In this document: piece after piece, positions 1-64,000 of the stretch | How the letters are laid out: each line of letters starts with the position of its first letter | Position numbering within the stretch: the first letter of the stretch is position 1 | From: Maribacter litopenaei | GTDB taxonomy: Bacteria > Bacteroidota > Bacteroidia > Flavobacteriales > Flavobacteriaceae | Direction: 5' to 3' | Assembly (NCBI RefSeq): GCF_025244665.1 | Contig: NZ_CP104205.1 | Location: forward strand, 1,237,001 to 1,301,000 | DNA: 64,000 nt | Notes under the pieces: generated by a model | The model's database searches: none | The model's input: only the letters and a program-made list of their open reading frames with translations | Told to the model about the DNA's origin: nothing | Program-made: the position numbers and the translations under genes

Positions 1-294
1 CGTTTTCAGGAAAGTAATCTTGAGAAAAGAGTGTTGCACTACACCAAAAGAGGCATAGTGAAAAAAAGATTTTTTTCATTTTGAGTTCGTTTGATTAGTC
101 CTTTTAAAATTAATGTTTGAATTGCGGCTTTATGCGGTTTTTAGTTTTTTTTAACACTTGAAATCAGTGATTTGGATATCTAAAACTACAACTTTTAAAA
201 AACGAATATTTTTACACCGATACTCTTAAAATTTTATCAAATTGTCAAGTCGTATTAAGTGTATTGCCTCTCGTAAGTAAAGAAAATTACGTTA
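1..294. other. AT-rich stretch without a recognisable gene
   Basis: These bases lie downstream of the DUF3810 gene's stop codon and run to the window edge. The region is AT-rich with stops in all frames. I see no tRNA-like fold, no repeat and no convincing terminator. A short A-run/T-run hairpin near 62-77 is too weak to call. Confidence 0.5.
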
Positions 295-1363
295 TTAAAG
301 CGGGTATTTTTTGTGGTAGGCTATCAATAAGGAAACAACACCATTGTAGCTTTGTATTCCCTGTGTTTGGTTATTCGCCTTTAGAAAAGAATTGAAAATG
401 GATTTAAAGACTGGCTCCATGGGATTTTCATATTGCTGCCGGAAAATAGCCATTTCTCGAAAATTTTCCTGTACCCCCGGATGTAGGTTTTGGAACAGTT
501 GGTCAAAAGTATCTATATTTCCCCTCCTAACATCACTTAGGCAATATCCCAATACATAGGCGTATGCTGCATATTGAAAATAAGGATCCTGATTGCTGGA
601 GGTTACTAGGTACCCGATGAAATTTGTTTCATTTTCTGCCGAATATCCCAATTGATGTCCAATTTCATGACCCGCCACAATTGGAAACCTAAAATTGGGT
701 AGGATACCATTAACCTGTGCTTCATTGGTGAATGGGTTTAGGTAGCCAGCATACCCCATATAAGTTAATCCGGTACTAAAAAGTGATGTTTTTATGCTAG
801 GATATTCGTATTCCAAAAAATTGAATTCTCTCGGCAAGTTCTTGATAACCATGAATGCTCATCGTAAACATTTCATCTTGTGAGTAGGGGATGTTTACTT
901 TCCGGAGGGTGTCACCCGTAATTTCTTTTTGAATGGTATTCGTTTTTTGGATAAGCTTTGTTGTAAAGTCAACTAATTGTTGGTAATCGTTGGTTTCTGT
1001 CAAGGCCAATTTTTCCGATAGCGGTTGGCGATAATAGTTAAAACCCCAGGCCAAATGAAAGGTAAAGTAGGCGATGGAGAGTATCATGAGCAAATCCCTT
1101 AGGAACTTTAGTTTATGCGTTTTGATAAAGGTCCATTTTCGGTATAGGTAAAAAAGGGCTGTACATATAAGTAAGAAGTAGAGTAGGTCACCCACGGAAA
1201 AGGGAATCCAACCAAAGAGCCATCGAAAGAATCCGGATATATAGGGATATAGCCCCATGCTGTAATAGGATTCTATGAAATCTGTGTTTTGGCCCAACCA
1301 TTTTACCAGGATAATTTGGGGAAACAAAGAAACCGCGATTACGGTTTTTAAGGACATCTTCAT
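295..1363 (-). CDS. DUF3810 family membrane protein with HEIGH metalloprotease motif (frame break)
   Basis: Resembles the DUF3810 family: hydrophobic N-terminal segments (including the FFRWLFGWIPFSVGDLLYF region), then a soluble domain with the zinc-protease signature HEIGHQLGYSAENE near residue 230. That fits a membrane-anchored zincin-type peptidase; no substrate is known to me. The frame breaks near 827-835: the upstream frame reads ...GYQELAE and the downstream frame resumes at EFNFLEYEYP. Removing one base from the observed CCGAGA to give CCGGA restores ELAGEFNFLEY. It is divergent from pepD with a short shared upstream region. Family assignment is from sequence recall; the protease role is inferred from the motif. 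Confidence 0.72.
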
Positions 1364-1423
1364 GATTTCAAAAATAGGGATTTGATTTTATGGTATGTAT
1401 TTTTGCTGAAAAATTTCAATCTT

Positions 1424-2878
1424 ATGGAAAACCGGATACTCGAGTTAGAACCCAAAACCGTTTGGAAAAACTTTTCAAGATTGAATGCAGTTCCAAGACC
1501 TTCCAAAAAGGAGGAAAAAGTAATTCAGTTTATGCTTGATTTTGGAGACAAATTGGGACTAGAAACGTTCAAGGATGAAATAGGTAATGTCATTATTCGA
1601 AAACCAGCAAGCAAAGGTATGGAGCATCGTAAAATGGTTACTCTACAATCCCATTTGGATATGGTTCATCAAAAAAATTCTGATACAGATTTCGATTTTG
1701 ATACAGAAGGCATTCAAATGTACATTGAGAGTGATTGGGTAAAGGCCAATGGAACCACTTTAGGTGCGGACAATGGAATGGGCGTGGCGGCCATTATGAG
1801 CTTATTGGAGGCAACTGATATAGTGCATCCACCTCTCGGAGGCTCTGTTCACCATTGATGAAGAAACCGGCATGACCGGAGCCTTCGGTTTAAAAGGAGA
1901 GGTGCTAAAGGGGGGAATTTTATTGAATCTTGATACCGAAGAAGATGATGAAATCGATATTGGATGCGCTGGTGGTATCGATGTTACAGGCACTAGATCC
2001 TATATTCAAACATCTCATATTATAGGAGAAGTAGGGGTGCAAATAGACATAAAGGGATTGTCCGGGGGCATAGTGGTATGGATATCCATAAAGGTCTCGG
2101 CAATGCCAATAAAATTATGAACCGACTATTATTCCTAGTTAATGAGTTTAACTACAGGATTGCTGAATTACGGGGTGGTGGTTTACGAAATGCTATTCCC
2201 AGGGAGAGTAGGTGCCTACTCAATGTAGATGAAAATCAGTTGGATTCTTTTTTGGAAACCCTAGAAACCGAAGCTCGGGCAATCAAATCCGAATTTTCTA
2301 TTGTAGAACCCAAGCTTGAGATTCGCTTTGATGCATTGGATAAGCCTTTCGAAAGATTGATGGAACCGCAGTCGCAGGAACTACTTATAAAAACCGTTTA
2401 CGGTCTACATAACGGAGTTTACAGAATGAGTGCCAGTATGGAGGACTTGGTGGAAACATCTAATAATGTGGCCAAGGTCACTGTTGCCGATGGAAACATC
2501 GAAATTGGTTGTTTAACAAGGTCTTCGATAGAATCCGGAAAGATGGATTTGGCAAATAGCTTAAAGTCCGTTTTGGAGCTCGGTGGATTTTCGGTTAAAT
2601 TCTCAGGTTCTTATCCTGGCTGGAATCCCAATATGGATTCTGAAATACTTAAGGTCTTGACATCGGTTTATACAAAGCTATTTGATGCCAAACCCAATGT
2701 GGTGGCTTGTCATGCAGGATTGGAATGTGGTATTTTAGGGCAAAATTATCCTGAGATGGATATGATAAGTTTTGGCCCAACAATCAAAGGGGCCCATTCC
2801 CCGGACGAACGTGTAAGTATTTCATCGGTACAAAAATTCCGGAAGTTCTTGTTGGAAATATTAAAGCAAACACCATAA
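1424..2878 (+). CDS. pepD: Aminoacyl-histidine dipeptidase PepD, M20 family (two frame breaks)
   Basis: Cytosolic dizinc dipeptidase (Xaa-His and other dipeptides). Visible M20 residues: SHLDMVHQ (metal His and catalytic Asp), GADNGMG (bridging Asp), DEETGMTGA (catalytic and metal Glu pair), NLDTEEDDE (Asp) and a C-terminal SFGPTIKGAHSPDE segment (His). The start is placed at ATG 1424 (MENRILELEP); an upstream TTG would add residues the family lacks. Breaks lie near 1834-1840 (CTCTCGGAGG where CTCCGGAGG or CTGGAGG restores PEALFTIDEE) and 2061-2070 (TCCGGGGGC one base short; correct reading SGGHSGMDIHKG). Followed directly by a strong terminator. Essentially full length once corrected. Confidence 0.88.
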
Positions 2879-2879
2879 A

Positions 2880-2907
2880 AAAGCCCGGTTTTAAAACCGG
2901 GCTTTTA
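2880..2907. terminator. Bidirectional intrinsic terminator between pepD and the PPIase gene
   Basis: GCCCGGTT, TTAA loop, AACCGGGC forms a perfect 8-bp stem, flanked by A-run and T-run on either side. It can therefore serve both pepD (+) and the convergent cyclophilin-FKBP gene (-). Confidence 0.85.
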
Positions 2908-2921
2908 AACATGATTCTTTT

Positions 2922-4064
2922 CTATTCCTGAATTCCTGTAATCTCTATATCGAAGATTACATCTGAATTAGGTGGTATAGAATCAGAGCCTTGCGGCCCC
3001 CACGCCAAATGGGAAGGAATAAAAAGTCTTACTTTATCGCCAACCTTCATGGTCAAAAGACCTTCTTTAAATCCGGCAATTAGTCCGAATCCGGGCTGTA
3101 ATCCATAGGAGCTGGAAAATAACCACCGCCCTGTAATCTTCTTTCATCAAACATGTCATACTGCCTGGCAACCTCTTCATAATTACTTTCAAATAAAGTA
3201 CCATCGGGTAAGAATCCTGAATACATCACCAATACTTTTTGACCCACACTGGGTTTTTCCCCGTCCTCTTCTTGTAAGGAAATCATTTTGAGTCCGGAAG
3301 AAAATGACTTAGCTTCTTCCTTTTGCTTGGCGATTTCGGCAACGAATTCTTGCTTTACCTTTTGAACTTCCTCCTGTTTTTTAGCCTTTTCTTGTTCAAT
3401 GGCTGCCAATCTTTCTTCCTCACCATCAAAATATTCGGTCATAATTTTTACGGCATCAAATTGTCCGGCATCCTTTCCGTTTCTAATAATCTCTATGGTA
3501 TTCATGGTAACAGGTGAAATAGGTTTATTATTTCCTGGAGACACTTTTACATTAGCAATAGAATCAACTACTTCCATGCCTTCTACTACTTCACCAAAAA
3601 CGCTATGCCGGTTGTCCAACCAAGGCGTTGGGGCATGGGTTATAAAGAACTGACTTCCATTTGTGGCCTGATCCAGAATTTGCCATGGAAAGAACTCCTT
3701 TCCTATCATGTATTAAAGAATCATTGAACTCATCCATAAATTTATAGCCTGGGTTCCCAGTACCCGTAGCCAATGGATCACCGCCTTGAATCATAAAATC
3801 TTTCATGACCCTGTGAAAGGTTAATCCGTTATAATATTTTTTATCCTTGTATTGTTCACTCACAAAGGGACTGTTTCCTTCGGCAAGGGAAATAAAATTG
3901 GCCACAGTCACCGGTGTTTTCTCATGTTCTAATTTAACAATGATATCTCCCATGGAGGTTTTAATGTCAGCAAACAGTCCATCTCCCAAATCCGCTCTTT
4001 GACTTGTCTTGCAGCTTGCCATGAATAAAACCAAAGCCGCGAATAGATACATTTTCTTTATCAT
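2922..4064 (-). CDS. Cyclophilin-FKBP fusion peptidyl-prolyl isomerase lipoprotein (two frame breaks)
   Basis: Lipoprotein signal (LFMASCKT) followed by a cyclophilin domain ([41 protein letters not shown]), a charged coiled-coil linker of about 60 residues, and a C-terminal FKBP domain ([16 protein letters not shown] ... [11 protein letters not shown]). A periplasmic two-domain proline isomerase is the natural reading. Breaks: near 3672 (cyclophilin core, correct reading close to SMANSGPATNGSQ) and near 3091-3096 (correct reading [13 protein letters not shown]), so the true stop is at 2922. It lies 5 bp downstream of gldI, suggesting co-transcription and a role in folding secreted or gliding proteins (inference). 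Confidence 0.85.
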
Positions 4065-4069
4065 AATCT

Positions 4070-4621
4070 TTAATCTTCTAAATTATCCTGTTGTTTTTCA
4101 ATGTTTAAAATAGTAATCGTTGATTTTAAAGGGACATTCGTCCCAATTCTATTATTATCGCCATGGTATCCAAAGGCAATAGAAGAAGGAAATAGAAAGG
4201 TGGCTTTTTCGTTGACCTTCAATAATTTTATCGCCTCTCTAAGACCTAGGAAAAGTTCCTGTTTGTCTACCCTGTAGCTGAGAGTGCCTATTTCAGATTC
4301 GGAGTATAAAGTATCGTTATCCAGGGTCAAAAGATTGTAATTCATAGTGACAATATCATCAGTTTGGGGTGTATAATCCGTAGAGTCATTTACCCTTAGA
4401 TAATGATACCAAGAACCGGATGCGCTATGGGTGTAATCTTTTAGGGAATCCCTTTTAATAATTTCCTGTATTTTTTTCTCTTCGGCCTCCAAAAGTTTTC
4501 TACTTCTTTCAATAGACTCCTTAAAATAGCTCCCACTTTTTCTTTGTACCGGTTTTCTGGGTTCCGATTCCTCACATCCAAAAAGGAATGCCATTAAAAG
4601 AAGTATGTTTAAGGTTCTCAT
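4070..4621 (-). CDS. gldI: Gliding motility-associated FKBP-type isomerase lipoprotein GldI
   Basis: 183 residues with a lipobox (FLFGCEE) and one FKBP-like domain near the C-terminus (TQTDDIVTMNYNL-type entry, LREAIKLLKVNEKATFLFPSSIAFGY). Length, lipoprotein nature and position between nrnA and a second PPIase match GldI, an accessory of the type IX secretion/gliding machinery. ATG overlaps the upstream nrnA stop by 4 nt (ATGA), so translation is probably coupled. Reading frame is intact. Confidence 0.85.
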   Translation of the reverse strand: MRTLNILLLMAFLFGCEESEPRKPVQRKSGSYFKESIERSRKLLEAEEKKIQEIIKRDSLKDYTHSASGSWYHYLRVNDSTDYTPQTDDIVTMNYNLLTLDNDTLYSESEIGTLSYRVDKQELFLGLREAIKLLKVNEKATFLFPSSIAFGYHGDNNRIGTNVPLKSTITILNIEKQQDNLED

Positions 4622-5635
4622 TCTGTCAGTTCTTTTTTATACTTCGGTAATAGGGAAACAAATTGCTCAATAGTCTCTTGCAATGATTTTTCACTTTTTC
4701 CTCCTGCCGCATTGGTATGTCCTCCTCCATCAAAATGATTTCGTGCAAATTCGTTCACCGAAAAATTCCCAATCGACCTAAAAGATATTTTAAAAATTCC
4801 TTCTTCCTTATTCTCTATAAAAATAACCGCAAAGCGAATTTTATCCAAAGTAAGACCATAGTTCACAAACCCTTCGGTATCCCCTTTTTCATAATTATAA
4901 CGATCCAATTCTTCTTGGGTCAAAGTAATATAGGCGGTATTGAACTCCTTAAGGATGACCATGTTTTTAAGTGCACATCCTAACAGGTGCAATCTACTTG
5001 GGGAATTGGTATCATATACATACTGGTGGATTTCTGTATTGTCGGCTCCTTTATCCATAAGATCTGCCACAACCCGGTGTGTCTCGGCTAGTAGTAGCCT
5101 TAAACTTAAAGGAACCGGTATCTGTCATGATTCCTGTGTAAATACAATTTGCGATATTTTGATCAATTAAATCACAGTCGCCTAAGGAATCAATCAATGT
5201 ATAAACCATCTCACAGGTGGAGCTCATGCTGACATCCGAATAGGTTATTTGAGCATAATCCGAAGGTTGTTGATGATGATCCACCATGATAAATTGTGCT
5301 TTGGCATTTTCCAAAGATTCCGCCATTTGTCCCACACGGCCAAAATCGTTAAAATCCAAGGTGAATATTAAGTCTGCTTCCTCAATATATTTTTTTACTT
5401 CAGAGTTGTGTCTCTCAAAATTCAGAATTCCATTGGCGCCTGGCATCCATTTTAAAAATTTTGGAAAATCATTAGGGGAAAGTACATTGGTTTTATGTCC
5501 TTTCTTGGATAGATAATGGGAAAGAGCCAAGGTAGAGCCAATAGCGTCCCCATCCGGATTTTTGTGTGGTACTATAGCAATCCTTTTTGGGGAGGAAAGC
5601 AACTTCTTTAGCGCATCTATTTGCTCAAAATTCAT
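4618..5635 (-). CDS. nrnA: DHH-family phosphoesterase NrnA-like (oligoribonuclease/pAp phosphatase; one frame break)
   Basis: DHH motifs in order: VPHKNPDGDAIGST, TLDFNDFGR, MVDHHQQP, GIMTDTGSF, and the DHHA1 glycine-rich GGGHTNAAGG near the C-terminus. The family degrades short oligoribonucleotides and/or dephosphorylates pAp in the cytosol. Start chosen at 5635 because a consensus promoter ends five bases upstream. The frame breaks near 5081-5090: the observed AGCCGAGACA becomes AGCCGGACA, restoring TTSRTHRVVADLMDKG. First gene of the nrnA-gldI-PPIase operon. Confidence 0.86.
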
Positions 5636-5640
5636 GGGCG

Positions 5641-5668
5641 CAAAGATACAATTTAATAGGAAAGGCAA
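5641..5668 (-). promoter_or_regulatory. Bacteroidota-type promoter for nrnA-gldI-PPIase
   Basis: On the minus strand TTG, 17 bases, TATCTTTG matches the TTG/TAnnTTTG promoter with ideal spacing. The -7 element ends five bases before the nrnA ATG, so the transcript is probably leaderless or nearly so. Confidence 0.7.
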
Positions 5669-5721
5669 TTTATAGGTGTCTCTTTTTATGTATGATTATG
5701 TTTTTGTAAACCTATTTAAGG

Positions 5722-5751
5722 TTGTTGTTCTTTGGGAAAAGCTTATTTTTG
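5722..5751 (+). promoter_or_regulatory. Bacteroidota-type promoter for ndk
   Basis: TTG repeats at 5722-5727 and TATTTTTG at 5744-5751, spacing about 16-19, with the ndk ATG 16 bases further on. Confidence 0.6.
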
Positions 5752-5767
5752 CGCAAAATTTAGAGAA

Positions 5768-6187
5768 ATGACTACAAATAGAACATTTACAATGATAAAG
5801 CCGGATGCTGTGGAAAATGGTCACATCGGGGCCATTTTGGAAAAAATCACATCGGCGGGCTTTAAGATTGTTGCTATGAAATACACGCAATTGAGTGTTA
5901 GGGACGCACAGGAGTTTTACGCGATACATAAAGAAAGACCTTTCTTTGGTGAACTGGTTGAATTTATGACCCGTGATCCCATTGTTTCGGCAATTTTGGA
6001 AAAGGAAAACGCCGTGGAGGATTTTAGGGCCTTGATCGGGGCTACCAATCCCGCAGAGGCGGCTGAAGGAACCATTCGAAAAATGTTTGCTGCGGATATA
6101 GCAGAAAATGCGATACACGGCTCCGACAGTGATAAGAACGCCGCAATAGAAGGCGCATTTCATTTCTCAGGTAGGGAAATTTATTAG
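5768..6187 (+). CDS. ndk: Nucleoside diphosphate kinase
   Basis: 139 residues, the usual length. [10 protein letters not shown] at the N-terminus, [29 protein letters not shown], and the catalytic histidine in NAIHGSDS. Transfers the gamma phosphate from ATP to NDPs in the cytosol. ATG 5768 is preferred over an upstream in-frame codon because the promoter lies in between. Frame intact; single-gene transcript ending in the terminator at 6211. Confidence 0.96.
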
Positions 6188-6210
6188 ACTTGAGAATATT
6201 CGAATAGAAA

Positions 6211-6238
6211 GAAACCGATCCAAAGGCCGGTTTTTTTT
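6211..6238 (+). terminator. Intrinsic terminator after ndk
   Basis: AAACCG, a ten-base loop, CGGTTT, followed by a run of T. The convergent dciA-like gene ends just beyond it at 6249. Confidence 0.7.
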
Positions 6239-6248
6239 ATGGATAAAA

Positions 6249-6544
6249 CTAGCGAAGAACCAACTTTTTAATTAGTTCTTTTCCAAGTTCCTCGTTCAAC
6301 ATGTTAATAATTTTGCTCTTGCCATGACTAAGTTCTTCCCTTAGAACAGAGGAGGTCAGGGACACAAATAAAGTATCCATTTTTAGTTCTACATCAGAGG
6401 TATAATTCTGAACGCCATTGCCCATAAGGTTGTTCCATGCTGTTCTTACATCTACTTTGTCCATTCCTTCCTGTAAGTTATTTTTTTTATGAAGGCGGAC
6501 AGCGCCTCTTGCATGTTCAAATGGTCATTATCTCTACGGGACAT
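6249..6544 (-). CDS. DUF721/DciA-like protein (one frame break)
   Basis: About 98 residues. The intact part (VRTAWNNLMG, TSDVELKMDTLFVSLTSSVLREELSHGKSKIINMLNEEL in segments) is typical of DUF721; in other bacteria the family member DciA loads the replicative helicase. The start at 6544 (MSRRDNDHLNMQEALSAF) is joined to the rest by an A-run of eight at 6481-6488 that needs nine, a homopolymer miscount rather than the CCGGA-type break seen elsewhere. Located next to recF, consistent with a DNA-replication role (inference). Confidence 0.75.
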
Positions 6545-6546
6545 TT

Positions 6547-6960
6547 TTAGTCTAATTTTATAGGTTCAAATCTCCTAAAATGGTACGTGATACCATCCGG
6601 GTTTTTCACGGTAAAAGTATCTTCCGTTAAAGATACCAACCTTTCTTCCCATTCACTCAATGGATTTTTATATTTCAAATAATATAGTCCATTTTCTTCC
6701 TGTATGGTAAAAGTTTCGGCATCATCGGAGGTTTCAAAAGTACCGTCAAATCTTGGTGCCACTTTTTTCCGGAATCCTTTTAATTCTTTTATTTCGATAT
6801 AGTCTACTACAGTATTCATGGGGTATTCCTTTTGGCTGCCATCTGTAAATTCCACATTCTCGATTTCCCAGTATCCATTCAAATACTTTAAATCTTCCGA
6901 AGAAACATGGTTACCACAGGATACCACAAACAGCAGAACAAAAACCAGTAACCTCTGCAT
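6547..6960 (-). CDS. Small lipocalin-like lipoprotein
   Basis: 137 residues with a lipobox (LLFVVSCGN) and a beta-rich body opening with LNGYWEIENVEF, the form seen in lipocalin-like proteins of Bacteroidota. No enzymatic motif. Sits 3 bp from recF and 2 bp from the DUF721 gene in the same direction, a linkage common in flavobacteria. Function unknown; a ligand-binding envelope lipoprotein is the best guess. Confidence 0.7.
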   Translation of the reverse strand: MQRLLVFVLLFVVSCGNHVSSEDLKYLNGYWEIENVEFTDGSQKEYPMNTVVDYIEIKELKGFRKKVAPRFDGTFETSDDAETFTIQEENGLYYLKYKNPLSEWEERLVSLTEDTFTVKNPDGITYHFRRFEPIKLD

Positions 6961-6963
6961 ACT

Positions 6964-8043
6964 TTAAAGTTTAAAGATTTTATAGGTCTGATGGATTTTT
7001 TTGACGACCGCTTCCGTTCTTTCGGCATGGGTGTCACTAACGAATATCTGTCCGAAATTTTCCATGTTTACCAAAGAGATGATATGGGAAACCCTATTTT
7101 CGTCCAGCTTGTCAAAAATATCATCCAATAGTAAAATAGGATTGGTCCGGGACAATTTTCTCATAAAATAAAACTGGGCAAACTTCAAGGCTATCAAAAA
7201 TGACTTTTGCTGTCCCTGGCTTCCAAATTTCTTGATGGGATACTCCCTTATGGTAAAACTTAAGTCGTCCTTGTGAATCCCAACACTTGTATATTGTAGT
7301 GCCCTGTCCTTTTCTAAATGATCCTGTAACAATGAACCCAGGCCTTCTGAGAGTAGTTTGCTATCGTAGGTAAGGTTTACGTCTTCCGTATTATTGGTAA
7401 TGGCTTTATACTGTTCCTTAAAGATGGGTATAAAATCCTCCAAAAACGTTACTCTTTTTTTGAAGATTTCAGTACCGTATTTTTCCAATTGATCATTATA
7501 AACAGATAGGGTAGCCTTGTCAAAAGTATGGTTCGCAGCAAAATACTTCAGTAGGGCATTTCTTTGTGACAGGACCTTGTTATAATTTATCAAATACTGC
7601 AAGTACTCCTTGTCTGACTGGGAAATGACACCGTCCATAAATTTTCTCCGAATATCGCTACCCTCCACAATTAAATCCCTATCTGCGGGAGAAATAATGA
7701 CCAAGGGCAAAACCCCAATATGGTCGGCAAACTTTTCATAGGGCTTACCGTTTCTTTTAATAATCTTTTTGTTGCCTCGTTTTAAGCTACAGACGATTTT
7801 TTCTTCCTTGTCTTCTTTTTGGAAATATCCCTCGATGACGAAGAAATCGGCGTCATGTTTAATGTTTTGCGAGGAAACAGGATTAAAGTAACTTTTACCA
7901 AAGGACAAATGATAAATGGAGTCCAAAATATTGGTTTTTCCTACGCCATTATCCCCCACGAAGCAATTTATTTTGGAATCAAAATCGAAATTTCCGGATT
8001 CAAAATTTTTGTAATTAAGAAGGGAAAGGGTCTTTAAATACAT
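6964..8043 (-). CDS. recF: DNA replication/repair protein RecF
   Basis: 359 residues. N-terminal [14 protein letters not shown] and Walker [10 protein letters not shown], signature region [18 protein letters not shown], Walker [18 protein letters not shown], and a C-terminal D-loop region ([10 protein letters not shown]). SMC-like ATPase that helps load RecA at gaps. The start is set at 8043 because residues upstream of MYLKTL have no family match. Frame intact. Confidence 0.95.
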
Positions 8044-8118
8044 TATAAAGATTCGATTTTTTAGAGGGCAAAGCGCATCTGCTACTTGGACTTCCAAAAA
8101 TAACGAATAAATACACTA

Positions 8119-8146
8119 TTGGATTTCAATAAAAACTTTATTTTTG
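8119..8146 (+). promoter_or_regulatory. Bacteroidota-type promoter for the TPR-ribH unit
   Basis: TTGG at 8119-8122 and TATTTTTG at 8139-8146, spacer about 16-17; the TPR gene ATG follows 20 bases later. Confidence 0.6.
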
Positions 8147-8166
8147 CGCGACCAATAAAAATAGAG

Positions 8167-8934
8167 ATGGCAACATACAAGAAAAGAGGATTTAAACCCA
8201 AAACAAAGGTTGAGGCTCAGGAGTTTGAAGAGCAAGAAAGTACAACGGCTGAAGTTTTTAGTTCGTTGGATGAAGGTGCTTCAAGAACCGAGGAATGGGT
8301 TTCTAAAAATCAAAATTACATCTTAGGTACCATTGGGGTAATCGCTGTTGCGGTATTGGGCTATTTAGCATACAATCAATTTGTGTTAAAACCGAAAGAG
8401 GCAAATGCCGCTAATGAAATGTATTATCCGCAGCAATATTTTGACCAGGCTTTAAACAGCACTACAGCAAAGGATTCTTTGTTCACTTTAGCGTTGGAAG
8501 GTGCCGAAGGGAAATACGGTTTCTTGGATATAATTGAGGAATACAGCGGTACCAAGGCTGCGAATCTTGCCAACTATTCCGCTGGAATGTCCTATTTGAA
8601 CATGAACAAGTATCAAGAGGCCATAGATTATTTGGAAGATTTTAGTTCTGATGATGATATTTTAGGTGCTCCGGCAAAAGGCGGACTTGGAGACGCTTTT
8701 ATGCAGTTGGATCAACCGTCCGATGCATTGGGGTATTACGAAGCGGCCTTTAAGCACAGTACGAATGAGTACACTACTCCCAAGTTTTTGTACAAGGCTG
8801 GGGTTACCGCCCTTGAAATGGATAACAAATCAAAGGCCTTGGAGTACTTCCAAAGAATCAAGGAAGAATTTTCCGCATCCCAAGAGGCAAATTCCATCGA
8901 TGCTTTTATAGGCATCGCCAAAACGGGGGCATAA
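8167..8934 (+). CDS. Membrane-anchored tetratricopeptide protein (YfgM-like)
   Basis: 255 residues from ATG 8167. Basic N-terminus (MATYKKRGFKPKTKVE), one transmembrane helix near residues 55-75 (ILGTIGVIAVAVLGYLAY), then TPR helices (AANLANYSAGMSYLNMNKYQEAIDYLE, DALGYYEAAFKHS, KALEYFQRIKEEF). This matches YfgM-type ancillary proteins that assist secretion or envelope folding; the exact role here is inferred. Its stop overlaps the ribH start (TAATG), so the two genes are co-translated. Frame intact. Confidence 0.82.
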   Translation: MATYKKRGFKPKTKVEAQEFEEQESTTAEVFSSLDEGASRTEEWVSKNQNYILGTIGVIAVAVLGYLAYNQFVLKPKEANAANEMYYPQQYFDQALNSTTAKDSLFTLALEGAEGKYGFLDIIEEYSGTKAANLANYSAGMSYLNMNKYQEAIDYLEDFSSDDDILGAPAKGGLGDAFMQLDQPSDALGYYEAAFKHSTNEYTTPKFLYKAGVTALEMDNKSKALEYFQRIKEEFSASQEANSIDAFIGIAKTGA

Positions 8935-9416
8935 TGGCCACGGAAAACAAGAACTTATCAGAATACGACAAAGATACGATCCCAAACGCGAAGGACCTTC
9001 GGTTTGGGATTGTTGTCTCTGAGTGGAATTCCAATATCACCGAGGGCTTGTATGACGGAGCCGAGGCGGCGCTTAAAGATTGCGGTGCACAGGATTCCAA
9101 CATTATTAGGTGGAACGTGCCGGGAAGCTTTGAGCTCACATTTGGGTGCAAGAAAATGATTCGGCAAGAAAAGTTGGATGCCGTAATCGCCATTGGAAGT
9201 GTAATACAAGGAGAAACCAAACATTTTGATTTTGTCTGTAGCGCTACCGCCCAGGGAATTAAGGACCTTAATGTTCAAGAGGAGGTTCCGGTCATTTTTT
9301 GTGTGTTGACAGACAATACCATGCAACAAGCCATGAATCGAAGCGGCGGAAAGCATGGCAACAAAGGTGCCGAAGCGGCCATAGCTGCAATAAAAATGGC
9401 CGTATTGGGTAGATAG
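8934..9416 (+). CDS. ribH: 6,7-dimethyl-8-ribityllumazine synthase
   Basis: 160 residues. Substrate-binding segments FGIVVSEWNSNIT, VPGSFELTFGCKKM, AIGSVIQGETKHFDFVC (catalytic histidine) and PVIFCVLTDNTMQQAMNR. Condenses the pyrimidine intermediate with dihydroxybutanone phosphate in riboflavin synthesis. Translationally coupled to the TPR gene. No other rib genes are nearby. Frame intact. Confidence 0.95.
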   Translation: MATENKNLSEYDKDTIPNAKDLRFGIVVSEWNSNITEGLYDGAEAALKDCGAQDSNIIRWNVPGSFELTFGCKKMIRQEKLDAVIAIGSVIQGETKHFDFVCSATAQGIKDLNVQEEVPVIFCVLTDNTMQQAMNRSGGKHGNKGAEAAIAAIKMAVLGR

Positions 9417-9538
9417 CCGTTTCTTTTCTTTTTATCGTACTGCCGTACCCCAACACCCTAGGTAATCCGAATTTTTAGGCATTGCGGTGTGTTAACAAAT
9501 TTTAGGGATCCTTGTACGGGGCTTTTTCCTAATTTGAG

Positions 9539-9546
9539 TAACTTTG
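9539..9546 (+). promoter_or_regulatory. Candidate -7 element upstream of the small membrane protein and mutL
   Basis: TAACTTTG ends five bases before ATG 9552. A TTG at 9512-9514 is a slightly distant -33. This implies a leaderless transcript. Confidence 0.45.
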
Positions 9547-9551
9547 AACCT

Positions 9552-9848
9552 ATGGGATTCCTGAGTAAAATAACACGTTTACGAAAAAATAGAAGGTTCG
9601 AGTACAATCCTAGATTTTATGACGATAAGGGTAAAGGAAGCCCCTATAGGATAGAACCTAAATTTGATCAGTTTCGTAGCACCCTGCATAACCAACGGGG
9701 CTTAAAGAATAAAATCAGTAATGTGCTGGAGGACAGCCGTAGGGAAGGAGATAGAAACGTAAAAATCCGATTCGTAGTTATTTTGGTCGTTCTCATTTTG
9801 ATTTGCTTGTACATTATTGATTTCGACCTTTCTATATTTTTTTCCTGA
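9552..9848 (+). CDS. Conserved small membrane protein between ribH and mutL
   Basis: 98 residues: a strongly basic N-terminal two thirds (LSKITRLRKNRRFEYNPRFYD) and one C-terminal transmembrane helix (FVVILVVLILICLYIIDF). The small RKNRRFEYxPRFYD protein upstream of mutL recurs in flavobacteria. No function is known to me; a tail-anchored protein with a cytosolic basic region is what can be seen. Ends 2 bp before mutL. Confidence 0.75.
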   Translation: MGFLSKITRLRKNRRFEYNPRFYDDKGKGSPYRIEPKFDQFRSTLHNQRGLKNKISNVLEDSRREGDRNVKIRFVVILVVLILICLYIIDFDLSIFFS

Positions 9849-9850
9849 TA

Positions 9851-11694
9851 ATGGCGGATATCATTAGACTTTTACCCGACCACGTTGCCAATCAGATAGC
9901 AGCGGGAGAAGTAGTTCAGCGACCGGCCTCCGTGGTAAAGGAGTTGCTGGAAAATGCTATTGATGCCCAATCGACCGATATAAAATTGATAGTTAAGGAC
10001 GGCGGGAAGACCTTGATTCAGGTTGTGGACAACGGAATAGGAATGAGTGATACCGATGCCCGCTTGAGTTTTGAACGCCACGCCACTTCAAAAATCCAAA
10101 AAGCCGAGGACCTTTTTAATTTGCATACGAAAGGTTTCAGGGGCGAAGCATTGGCATCGATTGCGGCAATAGCCCACGTGGAAATGACGACACGTACAGA
10201 AGAGGAGGAAGTAGGTACACATATAAAAATTGAGGGAAGTAGGGTGATTGGCCAAGAGGTAGCAGTGTTGCCCAAGGGAACTTCCATGATGGTAAAAAAC
10301 CTTTTTTTTAATATACCTGCCGGACGTAATTTCTTAAAGTCGGATCAAGTGGAATTTAGGCACATTACAGATGAATTCCACCGGGTGGCCTTGGCACATC
10401 CCCAAATTTCTTTCAGTTTTTATAATAACGGTAGTGATGTGTTTAATCTCCCATCCACAGATTTAAAAAAACGAATCGTACAGATTTTTGGTAGAAAAAC
10501 GAATGAAAAGTTGGTTCCCATCAACGAGGAAACCAATGTGGTAAAAATATCAGGATACATCCAAAAACCGGAGTTTGCCAAAAAGAGTAGGGGAGAGCAA
10601 TTCTTTTTTGCCAATAGCCGATTCATTAAAAGTCCGTATTTGCACCACGCCGTTTTAGGCGCTTTTGATGGATTGATAAAACCTGGTACTCATCCAGGTT
10701 ATTTTATTTGCTTGGATGTCGATCCAGCCACTATAGATATCAATATACATCCCACTAAAACAGAAGTGAAGTTTGATGATGAGCACACTTTATATGCTTA
10801 TCTAAAATCTACGATAAAACATAGTTTGGGACAATTTAATGTAGCCCCTTCCTTGGATTTTGATAAGGACCAAAATTTGGAAACTCCTTATAATTTTAAG
10901 GATAAGGCGATATCAGTACCTAGTATTACTGTAGACGCGGATTTTAATCCTTTTAAAAAAGTTTCGTCAACAAAGACAGCCTCTTATCCCAAGCATTCCA
11001 GTGCCAAGGGATGGGAAAGTATGTATGAAGGCTTGGAGCGAAAAATCTCCCATAAAGAGGCCGATGTTCGGAAATGGAATCTGAAGGAATCAATAGCTCC
11101 ATTTTTGATACTGGCTTGGAAACCCAAGATACGGTAACCACGACCTTTCAACTTCGAAAGAAATATATAGTCTCCACCATAAAATCCGGGATGTTGATTA
11201 TCAATCAGAGCAGAGCGCACCAGCGGGTACTTTATGAAGGTTTTTTAAAGAATATAACAATAAAGGAAGCGGTGAGCCAACAGTTATTGTTTCCATTGAC
11301 CCTTAATTTTACTCGTGGAGAAATATCCATTTTAAAGGAAATAAAAGAAAGTCTTTGTGCTGTGGGATTCATTTTTGGTAATATCACCGTAGAAACTGTG
11401 GAGGTGAGGGGTGTGCCCGTGGTCGTGACCGAGAGTGAGGTACAAATGGTTATGGAACAACTCATTTCTGATTTCCGGATGGAGGTGGTGGAAGATAGTT
11501 TTTCCCAAGTGGATATGTTGGCAAAGACCTTATCCAAAACCCTGTCCGTTAAAACTGGAGAGGTTCTCGATGAGCGCTCTCAGGTAGGCTTGGTAAACGA
11601 TCTCTTTGCCTGTAAGGAAAGTGCTTTGAGCCCTTTTAATAAACGTACCTATACGACCATAACAGAGAATGATATTGATAGAAAATTTATATAA
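9851..11694 (+). CDS. mutL: DNA mismatch repair protein MutL (one frame break; degenerate endonuclease motif)
   Basis: N-terminal GHKL ATPase: VVKELLENAIDA, VVDNGIGM, HTKGFRGEALASI, then the transducer domain (IDINIHPTKTEVKFDD). The C-terminal dimerisation domain reads IINQSRAHQRVLYEGF where endonuclease-type MutL has DQHA(X)2E(X)4E, so the metal-binding motif looks lost. The frame breaks at 11067-11072: the observed TTCGGAAA needs TTCCGGAAA, joining DVPEMESEGINSS. Linked without a gap to the rhomboid genes. Confidence 0.9.
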
Positions 11695-12441
11695 ATGAGC
11701 AGAATTACCGAGGCGATAAAGCACTTATTAATCATCAATATTTTATTTTTTGTTGCCACCAATATTTATGGGGATCAAATGTATCAATGGTTTTCCCTTT
11801 GGTTTCCTAAAAATGAAAATTTTGGGCTATGGCAAATAGTTACCCATATGTTTATGCATGGTGGGTTTATGCATATTCTTTTCAATATGTACGCCCTTTA
11901 TGCCTTTGGAACCCCTTTGGAAAGAATGTGGGGAAGAAACAAATTTTTGTTTTTTTATTTTTCAGCGGGATTAGGGGCTGCCTTGCTTCATACAGGTGTC
12001 AATTATTACTATTTTCAGGAAGGACTTAATGCTATAGTAAGCTCCGGTGTTTCTGAAAGTTCGGTAATGGATATTGTTTCAAGGGGCCAATACAATACGG
12101 AATGGTACAATATTGCTGGGAAGTCAACAATCGATAATTTCTTAAGTGCCTATCATACACCAGCAGTAGGAGCTTCGGGAGCTATTTATGGTGTACTTGT
12201 GGCATTTGGCATGTCATATCCTAACAGTGAGCTCTTTTTGATTTTTCTTCCGGTTCCCATAAAGGCTAAATATTTCATTCCGGTGTTGATTGCCTTGGAT
12301 TTATTCTCCGGTATTACAGGTTATGGAATATTTGGGCAGGGTATTGCACATTTTGCGCATGTTGGGGGTGCCTTGGTAGGATTTCTTATGATGTGGTACT
12401 GGAGGAAAAATCAGTTTAATAATAATCGGTGGGACAGATAA
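11695..12441 (+). CDS. Rhomboid family intramembrane serine protease 1
   Basis: 248 residues with six or more hydrophobic segments. Catalytic serine in GASGAIYG (about residue 160) and catalytic histidine in HFAHVGGALVGF; conserved HMFMHGGFMHILFNM loop and ERMWG segment. Cleaves membrane proteins within or near the bilayer; substrate unknown. Starts directly after the mutL stop and overlaps the next rhomboid by TAATG. Frame intact. Confidence 0.9.
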   Translation: MSRITEAIKHLLIINILFFVATNIYGDQMYQWFSLWFPKNENFGLWQIVTHMFMHGGFMHILFNMYALYAFGTPLERMWGRNKFLFFYFSAGLGAALLHTGVNYYYFQEGLNAIVSSGVSESSVMDIVSRGQYNTEWYNIAGKSTIDNFLSAYHTPAVGASGAIYGVLVAFGMSYPNSELFLIFLPVPIKAKYFIPVLIALDLFSGITGYGIFGQGIAHFAHVGGALVGFLMMWYWRKNQFNNNRWDR

Positions 12442-13317
12442 TGGCAGGACCAAATTTAAAATACCAGTATGCGAGACTTAGCGTTGCTGAGAAACTTATT
12501 GCCATTAATGTAGTAGTATATATCATCAATGCCCTCATTCCTTTTTTATTGGGTATCTCAAAGAATAGCTTCGTACAATGGTTTGAACTGCCCAATGATT
12601 TCTTTGGGTTTTTGGTGCAGCCCTGGTCTATAATCACCTATTCATTTTTTCATGGTGGTTTAGGTCATTTATTCTGGAACATGCTCCTTATATTTTTTGT
12701 AGGGAGGATATTTTTGAACCTCTTTGACGGAAGACGTTTTTTAAATGTCTATTTTCTAGGGGTCATTCTTGGGGGCCTTTTTTTTATGCTGGGTTATAAT
12801 ATCTTCCCGGCATTCTTTAACGTAAATGCCGCTTTGATTGGCGCCTCTGCAGGGGCAAGTGCTATACTGATATTTATTTGTACCTATATTCCCAACCAAG
12901 AGGTAAGGGTTATTTTTTTCAATATAAAGCTTTGGTATATTGGTGTATTTGTTGTTTTAATGGATTTGATCCAATTACCTACTAGTGGAAATGCCGGAGG
13001 TCACTTGGCCCATTTGGGAGGTGCCCTATTAGGGTATTTGTATGCCAATCAATTATTCAAGGGGAACGATATAGGGGCAGGTTTTTCCAAGTTTTTTGAC
13101 AGTATTGCCAATTTGTTCAAGCGTTCGGAGAAAAAGGCTCCATTAAAAACGGTTTATAAGAACAAGAGTTCGAATTCTACAAGGAATACAAAAGACTATG
13201 ATGCCCTAAGCAAGCAGAAAAAGATAGATGCCATATTGGACAAAATTAGTAAGTCTCGGCTATGAAAGCCTTTCCAAAGCGGAGAAGGATTTTCTTTTTA
13301 AGGCAGGTAAGGAATAA
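12441..13317 (+). CDS. Rhomboid family intramembrane serine protease 2 (frame break near the C-terminus)
   Basis: Polytopic. HGGLGHLFWNMLLIFFVG loop, serine in GASAGASAIL, histidine in GGHLAHLGGALLGYLYANQ. A cytosolic tail carries a conserved-looking helix ending. The apparent stop at 13265 comes from a break at 13256-13262: TCTCGGC instead of TCCGGC. The corrected tail reads KSGYESLSKAEKDFLFKAGKE with a stop at 13317, a typical end for flavobacterial rhomboids. Tandem with rhomboid 1, with which it shares little beyond the catalytic core. Confidence 0.87.
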
Positions 13318-13333
13318 ATAGAGTTTGTTGTAG

Positions 13334-14335
13334 ATGTCAATATGGAGTAAGACCGTTTACGGATTGAATATAGTCTCCTCGGCTTTGTTGTTATTGGCTT
13401 GTATCGTTCCTTATACAAAGTCGGCCAGTCTATCATTTTTAAGCCTAACAGTACCGGTTCTTGTACTGACAAATTTTCTGTTTCTTCTTTATTGGTTAAT
13501 GGTGGTACCGAAAAAATTATGGTTGTCTTTTGCCGTTTTGGTATTGGGATGTTTTAGTTTGGGATCTTTTGTCCAATTTAATTCGACTGATAATAATGAA
13601 GAGGATGTTTTAAAGGTTATGAGCTACAATGTTGAGAAATTTAATGATGATAATGGCAATGGAAGGAGTATTCAGGGAAAGGGAATAATTGAATTCATTA
13701 AAAAGGAAGATCCCGATATTTTATGTATCCAGGAATATAGTAGAATTTGGAATGAACGACTTAAACATTTTAAATATTTTAGTCAAACACCTTATAGTAG
13801 TGGAAAAACTAATCAGGCTATTTATTCTAAATATCCAATAGTAGAGGAAGGATCCTTGAAATTTCCTAATAGTTTGAATAATAGCATTTATGTTGATATC
13901 AGATATAAAAAGGACACCTTGCGAGTCTATAATTTACATTTGGAATCTTTAAAAGTGCGTCCAAGAAGCTTAAAACGGGAACGATCGGATAGATTATTGG
14001 GAAGATTACGCTATTCCTTTGCCAAACAACAGGAGCAGGCCGATTTGATAAGAGCGCATATGAATCAGGTCGATTACAAAAAGATTGTCTGCGCCGATAT
14101 GAACAATACGCAATATTCTTATGCCTATCAAGAGTTAAAGCAGGATATGGAAGATAGCTTTTTGGAAAAGGGAAATGGCTATGGAACAACCATTAAATTT
14201 TGGAAATTCCCATTGCGAATCGATTTTATTTTAGCGGATCCGGGCATTGATATTTTGAGCCATAAAAACTATAAGGTAAGCTTGTCCGACCATGAGCCTA
14301 TTATGGCAACCCTAAAAGTTGGACCGCATGAATAG
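13334..14335 (+). CDS. Endonuclease/exonuclease/phosphatase (EEP) family membrane-linked protein
   Basis: 333 residues: two or three N-terminal transmembrane helices, then an EEP fold with MSYNVEKFN, DILCIQEYSR (metal Glu), LRVYNLHLESL, IVCADMNNTQYSYAY (Asp/Asn) and VSLSDHEPI (catalytic Asp-His). Phosphodiesterase or phosphatase with the catalytic domain likely outside the inner membrane. Substrate unknown. Last gene of the mutL-rhomboid run; its 3' end overlaps the convergent DUF6122 gene by 24 bp. Frame intact. Confidence 0.85.
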   Translation: MSIWSKTVYGLNIVSSALLLLACIVPYTKSASLSFLSLTVPVLVLTNFLFLLYWLMVVPKKLWLSFAVLVLGCFSLGSFVQFNSTDNNEEDVLKVMSYNVEKFNDDNGNGRSIQGKGIIEFIKKEDPDILCIQEYSRIWNERLKHFKYFSQTPYSSGKTNQAIYSKYPIVEEGSLKFPNSLNNSIYVDIRYKKDTLRVYNLHLESLKVRPRSLKRERSDRLLGRLRYSFAKQQEQADLIRAHMNQVDYKKIVCADMNNTQYSYAYQELKQDMEDSFLEKGNGYGTTIKFWKFPLRIDFILADPGIDILSHKNYKVSLSDHEPIMATLKVGPHE

Positions 14336-14632
14336 ACAATCTGTGAAATCGGCGACCATGTGTATTAAAAAGGCAATTCCCCAAATTCTGGACACTCTCC
14401 AAAACAACATCAAAAAATAAATCCCCATCGACCAATAGGTGTGCAAGGGATGGAAATTGATACTACATCGACTGGCATCAAAAATAGGAGTGGCCAAAAG
14501 ATGGTCAACATCCGTAAGTATCCCTGCCAATAATATAAAACAGACTTTTAACCGATGTTCCTTGAAAAACAATAAGGCAATTAGAACTGGGACAATAAAG
14601 TGAATACCATAGTGTATAATGAACCTAAGCAT
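14312..14632 (-). CDS. DUF6122 family small membrane protein
   Basis: 106 residues with four hydrophobic segments and histidine/aspartate motifs in loops (GILTDVDHLLATPIFD, SINFHPLHTYW, IHMVADFTDC). This pattern resembles membrane metal-dependent hydrolases, but the family has no assigned function. ATG overlaps the wbqC stop by eight bases. Frame intact. Confidence 0.75.
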   Translation of the reverse strand: MLRFIIHYGIHFIVPVLIALLFFKEHRLKVCFILLAGILTDVDHLLATPIFDASRCSINFHPLHTYWSMGIYFLMLFWRVSRIWGIAFLIHMVADFTDCLFMRSNF

Positions 14633-15251
14633 TTTGCTTCAGTATTTCAATATCCTTTAGATACACCAAGGTATTAGTATCCTAAGTTGAAAAGCACGTC
14701 CAAAATACTAAGGTTGGGGATAAACCCATGTCGGTCTCCAAAAACCTGAACATACTCGGAAAATCTTGGGGTACCTCTTTTTTGGCATTTACTAAGAATC
14801 GATAATCATTTGCATGATTGAATGAATATTCTTCCGTGAATTTATCAGAAAGGTCCAATTGGAGGCAGTCACAGATAATTTCAATCGATGCCAAATTGAA
14901 TTCTATGAGACGGTCAAACTCCTTTTTGTACAATGGTCGAATCTCATCTTCATAAAACTCAAAAAATGGTGAAGTTCTGTAGGCCGTTTCCAAGGTTCTC
15001 CAATGCTGCCGCTGCCATGGATATGAATTATCCAGTTTGACTTTCTTGTAGTATTGTCGGCCATTTTTACCTTTGGTATGTATAATGGGAACACTTAGTA
15101 TATGCTTGCCCCGATCCGTGCAGATATAGGCCCTATTCCTGTAGGTTTGTTTTTGATAATTGTCCTGTAACTCAAACACGATATCCTTGGACTTTGTGTA
15201 AACATTGAAAAAGGCCACATTGGGAAAATATGCAGGATGAAGTACGGTCAT
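14625..15251 (-). CDS. WbqC-like family protein (two frame breaks near the C-terminus)
   Basis: Opens with MTVLHPAYFPNVAFF; contains NRAYICTDRGKHILSVPI and YPWQRQHWRTLETAYRTSPFFEFYED, diagnostic of the WbqC family. Its biochemical activity is not established as far as I know; some members lie in O-antigen clusters. Breaks near 14717 (CCCCAAC where CCCCAAAC restores GLSPNLSILDVLFNLGY) and near 14680 (resuming NTLVYLKDIEILKQNA, stop at 14625). The start is 15 bp from the lepB stop, consistent with an operon. Confidence 0.82.
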
Positions 15252-15266
15252 TAGATACTTTAGAAA

Positions 15267-16964
15267 TTATTTGGCCTTCTTTCGTTTCCAAAACCAATTA
15301 CCCACAAAGTATGCCACTAGGAGTATTAAGAAATACTTGAAATAGGATTGCGGTTCTCCATCACCATTTACGGTAGTAAAGATCCTATCCCATCTAGGGC
15401 GCCAGTTGGACATGGGCTCGGTGAAATTGTCAAAGCTCATCCAAATAAATATTGGGATTCCTACGATATGGTTTTCAGGTACATACCCCCAGGCCCTACT
15501 ATCTTCAGAGTGGTCCTGTTATCCCCCATCATCCAATAATAGTCCTGTGCAAATGTATATGTGTCTGCCACCTGACCATTGATTAAAATTTGATTACCCG
15601 ATACATCAATGGAATTACCTTCATACTCCCTAATAATCTTTTTATACAAAGGCAATACTTTAAGGTTCAGAGATACTGTTGTTCCTTCCTTTGGAATATA
15701 AATAGGCCCCATTTGGCTATAGTTCCATGGATAATCCGGACTTTGCGGGAATAGGTTGATTCCCCTCTTTCCCTTGGGTACAATTTGACGTACAACGGAA
15801 TCAATACCGGAATCTTTTCGCAGCGTCGCCACCATTTCATCCGTTAATGGTACCAATCGTTCACGATCTGTAACTTCCTTAAGTGAAAGTCGATGTTTTT
15901 TAATAAAACCAGCTGGAAACCCTGAACTTCCGGTGTAGAGTTCCAATTGTCCATCTGCCAATTGGTTGAAACCTTTTAAATAGGGATTAATCGCTTGAGC
16001 CTGTTGCTGGCTTACCGGCCCTGAAATGTATTTTCACGGTAAAATCAGTAATACCTAGGTCGTCCAAAAGTCTAGAAGAAACCCCTTTTTGGGAATATAC
16101 AATGTAATCATACTGTGGTTTAGCACTGCCCGGAAGTTCCAATTGCTTACCGTTTATAAAGACATAACCGTCCCGTACTTCCAAGGAATCCCCAGGTATT
16201 CCTACACATCGTTTTACATAGTTGGATTTTTTGTCTATAGGTTTTTTTACCCCGGCTTCTGCCCTAAAAAATTGCCGCACCGTGTCGGCCGGCCAACTAA
16301 AAACTACGATATCGTTACGCTTTACTTTTGTAAAACCTGGAAGTCTAAAGTACGGTAGTTGTGGTTTGTTCAGATAGGATTTTGTGCCGATAATTGGCAA
16401 GGTATCATGAACCATAGGTGCCGCAACTGTCGTCATAGGGGTCCTGGCACCATAATGGAATTTGCTCACGAATAAAAAGTCACCTACGCGCAGGGTTCTT
16501 TCCAAAGATCCAGTAGGAATCACATAGGGTTGAATAAAGTATGTGTGAACCAAGGTTGCCGCGACTACCGCAAAAACAATGGAGCTAACCCATTCGCCCA
16601 GTGCAGTTCCAGGATGAAGGCTTCTATTTTCAATATACTTTACATCCAATGCATAGTTTACATAGAAGATATAGAACCCTAAAGTCAAGACTACCAACCA
16701 TGATTCCAAAAGGCTATTTCTTCCATAACTTCTGATTGTTTCTACCCAGATTACCGGAAACATTAGTAGATTGATGATGGGGATAAACAATAAAATGACC
16801 CACCATTTAGGTCGATTTATTATTTGCATCAATACAATAGCATTGTAAACAGGAATAATGGCCTCCCAGGCTTTACGGCCGGCCTTGATATAAAGTTTCC
16901 AAGTTCCTAGAAAATGAATTACCTGAACTGCTAAAATGAAAATAATCCACTGGGTACCATTCAT
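15267..16964 (-). CDS. lepB: Signal peptidase I (two frame breaks)
   Basis: Larger than E. coli LepB, as is common in Bacteroidota: three N-terminal transmembrane helices, then FIQPYVIPTGSLERTLRVGD (catalytic Ser), SNYVKRCVGIPGDSLEV (catalytic Lys), MMGDNR box and a C-terminal membrane helix (YFKYFLILLVAYFVGNW). Breaks: near 15990-16020 (joins to PVSQQQAQAINPYLKGF) and near 15517 (correct reading NSEDSRAWGYVPENHIVG), giving a true stop at 15267. Processes Sec-exported preproteins. A 20-nt motif just upstream of the ATG is shared with acs. Confidence 0.9.
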
Positions 16965-16974
16965 GATTTTATGT

Positions 16975-16994
16975 TTTTACTCTATAATCGAGAT
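16975..16994 (-). promoter_or_regulatory. Motif upstream of lepB shared with the acs upstream region
   Basis: On the + strand TTTTACTCTATAATCGAGAT; the acs copy at 24963 differs at two positions. Each begins 11-14 bases before the respective ATG. The core of the acs copy, TCGATAATCGA, is palindromic. Function unknown. Confidence 0.35.
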
Positions 16995-17146
16995 TTAAAT
17001 CTTCCGACGCTTCCGTCAAATTTCGTTTATCTGTTTTCTTCATTGACTCGTGAGCTTGCTCCGAGGTAATTTAGATTATACAATGCTCCATAGAGGAACG
17101 TTAATTTGATAGTATCTGTCTATCATTTAAAGTATTGTTACTTATT

Positions 17147-17848
17147 TTAACCCAGGTTTAACACATCTTTCATGGTAAAAACCCCAGTTTTTCCCAAAAT
17201 CCATTCTGCCGCTACAACGGCTCCCAAGGCAAAGCCCTCGCGGTTTTGGGCTGTATGTTTAATCTCTATGCTATCTACTTCACTGGTATATTCTACAGTA
17301 TGTGTCCCTGGTGTATCCCCAATTCTTTTGGAGGTAATCGGTATCTGTTTATACCCACTTTCATCCAGTTTCCATTTTTGGTAATCCGTATTGGCAATGA
17401 TTCCTTCTGCTAAGGTAATGGCCGTACCACTGGGAGCATCCAGTTTTTGGGTATGATGTATTTCTTCCAGGGATACCTCATACTGAGAAAGGTTCTTCAT
17501 CATTTTTGCTAAATGGGCGTTAAGTTCAAAAAAGATATTTACCCCTAAACTAAAATTGGAGGCATAAATAAAGGCACCATTTTTTTCCTCACAAAATTGA
17601 ACAACATCATCGAATTTCTCCAGCCAACCGGTAGTGCCTGAAATTATGGGCGTATTGTTTTTCAAACAAGAGGTGATATTTTCATAAGCAGCATCAGGTG
17701 TACTAAAGTCTATGGCCACATCGATTTTTGCGAAATCAATTTCTCCACTTCCGACATCTATTTTGGCAACGATTTCATGACCTCTTTCTACGGCCAGGCA
17801 TTCAATCATTTTCCCCATTTTTCCATAACCGAAAAGTGCAATATTCAT
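17147..17848 (-). CDS. dapB: 4-hydroxy-tetrahydrodipicolinate reductase
   Basis: 233 residues. N-terminal nucleotide-binding GYGKMGKMIE, substrate segments ISGTTGWLEK, ASNFSLGVNIFF, and the catalytic EIHHTQKLDAPSGTAITLAEGI. Catalyses the NAD(P)H step of lysine/meso-diaminopimelate synthesis, which feeds peptidoglycan. Two bases separate it from DUF5683 upstream; about 180 bp with no gene lie between it and lepB. Frame intact. Confidence 0.95.
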   Translation of the reverse strand: MNIALFGYGKMGKMIECLAVERGHEIVAKIDVGSGEIDFAKIDVAIDFSTPDAAYENITSCLKNNTPIISGTTGWLEKFDDVVQFCEEKNGAFIYASNFSLGVNIFFELNAHLAKMMKNLSQYEVSLEEIHHTQKLDAPSGTAITLAEGIIANTDYQKWKLDESGYKQIPITSKRIGDTPGTHTVEYTSEVDSIEIKHTAQNREGFALGAVVAAEWILGKTGVFTMKDVLNLG

Positions 17849-17850
17849 AT

Positions 17851-18486
17851 TTAAAATTTTATGGTTAATGCCATTCCATAAGTTGGATTATTGGTAACGG
17901 CATTCAAGTCTAAATAAGGTTCAAAATCTAGGGCAAGATTGTTGTCGATATTAAATTGCTTTAGGTGGGCGTCTACATTGGCATCTATAATATTCAAACT
18001 ATAGGCCACAATGGACAACACCAACCAAAGATCTCGGTCACGCTGAAAACGTTCCTGTTGGTTTTCAAGGTCGCCGTCGTCCAAGAAAGGAAAATTACCT
18101 TCGCCATTGAATTCATCATCGGTAAAACCGGCTTGTCTCCTTTTAAATGCCGTTCTAAATCTTTTGTAATTGTCATTGTTCCAAGTATATGCATAAACGC
18201 TTCCTCCAATAGCGCCCCACACAAGTGGAACCTTCCAGTATCTTTTGTTATAGATTTGACCCGGACCGGGAAGTACGGCAGAATAAAATGCGGCCTTGCT
18301 GGGTGCCAATGGATTTATATTCCTTCTTTTCTTGACCGTTAAGGAATCGTCCATGACCATGACATCGGTACTAAGTGAGTTTGTAACGGTATCCGTTACT
18401 TTTTCCTCCGGGCTCTCTTCCTCTTGGGAGTAAGACGCGACGGCCAAAAAAAATAAAAGGGAGAATATTGAAAAGTGTTTATGCAC
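17851..18486 (-). CDS. DUF5683 domain protein with signal peptide
   Basis: 211 residues: signal peptide (FSLLFFLAVASYSQ), a charged linker, then the DUF5683 core (PSKAAFYSAVLPGPGQIYNKRYWKVPLVWGAIG in overlapping segments) with two hydrophobic helices. Probably an envelope protein; function unknown. It overlaps the parB 3' end by 8 bp and is regularly found between parB and dapB in Bacteroidota. Confidence 0.82.
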   Translation of the reverse strand: MHKHFSIFSLLFFLAVASYSQEEESPEEKVTDTVTNSLSTDVMVMDDSLTVKKRRNINPLAPSKAAFYSAVLPGPGQIYNKRYWKVPLVWGAIGGSVYAYTWNNDNYKRFRTAFKRRQAGFTDDEFNGEGNFPFLDDGDLENQQERFQRDRDLWLVLSIVAYSLNIIDANVDAHLKQFNIDNNLALDFEPYLDLNAVTNNPTYGMALTIKF

Positions 18487-19378
18487 CCGTGATCAGCTTT
18501 TTTATACGCTCGAATTCTTCTCTCGGAATGAAAAGGAATTGTAATACTTCCTTTTGAAGCTCCGAAGTCTTCACTTTAATACCTGCGGAAAGATGTTTGG
18601 ATATTTCCTCTACACCTGATGAAACATAGGTTGGGGTTTCTACCTTTGATTTGGTAGGTTTAGGCACATCTTTTTGATGATAATTTTTTACTGCGTTTTC
18701 CGTGTCCCTAACAGATAAGTTTTGCCCCACAATCTTTTCGTACAGGGCTATTTGGTCTTGTCTACTTTCAATGTTCACCAAAGCCCTACCATGACCCATG
18801 CTCAAAAAACCATCGCGCATCCCCGTTTGTATTATGAGATTCAACTTTAATAATCTAAGATAGTTAGCTATAGTAGAGCGTTTTTTTCCCACTCTATCGC
18901 TTAATTTTTCTTGGGTTAGATTTATTTCATCTATAAGCCTTTGATAGGACAGGGCAATTTCAATAGGGTCAAGATCCTGTCTTTGAATGTTTTCTACCAA
19001 AGCCATTTCCAAGGATTCTTGGTCATTGGCGATGCGTATGTAGGCTGGAATTGTATCCGGACCCACTAATTTGGAGGCTCTAAATCGCCTCTCCCCGGAA
19101 ACTAATTGATATTTGTTAAAACCAAGCTTTCTAACGGTAATGGGTTGGATAACACCTAATTCCCTAATGGAAGTGGCCAATTCCTGTAACGTCTCGTCAT
19201 TAAAATTAGATCGTGGCTGAAACGGATTGACCTCAATGTGTTCTAAATCCAGTTCGATAATATTACCTACGACTTTGTCGGCATTTTTATCCGTTGCAGA
19301 TTGTATATCATTATCCGGGTCTTTCAACAATGCCGATAATCCTCTACCCAAAGCCTGTTTTTTTACTGCTTTTGCCAT
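18479..19378 (-). CDS. parB: Chromosome partition protein ParB (two compensating frame breaks in the C-terminus)
   Basis: N-terminal ParB/CTPase fold with IEVNPFQPRSNF, LVSGERRFRASKLVG, MALVENIQRQDL, a helix-turn-helix (LTQEKLSDRVGKKRSTIANYLRLLKL) and a short C-terminal domain. The last 35 codons contain two breaks that cancel: 18561-18566 (one base short in TCCGGA) and 18521-18527 (one base extra, CCGAGA). The segment as read (LQKEVLQFLFIPRE) should be KTSGASKGSITIPFHSGEEF. The protein looks full length but carries about 15 false residues. Binds parS and works with ParA. Confidence 0.9.
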   Translation of the reverse strand: MAKAVKKQALGRGLSALLKDPDNDIQSATDKNADKVVGNIIELDLEHIEVNPFQPRSNFNDETLQELATSIRELGVIQPITVRKLGFNKYQLVSGERRFRASKLVGPDTIPAYIRIANDQESLEMALVENIQRQDLDPIEIALSYQRLIDEINLTQEKLSDRVGKKRSTIANYLRLLKLNLIIQTGMRDGFLSMGHGRALVNIESRQDQIALYEKIVGQNLSVRDTENAVKNYHQKDVPKPTKSKVETPTYVSSGVEEISKHLSAGIKVKTSELQKEVLQFLFIPREEFERIKKLITGA

Positions 19379-20152
19379 TTATGCTGTCTGCTTATTTTTC
19401 TTGACCACCTCGTTTGCCAAATTGAGGTAGTTTGTTGCCCCCTTACTGGCTGCATCATACTTTATAATGCTTTCTCCATAACTTGGTGCTTCGCTCAAAC
19501 GTACATTTCGCTGTATAATCGTTTCAAAAACCATATCACCAAAATGCTTTTTGACCTCTTCCACTACTTGGTTGGACAGTCGTAATCCGGAATCGTACAT
19601 GGTCAACAACATCCCTTCAATATCCAATTGCGGATTGTGAATTCTTTGTACACTTTTAATAGTATTTAAAAGCTTACCCAAGCCTTCTAAGGCAAAGTAT
19701 TCACATTGTATAGGTATAATAACGGAATCTGCCGCTGTCAAGGCATTTAAAGTCAATAAACCTAAGGAGGGTGCACAATCAATTAATATATAGTCATAAT
19801 CGTCCTTAAGCTCCATGATGGCCTTTTTCATCATATATTCACGCTCATCCTTATCCACCAATTCTATTTCAATGGCCACCAAATCAATATGGGCTGGAAT
19901 CAAATCAACGTTTGGGGAGGTTGTTGGAATTATTGCTTCCTTGGCAGTTTTTGTATGCTCCAACAGTTCATAGGTCCCCAATTCGATACTGTCCACATTG
20001 ATACCCAACCCCGAAGTAGCGTTGGCTTGTGGGTCTGCATCGATCAAGAGTACTTTCTTTTCAAGTACTCCAAGCGAGGCCGCCAGATTAACGGTCGTAG
20101 TCGTTTTGCCAACACCACCTTTTTGATTTGCTATAGCAATTATCTTGCCCAT
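19379..20152 (-). CDS. parA: Chromosome partition ATPase ParA/Soj
   Basis: 257 residues. Deviant Walker A QKGGVGKTTTTVNLAAS, switch I LLIDADPQANATSGLG, Walker B YDYILIDCAPSLGLLTLNAL. ATG 20152 is preferred to the in-frame TTG two codons upstream. Directly abuts parB. Drives origin segregation. Frame intact. Confidence 0.95.
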   Translation of the reverse strand: MGKIIAIANQKGGVGKTTTTVNLAASLGVLEKKVLLIDADPQANATSGLGINVDSIELGTYELLEHTKTAKEAIIPTTSPNVDLIPAHIDLVAIEIELVDKDEREYMMKKAIMELKDDYDYILIDCAPSLGLLTLNALTAADSVIIPIQCEYFALEGLGKLLNTIKSVQRIHNPQLDIEGMLLTMYDSGLRLSNQVVEEVKKHFGDMVFETIIQRNVRLSEAPSYGESIIKYDAASKGATNYLNLANEVVKKNKQTA

Positions 20153-20324
20153 ATTCAAAGTAAGTTAGGGTGTAAAAATACGATTATTTGTGGGGCTGAT
20201 AAAAGGATTTTGTTAACACTAGGTGAATAACCAAAAGCTTTTCATTAAAATAGCGTTAAAGTTTTATATGTCAAAACTTTACAGATAATATGTGAATTAG
20301 GAGAAGTGTTTGGATGGATTAAGA

Positions 20325-20660
20325 TTATTTGTTCTTTTCGCTGAGTTTTAGGCTGTCCTCATATTCTATCAAATAGATTTCTTCGTTTTTTTTCTTTAAA
20401 TAATATTCTTCCCGGGCAAATTTTTCCAACTCTTCTTCGCTGGACAATTTTTCGATAACTTTTTTATCCTTTGCGATTTCCTTTTTAAGGAACTCCTGGG
20501 TTTTTTCTAGTTTGTTGATCTCGCGTTTCAGTTCCATATGTATCAACAAGGAGTTGGTGTCAAAAAAGACCATCCGGATAACGAATATGGTCAATACTAG
20601 GACATAGATATTGGTCATGACCTTGAACCATTTTTTCTTCCTTAATTCCTTTAACCCCAT
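20325..20660 (-). CDS. FtsB/DivIC-like septum formation initiator
   Basis: 111 residues: short basic N-terminus, one transmembrane helix (VLVLTIFVIRMVFF), then a coiled coil (REINKLEKTQEFLKKEIAKD) ending in FAREEYYLKKKNEEIYLIE, the family signature. Inner-membrane component of the divisome. ATG overlaps the udk stop by one base (TAATG). Frame intact. Confidence 0.86.
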   Translation of the reverse strand: MGLKELRKKKWFKVMTNIYVLVLTIFVIRMVFFDTNSLLIHMELKREINKLEKTQEFLKKEIAKDKKVIEKLSSEEELEKFAREEYYLKKKNEEIYLIEYEDSLKLSEKNK

Positions 20661-21274
20661 TAGACCTCTGCTAATTTTTCGTTAATGATGCTCCTTACAA
20701 TTTCAACGGCCACGGTATTATATTTATTATTTGGGATAATTATGTCGGCATATTCCTTGGTAGGCTCGATAAACTGATCGTGCATAGGTTTTATGACATT
20801 TTGGTAATTGTCCAAGGTTTCGTTCAAATTCCACCCCCTTTCGTTTACATCCCTTTTTAACCTGCGTATAAGTCGTTCATCTGAATCGGCATGTACAAAG
20901 ATTTTTATGTCGCACATGTTTCGGATTTCGGCATTTGTCAAAATTAAGATGCCCTCTACGATCATTACTTTCCGTGGATGTGTCGGTATAGTTTTTTCGG
21001 TTCGATTACATTCCAAAAAGGAATATACAGGTTGTTCTATGGAGTGCCCGGCCTTAAGGGATTTGAGATGTTCTTCCAATAATTTAAAATCGATAGCGCT
21101 GGGGTGGTCAAAATTGGTCTTTCTCCTTTCTCCAAGTGGAAGATGGGAAAGGTCGTTATAATAGGAATCCTGTGAAATGACTCCTACTTCGTTCTTAGGT
21201 AATTCATTGATGATTTGATTTACCACGGTTGTCTTTCCACATCCGGTTCCTCCCGCTATTCCTATAATCAGCAT
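20660..21274 (-). CDS. udk: Uridine kinase
   Basis: 204 residues. P-loop GIAGGTGCGKTTVV, SQDSYYNDLSH, NFDHPSAIDF, VEGILIL and IFVHADSDERLIRRLKRD. Phosphorylates uridine/cytidine in pyrimidine salvage. First gene of the udk-divIC pair, with a recognisable promoter. Frame intact. Confidence 0.94.
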   Translation of the reverse strand: MLIIGIAGGTGCGKTTVVNQIINELPKNEVGVISQDSYYNDLSHLPLGERRKTNFDHPSAIDFKLLEEHLKSLKAGHSIEQPVYSFLECNRTEKTIPTHPRKVMIVEGILILTNAEIRNMCDIKIFVHADSDERLIRRLKRDVNERGWNLNETLDNYQNVIKPMHDQFIEPTKEYADIIIPNNKYNTVAVEIVRSIINEKLAEV

Positions 21275-21291
21275 TCAATTAGTATTTAGCC

Positions 21292-21325
21292 CAAAAATAC
21301 ATATTTGAATATCAAAAAGGCACAA
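21292..21325 (-). promoter_or_regulatory. Candidate promoter for udk
   Basis: Minus strand TATTTTTG (21292-21299) with TTG 23 bases upstream at 21323-21325. Confidence 0.45.
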
Positions 21326-21371
21326 AACTTAAAATTGAAGATTAGGTAACGATCTTTGCGGTATTTAGGGC

Positions 21372-21379
21372 TACTTTTG
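21372..21379 (+). promoter_or_regulatory. Candidate -7 element for the Bcr/CflA gene
   Basis: TACTTTTG ends four bases before ATG 21384, implying a leaderless transcript. No well-spaced TTG is evident. Confidence 0.4.
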
Positions 21380-21383
21380 CACC

Positions 21384-22605
21384 ATGCAAAATGAACAAGT
21401 AAAACCTAATTTTGAGTTTGTTGCATTGATGGCCTCTTTGATGTCCATTGTGGCCCTAACAATCGATGCATTAATACCGGCAATTTCAGATATTGGAATT
21501 GCTATTAATAGCTTAGATCCTACCCAAAATCAATTATTGATTATTATGATATTTTTGGGGCTTGGGGTAGGTCAGTTGTTCTTTGGCCCCATCTCCGATA
21601 GTTTGGGAAGGAAGCCCATTGTTTATATTGGTTTTGCAGTTTTTGGGGTGGCCAGTATTATATGCCTTTTGGCACCGAATCTGGAAATCATGATTATTGG
21701 AAGGATTCTTCAAGGAGTAGGACTTTCCGCACCTCGTACCATTAGTATTTCTATCATTAGGGACACCTACAGGGGCGACTACATGGCTAAAATCATGTCA
21801 TTTGTTACCGCATTTTTTATTTTAATCCCTGTTGTTGCACCTGCTTTCGGTAAGTTTATCATGAGTTTTTCCAGTTGGGAGGGCATATTCTACGCGCAAC
21901 TGTTTTTTGCTTTGATAGTATGTATTTGGTTTTATAAAAGGCAGGAAGAAACGTTGAAGCCCGAATATAAAGTTCCTTTTAAATCGTCAGTATTTATTCA
22001 AGGCACCAAGGAAATCTTTAAATATCGTGAGACTGTTTCCGCTACCATAATTTCAGGGTTGATTACAGGTTCTTTTCTAGTGTATTTAAGTTCCGCTCAA
22101 CATGTATTTGAAGAACTATATGGAATGGCCGATAGTTTTCCCTTAATTTTTGCGGGATTGGCAATATCTATCGGTTTCTCCACATTAACGAACGGTACAC
22201 TGGTAATCCGATTTGGAATGCGAAACCTATCTTTTGTGGCATTGTCCGCTTTCACGGGGATTGCCCTGCTCTATAGTGTTGTTTTCTCGGAACCAGCCTG
22301 ACCCAAGCGTTCCGGTTTTACTCAGTTTTCTTTCGGTACTATTTTTATGTTTAGGTTTTATTTGGGGGAATTTGAGGTCTATCGCCATGGAGCCCATTGG
22401 CCATATTGCGGGCATAGGAGCTGCTATTACAGGTTTTGTATCAACGGTTTTGTCCATCCCCATTTCTATTTACATAGGTAAATTTATAACGGATTCCGTA
22501 TGGGCACTTTTTGCGGGGCTTGGGGTTTGTGGACTCATCTCAGTGGTCCTGTTCGTTGCGTTTAAAACAAGACCACTGTTTGCCAGTAACCGCGCGTATC
22601 AATAG
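21384..22605 (+). CDS. Bcr/CflA-type MFS drug efflux transporter (frame broken)
   Basis: Twelve-helix MFS protein. FFGPISDSLGRKPIVYIG is the loop 2-3 signature; PAISDIGIAI and GVGLSAPRTISISIIRD fit the Bcr/CflA branch. The frame changes between 22285 and 22315. Two single-base deletions (TCTCGGAACC for TCTCCGGAACC, and TTCCGGTTT for TTCCCGGTTT) together explain it and give FSGTSLTQAFPVLLSFLSV. Proton-driven export of drugs or metabolites; substrate not predictable. Confidence 0.85.
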
Positions 22606-22664
22606 GATTAAAACGCTTTATCCATTATTTCCTGAACTTAATACCTGGTAAATTCAAGTTCAAT

Positions 22665-22985
22665 TTATATTTCAGAAATCGTAAAATAGGTTCTGTTTTT
22701 AAAAAAGAATAACATTGATTGATAATGAATTGCTGAAACAACTACAGGATCTCCGATTAAGTTCAGGGCATCTATTTCATAATGATGTTTTCTGAAGTAA
22801 AGCCATGTCAAAAGGTTTTCTCCTATTTCAAAATTGGCGTTATAAGGTTTAACAACTTTCCTATGGTTAACATATTCCGGATTCTCTCTTCCAAGATAGG
22901 ATTTGATTTTTTCCAATTTCAAATCCTCATTTGAAAAAACATAAAATGCATAAACAAGAGCCAAAATAATAATGATAAAACCCAT
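22665..22985 (-). CDS. Hypothetical protein with N-terminal membrane helix
   Basis: 106 residues: one transmembrane helix (MGFIIIILALVYAFYVF), then a soluble part rich in aromatic and charged residues. I recognise no family. Convergent with the Bcr/CflA gene; 55 bp from acs. The length and intact frame support a real gene. Confidence 0.6.
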   Translation of the reverse strand: MGFIIIILALVYAFYVFSNEDLKLEKIKSYLGRENPEYVNHRKVVKPYNANFEIGENLLTWLYFRKHHYEIDALNLIGDPVVVSAIHYQSMLFFFKNRTYFTISEI

Positions 22986-23040
22986 TAAATAAGATATTCC
23001 TGGACGCTCAATTCTGATAGGCTAAAGCAGCAAAATTATC

Positions 23041-24949
23041 TCATAGGGCCTCATCCATTATTTCCTGAACAATTTCGGGATTTAATAGCGTACTGGTATC
23101 CCCAAGATTAGATGTATCCTTACTTGCAATTTTACGCAGGATTCTTCGCATGATTTTTCCACTTCGTGTCTTTGGAAGTCCGGATACAAATTGGATTTTA
23201 TCCAGTTTGGCAATAGGGCCGATTTGCTCCGTAATCTGCTGATTGATTTCCTTCCTAAGATTATTTTTGTCCCTACTTTCGCCTGTCTCTTTCAGAATTA
23301 TGTACCCGTAAAGCGCATTCCCTTTTACATCATGTGGGAACCCGACAATGGCGGATTCGGCCACGGCTGGATGCTCATTGATCGAGTCTTCAATTGGGGC
23401 GGTACCCGGATTATGACCGGATACGATGATAACATCATCTACACGGCCCGTAATACGATAATATCCAACGGCATCTCGTAGTGCGCCATCTCCCGTAAAA
23501 TACATGTCTTCATAGGCGGAAAAGTAAGTGTCTCTATAGCGTTCGTGGTTGCCCCAAATGGTTCTCGCCATCGAAGGCCAAGGAAACTTTATGCAGAGTC
23601 GGCCATCAACCTGATTCCCTTTGATTTCCTTTCCGTTTTCGTCCATTAGAGCCGGTTGGATTCCAATAAACGGTAACGTTGCATAGGTTGGAGTAGTGGG
23701 CGTCACGTAAGGAATAGGGCTGATCATGATACCCCCGGTTTCCGTTTGCCACCAAGTATCTACAATGGGACTTTGTTTTTTTCCCACATTATTGTTGTAC
23801 CAATGCCATGCCTCTTCATTGATAGGTTCCCCCACGGAACCCAAAACCTTTAAGCTAGATAGGTCGTATTTTTCGACATAATCAAGATTTTCTTTCGCCA
23901 GGGCCCTAATCGCCGTTGGAGCTGTATAGAATTGGGTCACTTTATGCTTTTGGACCACTTCCCAAAACCGACCGTAGTCAGGGTAGGAGGGAACACCTTC
24001 GAACATAACAGTAGTAGCACCGTTGGCCAAAGGTCCGTAGACGATATACGAATGACCCGTTATCCATCCAATGTCGGCAGTACACCAGTAGACATCCTGT
24101 TCCCTATATTGAAATACATTTTTAAAGGTGTAGGCCGTATATACCATATATCCTGCGGTGGTATGTACCATGCCCTTCGGTCTTCCCGTGGAACCAGAGG
24201 TATAAAGAATAAACAAGGGGTCTTCGGCATTCATAATTTCCGCCACATTATCACCATATGCATCGTCTAATAAAGGTTGCAACCAGTAATCTCTTTCAGG
24301 AACCATTTCAATATCGCTATTGATGCGTTTTGCTACCAGCACATTTTCAACGCCAGGACAGGCTTCCGGGAGCCTTATCCACTATACCCTTTAGGTCAAT
24401 GGTTTTAGAACCCCGATAGGAACCGTCCGAGGTAATTACCAATTTACAGTCGGAATCATTGATTCGCGTAGCCAAAGCATTGGAGGAGAATCCAGCAAAT
24501 ACCACCGAATGTATGGCACCTATTCGTGCACAAGCTAATACGGATACCGCCAATTCCGGAATCATGGGGAGATAAATACAAACACGATCTCCTTTTTTTA
24601 TTCCTTTCTCCAATAACACATTGGCCATTTTACAAACCCTTTCGTGCAATTGTCTATAGGTAATATGCTCTGCTTCTTCTTTAGGGTCGTTGGGTTCAAA
24701 AAGAATGGCTGTTTTATTTCCCCTGGTAGGAAGATGACGGTCTATACAGTTTTCCGTAATATTTAACTGCGCACCCTCGAACCATTTGATCTCGGGTTTT
24801 TTGAAATCCCAGCTAAGGACATTGTCCCAGCGCTTTCGCCAAACAAAATGTTCCTCAGCAATTTCTTCCCAAAACGCTTCGGGATTACGAACCGATTTTC
24901 TATATACTTGATAATATTCCTCTAAATGTTTAATGTGATAGTTACTCAT
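23041..24949 (-). CDS. acs: Acetyl-CoA synthetase (one frame break)
   Basis: About 635 residues. ANL-family motifs: ILYTSGSTGRPKGMVHTTAGY, DTWWQTETGGIMI, TGDGALRDAVGYYRITGRVDD, and GLPKTRSGKIMRRILRK with the acetylation-prone lysine. Converts acetate, ATP and CoA to acetyl-CoA. The break at 24363-24370 (CTCCCGGAAG for CTCCGGAAG) joins DKAPEACPGVENVLVAKR. Lies 85 bp downstream of the SSS symporter, forming an acetate uptake and activation module. Confidence 0.94.
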
Positions 24950-24962
24950 TTTTGTATGCTGA

Positions 24963-24982
24963 TTTTACTCGATAATCGAAAT
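24963..24982 (-). promoter_or_regulatory. Motif upstream of acs shared with lepB
   Basis: On the + strand TTTTACTCGATAATCGAAAT, 14 bases from the acs ATG; contains the palindrome TCGATAATCGA. See the lepB copy at 16975. Confidence 0.35.
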
Positions 24983-25034
24983 TGAAAATATTCCAAATCA
25001 TATTTCGTCTTGGCTTTTAAAAATACGAATTAAT

Positions 25035-26728
25035 TTAATGGTCCACAGCTTCCCCTGCGCCGCTTGGGATTCTTATGTCCTCCACAATTTCCTGAACGTT
25101 TTCAGGTGGCGGTGGTGTGAGTTTCATGACAATAATGGATACAATAAAATTTACGAGCATGGCGATACTTCCAAAACCTTCCGGGAGATTCCAAACCACC
25201 AATCTTCCGAAGTGCCTCCTCCAAACCAGTCAAACTTAAATTTGGTCATATAGAATAACATCAAAAGCGTACCGGTAATCATACCTGCGATGGCCCCTTC
25301 CTTGTTCATTTTTTTATAAAAAATCCCAAGTACGATGGCCGGAAAAAAGGAAGCTGCTGCCAATCCAAAGGCCAATGCGACCACAGCGGCGACAAAGCCA
25401 GGTGGATTGATGCCAAAATAACCTGCAATTATTACGGCAACGGTAGCGGAAATACGAGCTGCCCGGAGTTCTCCTTTATCCGAAATATTGGGTTTGAACG
25501 TTTTCTTAATTAAATCGTGTGATACCGAAGCCGAAATCACCAATAATAACCCAGCGGCTGTAGACAGTGCCGCGGCCAACCCGCCCGCAGCTACCAAAGC
25601 GATGACCCAAGCTGGAAGGTTGGCTATTTCTCGGATTGGCTAATACCATAATATCCCGGTCTACGGTTAGTTCGTTGACAATGGTGTCCGCAACATATTG
25701 AATTTTTCCATCTCCGTTTTTATCGTTGAATTGTAAAAGGCCCGTGGTTTCCCAATTGGTAAACCATTCCGGCAAATCATTGTATTCCTTGTTATTGACC
25801 GTATTGATCATGTTGGTTCCGCAAATACCGAAACTGCGGGTGCCGTGGTATATAAAATAGCAATAAGCAAGAGTGCCAATCCGGCCGATTTTCTAGCGTC
25901 CTTGACTCTTTTTACCGTAAAGAATCGGACGATAACGTGCGGTAATCCTGCTGTGCCCACCATCAAGGCCAAGGTTATGGCAAAAACATCCGCCATTGAT
26001 TTAGAGCCATTGGTATAGGCATTAAAACCCAATTCCGTAGATAATCCATCCAATTTGTCCAAAAGATAGATTCCCGACCCATCGGCGAGTTTGGATCCCA
26101 TCCCCAGTTGCGGAATAGGGTTCCCGGTCATTTGAATGGAAATAAATATGGCGGGTACCATAAAGGCGAAAATAAGCACACAATATTGAGCCACTTGGGT
26201 ATATGTGATGCCTTTCATTCCGCCAAGGACGGCGTAGAAAAGTACGATGACCATCCCTATGATGACCCCTGTATTGATATCGACCTCTAAAAACCTTGAA
26301 AAAACCACACCCACTCCCCGCATTTGTCCGGCTACATAGGTAAAGGAAACAATTAGGGCACAGATAACGGCAACGATCCGGGCTGTTTTGGAATAGTAAC
26401 GATCCCCTATGAAATCCGGCACGGTGAACTTGCCAAATTTACGCAAGTATGGAGCCAACAAAAGTGCCAATAGGACATATCCGCCTGTCCAACCCATGAG
26501 GTAAACAGAACCATCATATCCGGCAAAGGCGATGATACCGGCCATGGAAATAAACGATGCAGCTGACATCCAATCTGCAGCCGTTGCCATGCCATTGGCC
26601 AATGGTGAAACCCCACCGCCGGCCACATAAAAGTCTTTGGTAGAACCTGCTCGAGACCAAATGGCAATACCGATATACAGGGCAAAAGTAATTCCGACAA
26701 GGAGGTAGGTCCAGACTTGAACGCTCAT
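25035..26728 (-). CDS. Sodium:solute symporter, VC_2705/acetate type (three frame breaks)
   Basis: About 560 residues and 13 predicted helices. [31 protein letters not shown] in overlapping segments, [15 protein letters not shown], and [21 protein letters not shown] are typical of the large subunit paired with DUF4212. Breaks: 25817-25821 (GCGGAACC for GCCGGAACC), 25629-25635 (CCGAGA for CCGGA; restores [14 protein letters not shown]) and 25181-25187 (restores [14 protein letters not shown]). The true end is [10 protein letters not shown] at 25035. Sodium-driven import of acetate or another short monocarboxylate. Confidence 0.87.
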
Positions 26729-26788
26729 ATTTTTTTAGTTTGATTGGTGTTTTGGTATTCGCAACATTTCATGAATAGTTTTAAAGGC

Positions 26789-27049
26789 CTATTCATCATA
26801 CCCATATTTTTTGTCCAGTTTGTTCATGAGACGGACATATACGAAAATCAGGATAACAAAAACATAGATAGATCCTTGCTGTGCAAACCAAAAACCCAGT
26901 TTGAAACCACCAACTTTTATTGTATCCAAAGCATCTTTAAAGAGGATTCCAGCCCCATAAGAAACCAAGAACCAAATTGTTAAAAGAATAAAAAGATATC
27001 TAACATTTTCCTTCCAGTATGCGGAAGCTCGCTTTTGTTTGTCGGACAT
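26789..27049 (-). CDS. DUF4212 small subunit of the sodium:solute symporter
   Basis: 86 residues with two transmembrane helices; YWKENVRYLFILLTIWFLVSYG and GFKLGFWFAQQGSIYVFVILIF are the family hallmark. Always paired with VC_2705-type SSS symporters, as here. Frame intact. Confidence 0.9.
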   Translation of the reverse strand: MSDKQKRASAYWKENVRYLFILLTIWFLVSYGAGILFKDALDTIKVGGFKLGFWFAQQGSIYVFVILIFVYVRLMNKLDKKYGYDE

Positions 27050-27093
27050 TACTAGGAATTGTATAATTAAGATAGAAATTTAATGAAAATACT

Positions 27094-28176
27094 TTAATTG
27101 GGTAAGAAAATGACCCCGCTCGACGAATCCCGTGTGGCACCCGTTACCGTTTTGAGTACGTTAACTTCCCTTTCCGACCTCAATACGCCCATAAAGGCAA
27201 AAACCAGCGCTTCCTTGAATTCGATTAATTTCTTTTCGGGAACCACTACATCTATATTAGAACTTAATTTTTGCCTTATTGTTTCAATAAGAAAGGAGTT
27301 AAGAGCGCCTCCTCCAGTAATCAGTAATTTTTGAGTCTTTTTGTTTGAATTTAAAGCCACTTGTTGGGCAATTTTTTCGCAGATATGATGAACGGCGGTA
27401 TGTAATAGATTTTCAGTACTATCTTCAGTATCGTCTACAATGGGAACCACTTCCTCCAAAAACCATTCATATCCTATGGATTTTGGATGTGGTAACAGAT
27501 AATAATTGAGGTCATTTAGTTTTTTTAACATGTTTGGGTTAATTGTGCCGGATTTTGCCAAAGCCCCATTTTTATCATAATCCAGTCCGATTTTTCTTGT
27601 GATATAATTCAATATCATATTCGCCAGGCCGATATCATAGGCAATTCTACTTCCTCTAGATTCAAAGGAAATGTTGCTGATTCCCCCAAGGTTCAGGCAG
27701 AAATCATACTCGCTGAAAAGCAATCGGTCACCAATAGGTACCAATGGCGCGCCTTGTCCACCCAAGGCGAGGTCGTTGCTTCTGAAGTCACAGATTACTT
27801 TATGTCCGGAAGCATTGGCCAAATGTTGTCCCGATCCTAGTTGAAAGGTAAATCCAAGTTCCGGTCTATGATGTGATGTATGGCCATGGCTGGCTATAAA
27901 ATCGACCTCCAAATCGTTTTGGGTAATGAAATCCTTGACATTTTTCCCAAGCCGGATACCATACTCGTTGTGTAGTAGCAGCAATTTTTCCGCCGATAGA
28001 TGGATGGCATCCTTTAGTTCGTTCTGCATTTCCTTTGAATAGGTTACGCTTTCTGTAGTTTTAATCTCAAACTCCCATTGGTCTTTCTTTCTCCGTAACT
28101 GACAATATGCGAGATCCAAACCATCCAATGAGGTACCGGACATTATTCCAACGACTTTATAAAGTTTCATGTTCAT
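27094..28176 (-). CDS. anmK: Anhydro-N-acetylmuramic acid kinase
   Basis: 360 residues. GIMSGTSLDGLDLAYC at the N-terminus, SHGHTSHHRP, GSGQHLANASGHKVICDFR segments, QGAPLVPIGDRLLF, LNLGGISNISF and LLITGGGALNSF. Opens the 1,6-anhydro bond and phosphorylates to MurNAc-6-phosphate. Start and stop overlap nagZ (TGATG). With murQ at 35449 it forms the classical recycling route. Frame intact. Confidence 0.95.
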   Translation of the reverse strand: MNMKLYKVVGIMSGTSLDGLDLAYCQLRRKKDQWEFEIKTTESVTYSKEMQNELKDAIHLSAEKLLLLHNEYGIRLGKNVKDFITQNDLEVDFIASHGHTSHHRPELGFTFQLGSGQHLANASGHKVICDFRSNDLALGGQGAPLVPIGDRLLFSEYDFCLNLGGISNISFESRGSRIAYDIGLANMILNYITRKIGLDYDKNGALAKSGTINPNMLKKLNDLNYYLLPHPKSIGYEWFLEEVVPIVDDTEDSTENLLHTAVHHICEKIAQQVALNSNKKTQKLLITGGGALNSFLIETIRQKLSSNIDVVVPEKKLIEFKEALVFAFMGVLRSEREVNVLKTVTGATRDSSSGVIFLPN

Positions 28177-29738
28177 CAGGTTAGGGATACAGGTAGCTTT
28201 CCATTCGCCTTTATTTTTCCCAAGAAATGTTCCGTGGCCACATCTTGAAATTCCGTAAAATCTTGGTAGACCAATACGGTGGCCAAAGAATTTTTGATAT
28301 CGAAAAGCTTCAAAGAATATGGGTTTCCAAAATGGTAAATGACCACGTTCTTTTCTTCAAGTATGGTGTTGATAAAATCGATTTCTTCTTGATAGAAGCC
28401 AAATTGGTTTGCGGGTTTTACCTTGGGCGGAGTTAGAAGTAAAAGAATATTTTTCTCCTCTTTTATTTCTTGTTTGGCTTCCTCCAAAAAAGTAAGGATT
28501 TCCTCGTGGGCAGCGTTTTCAAGAGTACGCTTCAAAGTGAGTGTGCAAAAAGTTTCTGAGCTAAACTCAGTAATATCGGCTTCGGTACCATGGTATAACG
28601 TAATGCTTTCTCTAGCGATTTGCCAGTTTAATGCTGCACTCTTGGATAGTTCCTTGAATTTATTTTGATACGGATTTCCCATAGCTTTTTCTTTGAGTTT
28701 CCATACCCGTTCAAAGGTTTCTTCCAGTTGATTTTCGGAAGCATTTTTTGCGATGATCCCAATACCCTCTTTTACATGTTCTGCAAAGCAAAGGATATCG
28801 TTCCCTGCATTATATGCTAGCCATTCCAGTTCACCAGGAACGGGATAGTTTTTTGACACAGCGTGCATGTTGAGGGCGTCTGAAATTACCACCCCTTTAA
28901 AATTCATTTCGCCCCGTAAAAAATCGGTAATTATATCTTTTGATATACTTGCAGGTTCCTGCTTTCCTTTGGCCAAGGCCGGAATGGACAAATGTCCAAC
29001 CATAACAGCATCCACACCTTCAGATATTATATTCTGAAAAGGATACAGTTCATTTTCCGTAAGTTCCTTTTTGGATTTGTCGATGACCGGAATCCCCGGA
29101 TGGGAATCTACGGATGTATCTCCATGACCTGGAAAGTGTTTGATGCTTGTCAATATTCCCGGACTCTCGGTTCCTTTTATATAAGCCAAGGCTTTTTGCG
29201 TTACTTGTTCCCTGTTATCACCAAAAGATCTATATCCAATAACGGGATTGTCAGGATTATTGTTAATATCTACAACCGGAGACAAATTCCAATGAATGCC
29301 AGCGGCCAAACAGTCGTGGGCAATGCTCTTACCCACTTCATAAACCAATTGCTTCTTACCTGTAAAAGCACCTAAGGTAATTGCGTATGGGTATTGGGGA
29401 GTATTCTCTATTCGCATGGCTAGGCCCCATTCCGCATCGATGGCAATAAAAAGTGGATATTTTGATACTGACTGATATCTTTTTATCAAGGATTTTAGAG
29501 TTTCAAAACTCTCCTCGTTGCGTAACACCTTCTTTTTTCCCTCAAAATTGGTAGCGGCACTAGCCCGGGAATGAAAAAAGCAAATACCACCAATTCCATG
29601 ATCCCTTATCAAATCCTCTAGGGCACGAATTTCATCTTCGGTATCATTGATGAACGCTGCCGGCATAAAGAACTGTCCAATCTTTTGGATAGGACTCAAG
29701 AGAGTTTTAGCATCGTTGTAAGTGGGTAGCTCCTTCAT
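28176..29738 (-). CDS. Glycoside hydrolase family 3, NagZ-like beta-N-acetylhexosaminidase
   Basis: 520 residues from ATG 29738 (MKELPTYNDAKTLL). N-terminal TIM barrel with IDAEWGLAMRI, NLSPVVDINNNP and the NagZ loop IKHFPGHGDTSVDSHPGIP holding the Asp-His catalytic dyad; VVISDALNMHAV carries the nucleophile Asp. A C-terminal domain of about 170 residues goes beyond short NagZ. No signal peptide is seen, so it is probably cytosolic and acts on imported GlcNAc-anhydroMurNAc. The start lies one base after the MFS stop. Frame intact. Confidence 0.88.
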   Translation of the reverse strand: MKELPTYNDAKTLLSPIQKIGQFFMPAAFINDTEDEIRALEDLIRDHGIGGICFFHSRASAATNFEGKKKVLRNEESFETLKSLIKRYQSVSKYPLFIAIDAEWGLAMRIENTPQYPYAITLGAFTGKKQLVYEVGKSIAHDCLAAGIHWNLSPVVDINNNPDNPVIGYRSFGDNREQVTQKALAYIKGTESPGILTSIKHFPGHGDTSVDSHPGIPVIDKSKKELTENELYPFQNIISEGVDAVMVGHLSIPALAKGKQEPASISKDIITDFLRGEMNFKGVVISDALNMHAVSKNYPVPGELEWLAYNAGNDILCFAEHVKEGIGIIAKNASENQLEETFERVWKLKEKAMGNPYQNKFKELSKSAALNWQIARESITLYHGTEADITEFSSETFCTLTLKRTLENAAHEEILTFLEEAKQEIKEEKNILLLLTPPKVKPANQFGFYQEEIDFINTILEEKNVVIYHFGNPYSLKLFDIKNSLATVLVYQDFTEFQDVATEHFLGKIKANGKLPVSLT

Positions 29739-29739
29739 A

Positions 29740-31005
29740 TCAATTAGAAGTTTTCTTTCCAAATTCAGGAGGATAGGAGATGTATTTTAACAGAATTAGA
29801 GCAGGTAATGCGGCAATCACCACCCATATGAAAAAACCATCATAACCTAACCATTGTTGCATATAGCCACTAATCATACCTGGAAGCATCATGCCGAGTG
29901 CCATAAATCCGGTTGCGATGGCATAGTGGCTGGTCTTGGATTTCCCTTCCGCAATATAGATTAGGTACATTAGAAAAGCTGCAAAACCAAATCCGTAGCC
30001 AAACTTCTCGAACATGACCGTAGCCGTAACCGGGACAACATGGGTCGTTTTTGTGATAGCCGAATTGCGTATAAGATATTAGGTAAATTAAGGGATAGTA
30101 CCATGGGAAGCATCCATTTTTTAAGTCCGTCCCTGGAAATCAGGATGCCTCCAAGAATTCCACCAAAGGAAAGCATAATGACCCCAGCCGTGCCAAAAAT
30201 TGTTCCGATGAGTTCAGTGGAGTACCCTAAACCTCCTTTATCTGTACTATCAAGCATAAATGGTGCGGCCATTTTTACCAACTGTGATTCCCCTAGTCGG
30301 TATGTCAAAATAAAAGCCGAGAGCGATACCGATGTTTTTCTTTTGAAAAAATGTTTTGAACACCTCTAGGAAGCTTTTCGGTTTTTCGTCAACATTCGAT
30401 GCTTCCGATTCATATTTTGGGGTCACAAAAAAGTTGGAGATGGTCAGCAGCAGCATTAAAACGGCCGCAGCTATCATGGTAATGCTCCATGCTTTAGAAT
30501 TGTCCCCATATTTGTTTTCCGGAAATCCCGCCATAATAACGATAAGCCCTTCTCCGGTCACCATTGCCAAACGGTAAAAGGTGCTACGCATGCCTACGAA
30601 AAAGGATTGCTTTTTTTCCGTTAACCCTAACATGTAATAACCATCCGAAGCGATGTCATTCGTGGCCGACGCAAAGGCGGCCATCCAAAAACAGGCCAAG
30701 GTAGTAACGAAAAACATGTTGGTAGGAATGCTGAGCCCTACTCCGAGTAAGGCAATGGCAATAACTAGCTGCATGGCCAAAAACCACTTTCGTTTGGTGC
30801 TTTTAAGGTCTACTAAAGGGCTCCGTGAGTGGTTTCAAAACCCAAGGTAAGTATAACCAACTGGTATAGAGTCCAATATCGGTATTGCTCACCCCCAACT
30901 GCTTGTACATGATAACCGAAACGGTCACCACCAAAACATAGGGCAAGCCTTGTGTAAAATATAAAATAGGACCCATCCCCAAGCGCCTTTATCCTTTTCT
31001 GCCAT
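29740..31005 (-). CDS. AmpG-like MFS transporter for muropeptides or wall sugars (multiple frame breaks)
   Basis: Reconstructed from four overlapping frames: YFTQGLPYVLVVTVSVIMYKQLG, KPLRSPLVDLKSTKRKW, ATNDIASDGYYMLGL, TYRLGESQLVKMAAPFMLD, GYDGFFIWVVIAALPALILL. The order and motifs match AmpG-type permeases. Breaks near 30980 (C-run), 30821-30830, 30315-30322 and 30059-30064; the last three fall on CCGGA/TCCGG. Embedded between GHL10 and nagZ, so import of anhydro-muropeptides or disaccharides is the likely role (context inference). Confidence 0.82.
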
Positions 31006-31020
31006 ACCCTGGTATTTGTT

Positions 31021-32518
31021 TTAAATGTAAGATTGTTGGTTGGGATTCCCTACCATTTCGATCCAAAAAGTAACGGCAAAATGATTCCCTGTTAAGATCG
31101 ATTTTGGGATTTGGATCTGATTTGTTTCTGTGTTTACGAAAATCTTATCCACAATTTTTTTGCTTTGTAGATTCGATGTATATTTTTTTCCCGATTTATA
31201 TACAAGTACATATCTGATTGCATCGTTGTGCGCTAAAGTCAAGGTCACATAATCATCCGATTGTATTTTGCCAATAATGTCGATGTTTTTCAGAATTTGC
31301 TTTTGTCCGTCGCTAATTTCAGGTGTCAAGGCCGGCCATTTGTAATACTTTCTTCGCAAATAGGAAACCACGTCCGGGTTATTTTCCATTAGGGATTTTG
31401 CACTGAAAATGATGTTTCCGGATACCTCCGGGGTCTGCCTCGCCAGTTTAAATTGGTTGGGCAATTCTTTCTTTTTTTCCAGGATTGATCGCTATTGTTT
31501 CGAACCTTGTAAGCCCCGTTTCCAATATAAATATTGCTATTACTACTGTTATTTGACCACCATTCTACTAGTGTTCGATGAGATGCCACCGGCATATCTG
31601 GACTCCAATAAATTTGGGGAGCAATGTAATCAAGCCAACCCTTTTCCATCCATAATAGTGGGTCTGCATATAGGTTTTCATAAGTGGTTTGTCCTGCTTG
31701 GGTATCAGAACCCCTCGGATCAGTGGACTTATTTTTCCACACACCAAATGGGCTAACTCCAAATTGTACCCACGGCTTATGCTCTTTAATGGTTTGGTAA
31801 CTTTTTTTAATAAGACTGTCAACATTGCTTCTTCTCCAGTCGGCTAAGGTTTGTTGGGGTTGTGAGCAGTTGTAATAGGTGATACTATCGTTAAAGACTT
31901 CATCTTTGATAGTGTAGGGGTAAAAGTAGTCATCATAGTGAACACCATCAATATTATAGGAAATCGTAAGTTCCTTTACCATTGAGATCAATTTTTTTGA
32001 ACTTGGGGATTTCCTGGATCATAGTAATATTTATTACCATATTTGACCATCCAGTCGGGATTCATGATATAATCATGGGTAGGACTTAGGATATCGGTAT
32101 TTAAATCGAACGTAGCTCTATAAGGGTTTAACCAGGCGTGGAATTCCAAACCACGAACATGTGCTTGATGTATCATCCATTGCAATGGGTCTTCTCCCCA
32201 CTTTGTGTTTTCCCCTTCCTTACCTGTTAAGAATCTTGACCAGGGTGCATATTCCGAATCATAAAAAGCATCTCCGGCCGCTCGTATTTGTACGATGACG
32301 GCGTTGTAGTTCAATTTTTGATAAAAATCTAAAATCTTAAGGTAGTCTTCCTTTTGTTTTTCTACGGAATCCAATCCATTTTTGGGCCAATCAATATTGA
32401 CAACGGTAGCTATCCAAACACCACGAAATTCCTTTTTTGGTTGTGGAATATTGGTAGTAAAGACTCCGCAGGAACTAACGATGGTCGCAATTAGAATTAT
32501 GAACAGCTTTTTGGGCAT
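31021..32518 (-). CDS. GHL10-type (family 10-like) glycoside hydrolase lipoprotein (two frame breaks)
   Basis: Lipobox IVSSCGVF, then the GHL10/DUF187 core: KEFRGVWIATVVNIDWPKNG, YNAVIVQIRAAGDAFYDS, EFHAWLNPYRA, YNIDGVHYDDYFYPY, GVSPFGVW, WLDYIAPQIYW. A C-terminal beta domain follows. The E. coli relative DigH cleaves denuded peptidoglycan glycans, and this genomic setting (anmK, nagZ, AmpG-like, nagB, murQ) points the same way. Breaks: an A-run near 31990 (seven, eight needed) and an A-run near 31473; neither is at CCGGA. Located 15 bp upstream of the MFS start. Confidence 0.83.
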
Positions 32519-32525
32519 GGGAGAA

Positions 32526-32563
32526 ATAAAAAGAGCCTATTACATCGAAAATAGGCCCTTTTT
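32526..32563 (-). terminator. Intrinsic terminator between nagB and GHL10
   Basis: On the minus strand AAGGGCCTATT, loop, AATAGGCTCTT followed by TTT; one internal mismatch. Likely gives partial termination, since the next gene starts 10 bases beyond in the same direction. Confidence 0.65.
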
Positions 32564-32571
32564 TAAGAGTT

Positions 32572-34496
32572 TTAAAATTTATGTCTCACAAAAGCTTCCA
32601 TGGCAGCATATGAAGACATTCCCAAGGCTTTGTATTTGTTCGCAGTGTCCCTGTTTCGTTCCTCGGCGCGCATCCAAAATTCTCTCGGCGTCATCCCCTT
32701 GGAACATGACCCCATCCTTTTGGGATTGATGGCAAAAAATGGCATTTCGCTTTTTAAGGACTTGTCCCGGACTCATGGGTACACACATTTCTATCTCATT
32801 GATATCCCATTCGTGCCAAGCACCTCTGTATAACCATAACCAACAGTCTTTTATGAAAGGTTCCGGTTTTAATCGTTTTAGAGCCTCCGAACGGCATCCA
32901 AACATACCTTGTGGGTTCCGTGGGGGTCTGCCAAGTCTCCGGCGGCATATATTTGATGCGGCTTTATTTGTTTAATAATATCCATCATCAAAGCAATATC
33001 CTCTTCGGAAAGATTGTTCTTTTTTATGGTTCCCGTCTCATAGAATGGCAGATCCAAGAAATGAACATTGGCATCTTTCAGGCCCATATATCTCGGTAGC
33101 TGCATAGGACTCCGATCGCCTAATATTTCCCTTCAGTTTTCTTAATTCGGGAGAGTCAACCTGGCTTTCACTTTTTTTGTTGATGGAGTTTATAATTTCC
33201 TGAACTTTTTCGGAAGGGTTCAAGTTCATGGCAATCTCTGCAAATTTACGGGCGTCCGTATCGGAGACCGCTATATTTCCGAAGTTTGATACACTATGTG
33301 GACTTCATGACCCTGTTCTACTAATCTATCGAAAGTTCCTCCCATTGAAATTACGTCATCATCCGGATGTGGACTAAAAATGATGACACGTTTTTTAATG
33401 GGTTCGGCCCTTTCCGGTCTGTACGTGTCATCGGCATTCGGTTTACCTCCTGGCCATCCCGTAATGGTATGTTGTAGTTTGTTGAAAATTTGAATATTTA
33501 GGTCGTATGAATCCTCGTTGGAAAGAAGATCTGCCATGCCATTGTCGTTATAGTCCTTATCTGTGAGACTTAAAACGGTCTTACCGGTCTCTTCGCAAAG
33601 CCGGATGATGGCCTTGGCCTTAAGCTCTTCAGTCCATTCACACGCATCAACAAGCCATGGTGTTTTATTTTTTGTTAGTTCCGATGCCGCCCCGGTATCC
33701 AATATAAAGGTGCAATTGGAATGATTTTGCAAGTAAGTTGCAGGTACATGGGATGAAATTTCACCCTCAATGGTTTTCTTGATAATTTCCGCTTTGTTTT
33801 CACCCCAACCCAAAAGAACGATTCTTTTTGCTTTGCGAACAGTTGCGATACCCATGGTGATGGCCTTTCTCGGTACATTGGCAATTCCAAGGAAAGAAGG
33901 TGCAGCATCCACCCTGGTAATATGGTCCAAGGTTATGACCCTGGTTCCCGAATTGTAATGGGAGCCAGGTTCGTTGAACCCAATATGTCCAGTTCTACCA
34001 ATACCCAGTAACTGAAAATCAAGTCCGCCGTATTCTTTAATTTTTCTCTCGTAATCCAAACAATAGGCTACTGTATCTTCAGAAGGTACCATTCCATCTG
34101 GTATATGCACGTTTTCAGGGTCGATGTCAATATGATTGAATAGATGCTCGTGCATAAAGTAATGGTAACTTTGAATATTGCTTTTTTCCATGGGCAAATA
34201 TTCGTCAAGGTTAAAGGTTACCACATTCTGAAAGCTAAGTCCTTCTTCCTTATGCATTCTCACGAGCTCCTCATATACTCGAATAGGAGAGGAGCCTGTG
34301 GCGAGCCCCAAAACACATGTTCTGTTCTGACTTTGTTTTTTTCTGATGAGGTCGCAATCTCCTCCGCTACACGAATTGAGGCTTCGTTGGAATCAGAAAA
34401 AATCACATTGTGGATTTTTTCAAAGCGGGTTTCCTCAAACTGTCCAATAGGTTGATGGCTGATGTCCCTCTTTTTTTTGACCATTATGGTTTTCAT
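32572..34496 (-). CDS. nagB: Glucosamine-6-phosphate deaminase fused to a PIG-L/LmbE deacetylase domain (multiple frame breaks)
   Basis: N-terminal NagB: VLGLATGSSPIRVYEEL, TFNLDEYLP (catalytic Asp), GIGRTGHIGFNEPGS, SSHVPATYLQNH. C-terminal PIG-L domain from about residue 390: IIFSPHPDDDVISMGGTF (zinc His/Asp) and DPHGTHKVCLDA (zinc His), ending FVRHKF. Breaks: A-run near 34335, then 33277-33283, 33090-33096, 32885-32890 and 32681-32688, the last four all at CCGGA/TCCGG. NagB converts GlcN-6P to fructose-6P plus ammonia. The fused zinc domain may deacetylate GlcNAc-6P first; no nagA is present in the window (inference). First gene of the recycling operon. Confidence 0.88.
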
Positions 34497-34527
34497 ATAA
34501 TGTTGAAGTTTGATATTTTAATCCATG

Positions 34528-34535
34528 CAAAGATA
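34528..34535 (-). promoter_or_regulatory. Candidate -7 element for the nagB operon
   Basis: Minus strand TATCTTTG, 31 bases before the nagB ATG. No TTG at the right spacing; the -33 region is instead occupied by the direct repeats, fitting a regulated promoter. Confidence 0.55.
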
Positions 34536-34553
34536 GGCAATAAATTTATATTT

Positions 34554-34593
34554 TGCTGTTTTTTGCAATATTTAAATGCTGTTTTTTGCAATA
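34554..34593. promoter_or_regulatory. Tandem 17-bp direct repeat, candidate DeoR operator
   Basis: TGCTGTTTTTTGCAATA occurs perfectly at 34554-34570 and 34577-34593, 23 bp apart start to start (about two helical turns). It sits in the divergent nagB/deoR intergenic region, upstream of both candidate promoters. A related TGCAA..GCAATA stretch follows at 34526-34542. Confidence 0.65.
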
Positions 34594-34656
34594 ATTAATA
34601 TTAATTTAATATTTGAAGTGTTATAACTGAATAAAACGGCATGTACAATTTTTAAT

Positions 34657-34664
34657 TATATTTG
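34657..34664 (+). promoter_or_regulatory. Candidate -7 element for deoR-murQ
   Basis: TATATTTG, 27 bases before ATG 34692. No clear -33 TTG. Confidence 0.45.
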
Positions 34665-34691
34665 CCTGATTATCCATATGTATTAGTTAAT

Positions 34692-35441
34692 ATGTTAAAG
34701 GAAGAACGTCAACAAATACTCTTGAATGAAGTAGAGCTGCACAATAGAATTCTATTGACCGATATTGCGGAAAGCTTGGATGTGTCCATTGACACTATTC
34801 GTAGGGATGTAAAGGAACTGGATGCGGAGAACAAACTTAAGAAGGTTCATGGGGGAGCTATTTCTTTAGGATTTACCAATAGTAATAGCCGGAATACGAA
34901 CATTTATGCGTTAGATGAAAAAGTTGTTATAGCCCAAAAAGCGGTAACCTTACTTAAGGACGGTGCGGTCATTTTTATAGACGGAGGTACTACATGTTTG
35001 GAACTGGTGCGTTTGATTCCTGATAATTTAAAGCTTACCTGTTTTACCATTAGTTTGCCTGTTGCTATGGAATTATCGCATAAACCTAATGTTACTGTAA
35101 TCTCCATTGGGGGTCAAATTTCCAAGGAAGCCCAAATATCAATTGGTGCAAATGCCATTCATAATCTATCTGAAATAAGGGTGGACTATAGTTTTATAGG
35201 TACAGGATATGTCGATGCTGTTTATGGACTTACCGAGTTTGATTGGGATATCGTACAAGTTAAAAAAGCGGTCATAAAAGCAGCTAAAAAAACGGTTTTA
35301 TTATCCATTTCGGAAAAGCTAAATTCGCAGCATCGTTATAAAACCTGCGATATAAATACCATAAATACCATGATTACGGAATTGGATCCGTCTGATCGCA
35401 TGTTAGAGGTCTTTAGAAATCATGATATAAGAATCTTATAA
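34692..35441 (+). CDS. DeoR/GlpR-family transcriptional regulator
   Basis: 249 residues from ATG 34692. Winged helix at the N-terminus (LTDIAESLDVSIDTIRRDVKELD, KKVHGGAI) and a C-terminal sugar-phosphate sensor (IFIDGGTTCLELVRLIP, VISIGGQISKE). Such regulators release DNA on binding a phosphorylated sugar; GlcNAc-6P, MurNAc-6P or GlcN-6P are the obvious candidates here. Co-transcribed with murQ (7 bp gap) and divergent from the nagB operon, which carries the repeat operator. Frame intact. Confidence 0.9.
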   Translation: MLKEERQQILLNEVELHNRILLTDIAESLDVSIDTIRRDVKELDAENKLKKVHGGAISLGFTNSNSRNTNIYALDEKVVIAQKAVTLLKDGAVIFIDGGTTCLELVRLIPDNLKLTCFTISLPVAMELSHKPNVTVISIGGQISKEAQISIGANAIHNLSEIRVDYSFIGTGYVDAVYGLTEFDWDIVQVKKAVIKAAKKTVLLSISEKLNSQHRYKTCDINTINTMITELDPSDRMLEVFRNHDIRIL

Positions 35442-35448
35442 AAGCTTT

Positions 35449-36258
35449 ATGGAATACAAAAAAATAACTGAAACCCCTTCAAATCACGATAATTTGGAGC
35501 AGTTGGATACTATTTCCATCCTTCAGAAAATGAATGAAGAGGATAAGAAAGTGGCCGATGCCGTCACTTTAGTAATTCCACAAATAACCCAATTGGTAGA
35601 CGCCCTTGCGGAGCGCTTTGACAAAGGGGGACGATTATTTTACATTGGAGCAGGAACAAGCGGTAGACTAGGAATTCCGGATGCATCGGAAATACCTCCA
35701 ACTTTTGGCATGCCCCACGAACGAGTTATTGGCCTAATCGCCGGGGGTGATAGGGCCATTAGAAAGGCTGTCGAGAATGCGGAAGATGATACGCAACAAG
35801 CGTGGTTGGACCTTAAGGAACATGGAATAAACGAGTTGGATGTAGTGGTGGGCATAGCCGCTTCGGGAACGACACCTTACGTTATCGGGGGGCTAAAATC
35901 AGCCCAAGAACATCATATACTAACGGCCTGTATTACAAATAATCCAAACTCGCCCATTACCAAAGTTTCAGATATACCAGTAGAGGTAAATGTTGGGCCG
36001 GAATTTGTTACTGGTAGTACTCGAATGAAAAGTGGTACCTCACAAAAATTGGTATTGAATATGATATCTACAGCTCTGATGATAAAAATAGGTAGAGTAA
36101 AAGGCAATAAAATGGTAAATATGCAACTTACCAACCATAAATTGGTAGATCGGGGTACTAGATATATTGTGGAAGGCCTTGGTGTAAGTTATGGCCGGGC
36201 TGAGGAATTATTAAAAAAGCATGGCTCCGTTAAAAAGGCATTGGAAGCCGGGATTTAA
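35449..36258 (+). CDS. murQ: N-acetylmuramic acid 6-phosphate etherase
   Basis: 269 residues. SIS-domain motifs FYIGAGTSGRLGIPDASEIPPTFG (phosphate binding and catalytic Glu), VVVGIAASGTTPYVIGGL and GSTRMKSGTSQKLVLNMIST. Cleaves the lactyl ether of MurNAc-6P to GlcNAc-6P and D-lactate. With anmK it completes the recycling route. Slightly shorter than E. coli MurQ (about 298). Frame intact. Confidence 0.95.
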   Translation: MEYKKITETPSNHDNLEQLDTISILQKMNEEDKKVADAVTLVIPQITQLVDALAERFDKGGRLFYIGAGTSGRLGIPDASEIPPTFGMPHERVIGLIAGGDRAIRKAVENAEDDTQQAWLDLKEHGINELDVVVGIAASGTTPYVIGGLKSAQEHHILTACITNNPNSPITKVSDIPVEVNVGPEFVTGSTRMKSGTSQKLVLNMISTALMIKIGRVKGNKMVNMQLTNHKLVDRGTRYIVEGLGVSYGRAEELLKKHGSVKKALEAGI

Positions 36259-36268
36259 CCCAAAGATT

Positions 36269-37392
36269 TTAGTTTTTAGGAATGAGTTTATAAATTCCTT
36301 TTCCCTCTACGCCTACATAAATAAAACCATCTCGGTCCTTGTTCTATGGATCGCACACGGCCCATTCCCTCCAAGAGCTTTTCCCTTCCGGTAACCTTGG
36401 AACCGTTTAACTCCAGGCGTTCTAAATATTGAAACGCAAGTGAACCTACCAATACGCTTCCTTTCCATCCTTGGTACTTGTCCGTTGTAACAAAAACCAT
36501 TCCGCTTGGCGCAATGGATGGCACCCAATAATGGATGGGTTGCTGCATGCCCTCCATTTTCGTTTTATCGGTTATGGGTGTTCCGCTATAATTAATGCCA
36601 TAGGTTATCACTGGCCACCCGTAATTGGCCCCTTTCTTAACAATGTTAATTTCATCACCGCCTCGTGCATCGTGCTCGTTGTCCCATATAACCCCAGTAT
36701 CTCGGATGAACGGCAAGGCCTTGAGGATTTCTGTGTCCATAACTATAAATAGCTGTTTTGGCACCACTTTTTCCAACAAAAGGGTTGTCACTGGGTACAC
36801 TTCCATCATCGTTTAATCTATAAATTTTACCCCCGTCCCTGGTTATGTCCTGCGGATTTACATCCCTTTCGCCCCTTTCCCCGATGGAGAAAAATAAATA
36901 TCCATTTTTATCAAATACGATTCTAGACCCAAAATGCTGACCTTTTGTAGTATTGGGAACGGCCTTATAAAGCACTTCATTTTGTACCAATTTATCTCCT
37001 TGTAACTTCGCACGCATAATAGCCGTATTGCCACCTTTGCTATCACCTTCGGGAGAGGAATAGGACATATAAATCCATCCATTTTTTTCATACTCTGGAT
37101 GCAGTTCAATATCCAATAACCCACCTTGACCGCGTTGGTATATCTTGGGGGCATTACTAATTTTTGTCTTTTTTCCCTGAAAAAAATGGATTAAATCACC
37201 GTTTTTTTCGGTAATCAGCATACTCCCATCGGGAAGGAAGGTAAAGCCCCATGGAATCTGTAGGTCATCGACGAACAGCTCTGCCTCAAATGGAGTGCTT
37301 TCCGGCGTAGAAACCTTATTTTCAGGATTTTGTGCACAAGAAAAATTTAGTAATACAACGAAAAAACAAAAGAATAATACACTTTTTTTCAT
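36269..37392 (-). CDS. PQQ-dependent sugar (aldose/sorbosone) dehydrogenase, lipoprotein (two frame breaks)
   Basis: Lipobox LLNFSCAQ, then a six-bladed propeller: IPWGFTFLPDGSMLITEK, QGGLLDIELHPEYEKNGWIYMSYS in segments, HFGSRIVFDKNGYLFFSIGERG, YSYGHRNPQGLAVHP, WDNEHDARGGDEINIV, GANYGWP. These match soluble glucose/sorbosone dehydrogenases. Breaks at 36699-36706 (restores HPDTGVIWDNEHD) and 36329-36336 (restores EQGPDGFIYVGVEGKG), both CCGGA read as CCGAGA. Periplasmic or membrane-attached sugar oxidation. Convergent with murQ, ten bases apart. Confidence 0.87.
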
Positions 37393-37529
37393 GTTGGAAC
37401 GTTAGAAATATATTATTGAGTGAAGATAGATTTTTTAAAATAATACTGAGAATATAAGCAAAAATAATTACACCAGGGAACGATATTGATCCCCAATCAA
37501 TATCCTTCTTTCCAAACACTACTTAACCT
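37393..37529. other. Divergent spacer between the sugar dehydrogenase and the SprB-like gene
   Basis: AT-rich, shared upstream region of two divergent genes. I see no clear TTG/TAnnTTTG pair and no palindrome. Confidence 0.4.
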
Positions 37530-40500
37530 ATGCATCCATCACAACAGCGTAAATCGCTGTATGTACTTCTGCTGATTTTCTTTTCAGTGGTTGGCTCTAC
37601 GGCACTTGCGGATTCTAGCATTACCAAGATTTTTAGTGAGGTAACCCTTGCAGTGGAAAGGGTAGTCGAAAAAACGGTTTCCCGGAAAAAGACAGAAACT
37701 TTATCCGAGTCCAAAAATTCAATATCCACAAATTTAAAATCCCAATCCACTAAGGCGATGGCGCCGATGTTTGCAACCATTATCCAAGGAGCAGACGAAG
37801 AGGTTGGTTGTAGTACCAATGGATTTACGGTTGCCCGTTTTAATCTATGTGGTAACAGCGATGATAGAATTATTAGTTTATCGGGTGATCCATTTTCCTC
37901 GGTCTCATGGCAGATTTTGGGAGGGTCATGTTCCCCGGATATCAATAATGATTGCCCTAATACGGGATCCTGTTATTCACAAGTAGGCACAGGGCAAACA
38001 TTCAGTTTGGATGCTAGTACGGTCCCTGCAACCGTAGGTGCCGAGTATAGGGTAGTTGCAGATGGACAAATATATTATTTCAAGGTTAAAAAAAGTACCA
38101 TTAGTCAAACCTATGTAAAAGAGGACTATATATGTGATGTTCCAGGTCGGATTCAAATAACAAATTTGTCCAGTGCTTATGAATTCAGTATCGACAGTGG
38201 TAGTGGATTTGATCCATGGCAAGGTGCTATTTTTTCTAATTTGTCTCCAGGAACTTACATCGTAAAGGCTAGATTAAGAAATATTCCAAATACCTGTGAA
38301 TATCCTTATGAACCTATTGAAATTGTGGAAAGGTCATTAGACTTATCCGTAAACTTTACAGATATTAACTGTGCAGGGGAAACCGGTACCATAACCGTGA
38401 CACCTACTCCAGGACTTGGTCCCTACAAATATACCTTGTTGAACAGTATTGGGGTAGCACAGGAGTTTACGGCTTTTATTCCTGATGAAACATATACATT
38501 CTCTGCTGTAGGTTCAGGCACCTATATTGCACAAGTGGAAACACAGCAGTGTACGGGAGATCCCTTAAATGGAATAAATCCGCCAAGGATAGATGTGGAT
38601 ACCTTTGGAAACCCCATTACCATTGGTTCGCGAATAAATCCGTTGGACGCTTCTACCGAAGTAAATACAAGCTTTGGATGTTCAAACATTTCAAGTGTGG
38701 ATATAACGGTAAATACATCCGGAGGGTCTGCACCTTATACATTTACTGTCAACGGCGATCCTGCACAACCTTCTTATGGAAACCCGTCTACGGATACGGG
38801 TACTACTACATATACGGTAACATCGCCAGGAACGTATGATTTTATTATTACGGATAGCAATGGCTGTGTCATAACGGCATCATCCAACGTAGAGGACCTT
38901 CTTCCTCCTGATATAACAGCTACTGGTATTGATGGAACCTGTAGTAATGGTGGTGCCAAAATTAATTTCACAGTTAACGATGCAAGAGGGTATAACCTTT
39001 CTTATCGGGTAAATTCCGGTGATCCGTGGGTAACTGCACCGCAGATTTCAGTACCGGCAGGAACCTATAATGCCATAGAGGTAAGATATCAGCAAGGTGG
39101 ATTTGAGTGTACCATTACGTTGCCCCCAGTTACCGTGACCACGGTGGGGAATATCAATGGTTCGGCAACTAAGGTTTCCGATGTAACTTGTGATGGAAGT
39201 GGAGGTACCAATGGAGGGCAGATAGATTTTGTGGACCTTTTTCAGGAGGTTCCGGAAGCGGTTATGAATTCAGTATTGATGGTGTAAACTTTACGTCAAT
39301 TACTTCATATGCCAATTTATCTGCAGGAACATATACACCCATAATTAGGGATGGCGGTGGTTGCCGTTTGGAACTGACTCCCATAGATATCTTGGATGTA
39401 GATCCACCAACGGATCTGGACTTTGCGCAAAGTAATATTAGCTGTGCTGCCGGTACTTCGGATGTTACTTTGACTCCGACCTCTAATGCTCCCATCGTTA
39501 ACTATTCGGTCATAAGCCCTGTTTCCATTGATAATGGAAGCAATGCCACATTTGTAGGTTTGAGTACTTCAACATCCTACATATTTCAGATTACTGATGC
39601 CAACAATTGTACATATACTGAAGGATTTAGTCCGGCGGTAATCAGTTCCATTAGGGCGCGAGTGAAATCAGGAGGGGATTTAAGAGTATGTAGTGGTGCT
39701 ACCGATGGCACGGGTACATTTATTATCGATGGTTTTGCCAATAATTATACTTACGAGATAAATGGAGGACTTTACTCAGGTGGACCACAAAATGACGCCG
39801 AAGTGGCTTTGCCGCTTTCGGGAATCGGAACCTATACCATTACTGTAACCGATGCAGATACCGGTTGTACCGATACCGCTTCCTTCGATATTGTTGATGC
39901 ACCAGCTTTGGACATAAGCGGTAGTACCGTAACCCCAATGAGCTGTGCCAATGGAAATGTGGGAGGTGTGCGTGCCAATTTCACTGGTGGTTGGGGAGGT
40001 AATAGATATACGTTAACGACACCATCGGGTACAATAGGTCCAAAATCGGAAGGACTTTTAGTAACCTTACTTTGCCGGGAACATATACATTAACGGCAGA
40101 AGATGCTGAAGGTTGTACAGATACTTTTACGTTTGATCTTACACCTATTGACGCTCCGACTTTAAGTTTGGACAACGCGGCATCCGATTTTTGTTATGTT
40201 CCAGGAACCGGAGCAACCGCCGTGGTGACTTCCGCTGCTGGTACAGCTGCATTGGGAACCCATGAATATCGGATTAATGGAGGCTCATTGCAACCTACAG
40301 GGACCTTCAATGGTCTTACTCCCGGTAATTATACAATTGAAGTAGTGGATGGCAATAACTGTAGTGATTCCATCGTAATTACTATAGAACAACAGTTAAG
40401 AGTAAATACTGCAGTTGTCACCGAAATACCCTGTGGTGGCTCACCCGGTCAGATTAGAGTAGACGTTACAGGAGGATATGCTTCAGGAACTGGATTGTAC

Positions 40501-43500
40501 GAGGTAAGTTCAGATAATGGATTGACTTTTAGCGCACCAACTCCCTATACATCCAGTACGTTTTTCTATGATACCGCTGTGGACGGAACATACGTATTTA
40601 GAATCACGGATAATAATACCACAAATACAGGATGTGAGGCAACATCGGCACCACTTATACTAAATCCACCAGCGAATATTGCGGCTGCTTCGGTTATAAC
40701 CCGGCCAGTAAGTTGTGGGGCGCCCAACAACGGGGTTGTAACTATTATTCCGGATGGTACAAGTGGGGTGCCACCATATGAAGTAAACTTTAACGGTATG
40801 GGGTGGACCTCACAAACCGTTTATTCCGACTTGCCCGCTGGTACCTATCCATTTTTGGTAAGGGATGCCGGAGGCTGTGAAACGGCTCCCGCAAATGCAG
40901 TCGTTGGAACCGATACAACCTTGCCACCGGATGCTTCCGTTAGTCAAGACCCAGCCATTTGTAATGGTAGTGGGACGGTAAGTGGAGGTATCATCATCAA
41001 CGGGGTAACCGATGGAACGGCAAATTTTGATTTCCGTATCGAGGACAATACGGGTACAGAAATAACACGATTGGAAAATCAATCCTCTTTTCCGGTTACC
41101 ATAAATGATATTAATTTGGTTCCAGGTGATTATACGGTTATAACACTCGATGCCAATGGATGTACTGATATCGACACGGTAACCATTACATCCAATGATG
41201 TTATCATTACCCCAATATTACCACCTTTGCCTCCAACCTGTGACGATAGTGGTTTCACTTATGCAGTGAGTGTTAGTGGTGGTTCAGGCTCCTATGAGAT
41301 AAAGTTGTCACAACAACCTTCTTTCTATCCTTTGAACAATACTCCGGGTGTTAATGATCACACTTTTAGTAACGTTTCAGATGGAATACAATACGGAATT
41401 GCCTACACAGTACAGGTTAGGGATGTGATAACAGGATGTTTGTATGAACAGGAAATACCGCCTGTAGACGCCCCTTCCACCTTGGAAATTACGGCTTCTT
41501 CTACACCAGGCGCATGTGATGTCAACAGAAATGGGGAGATTGCCTATCAGGTAATAGGATATACGATTGGTGATGTATTGAGGATAGAATTATTGAATAA
41601 TGATACAAACACCACAACGGTAATTGTACCATCTTTTACAACTACCGCTTTACCATATAACAATACCTACCCGAATTGCCAGGAGACTATCAAATTATAG
41701 TTGTAAACGAAACGGATACCTGTAGGGATGCTACGAGTGTAACCATAGATCAAAACTTACCGGCTATAGATGTAATCTCCGATGTACCTGCAAATTGTAA
41801 TGCTTTCGGACAGATTACGGTACAAGGCCGAGGAGGTTACGGAGATCCATATGAATATGCTTTTGTTCCCGATGGTTCGCCGAACCTGCCTACCCAGCAG
41901 ATTATGTAAGTACAACGACGTTTGTGGGCCCTGCAGGGGATTACGATATTTATGTTCGTGATAGTGGTGGTTGTATTTCCTTTGATATTGCAACGGTTAT
42001 CCAATTGGACCTGAGACCTTCCGGTACCCACGTTTACAGTGGTTAACCAGTGTAATCCCAGTTCAACTGCATTTGATATTACGGTAGCAATGCCAAATTC
42101 GGTGAACACACCTCGTTTTACGTTGGCAGGGGATGAACAAATACCAACAGATGATGGGACTAATTGGGTATATACCTTTACTGTGGCTAGCCCAGGTGAT
42201 TACGTTGTAGATGTGGTAGATGCGAATGGATGTACCAGCCAAGGTACGGCAACTGTTTATAATTTCCTTTCGGCAACAGGTACATTTTCAACGGATTCAA
42301 CGTGTAACGATGCCGATGGAGAGATAACCATCGCTACCTTTGGAGGTAGTGGTGATTTTGGCTATATCTTAACAGGAACCGATTATACAGGAGCTTCCAT
42401 ATGATCCTATTACACAAGAAGATAACCCGGTATTTACAGGACTTGCCCCAGGACCTATGATGTCCTCGTGGTAGATAGAATCATGTTCGATGGAACTAAT
42501 TTCTGTGAATACAACGTTTCCGGAATCAATTTGAATCAGGCAGCACAACCAATTATTACCTCTGAATTGGCGACTGATATCACTTGTAGAGACAGCAATG
42601 ATGGAACTATTGAGGTGGTTGTTGGACCTGCAAATGTATTGGTGCCGTTTACATCAGAAGACACACCTATCACCTATATTCTGAACAACCTTACCACTTC
42701 TTCAGAACATGCGCGTAACAATACGGGAACGTTCTCAGATTTGCCTCAAGGGGATTATCAGGTACAAGTGGTGACACAACGTGGATGTGAGGTATTATCA
42801 GCGGTTCATACAATTACTAATCCGGCAGACTTTAGCATAACCGCTTCTGCACCTGATTTTGCTTGTGAGCCAGGGGCAAATCGCTACAGTTCTACGATCA
42901 TTACGGTAAATGTGGTGGATCCCGGAACTATTGGTTCCGGATATCAATATAGTATCACAGGTTTTTCAAACTATCAATCTGGTAATACCTTCGAAATTGT
43001 GGACAATGGTTCGCCACAAAATGTCACAGTTTATGCCATTGACGGGAATGGATGTCAAACAACATTTGATTTGCCCACCATCAATCCACCAACGGATGTT
43101 GTACCAACATTAAGTGTTGTGAGTCCTTTGGATTGTGCCAACGAGGAACAAGTCAGAATTGATGTAGTGGGCACTACAGATTTTACCATAGTCACCAATT
43201 CAGTAGTTCCAGTTGCCAATGTAAATGTTAGTGGGCAATCTTTTGGGCTTGTTAATTTACCGGCTGCCGGTGATTATCTATTCGAAATTGTGGACAACAC
43301 AGGAGGATGTACGTATCCATTACCGGTACATTCCGTTAATGAGCCACAATTGCCTACGGCTTTCATTTCTGAAGCTAAACCAGTGAGTTGTTTCGGAACC
43401 AATGATGGTGAGTTGTTCATTGAGGTAACGGACTATGTTGGAACGTATAACTATACGGTCTATATGGCAGATGATACCACTAAAAGTACTCCGATTGCAT

Positions 43501-46123
43501 CAGGAAGCTTTGATACGACCAATTTCCCGGATGTGAATGGAGACGAAGCTAGAATAACAGGTTTGCCAGGAGGTAATTTATTAGTTGAGGTGGTGTCCAC
43601 AGATGTACCGTTTTGTAGCAACGACAGTAATGTAGCAAACATTAGAACACCTAACGGACCCTTACAGGTTACCGCCAATTCTGTAGGAAATGTTGGTTGT
43701 GGCAATGATAGCGGTGAAATACAGGCTACCGGGACTGGAGGATGGGATAGTACTCCCTATGAATATCGTTTAATGTTCAGTACTGATGGTGGAACGACCT
43801 ATATCACAGAAATTGCAGCCTTTTCCAATAATAGTGGCTTTACAGGACTTGAATTTGGTTTTTATCGGGTGGAAATAAGGGATTCCGAGCTTTGTACTAA
43901 CTTCTTTGATATTGAACTTGAAGAAGTCCCTCAAATAGAGGCGGGTATTAGACAACCTCAAGGATTGGATTGTCCAAATGGGAACAATGCTGTTTTGGAA
44001 GCATATGACCCATCGACCGGAGATGCCACTACGGCGACTGCCGGAGCTACAGGGGGATATCCAGGAGCTGGTTATAACTATCGATTACTGTATTTGAATA
44101 GTAACAATAATACGGATGTTGCATCTACTAGTGGATTGCAGAATACCCCAACGTTTATTGGAGCAAGTGGAGGTTTTATTAGTGCAGGATGGTATGCCAT
44201 TGAAGTATCTTCAAGCTTTGGGTGCCTATATGTTACGGAGCCCTATTTTGTAGAACCACCACCACCGGTTGAACCCTTATTGGTACAAACGCGGGTACCT
44301 GGTTGTGGAGGCGATGGTGAAATGCGCTTGTCCATCCGTAATCCCGACCCTTCATTTACCTACGAATATGCGCCAGTCGAAAATGGCGTTGTGGTGGGGC
44401 CTTATCAGAATATGGTTGGAACTTCAATATTAGTTTCGGGTGTTCAAGGTATTACCTATCAATTTGATGTAAGAAAGACGAGTGCGGCGAGTACATGTTT
44501 GGCAGTTCGTTCAAATGGGATTACGATGACAGATGCCACTGGAATAACCTTATTGCCCAATTTGCCGGATGACATTTCCTGTGCTTCTGAGTTGGATGGT
44601 AGAATTGAGTCCTTTGTAAATGGGGGAGTAGGTGACGATACCTTCTATCTCTATAATGGTGACCCGGTGGATGCTTTTAACCCATCACCCTCGGCAACCT
44701 TATTTAGGGGGCCACAGGATAACGGAACCTTTGAAGGTCTACCGGAAGGAACGGATTATTACATAGCAGTTACAAGTGGAGCAACTTGTATGGATATTGC
44801 AGATCCTTTTGAAATAGTTCGGCCAGATCCAATTATTTTCGACGCGACTCCTACAACGGTAAGTTGTAACGGAGAACAGGATGGGACAATTACGGTAGAG
44901 GTATTATCCGGAGGTATCGGTTTAATTCAGTTTGCCATTGATCCCAACTTCAATGAGTTCTTCAGTGAACCAACCACTCCTGGAGTGTATACCTTTGAGG
45001 ACTTGGCACAGGGTACTTATGAAATTTTGATTCAGGATGAAAACGGATGTTTTGAACGCGATTTTATCACCGTCGAAGAACCTGAAGTTTTGCAGGCCAT
45101 TAACATACAGACCACTCTGAACTGTGTATCGGTGCCAATGATGGAACGATGACTTTTGAGATAACCGGGGGAACACCTATTAATGACCCTATGGTTAGCT
45201 CAACTCCCTATTACGAATATAAGGTGGAGATGATAGATCCTGTAGACGAAACCGGTACAGGTATTTTTGAACCTTATGTAGCGGGACAATTGATAGAGAA
45301 TTTACAAGGAGGAGCCTCCTACGCCATACATATTAGGGATGCCAATCTATGTACGGGACTAGAGCTATTCTCTATAGGAATAGGTGTGGACCTAACAGCA
45401 GAACCTTTAGTTGTTTATGGATGCGAGGGCATTTTCCCTAACAGTACGGTAACAGTTAATATGTTGGGTAATGTGGCTATGGACGATTTGATGTTTGCCT
45501 TAGACCCGGTAGACCCTACCGATGCAATAACCGCCGATGCGGCTATGGAGAATCAATGGGGAGATCCGGCCCCAGGTGACCATACGGTGTATATATATCA
45601 TCAAAATGGCTGTACCAATTTTGTGGAATTTGCTGTAGACGCATACGACCCGTTGACCTTATCTGCTGAAAAAACAGGTCCTAACGAGTTGGTAGCTATG
45701 GCCCAAGGTGGTTACGGAGGTTATGAATACTTCTTTAACGGCACCTCATATGGTAGTGAAACAACCTACACTACAAATCAAAGTGGTATGGTAAATATCA
45801 GGGTAGTGGATGCCAACGGTTGTGTGGCCGAAGTTGATCTGCCCTTCGAATTTACGGGAATGTTGGTAATTCCAAACTTTTTTACCCCTGATGGTGATCA
45901 ATTAAACGACTTATGGCAAATACGTAATACGGAATTTTTTGATGAGGTGGAAGTAAAAATCTATGATCGTTATGGAAGGGTAGTGGCTGTATTGGATAAA
46001 GTGACTGGATGGGACGGAACCTATGATGGTAAGGAAGTTCCAACTGGGGATTATTGGTACGTTGTCAATGCCCTCGGTGATCGAAAAACCCGTTATGTTG
46101 GACACTTTACATTATATAGATAG
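37530..46123 (+). CDS. Giant SprB-like repeat protein with T9SS type B sorting domain (many frame breaks)
   Basis: About 2,860 residues. Signal peptide (LYVLLLIFFSVVGSTALA), a non-repeat N-terminal region, then many SprB-type repeats with a period of roughly 80-100 residues. Each opens with a Cys-Gly motif (NCAGETGTITV, TCRDSNDGTIEVVV, SCFGTNDGELFIEV, SCNGEQDGTITVEV) and ends in GTY.....D..GC. The C-terminus (VIPNFFTPDGDQLNDLW, VEVKIYDRYGRVV, GWDGTYDGKEVPTGDYWY) is the CHU_C/type B sorting domain, so it is exported by the type IX system. Breaks near 39244, 40045, 41669, 41879, 42008, 42398, 42457 and 45128; six fall on CCGGA/TCCGG. Likely a surface adhesin used in gliding or attachment. Confidence 0.9.
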
Positions 46124-46131
46124 AACTTTAT

Positions 46132-46161
46132 AAAGGGAAGCTTGACTAGCTTCCCTTTTTT
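46132..46161 (+). terminator. Strong intrinsic terminator after the SprB-like gene
   Basis: AAAGGGAAGC, seven-base loop, GCTTCCCTTT, then a T-run: a perfect 10-bp stem. Confidence 0.88.
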
Positions 46162-46221
46162 GTATCCCTAGTTTTTTAAGCTTTAAATATGTATCTTCCA
46201 TAGGTAAAATGCGTAATCACA

Positions 46222-46941
46222 TTGCTTAAAAAGGTAAGCCCTATACTACTTCTATTTCTTTGTAATTGTTGTGCCTCACAACCTAGTTTTACTTTAACGG
46301 ATAATGAGTTGGAGACCTCCGTCACCGAGACCCTTAAGTATTACTTATATTACCCACCTGAATACGAGTTAAACCCGGAAAAGAATTTTCCAATACTGTT
46401 GTTTTTACATGGTGGGGGAGAAGTAGAGGAAGATTTGAACCCTAATGAAAGAATACCCCCTCCAAGCCTTATTTTACAGGGTAAAAAGTTTCCGTTCCTA
46501 ATTTTGGCCCCGCAAAATTCATATTCGAAAAGTTGGTGGAATACTAGGGCGATTAAGCAACTTCTGGACACCGTTGTGGCCGAAAATAGAATTGACAAGA
46601 AGAAAATTTACTTATCAGGGATTAGCCGCGGCGGAGGTGCTGCCTGGGAAATGGCTGTTCAATACCCGGAGACTTTTGCCGCTATGGCAGTCGTTTGCGG
46701 TATGACCCCGTTACCCTATGCTTCTTGGATCAATAAAAAAATGGCTATATGGGTATTTCATGGTGAAGATGATGAAGTTATCCCTGTGGAGGAATCAGAA
46801 TCCATGGTAAAAAAATTAGAAGAGTTTGGATACGATGTCCGTTTCACAAAATATGAAAATGTGGGCCATGATTCATGGTCTAAAGCGTATGCTACAGAAG
46901 AACTTTATGACTGGTTTTTAGAACAAAGTCTTACGAACTAG
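46222..46941 (+). CDS. Alpha/beta-hydrolase lipoprotein (CE1/PHB-depolymerase-like esterase)
   Basis: 239 residues. Lipobox-like LLFLCNCCAS, ILLFLHGGGEVEED, LAPQNSYSKSWWN, nucleophile in ISRGGGAAWEMA, acid in VFHGEDDEVIPVE, histidine in ENVGHDSW. Secreted esterase, perhaps removing acyl or feruloyl groups from polysaccharide (inference). The start is a TTG at 46222; an ATG at 46210 is out of frame by one base, so a miscalled base in CACATTGC could hide the true start. Stands before the sulfatase (34 bp). Confidence 0.75.
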   Translation: MLKKVSPILLLFLCNCCASQPSFTLTDNELETSVTETLKYYLYYPPEYELNPEKNFPILLFLHGGGEVEEDLNPNERIPPPSLILQGKKFPFLILAPQNSYSKSWWNTRAIKQLLDTVVAENRIDKKKIYLSGISRGGGAAWEMAVQYPETFAAMAVVCGMTPLPYASWINKKMAIWVFHGEDDEVIPVEESESMVKKLEEFGYDVRFTKYENVGHDSWSKAYATEELYDWFLEQSLTN

Positions 46942-46975
46942 TATTTTAACGAATCCCATTTATTTGAAAGAAATT

Positions 46976-48463
46976 ATGAAGACTACCACCATTTTGAGAA
47001 CAGTAGTCCTATGCTTAATTTTTATCAGCAAAGGCTACCCCGTTAATGAAAGATCAGAGTCAATCAAAAAGAAGCCTAGGAACGTAATCTTCATTCTCAC
47101 CGATGACCACAGATATGATTATATGGGGTTTACAGGTAAGGTTCCTTGGCTTGAGACTCCAAATATGGATAGACTCGCTAGTGAAGGGGCCTATCTTCCA
47201 AATGCTTTCGTAACAACATCCCTTTGTTCACCGAGTAGGGCTTCCATATTGACAGGAATGTATTCCCATAGTCATACTATTGTAGATAATCAGGCTCCTG
47301 ATCCAGGCAATCTCACCTATTTTCCTGAGTATTTAGAAAAGGCAGGTTATCAGACAAGCTTTTTTGGTAAATGGCATATGGGCGATCATGGTGATAGTCC
47401 ACAACCCGGGTTTACACATTGGGAAAGTTTTCCGGGTCAGGGCGTTTACTATAACCCGACCTTAAACATTAATGGTAATAGGATTACTTATAAGGATTCC
47501 ACTTATATTACAGATCTGCTTACCAATCATGCTGTAGAGTGGTTGGAAAAAAGGGATAGAAAAAAGCCGTTTTTTATGTATTTGTCCCACAAGGCGGTGC
47601 ATGCCGGTTTTCAACCTGCCATAAGACATAAAGGAAAATATAAAGGAAAACAAATTGACCTTCCTTCAACCTTTGAACAAACAAAAACAGGTGCCTATAG
47701 AGACCTTAAATGGCCTCAATGGGTTGCTGACCAACGTATAAGTTGGCATGGTGTTGATTATATGTACCATGAGAACAGGAATATTCATGAAATGATAGTA
47801 GATTATTGCGAAACCCTTTTGGGAGTCGATGAAAGTATTGGTACGGTTATGAACTACCTTGAAAAGGAAGGTTTAGATGAATCGACACTTGTAATTTATA
47901 TGGGAGATAATGGTTTTAGTTGGGGTGAGCATGGTTTGATAGATAAACGGCATTTTTATGAAGAGTCGGTCAAAGTGCCTCTATTGGTTCGTTGTCCGGA
48001 ATTGTTTCAAGGTGGAATTCGTCCTAAACAAATGGTGCAGAATATAGATATAGGGCCCACAGTTTTGGCAGAAGCGGGAATAGAGCAACCACTGCATATG
48101 CCTGGCACCTCGTTTATTCCAATATTAACCGGTCAAACAGATGAAAACATTAGAAAAGAAGTGTTTTATGAATACTACTGGGAATATGATTTTCCTATGA
48201 CGCCTACTGTTTTTGGGATGCGAACTGATAAATACAAATACATCAAATACCATGGAATTTGGGATCGCAATGAACTGTATGATTTGGAAAATGACCCCGA
48301 CGAAATCTACAATCTTATTGCTGACCCTGATAAACAAGAGTTGGCTAAATCAATGTCAGCTGCCATTTATGATTGGTTAAAAGAAACCAACGGGATGCAG
48401 ATTCCGCTCAAGCGGACCGTAAAGTATAGGTTTGGTGATTTTAAGCACAAAAATGAACATTAA
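46976..48463 (+). CDS. Secreted sulfatase (arylsulfatase family, S1 type)
   Basis: 495 residues from ATG 46976. Signal peptide, ILTDDHRYDYMGF (calcium Asp pair), TSLCSPSRASILTGMY (Cys converted to formylglycine, CxPSR), GKWHMGDHG, YMGDNGFSWGEHGLIDK. Removes sulfate esters, likely from marine glycans. Same direction as the esterase. Frame intact. An upstream in-frame TTG is less likely as the start. Confidence 0.92.
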   Translation: MKTTTILRTVVLCLIFISKGYPVNERSESIKKKPRNVIFILTDDHRYDYMGFTGKVPWLETPNMDRLASEGAYLPNAFVTTSLCSPSRASILTGMYSHSHTIVDNQAPDPGNLTYFPEYLEKAGYQTSFFGKWHMGDHGDSPQPGFTHWESFPGQGVYYNPTLNINGNRITYKDSTYITDLLTNHAVEWLEKRDRKKPFFMYLSHKAVHAGFQPAIRHKGKYKGKQIDLPSTFEQTKTGAYRDLKWPQWVADQRISWHGVDYMYHENRNIHEMIVDYCETLLGVDESIGTVMNYLEKEGLDESTLVIYMGDNGFSWGEHGLIDKRHFYEESVKVPLLVRCPELFQGGIRPKQMVQNIDIGPTVLAEAGIEQPLHMPGTSFIPILTGQTDENIRKEVFYEYYWEYDFPMTPTVFGMRTDKYKYIKYHGIWDRNELYDLENDPDEIYNLIADPDKQELAKSMSAAIYDWLKETNGMQIPLKRTVKYRFGDFKHKNEH

Positions 48464-48490
48464 ACAAAATCCGAGAAATTTTTCAATAGA

Positions 48491-50023
48491 TCAAGGTATA
48501 AGGTTGTTCTCCGTAATCAATAAATCAACATCGGAATTTCGCCAAGCTTCATTAAGATGCTTCGGAACGGTAGTAAAAGAATAACTAAATGAACTCAGGA
48601 CAATATCAACGTCACCATCTTGGTCAACATCACCAGTGTCCATAAGCATCCATCTTCCTAAATTACTAGAATCCATTCGATAAGGCTCAAATAGGAACTG
48701 ATCTGGGTTTTTATTTTCTAAGTATACAAAGGAATAGGTGGGTGATTGGTTGTAATTTGGAAAAGTGGATAGAATTCCAAAATCCAAATCTCCGTCTTGA
48801 TCAAAATCATTGGAAACAAGTCTCGGTCGCACCGTTCATTGGATAAAAGAATTTTTCTTCAAAATTATTATTGCCGTCATTGATATGGATTCTAAGACCA
48901 TGGTATGGTTTATGGACGTAACTTTTATCGGCATTGTCTCCATGTACGGTAACAAAATCCTCATACCCGTCATTATTGAAATCCATGATTTCGAACCAAC
49001 TGGAACCATAAAGCGGACTAAATTTTATTGGAGTCTCCATTCTGAATTTTAGATTATCCTCCTGATAGAAAATGGTGATACCTTCTCGCCCTTGAGACGT
49101 AAGAACTACCAAATCATCCATTCCATCCTTGTTCATGTCTTTTGCCAGTGTCCTAATGCTACCTGGCTGGTTTAATAGAGTTGTATTTTTAAAAATAAAA
49201 TCACCTTTATGACTTAGAAGGGAGAGCTTTCCTGTTAAATCACCAAATTCACAGACAACAACTTCGTCATGGCCATCTTTGTCAAAATCAAATACCAAGG
49301 TATGTACAGGTCTATGTAATTGTATTCCAGCTCTATTTAATTTTCGTTTGCTCGGCTCAATAACGTGAACGCTACCACTTGGAAGCTCTGATGGATTAAG
49401 GTACCCTACATAGGTAAAATATTTTAAAGTATCTTTTTTGGAATAGGAGGTTACAGCATTTTCGGTTCTTTCTGTTTTGGTAACTTGCTTTGTTATGGGG
49501 TCATAATGTATTAGTTTACCATTTAGATTTCCCGTAATTATTTTTTTTTGCAAACTGTCATATTCCAAAAATGTGATGAGCGCACCTTTTGTACTATCCA
49601 AAATTATTGGGGCTAACTTAAATTGTGATACTTCTTTGCCAGGGGCAATTACATTTTGGTTATTAAGGGAATCTTTGGCCATTTTAAGAATATATTCCTT
49701 CACTAAATTCCAATCCTTAATATCGATCATAGGTTTTTCTCGGATAAATCCCGGATTCGACAATGGCAAATTTTTCCATTCGAGTGACCTTTTCATATGG
49801 ATCGTAGGTTGAGTCTCTAATACCCATTCGAGCACCCATATCAGGGAGTACACCTTGTTCCCATATATGCTTTGGTAAATTCTCTATAGCTGGAAGTAAA
49901 TGACAGCTGGAACAATAAGATTCATACAATGCAACAGCCTTTTTTTTCCCTTGATCCACACGAGCATATGGCTATTAAAAATAGGATATAAACCGTGCGT
50001 TTCAGATCTGCATGTTTTGTCAT
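48491..50023 (-). CDS. Cytochrome c/FG-GAP (VCBS) repeat lipoprotein (frame breaks)
   Basis: Lipoprotein signal (LFLIAICSCGS) followed at once by a c-type heme site YCSSCHLLP (bases near 49900-49917) and the segment WEQGVLPDMGARMG, then FG-GAP beta-propeller repeats with calcium-type loops (DFDKDGHDEVVV, DMNKDGMDDLVV, DFNNDGYEDFVTV, DVDQDGDVDIVLS). Breaks: near 49940 (A-run), 49737-49745 (restores IYPEKPMIDIKDW) and 48821-48828 (restores NGATGLVSNDFDQDGD). Fourth gene of the SusC-SusD-ASPIC run. Redox role inferred from the CxxCH only. Confidence 0.8.
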
Positions 50024-50130
50024 ATTAATAAAAGGAGATTTCTTCCAATAGTATATATATACCACAGCAGATTTCAAAAATTTATTTTAAATGTATTGTA
50101 TTAAGGATAATAGGCTCCACATAAATGGGA

Positions 50131-53100
50131 CTATTCATTTTTTAAAAATACCTTTAGAGGCCCCCTATTTTGCGAAACTACGATAAAAGGATTATTTCCT
50201 GTTGCATTTTTAACTATGGTAATATCCTTGGTATCACCTTGTGTAATAAAACCACTTTTCTGAATATCAACAATTGTAAAATTACCCTTACCGTCTCCTT
50301 CGAGCAAAAATCCATTAGAAGCATCGTATTTGCCTATAAACACCTCATTCCCATAGTCATTTCCTACCAATAACACATCATCATGACCGTCATCGTTGTA
50401 ATCGGTAATGGCAATACTGTTTATAGGAGCCATCTGAGCCTCCCATGGCAACTCTTTTAAGTTGAATTTTCCATTTCCTAAATTCTCCAAATAAACGCTC
50501 CTATCATAATTTCCAGTAAATGTATTCGCACCTTCCAATTCCTTTTTGTTGAATAGAGTATTTATATCCGCTTTTGCATAGCCTTTATAGGTAGTGTATT
50601 TAGATCGGAACAAAGGGCTCTGTCCATTCAAATCTCCCCAAAAATTGACGGGAAAGGCCCTATACTCGGATTATCAAAACTATATTTCAAATAGGTGAAC
50701 ATTACGGGGTCGATAGTACCATTGTTATCGAAGTCCTTGGAAATTAATTTTGTAGGCCTATCTCGGGAAGGTTGATAAAAATTATTCGCTCCTAAATTCC
50801 CAACGATAAAATCCAAATCACCATCCTTATCAAAGTCATGCGCTTTTATGCTTTCCCAAAAGCCATATAAACTGTCAATTCCTGTATTTTCAAATTTGGT
50901 CAGATTCTCCCCGTCATTCTTAAAAACTGTAATCGGCATAAACTCGCCTATAACAATAAGGTCATCTCTCCCATCGGCATCTACGTCGGCCCACGCAGCA
51001 TCGGTAACCATACCAATTTCACTTAAGCCAGGAGCATTTGAATCTGAAATATCGATTAGTTTACCGTTGTCATTTTTTAAAAGAAAACTTTTTTCCGGAA
51101 TAGGGTATTTTGCGAAAGGTGTTCTTCCACCCACAAAAAGGTCCACATATCCATCACCATCAAAATCCTTCGCTTTTACGACAGAACCACTTTTCCTTAT
51201 TTCCGGTAGTTTATCCGGAGCATGGCTAAAATTACCTTTTCCATCATTCAAAAGTAACCTATCTAGATAATAGCTATCATCCGGTGTAAATTCATTACTT
51301 CCTGAAACAAAATAAATGTCCAAATCACCATCATTATCAAGGTCAAAAAGTGTAATTCCTTCTTCCTCATATTTTTTATCCTCCTCTTCTGTAAAGAGTT
51401 CCTTTTTTGCAAATTTTCCGTTAGTATCCTGTAAGAATAGAGCAGGGGAGTATCTAGCAGAACTTCCTATGATAAAATCTTCTATACCATCGCCGTTTAA
51501 ATCTCCGGAGGCTAAACATGATCCATTTTGAGTAAGCTTGTGCGGCAGTATTCTTTGAATATTAAAATCTACCACATCCAGCTCCTTATGCTCGTAATCT
51601 ATATCTTGATCCCCTGAAACTTCTACGTAAACCTTTTTTTCCGATTTTGGTTTGAACGGGAATTCCGGACTATCCGAATCAATAGGCGAGGCATCTTCTT
51701 GATTTAAAACCAGTGTTTGGTTCGACTTTACGTTGTCAAATTTTTGAAATGTACCATTGGGCCAAAGGACTTCAACAGCACTTATCTCAGTTTTGTCTCC
51801 CAGTCCAAAATGGACAATACCATCTAAGGAGGACATATAGCCCCTATAAAAGTAATTTTCGTAATATTGAAAAGTACCGTCTTCAAACCGAATGACGACT
51901 TTAGCACCTACGCCATACGTATTCGAATTTTTAAGGTTAATCTTTAGATAATTATCATTCGTTTTTAAGTTGTTTCTAAAAACAAAAGCTGGGTCGTTAA
52001 TGTTGTTTACTACATAGTCCAAATCGCCATCATCGTCCAAATCCGCAAAAGCGGCGCCATTGGAGAAAGATGGAATATTCAAGCCCCATTCTTCTCCTTT
52101 GTCCTCAAATTTACCTGTCCCATTATTTTCATATACGTAGTTAGGAATTTTAATAGTGGGTATTGAGTCCAACAATTTCTCCGGCCCTAGGTATCTGCTG
52201 ACGTTGAATTTAAAATCACCAAAGTCCAAATCCGTTATATCCCTAGGGAACCCGTTGGTAATCAACAAATCCCTATATCCATCATTATCCATGTCAGCAA
52301 ATAGTGGCGACCAACTCCAATCCGTTTTTGAAATTCCGGACATAAGACCTACCTCGCTAAAGGGAACCCCATTACCATTACCTTTTTGGAGCATATTTCG
52401 GGTATATTGATATTCATAATCGTACCTATCATTAAGAATATAGTTGGTGTACTTGTTGCCTGCGATAGTTGTTTTTAGCCTCTGGTTGGTTTCTCCGAGC
52501 ATGTCCAAGGTTATTATATCCAAATAACCATCATTGTTGAAATCGGAGATATCATTTCCCATGGAAAATTTACTTTGGTGCTTTACCAAATCCGATATTT
52601 TGTTCGAAAAGGTTCCATCTTGATTGTTAATGTAAAGGATGTCATTGGTAAGATAATCGTTGCTAACGTAAATGTCCGGCCAATTATCATAATTGATATC
52701 TGCAATGGCCAAACCCAGCCCATAACCTTCTATGGTTATTCCAGCTTTTAGCGTGACATCTGTAAATGTACCGTCTCCATTGTTGTGATAAAGTCTATCA
52801 TTGCTCAATGCAGAACCATCGGTTATCTTTTTTCTATAGTTAGATGGTAGCACATGTATATCTACATTGTTAAGTACGTATAAATCCAATAGGCCATCTT
52901 TGTCATAATCAAAGAAAGTGGCACCCATACTATTTCCTGTGTCCGCAATACCATACTCCTTAGCCATCTCTTTGAAAGTTGGAATCCCTTCTTTGTTTAC
53001 ACCCTGGTTAACAAAAAGCATATTTGTTTTTTCGGCTTCTGATTCAAGCATGGCAGCACACACGTAAATGTCCAGTAAATTATCCTTGTTGATATCTACA

Positions 53101-53447
53101 AGTGTAATACCTGTACTCCACTTATCACTAGCCTCAACATTGGCTTGTTTGGAAATATCCAAAAACTTAAAGTTCCCTTCGTTCAAGTAAAGCTTATTTG
53201 AAACTTGGTTTCCTGAAAAAAATATGTCCGGTTTGTCATCATTGTTAAAATCACCGATAGCAACACCGCCTCCGTTAAAAATATATTCACTTGTTAAAAT
53301 ATTGAAGCTATCCGTTTCAACAATTTTATTGTTGAAATCGATTCCGGAACTATCGGGAGAAATAAGCGTAAAGAGCTTCTCTTTTTCCTTTTGACATGAA
53401 ATAGCTGTAAGACCAATAATGAGTAAAAGGCAAATATATTTTTTCAT
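50131..53447 (-). CDS. CRTAC1-like FG-GAP/VCBS lipoprotein with ASPIC/UnbV domain (one frame break)
   Basis: About 1,105 residues. Lipobox LTAISCQKE, more than ten FG-GAP repeats with D.N.DG.DDI loops (DFNNDDKPDIFFSG, DINKDNLLDIYVC, DLDNDGDLDIYFVSG), and mid-protein an ASPIC/UnbV domain (GVGAKVVIRFEDGTFQYYENYF, HFGLGDKTEISAVEVLWPNG). The break at 50664-50670 (CCGAG for CCGGAG) joins NPEYRAFPVNFWGDLNGQ. Surface-exposed and probably glycan- or protein-binding; such proteins often accompany SusC/SusD pairs but their role is not settled. Confidence 0.88.
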
Positions 53448-53616
53448 GAGAAAACGGGATGATTTTTTGGTAATGAACAAAATATGACTCTATAAGATCG
53501 AAAAGTAGTTAGTTGTTTGTTTTGCAAATTTAATTAAAAGGTAATGCTTTATGAAGGGAAGACCTTAAAAGGGTTGTTGTTTAAACTTTTGTTAAACAAT
53601 TTTTGAATTTTATTTA

Positions 53617-53650
53617 TAAAAAAAGGGACGTATTTAATACGCCCCTTTTT
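53617..53650 (-). terminator. Terminator-like hairpin between susD and the ASPIC gene
   Basis: AAAAGGGaCGTAT, short loop, ATACGcCCCTTTT with one mismatch, followed on the minus strand by an A/T-rich T-run. It may end or attenuate transcription after susD. Confidence 0.7.
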
Positions 53651-53670
53651 CTAAAAGTTTGATACAGTTA

Positions 53671-55413
53671 TTAGTATCCTGGATTCTGTGTTAAAATATC
53701 AGCTCCAGTTTGATCAATTTGAGCCTGTGGAATAGGCATGTATTCATTTTTACCAGCAGTAAAGCTAGCTCCACCAAACTTAGTAACCAATAAAGTTGAT
53801 TCGTAGTCAAGGTAATCATTAAGTACATCTGCAGCAACTCCCCATCTTACAAGGTCGAAGAAACGATGTCCCTCTTCTGCTAACTCTAATTTTCTTTCAA
53901 ATCTAACAGCCTGTCTAGCAAAATCAGCATTCGGGAATGAAGTATACTCTGATATTACATAGTTTGCAGCATTTTCATCAGAATCATACTCTTTTACCCA
54001 ATGTTCAGAATTTGCCGCTCTAGCTCTCACCATGTTCACATACTCCAATGCCTTATCCAAGGAACCTGCTTCTATCTCAGCCTCTGCAGCCATCAAAAGA
54101 ACATCTGCAAAACGGATAATAGTATAGTTCATTGTGGCATAACCACGGATCCAAGAACTACCATCGGTAAAACTATTTTCTTGGCTTCTATAGTAGATGT
54201 ATTTTTTTGGAGAATAAGGACCTGCATAAGGCTGGCTTCTAATCCAAGCTTTACCAGGGTGCTCTATCCAATCCAAATAAGGAATACCTCTTCTACCTAT
54301 TACATGGTCAATTCTTGGATCTAAAGGACCTGCATCTTCAGTAAATGGCTCGTCAGCTTCAATACCATAGTCATTAGCCAATGCATTTGCAGGGTCGTTG
54401 TAAGAACCATCCAATAGTGGCAATCCTTCAGCAGTAGTTCTGTAGGAGTTGGCCATTTCAAAACTTGGCTGGAAGAATCCACAGCAGTTACCTGGACCAT
54501 CGGAGCCAGTGTTGTACGGATAGTTCAAATCATCGAACCAGTTGGCGTTTTGAGTGCTACCAGTATTGTTAGCAGACTCTACGTCCATTACTGACTCTGC
54601 ATGGTTGTCATTCTCTGCATTAAAAATCTGTGCATAATCATCAAGTAAAGCATAAGCCTGACCATCTGAGGTTGTACCGTTCGCGATTACATCATCGAAC
54701 CATGATTTTGCCTCACCGAATTTTGATTGGAACAATTTCGCTTTGCCCATGTAGGCCGCTGCGGCCCATTTGTTAACCCTACCAGGACCATTGGTTCCCG
54801 GTAAATTGTCATATGCAAATTGGAAATCAGACTCAATAATGGCCCATGCGTCCCCATTATTTGGTAAAAGGGCAATGTCCGCAGATTCTACCGTTTCATC
54901 AAAAACAACAATATTGTTAAAGTGTTTTTTAAGGTCAAAATAGAAATGACCTCTTAATAAACGCGCTTCACCGGCAAGACGAGCAGCATTTGCGGCATTT
55001 AACTCAGTAGAGTTGGCAATGGCGTTCAACACCTTATTGGCTCTGTTAATACCTTCATAACGAGCTCTCCAAAGGTTGTTGAAATCATTGTTAGGGTCAA
55101 CTGGACTGGCCTCGTACCTTTGAATAGGGTTTAGGGAACCATAATCCCCAGCATCCGTTCCTTTGTTGGCTTCACCTCCTAGTACAGAACCAGTGGCCCA
55201 GTGGTTAGGACCCTCGAATCGGTTACCAAATACACCATTAAGTGCACTGTAGGTTCCGATTAACAAGCCATCAATACCAGCAGCCGTACTAACCTGGGCA
55301 TCCGCCAAGGAATCCGTAGGAGCCACTTGTAAAAATTCATCACTACAAGACATGGTGGCCACAAGCATGGCACCTAGCAAAAGTGATGGAGTTTTAAATT
55401 TAAATGTTTTCAT
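53671..55413 (-). CDS. RagB/SusD family nutrient-binding outer-membrane lipoprotein
   Basis: 580 residues. Lipobox ATMSCSDEF; SusD landmarks LLIGTYSALNGVFG, ARLAGEARLLRGHFYFDLKKHF in segments, MGKAKLFQSKFGEAK, IIRFADVLLMAAEAEIEAG, and the end FERKLELAEEGHRFFDLVRWG ... YMPIPQAQID. Caps the SusC barrel and binds the incoming ligand. Frame intact, in contrast to the adjacent susC. Confidence 0.94.
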   Translation of the reverse strand: MKTFKFKTPSLLLGAMLVATMSCSDEFLQVAPTDSLADAQVSTAAGIDGLLIGTYSALNGVFGNRFEGPNHWATGSVLGGEANKGTDAGDYGSLNPIQRYEASPVDPNNDFNNLWRARYEGINRANKVLNAIANSTELNAANAARLAGEARLLRGHFYFDLKKHFNNIVVFDETVESADIALLPNNGDAWAIIESDFQFAYDNLPGTNGPGRVNKWAAAAYMGKAKLFQSKFGEAKSWFDDVIANGTTSDGQAYALLDDYAQIFNAENDNHAESVMDVESANNTGSTQNANWFDDLNYPYNTGSDGPGNCCGFFQPSFEMANSYRTTAEGLPLLDGSYNDPANALANDYGIEADEPFTEDAGPLDPRIDHVIGRRGIPYLDWIEHPGKAWIRSQPYAGPYSPKKYIYYRSQENSFTDGSSWIRGYATMNYTIIRFADVLLMAAEAEIEAGSLDKALEYVNMVRARAANSEHWVKEYDSDENAANYVISEYTSFPNADFARQAVRFERKLELAEEGHRFFDLVRWGVAADVLNDYLDYESTLLVTKFGGASFTAGKNEYMPIPQAQIDQTGADILTQNPGY

Positions 55414-55471
55414 AGTTTACTTTTTTACTAAAGTTACTAATTATTTGTATAATGTTTTGAATTTGAAAATG

Positions 55472-58400
55472 TTAAATCCCTATTTCAAGGGTTATAGCAT
55501 AACTTGGTGTTACAGGGAAGTTCCCTACGTCAACACCAAAGTTGGTATCAGGATCTGCAACCTGTGGATCTAAACCACTGTATTTGGTAATGGTCCAAAT
55601 GTTGTTTGCATTAAGGCCTACACTGAATTTGCTAAGTCCCATTTTTTCCACCAAATCGCTGTCAAAATTATATCCAAGTCTCAACTGAACCAATCTCAAG
55701 TAGCTACCGTCCTCTACATACCAAGAGTTGGCTGCAGCACTCGTACTTAAGTTGGAGGCGCTTTCCCAGTTGGGGCAGCGGCATTATTGCCAAGTTCCGG
55801 TGTCCAAGAATCGAAGGCTACAGCACCTTTAGCAGATCCTTCAAAAGTACCAAAGAAATGGGTAAACCATCTAGATTGGTTAAAAATCTCATTTCCATAA
55901 GATCCGTACCAGTATGTCCGGAATTCCAAATTCTTGTAACGTAATAAAATATCCAAACCACCTGTATAATCTGGTACAGCGTTACCAATAACTGTTCTGT
56001 CATCCGGGGTAATGGCACCATCACCATCAATATCGGCATATTTAAAACGGCCAACAGCAGCGTCTCGGTTGTGTTGGAGAGTTGTCCACTTCCGCTTGTG
56101 AATTAAAGTACCCTATCATTTCATATCCAAAGAAGGTAGAGATTGGCTGCCCAACAGAGTTTCTAATAGGAGCAATACCACGGTAGGCGATGTTGTCTCC
56201 AAAGAATTCAATACCTGGGGCAAGAGCCGTAATCTCGTTCTTAAGGAAGGAGTTGGTGCTACTTACTTGGAATGTAAGGTCTTCTGTAATATTTCCTCTT
56301 CCAATAATCTGAAATCAACTCCACTGTTGCTCATTCCACCAATGTTTACCGATGGAGCAGCAGCATAGTTACCGGTAGTACCTGGTAACGGTACCTGGTA
56401 TAAAAGGTCTTTAGTGTCCTTTTTCCACCAGTCAAAAATAAATTCCAATTTATCGTTCCAAAAAGCAAGGTCAAAACCTATGTTGGTAGTTTCAGAAGTT
56501 TCCCATTGTGCATTAGTGTTACCAATCCTGCTGGCGGCAAAACCTTCATTGGCACCACTATTTTGACCGTCTATCGGATACCAAGTATTTCCTCTGTCAG
56601 AAGCGAATAAGGAGAATTGGTTGTTAGGTGATACGTTGGAATCACTACCCATTTGTCCCCAACCGGCTCTAAACTGTAAATTGGAGATAAAATTTTGATT
56701 CTGCATGAAAGGTTCTGAACTTACGTTCCAACCAACAGAGGCTGCAGGGAAAGTACCATATCCGGTATTTTCTCCAAAACGTGAAGAACCATCCCTCCTG
56801 ATGACACCGGTTAAAATGTATTTCTCGTCAAAGCTATAATTCAAACTTCCAAAATAGGAGAAATAGTTGGATCCCTTAAATTGGTTGCTGTTCACTACAG
56901 GACTTTGAACCACACTTAAACTTTGAAAATCCAAATCCGTAGAGAAAGGATTGATACCAGAACCGTTTATGTTTCTTCCCCTACCGTCGTTCAAGGCTTC
57001 AATACCTCCAAGTAGATTTAATTTATGTTTTCCGAATAGCTTTTCATAACTAGCTGTATTGGTAAAGGTCTATGCGAAACCATAACCACTACCTTCAGAG
57101 AAGAAGTTACTAGCTTCAGGTTCTGAGTCGCCTAAATATCTAAAGTTATAATCTACATAATGGTAGTTATTGTAGGATCCACCCAAGCTTGTTCTTAAAG
57201 TAAGACCTTCAATTGGCTTAAGTAATAAATAAATGTTACCAAAACCACCTATGTTATAATTTTTGTCATCGCCATTGTTCAATTTTAACCTACGAACTGG
57301 GTTTCTTGGGTTATTAAAACCGGCGGCTCTTGTACTGGCAAAACTGCCAAATTCATCATAAACAGGAATAATGGTAGGCATTCTAAATGCTGAAAGTACT
57401 TCAGATTCATCATCGGCAACCTCAACACCACCAGCACCACCAAATACTCCAACTGCAGATCTATAGGTTACCTGGAAGTTTTCACCTATGCTCAACCAAG
57501 GAGTAACATCCCATTCTGAATTGAAACGGGCGGCATATCTAGAAAATTCTTGGGACAATACAATACCGTCCTGATTTTGGGCAGAAACACCCATGTAAAA
57601 TCTACCATTCTCATTACCACCATCAAAGCCTAAGGAAACCCTACTTTGAGGTGCTATCCTAGTAATCTCCTTATACCAATTAGTTCCCTGTAAATTTGGA
57701 CGAATTAGGAAAGTTGCTTCGGATTTGCTTCATAAGCAGCCCTTACTGCTGCCAAATCCACCTCCGAGGCGCTAACACCATTGGCTCCATTGGCATGCAA
57801 ATAATCAGGGATTACAGGGGTAGCATTGGTACCATATTGTGGATGCGTGTACTGAACCGCTGTGCCATTAACCGCTGCGTTATTCTCATAAGCAATATGG
57901 GTATAACGAGCCATGTCTATAGGGTTTAGCATATCCGGAGCTCCGGCTACGTTTGGATCAACGACACCGCTATTAACGTTTAATGTCATTGTAGTCTTTC
58001 TTTTGGCCCTAGAACCTTGTTTTGTAGTATAAACGATTACCCCGTTTGCAGCTCTTGCACCATAAATAGAGGCAGCCGCCGCATCCTTAAGTACCGTAGC
58101 CGTCTGTACATCATCAGGATTAACAAAATCCACGTTTCTAGTGGGTACTCCATCCACTACGTACAAAGGCGCGTTGTTTCCAAATGAGTTGAAACCACGT
58201 ACCCTAATGCGGCTAGTAGTACCAGGCTGACCATTGGTAAGTACGGTTACACCGGCAACCCTACCTTGTAACTGTTGCTCAATGTTACCTGAGGGTACCG
58301 CAGCAAGGTCTTCCGCCTTTACAACGGAAACAGCCGCAGTTGTTTCCCTTTTTGCCAATACCTGATAACCTGTTACCACTACTTCGTCCAATGCAGCAGC

Positions 58401-58780
58401 ATCTTCCAAAAGGGTGACGTTAACAGTTGAGCGACCTCCAACAGCTACTTCCTGTCTTTGAAAACCAATGTAGCTGAATACCAAAGTTGCCCCGATTCAA
58501 CGTTTAGGGTAAAGTTTCCGTCAAAATCAGTTTGAGTACCATTGGTAGTACCTTTTTCCACTACGTTAGCACCAGGCAGCGGTGTACCGGTTTCATCCGT
58601 TACCGTACCTGTAACAGTGGACTGTAAAGTTTCATCCAACACAATCTTGTAGTTGGTAGTTGTTGCATTTGCAGAAGCCAGTTGAACTCCTAAACAAATG
58701 ACCATCGATAAAATCCCGGATGTAAAAAAGGAAATACCTCTCTTAGACTTTACCGATTTGAAATCATGCTTTTGATTCAT
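55472..58780 (-). CDS. SusC/RagA TonB-linked outer-membrane transporter (many breaks and one in-frame stop)
   Basis: About 1,100 residues. Signal peptide, CarboxypepD_reg-like domain (TGTVTDETGTPLPGANVVEKG), plug with DEVVVTGYQ, RIRVRGFNSFG, PLYVVDGVP, the RagA signature KDAAAASIYGARAANGVI, then the barrel ending PSYAITLEIGI. Breaks at 58489-58496, 57716-57723 and 56062-56069 (all CCGGA/TCCGG), near 56310 (T-run) and near 55770 (A-run). An in-frame TAG at 57070-57072 sits where SusC proteins have Trp (WTFTNT). Imports oligosaccharides or peptides with SusD. Confidence 0.92.
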
Positions 58781-59162
58781 AATCCTTGTTGTTTGTTAGT
58801 TTAAATTAATCTCCTTGAACTGGTTTTTAAAGGGTTTCCGTGAGTAAAAGAAACTGTTAAAAAAACCAAATTCGGCGTAATGATAACAAAATATTATGAC
58901 TTATAAATAATGGATAATTCAATATTTTTAAAAATCAAGTGTTAAAAATTCACTTAAAATATTGAGCAAATCCCATAATTGACCGTTATTGTTGAGTTTG
59001 GAGGCAATTATAGGTGTTTAAAATTATCAAATCGATAATTAGCTAAATTTAACATTATTGTCTCGTGGTGTGTCAATAATCGACTCTTTTTGCAAATTTC
59101 AAACGTTGTAGTCCTTGTTTGATTTTAGACTGAACCCCTATATTTTTGTAGGATTTTTCGTT
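58781..59162. promoter_or_regulatory. susC upstream region with inverted repeats
   Basis: This 380-bp AT-rich region holds no gene. It contains a 19-bp inverted repeat AATTATCAAATCGATAATT at 59022-59040 and a second pair ATTATTG/CAATAAT at 59054-59060 and 59074-59080 with a 13-base spacer. Either could be an operator for the susC operon. An AAGGAG-like stretch precedes the susC start by about 35 bases. Confidence 0.4.
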
Positions 59163-60350
59163 TTAAAGTTGGGCTGTTTTAATGGCAGAAATGATGATCA
59201 AATCATTGTGATGATTCTTGGTGAAAAACAGGAAATTATGCCCTCCTTCCTTTAGTTTCGTTTTCTTGCGAATTTCAATCACGGATTCGGAAAATTTCTG
59301 GTCGTGATATTGGCTTTTTTCATTCCCAACTGCTTTATGTTTTTTTTAGAATAGGGAATTGTCCTGTCTATTTTAAAAACTCTACCTGGGAATGGCACCA
59401 GTTCGTTTGAAGTGTATAAGTGGGAGTGTTCTTGTAGTTTTATTAGTCCATGACTTTTTCCAACCAAATTGAAGGCTCCTGACTTCATAATGGCCGCATT
59501 GGGTTCATATAAAAAGGAAAGTGGCTCGGAATATTCAACCAGTGTTTCTTTCTCTTGACTTACATGAAATTGAAAAATTTGATTTTCGCCCTTTTCTATA
59601 TTGATCGTTTTTATGAGGGGTTCTTTCAAATATCCCTTTTTTAGTTCCCGAGAGAATTTCCTTTACCTCGTTGTCAACACTTAGGACATGAACTGTAGAT
59701 ACATTTTGCAACCGCTGTATCCCTAAGGAGATATCCAATAATGGCCCCGTTTTAATTAGGATATTATCAGCTTTGGAAAAGAAAAGTTCGAGCCATTGTG
59801 TTACATCGGGTTCGCAGTCTTTTAGAAAGTATACCTTTTTATTGTCTTTGTCCCTTCTAGAAGGATCAAGATATATCCAATCAATTTTACCATGATAAGT
59901 TTTCAGGTATTCAATACCATCCTCAGCTACACAAATAACATTATTTAAACCAAGCTGCTTAAAATTATGTTCGGCTATTTTGGATAAACCCTCGTTTGCT
60001 TCAATATGGAATACCTGTTTGACCTTTTTAGAAAAGCAATAGGTGTCAATTCCAAATCCACCGGTTAGATCCAACAAAGTATTACCGGAAACCAAGTTGG
60101 CCTTATAATGCCCGGTAACTTCGGAGGAGGTTTGAGAAATATTCAGCTTATTAGCGTAATAAATACTATTAGTGGCAAACCAAGTAGGTAATTTTTTCCG
60201 GGCTTTTCTTTTGGACTCTATTTGTTCAACAATTTCCTTATTGTCAACGTTAGTAAATTCCTTTTTGCCCAAAAGGATGGCATGAACGTCCGTATTCAAA
60301 TTATGGTTGATAAAATCCTGTACCTTCCTATGTAGTAGGTTTTCGTTCAA
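59163..60350 (-). CDS. THUMP-like class I SAM-dependent methyltransferase (two frame breaks)
   Basis: N-terminal helical part, then a Rossmann fold: LLDLTGGFGIDTYCFS (SAM motif I), VFHIEANEGLSKIAEHN, DWIYLDPSRRDKDNKK. A C-terminal THUMP/ferredoxin-like part follows. Breaks at 59646-59653 (TCTCGGG for TCCGGG; restores EILRELKKGYLKEP) and 59283-59290 (TCCGAA for TCCGGAA; restores FPESVIEIRKKTKLKEGGHN), true stop 59163. Probably an RNA methyltransferase; target unknown. Follows the AI-2E-like gene. Confidence 0.82.
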
Positions 60351-60356
60351 AAGGTG

Positions 60357-61457
60357 TTAAAGGTTTTCCGTAAGGGATTTTACTATTTTATTTTCGGCCA
60401 AAAATTCTTTTAGAATAACTTTAATAGCAGTATAACCAGGAACGGCTACTATCATACCCACGACCCCAAACAAGAGCCCCGCAATTATAATTACCAAAAA
60501 TATTTCCAGTGGATGTGATTTTACACTATTGGAAAAAATAAAAGGTTGTGAGAAAAAATTATCCACCAATTGGCCGATGGCCAAACCAATAAGCACGTAA
60601 CCCGTTTTTGGAAGAATTACTTCGCTAAAATCCGCTCCTAGATTACTGGTCATGGTTAGGGTTATCATAAGGGCCCCGCCAATCAAGGGACCTATATAAG
60701 GTATAATGTTGAACAAGGCGCACAAGAAGGCAATGACAATAGCATTTTCAATCCCTACTATTAAAAGCACTATGGTGTAGATAATAAATAGGATAAAAAT
60801 CTGAAGTAAGAGGCCAACAAAGTACCTTGAAAGTAAGTTGTTGATTTTATCTATCGAGTTGATCGTACCTTTTTCCTTTGTCTGCGGAACAAATATTAGC
60901 AGACCATTTTGAAAGAGCTTGCTATCCTTTAAAAAGAAGAAGGAAATGAAAAGTACTGAAAATAGGCCAATGCTTGCCGAACTCAAAATACTCAACAAGG
61001 AATTCAGGAAATCGGGCACAAATCCTATATCCAAACCTTGGATGATGTTTTTTTCAATTTCTGTATCCTGTATTACGTCTTCTACTACATGTGAGGAAAG
61101 ACCAAAATATTGGGTGGTTTTATGGTAAAGTGTATTTATGCTTTCCTGTAGTTCATCAATATTGAGCAAGGAAAGATTTTTACTCTGCTCTGTAATCAAT
61201 GGTATAAAAAGGGCAAAAATACCTGCTAAAATACCTACCATTAAAATCATTGTTAGAATGACTGCCAAGGTGTTAGGAAAGTTCAACTTCCTCCTTAAAA
61301 AAAGTACGATGGGCCGGCCAATCAACGCAATCACCGCGGCTACAGCCAAATACGCCAATACAGACCGAATCAAGTAAAAGAAATATAATATGAGAATAAT
61401 TCCAGCTATTATTCCGAGTGCCCTTAAAATTCCGTTGGCTATGGTCTTAGAGGTCAT
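60357..61457 (-). CDS. AI-2E family transporter (UPF0118-type permease)
   Basis: 366 residues with seven or eight transmembrane helices in the family order; AFLCALFNIIPYIGPLIGGALM is the signature segment, with GQLVDNFFSQPFIFSNSVKSHPLEIF after it. The family includes AI-2 exporters and Na+/H+ antiporters; the substrate here cannot be told. In line with DUF4159 upstream (2 bp). Frame intact. Confidence 0.88.
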   Translation of the reverse strand: MTSKTIANGILRALGIIAGIILILYFFYLIRSVLAYLAVAAVIALIGRPIVLFLRRKLNFPNTLAVILTMILMVGILAGIFALFIPLITEQSKNLSLLNIDELQESINTLYHKTTQYFGLSSHVVEDVIQDTEIEKNIIQGLDIGFVPDFLNSLLSILSSASIGLFSVLFISFFFLKDSKLFQNGLLIFVPQTKEKGTINSIDKINNLLSRYFVGLLLQIFILFIIYTIVLLIVGIENAIVIAFLCALFNIIPYIGPLIGGALMITLTMTSNLGADFSEVILPKTGYVLIGLAIGQLVDNFFSQPFIFSNSVKSHPLEIFLVIIIAGLLFGVVGMIVAVPGYTAIKVILKEFLAENKIVKSLTENL

Positions 61458-61459
61458 TG

Positions 61460-62108
61460 CTAATTTTTAAATACATAAGATATGATGTTAGCGCCCATTT
61501 GTAGCGCATTAGTCCTTATTTCTTCCGAATCATTATGTACGGCGGAATCTTCCCAACCATCACCTAGGTCCGACTCAAGGGTTAAAAGTAAAATTAGTCG
61601 ATTGTTTTCAAATATCCCGAATGCCTGTGGTCTATTGCCATCATGCTCATGAATTTTGGGTAGACCTTGAGGAAATTTGTACTCCTGTGAAAAAATGGGA
61701 TGGTCTATACCAATTTCCTCCAAATTGTTATTGGGGAACAATTCCTCTATTTGTCCCATTACATATTCTTTCATGCCATAATTGTCGTCAATGTGCAGAA
61801 AGCCTCCGAGATAAAAGATAGTTCCTTAGATTTTCTTTTTCTTCAGAGGAAAACACCACATTTCCATGACCGGTCATATGTAGAAAAGGGTACTGGAAAA
61901 TAGAATTGCTTCCTACTTCCACAGTTTCCGGTTTTGTGGTGAGTTTCGTTCCAATATTAGAATTGCAAAAATTGATTAAGTTGGGGAGTGCCGTTGGGTT
62001 TGCATACCAATCTCCCCCTCCCTGATACTTTAAAATGGCTATTTCCTGGGCACTAGTAGATGCAATAGTAACCACAAAAACCAGTAGGATGACTAATAAC
62101 TTTTTCAT
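61460..62108 (-). CDS. DUF4159 domain protein with signal peptide (one frame break)
   Basis: About 215 residues. Signal peptide (LLVILLVFVVTIASTSAQ), then EIAILKYQGGGDWYANPTALPNL, PFLHMTGHGNVVFS, LSGGFLHIDDNYG, HPIFSQEYKFPQGLPKIHEHDG. DUF4159 has a flavodoxin/ThuA-like look; no known function. The break at 61804-61810 (TCTCGGAGG for TCCGGAGG) restores YLLSGGFLHIDD. Start at MKKLLV (62108). Confidence 0.85.
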
Positions 62109-62171
62109 TGTTATAAACTTGTCATCCAAAAATAAGCAATAACTAGCTATGAAAAATAGGCCGAATTATAT

Positions 62172-62880
62172 TTAGCCATTATTGATAATGGCCACGGTGG
62201 TACAAGCTACTATGGCTGCAGTTTCTGTCCTTAGTCGATTTCTCCCCATGGAAACAGGAAGATAACCTTTCTCTTTAGCTAATTTGATTTCACGAATTGA
62301 AAAGTCTCCTTCAGGACTGATCAAAATGGTAATGGGTTTATCTCGGAATAACGCGTCTTTTAAGTTCAAATCTCTCGGAATCATCGCAGTGTGCGATAAA
62401 CAACCCGCCTTCCCTTGGTGCCTCAATAATTTCATTGAAATTGGTTAAGTCGTTCAATTTAGGTAAATAGGCCTGCATAGACTGTTTCATGGCGGATAGT
62501 AAAACCTTATTATAGCGATTCAATTTTATTGTTTTACGTTCCGAATGTTCGCAAACAACAGGTGTTATTTCATTGACTCCTATCTCCGTTGCCTTCTCCA
62601 AAAACCACTCGAACCTGTCATTCAGTTTAGTGGGAGCTACAATCATATGTAACCAGTAATTTTTTGGGTGAACCTTTTTTACCCCTGTAATTTCTACAGC
62701 GCATTTTTTTGGATTACTATCGGTAATTTTGGCACTTAGCATAAGACCTTTTCCGTTACTAATCAACACCTCGTCATTCACTTTCTTTCTTAGAACACGC
62801 ACCATATGTTTGCTTTCTTCCGTATCAAATGAAAAATGGGAAGAGGTCTCATCCAAGTTGGGATTATAGAATAGTTGCAT
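62172..62880 (-). CDS. rsmE: 16S rRNA (uracil-1498-N3)-methyltransferase (one frame break)
   Basis: 236 residues. N-terminal PUA-like domain (MQLFYNPNL, SKHMVRVLRKKVNDEVLISNG), then a SPOUT domain: FEWFLEKATEIGVNEITPVVCEHSERK, ISPEGDFSIREI and MGRNRLRTETAAIVA, the trefoil-knot SAM site. The break at 62371-62379 (CCGAGA for CCGGA) restores DDSGDLNLKDALFRDKPI. Two bases after the tsaD stop. Confidence 0.93.
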
Positions 62881-62882
62881 GT

Positions 62883-63909
62883 TTAAGAAGTTAAGTTGTA
62901 TCGAGCTTTGGCAGAAGTATCTTGGTCGCAAACAGACCGGATTTGTATTTATAATAACCTACAATTCCGATCATCCCAGCATTGTCCGTGCAAAATTCAA
63001 AATTAGGGATATAGGTATTCCAACCTAGATCCTCTTCGGCATCATTTAGTGCTTTTCTTATACTGGAGTTTGCAGAGACTCCTCCACCAATAGCAATGTT
63101 TTTTATGCCTGTTTTTTTAACGGCCTTTTTAAGTTTTACCATTAAAATATTGACAATGGTATATTGTATGGATGCACAAATGTCCTCCAAATTTTCATCT
63201 ATGAAATTTGGATTTTTGGAGGTTTGCTTCTGTATAAAATAAAGGATGCTCGTTTTAAGTCCGCTAAAACTAAAATTCAAATCCTTTACTTTGGGTTTTG
63301 GGAATTCGAATGCTAGCGGATTTCCGGATGCCGCATATTTGTCTATTAACGGCCCTCCGGGATAGGGGAGGCCAAGGATTTTAGCGCTCTTATCAAACGC
63401 CTCGCCTACGGCATCGTCCAGGGTTTGTCCCAAGATTTCCATGTCAAAATAATCTTTCACCTTAACGATTTGAGTATGTCCTCCGCTAATGGTCAGGGCA
63501 ATAAAGGGAAATTACGGGGTTTTCATGTTTTCGGCCCTTATAAAATGTGCCAAAATATGGGCCTGCATGTGATTTACTTCAATCAGGGGAATCTCCAAGG
63601 CAAGTGACAACGACTTGGCAAATGAAGTGCCCACCAACAGGGAACCAAGTAGACCAGGTCCTCTTGTAAAAGCTATGGCGGATAATTGTTTTTTATCGAT
63701 ATTTGCTCTAGCTAAAGCTTGGTTCGTAACAGGGACGATATTTTGTTGATGTGCACGCGAGGCAAGCTCGGCACGACCCCGCCGTATTCCTCGTGAATTT
63801 TTTGGGAAGCGACCACATTGCTGAGTATAGTGTCGTTTTTTAAGACTGCCACGGAAGTATCGTCGCAGGAGGATTCAATGGCGTGAATATAAATAGTTTC
63901 GTTTTCCAA
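62883..63909 (-). CDS. tsaD: tRNA N6-adenosine threonylcarbamoyltransferase TsaD (breaks and one false stop)
   Basis: Kae1/ASKHA protein for t6A37 synthesis. [41 protein letters not shown] (metal histidines), [48 protein letters not shown]. Problems: 63765-63772 (CCGAG for CCGGAG; restores [14 protein letters not shown]), 63512-63519 (CCGTAA stop where CCGGAA gives KTPEFPFIALT) and 62929-62936 (restores [14 protein letters not shown], stop 62883). A TTG start at 63909 is proposed because a consensus promoter overlaps the upstream in-frame ATG 63948. Confidence 0.93.
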
Positions 63910-63934
63910 CAGGTTTGGAATAAAAATTGAAATA

Positions 63935-63962
63935 CAAAGGTAAAACATAATAGCCCTATCAA
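63935..63962 (-). promoter_or_regulatory. Bacteroidota-type promoter for the tsaD-rsmE unit
   Basis: Minus strand TTG (63960-63962), exactly 17 bases, TACCTTTG (63935-63942). An ATG at 63946-63948 lies between the two boxes and so cannot be used by this transcript. Confidence 0.65.
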
Positions 63963-64000
63963 AAAACTTAGAAAAATACTGGTTAGAACACTTTTGGTTC
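63963..64000. other. Right window edge, no callable gene
   Basis: Too short to judge. The + strand is open here, so a divergent gene may begin beyond the edge. Confidence 0.3.

Follow-up and report, generated by a model that had tools for sequence, protein, structure and literature searches.

The locus considered here lies in a 64,000-nucleotide stretch of DNA from Maribacter litopenaei (the window, by which we mean the whole of that stretch), and it raises the question of which protein removes acetate from GlcNAc-6P in this organism. AnmK and MurQ convert 1,6-anhydroMurNAc into GlcNAc-6P. Both are encoded at the locus, AnmK in a row of genes that begins with a fusion of NagB to a PIG-L deacetylase domain, and MurQ adjoining that row divergently; the locus thus encodes a source of GlcNAc-6P. 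In a published pathway reconstruction, NagA is placed between GlcNAc-6P and NagB, and a gene is called nagA where it clusters or co-occurs with nagB (PMC5583593). We propose that the fusion is a putative bifunctional enzyme, with GlcNAc-6P deacetylase and deaminase on a single polypeptide, that replaces NagA in Maribacter, a reading argued from sequence and predicted fold, to which we would give a probability of roughly 0.6.

The whole fusion gene occupies 32572..34496 on the minus strand; its ATG is at 34496, and its stop codon ends at 32572. The NagB half lies at approximately 33650..34415 (minus strand), as judged from the TIGR00502 match of a congener ortholog (L012) and from the positions of its motifs. 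These are NLDEY, with the catalytic Asp, at 34212-34198, and GRTGHIGFNEP, with the catalytic His and Glu, at 33999-33967, both on the minus strand; we take these catalytic roles over from work on E. coli NagB. A conserved linker, TGWPGGKPNADD..RPERA (33401..33480, minus strand, approximate bounds), forms a conserved block in alignments A1 and A3. The PIG-L half covers 32572..33400 (minus strand, approximate start), as placed by the PF02585 match of L012 and the fold matches of the Maribacter arcticus ortholog. The preliminary description of the window had stated that this C-terminal half keeps HPDD and PHGTH, and both are indeed present, with the HPDDD codons at 33372-33355 and the PHGTH codons at 32925-32911 (minus strand). 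On the model of MshB and BshB, the HPDD and HxxH residues are presumably those that serve zinc binding and catalysis. The absence from GRTGH of Asp141 (E. coli NagB numbering) was considered as a fatal defect of the NagB half and rejected, as B. subtilis NagB has Asn there; in the alignment, this Asn stands against Thr169 of the fusion, before the GH of the active-site loop.

In the M. litopenaei assembly, the fusion gene is interrupted by five frame-breaking, single-base indels relative to the congener G007 (near 34353, 33280, 33098, 32891 and 32689), and its pieces fall in different frames. The gene is a single open frame in all 12 of the 12 same-genus genomes, in which the protein has 641-642 amino acids counted from the first Met, and the adjoining GHL10 and MFS genes of the window are split as well. 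For these reasons, the breaks look like assembly errors and not decay, and the view of the window copy as a pseudogene was rejected. Raw indel counts cannot settle this point: in the alignment of the window to G007, 30 of 34 indels are not multiples of three, and the same comparison of the same region in two congeners with intact fusions gives 19 of 20. How such breaks arise can be seen in a nanopore-only Maribacter assembly, not claimed to be of the same strain (PMC10942906).

The fusion architecture itself is already known, since L012 exceeds the cut-off of a named family (1066 bits to NF002557, cut-off 384, whole-length match), catalogued as NF002557 / PRK02122 'glucosamine-6-phosphate deaminase-like protein'. 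This family has the same two-domain architecture over its whole length, and the Maribacter fusion is a member of it; the M. arcticus ortholog (L095) scores 1047.3 bits against the same cut-off of 384, and the frame-broken window copy gives a best E of 5.2e-237. The family name assigns no role to the C-terminal half, and the replacement of NagA goes beyond what the name says. Taken separately, the two halves of L012 exceed the equivalog cut-off of nagB TIGR00502 (265.2 bits, cut-off 236.9) and the cut-off of Pfam PIG-L PF02585 (71.9 bits, cut-off 28.2, with the HPDD and HxxH motifs present). Neither TIGR00221 nor any amidohydrolase family was found in the fusion by hmmscan at E<=0.001, and by profile the fusion is not BshB, the PIG-L deacetylase of the bacillithiol pathway (36.4 bits to TIGR04001, cut-off 182.5; 33.4 bits to TIGR04000, cut-off 195.25). 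The nearest other named loci, from Maribacter (L093-L096), encode proteins 80-87% identical to L012, and the last 550 residues of the protein from one further congener (L022, in G009) are identical to those of L094 from an uncultured Maribacter sp. Both halves are equally conserved, with mean identities to the consensus of 0.702 and 0.706.

On the minus strand, the fusion gene is followed by a frame-broken GHL10 family glycosyl hydrolase-like gene (31021..32518; PF02638 on two pieces), a frame-broken AmpG-like MFS transporter gene (29800..31020, bounds estimated from congeners), a GH3, beta-N-acetylhexosaminidase-like gene (28176..29762; PF00933, and 154.5 bits to NF003740, under the cut-off of 207) and the gene for AnmK, anhydro-N-acetylmuramic acid kinase (27094..28176; PF03702, and 523.6 bits to NF007144, cut-off 436). 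The scored, 176-residue piece of the transporter (30250-30780) has its best match in TIGR00901 (AmpG), at 62 bits, under the cut-off of 350. Divergent from this row, on the plus strand, lie a DeoR-family regulator gene (34662..35441; PF00455 and PF08220) and the gene for MurQ, N-acetylmuramic acid 6-phosphate etherase (35449..36258; 303.1 bits to TIGR00274, cut-off 302). The same order recurs in five of the 80 named loci (L094-L098; three from Maribacter, two from Allomuricauda), with AnmK following in four of them; L094 ends before AnmK.

The preliminary description had also reported that no nagA is seen in the window and had proposed a genome search. The observation was right and extends to the whole genome, in which TIGR00221 gives partial matches only, of at most 28.1 bits (cut-off 225.65). 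Nor does any of the 12 congeners have a match over that cut-off; across 21 genomes, the sole nagA carrier by TIGR00221 is G020. A second profile, A2, comprises 16 of 20 fetched Bacteroidota NagA-like proteins (L082, L086, L091 and L092 were left out), and with all first-look candidates scored it reached no more than 37.6 bits in any of the 13 genomes, the window's own and those of the 12 congeners. As a control, ten NagA sequences from the PDB reached at least 275 bits with A2, the next protein reaching 63 bits; B. subtilis NagA (2vhl) scored 321.5 bits. Just outside the window, at genome positions 1234338-1236968, are amidohydrolase-like proteins with at most 28.1 bits to the nagA profile, which by score are not NagA. 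A NagA has been listed for Maribacter halichondriae from RAST and BV-BRC annotation (PMC10942906); none was found in the 13 genomes searched here, among which M. halichondriae is not necessarily included. Among 26 named fusion genomes hand-picked from the 80 loci (completeness not given), A2 at E<=1e-20 found no match in 15, including M. arcticus, Maribacter algarum, Flavobacterium hercynium, F. pectinovorum, Capnocytophaga catalasegens and Christiangramia sabulilitoris, and a match in 11. One of the 11 is F. johnsoniae CI04, in agreement with the report of Fjoh_3974 as the NagA of that species (PMC5127042).

Because nagA was not found and a GlcNAc-6P source is encoded at the locus, the replacement of NagA by the fusion is the best explanation in Maribacter; the PIG-L half is the best candidate seen for the missing step, being joined to the enzyme that acts next and having kept its site. 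In the mechanism that we have in mind, AnmK and then MurQ, from genes at the fusion's own locus, would supply GlcNAc-6P from 1,6-anhydroMurNAc; the C-terminal PIG-L half, as a zinc deacetylase, would take acetate off GlcNAc-6P; and the N-terminal NagB half would convert the resulting GlcN-6P to fructose-6P and ammonia. The PIG-L half would in this way be a non-orthologous replacement of the amidohydrolase NagA (TIGR00221), carrying out the same reaction at the same step, although the fusion has no TIGR00221 match and instead has a PIG-L domain and fold. That the PIG-L half deacetylates GlcNAc-6P is in our view probable; GlcNAc-6P as the substrate, the part played by zinc and the order of the two reactions are what we infer, and a channelling of GlcN-6P between the halves would be a guess. 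Should the proposal be correct, the route would be complete in Bacteroidota with the fusion and without nagA, annotations made on the presumption of a NagA would have to be re-examined, and the C-terminal half of a catalogued family would gain a function. The NagA step would then have a second solution, unrelated to the first and joined to NagB, by which GlcNAc-6P enters glycolysis via one protein.

The predicted fold supports the assignment of both halves. The AlphaFold2 prediction for the M. arcticus ortholog has a mean pLDDT of 90 and a pTM of 0.78, and its NagB half superimposes on B. subtilis NagB 2bkv with Z 36.9 and an rmsd of 1.0 over 242 residues at 42% identity; the latter enzyme is monomeric and, unlike the fusion, has no deacetylase joined to it. 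The modelled PIG-L half resembles the archaeal N,N'-diacetylchitobiose deacetylase (Dac; 3wl3, Z 21.8) and BshB (Z 21.2) about equally, and the tie persists when the half is folded alone (BshB Z 21.6, Dac Z 21.1). BshB acts on a substrate other than GlcNAc-6P. That BshB fits the fold as well as Dac therefore counts against the GlcNAc-6P reading. Dac, which is typified by an oligomer in which the neighbouring subunit contributes a catalytic His, is about 21-24% identical to the PIG-L half in structural alignments. Dac has a His-Asp-His zinc triad (PMC9779004) and deacetylates an amino sugar in catabolism (PMC6566704), as the PIG-L half is proposed to do, but it has no NagB joined to it and works on unphosphorylated (GlcNAc)2 and GlcNAc.

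These likenesses lead to the alternative that the PIG-L half deacetylates some other amino sugar, be it GlcNAc, chitobiose or a muropeptide-derived saccharide, and that a kinase then supplies GlcN-6P. The closest folds are those of Dac, which acts on (GlcNAc)2 and GlcNAc (PMC6566704), and of BshB, and the frequency of a GH20 cluster beside the fusion elsewhere also speaks for this alternative. The GH20, GH92, fucosidase and DUF5009 neighbours are at the same time in keeping with the GlcNAc-6P reading. When the genes within 4.2 kb of 200 fusion loci were clustered, the commonest neighbour was a GH20 cluster (34 of 200), followed by GH92 (21), AmpG-like MFS (21), another MFS (18), fucosidase (17), GHL10 (16), MurQ (13), DUF5009 (12) and AnmK (8); the clusters were named by Pfam from one representative each, except for GHL10, identified by its similarity to the window gene, and MurQ, which carries its BLAST label. 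Against this, AnmK and MurQ at the window locus deliver a GlcNAc-6P that is already phosphorylated, and the NagB to which the half is fused acts on a 6-phosphate. We consider this alternative unlikely, and keep to GlcNAc-6P deacetylation as the function of the PIG-L half.

The open-licence literature contained no paper found under a PIG-L or LmbE name for the fusion, and among the matches listed, as far as these sources go, there was no assay of its deacetylase half. We take BT0258, on the basis of UniProt, to be the Bacteroides thetaiotaomicron member of the fusion family. In a table of the iron stimulon, BT0258-59 appear as 'Glucosamine-6-phosphate deaminase, aminohydrolyse' (PMC10434189). 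In F. johnsoniae, deletion of the nagB of the ChiUL left growth on chitin unchanged, three further nagB-like genes being present, and expression of the ChiUL NagB in E. coli did not succeed (PMC5127042); Fjoh_4557 of this organism is not necessarily a fusion. Flaviramulus ichthyoenteri is described as having NagA together with NagB and as using GlcNAc (PMC4324048). Maribacter algarum strain 4-528 was negative for fermentation of N-acetylglucosamine, as of other sugars (PMC12313589), a result that says nothing about cell-wall recycling.

Beyond the genus, the fusion and nagA were sought in 392 genomes of the phylum, drawn at a completeness of at least 95%, plus the window's own. The fusion was over its cut-off in 171 of the 392, and nagA was matched at E<=1e-30 in 77, in 65 of them over cut-off. 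No nagA match was seen in 124 of the 171 fusion genomes, a figure that is an upper bound because at most four top first-look candidates were scored per genome and the B. subtilis control gave no match at 1e-30. Bacilli are reported to carry nagAB (PMC3648570). The remaining 47 fusion genomes have a nagA match, 39 of them over cut-off, so that the earlier suggestion that the fused PIG-L domain may replace NagA holds as the best explanation in Maribacter and may not apply more widely. A further 57 genomes had a NagB-type match that stayed below the cut-off, G404 being among them with a fusion truncated by the end of its contig; 29 of the 57 were without nagA, which counts against the replacement, and 28 had it. 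The nagA split differs between these and the 171 fusion genomes with a Fisher p of 0.003, shared ancestry being ignored. Where there was neither a fusion nor a NagB-type match, nagA occurred in 2 of 164 genomes. It is a more tentative proposition, which we would not put at even odds, that the PIG-L half may be the main GlcNAc-6P deacetylase across a large part of the Bacteroidota, acting on GlcNAc-6P from wall recycling and from chitin or glycans, with GlcN-6P possibly passed on directly.

MurQ was found in 299 of the 392 genomes, including 169 of the 171 with the fusion. The expectation that every MurQ genome needs either NagA or the fusion failed, as 101 of the 299 show neither; 22 of these (G404 included) have a sub-cut-off NagB-type match and 79 have no NagB match, NagB having been sought via NF002557 only, on up to three candidates per genome, with SIS-type NagB-II outside the search. 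These 79 genomes, with MurQ present and matches to NagB and nagA absent, are the reason for thinking that deacetylation of GlcNAc-6P is not required throughout the phylum and that this sugar phosphate may have another fate in part of it. They also lend something to a second alternative, in which the function of the PIG-L half is separate or regulatory, genomes without nagA divert GlcNAc-6P (to UDP-GlcNAc, for instance) or rely on a deacetylase that has escaped recognition, and the NagB half alone is catabolic. This would agree with the finding that nagA adjoins intact fusions in a few Flavobacterium, and with four loci (L212, L240, L323 and L328, two of them in nagA-bearing genomes) that have lost the NagB residues D98 and H171 (D98Y, H171N) with the PIG-L site intact; these four are perhaps deacetylases with a dead NagB domain that acts as a sugar-phosphate sensor.

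The conservation of the active sites argues to the contrary. Residues were read at 275 fusion loci (271 distinct proteins), of which 180 came from the survey, 15 from closer relatives and 80 from named genomes; the survey loci represent 144 of the 171 fusion genomes, including all 47 that bear nagA, and the 27 survey genomes left out include the window's own. The PIG-L residues H377, D379, D380, H526 and H529 (L012 numbering) are all intact at 270 of the 275 loci, the exceptions being L150 (D379), L171 and L254, which are the same gene (H526), L305 (H526) and L026 (H529); the NagB residues D98, H171 and E176 are likewise intact at 270 of 275. This retention of the motif residues suggests that a catalytic site is under selection, and there would be little reason to keep a deaminase that has no supply of GlcN-6P. 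We regard such a separate or regulatory function as quite improbable, and the fusion as a GlcNAc-6P deacetylase joined to a GlcN-6P deaminase remains the reading that we prefer. The third alternative, that a divergent NagA was overlooked and the PIG-L half is redundant, is very improbable, for although the phylum survey scored only the top four candidates per genome and missed its B. subtilis control at 1e-30 despite the presence of nagAB in Bacilli (PMC3648570), A2 detects B. subtilis NagA readily and, with all candidates scored, finds nothing comparable in the window genome and its 12 congeners.

In genomes that carry nagA besides the fusion, the two proteins may divide the task between them or act on separate pools. 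The PIG-L site is intact in 65 of 67 fusion copies from nagA-bearing genomes (L026 is counted with these, since its genome, G020, has nagA) and in 127 of 128 other copies from the survey and the relatives. Comparison of the relative divergence of the PIG-L half with and without nagA inside the families f1, f31 and f11 showed no difference; pooled over families, the half is relatively better kept with nagA (p 0.0006), a result confounded by family. The distance between nagA and an intact fusion is 18-59 bases in Flavobacterium limicola, F. segetis and G086, and larger in G263, G346 and G364. In all, 7 of the 275 loci hold nagA (L068 and L129 are the same gene), which is not a rate, because the flanks read at each locus differ in length (some 1.5 to 10 kb, shorter where a contig ends) and longer stretches were taken for G263 and G364 in the knowledge that nagA was near.

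One lineage departs from this pattern. In the family of G020 (L343-L347), the PIG-L half of the fusion is decayed in all four genomes and the NagB half in three of them. All four genomes have nagA, and all four fusions have H529Q (the second His of HxxH) and have lost D381, reading HPDDA and DPHGTQ. At the position of the NagB His, two of them have Ser, one has Asn and one keeps the His. A separate NagB adjoins the fusion in three of these genomes, and the fourth, G437, has a second NagB motif within the same locus. To judge by these residues, the fusion in this family is probably a pseudoenzyme in the making. The PIG-L site appears to have been lost first in G439, as the NagB residues are intact there and the PIG-L site is not. 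Such decay fits what would be expected had NagA made the PIG-L site redundant; it is one event in one lineage and not a rule, because 65 of the 67 copies from nagA-bearing genomes keep the site.

Some further features of the window may be recorded. Frame-split genes extend across 23041-32518 and include, besides the MFS and GHL10 genes, an acetyl-CoA synthetase-like gene (23041-24949) and a symporter-like gene (25151-26728), the last two recognised by eye. The completeness of the genome is listed as 81.68%, which uncorrected indels could cause. Also by eye, the region 37530-41700 contains long plus-strand open reading frames, split among three frames, that resemble repeated adhesin-type segments.
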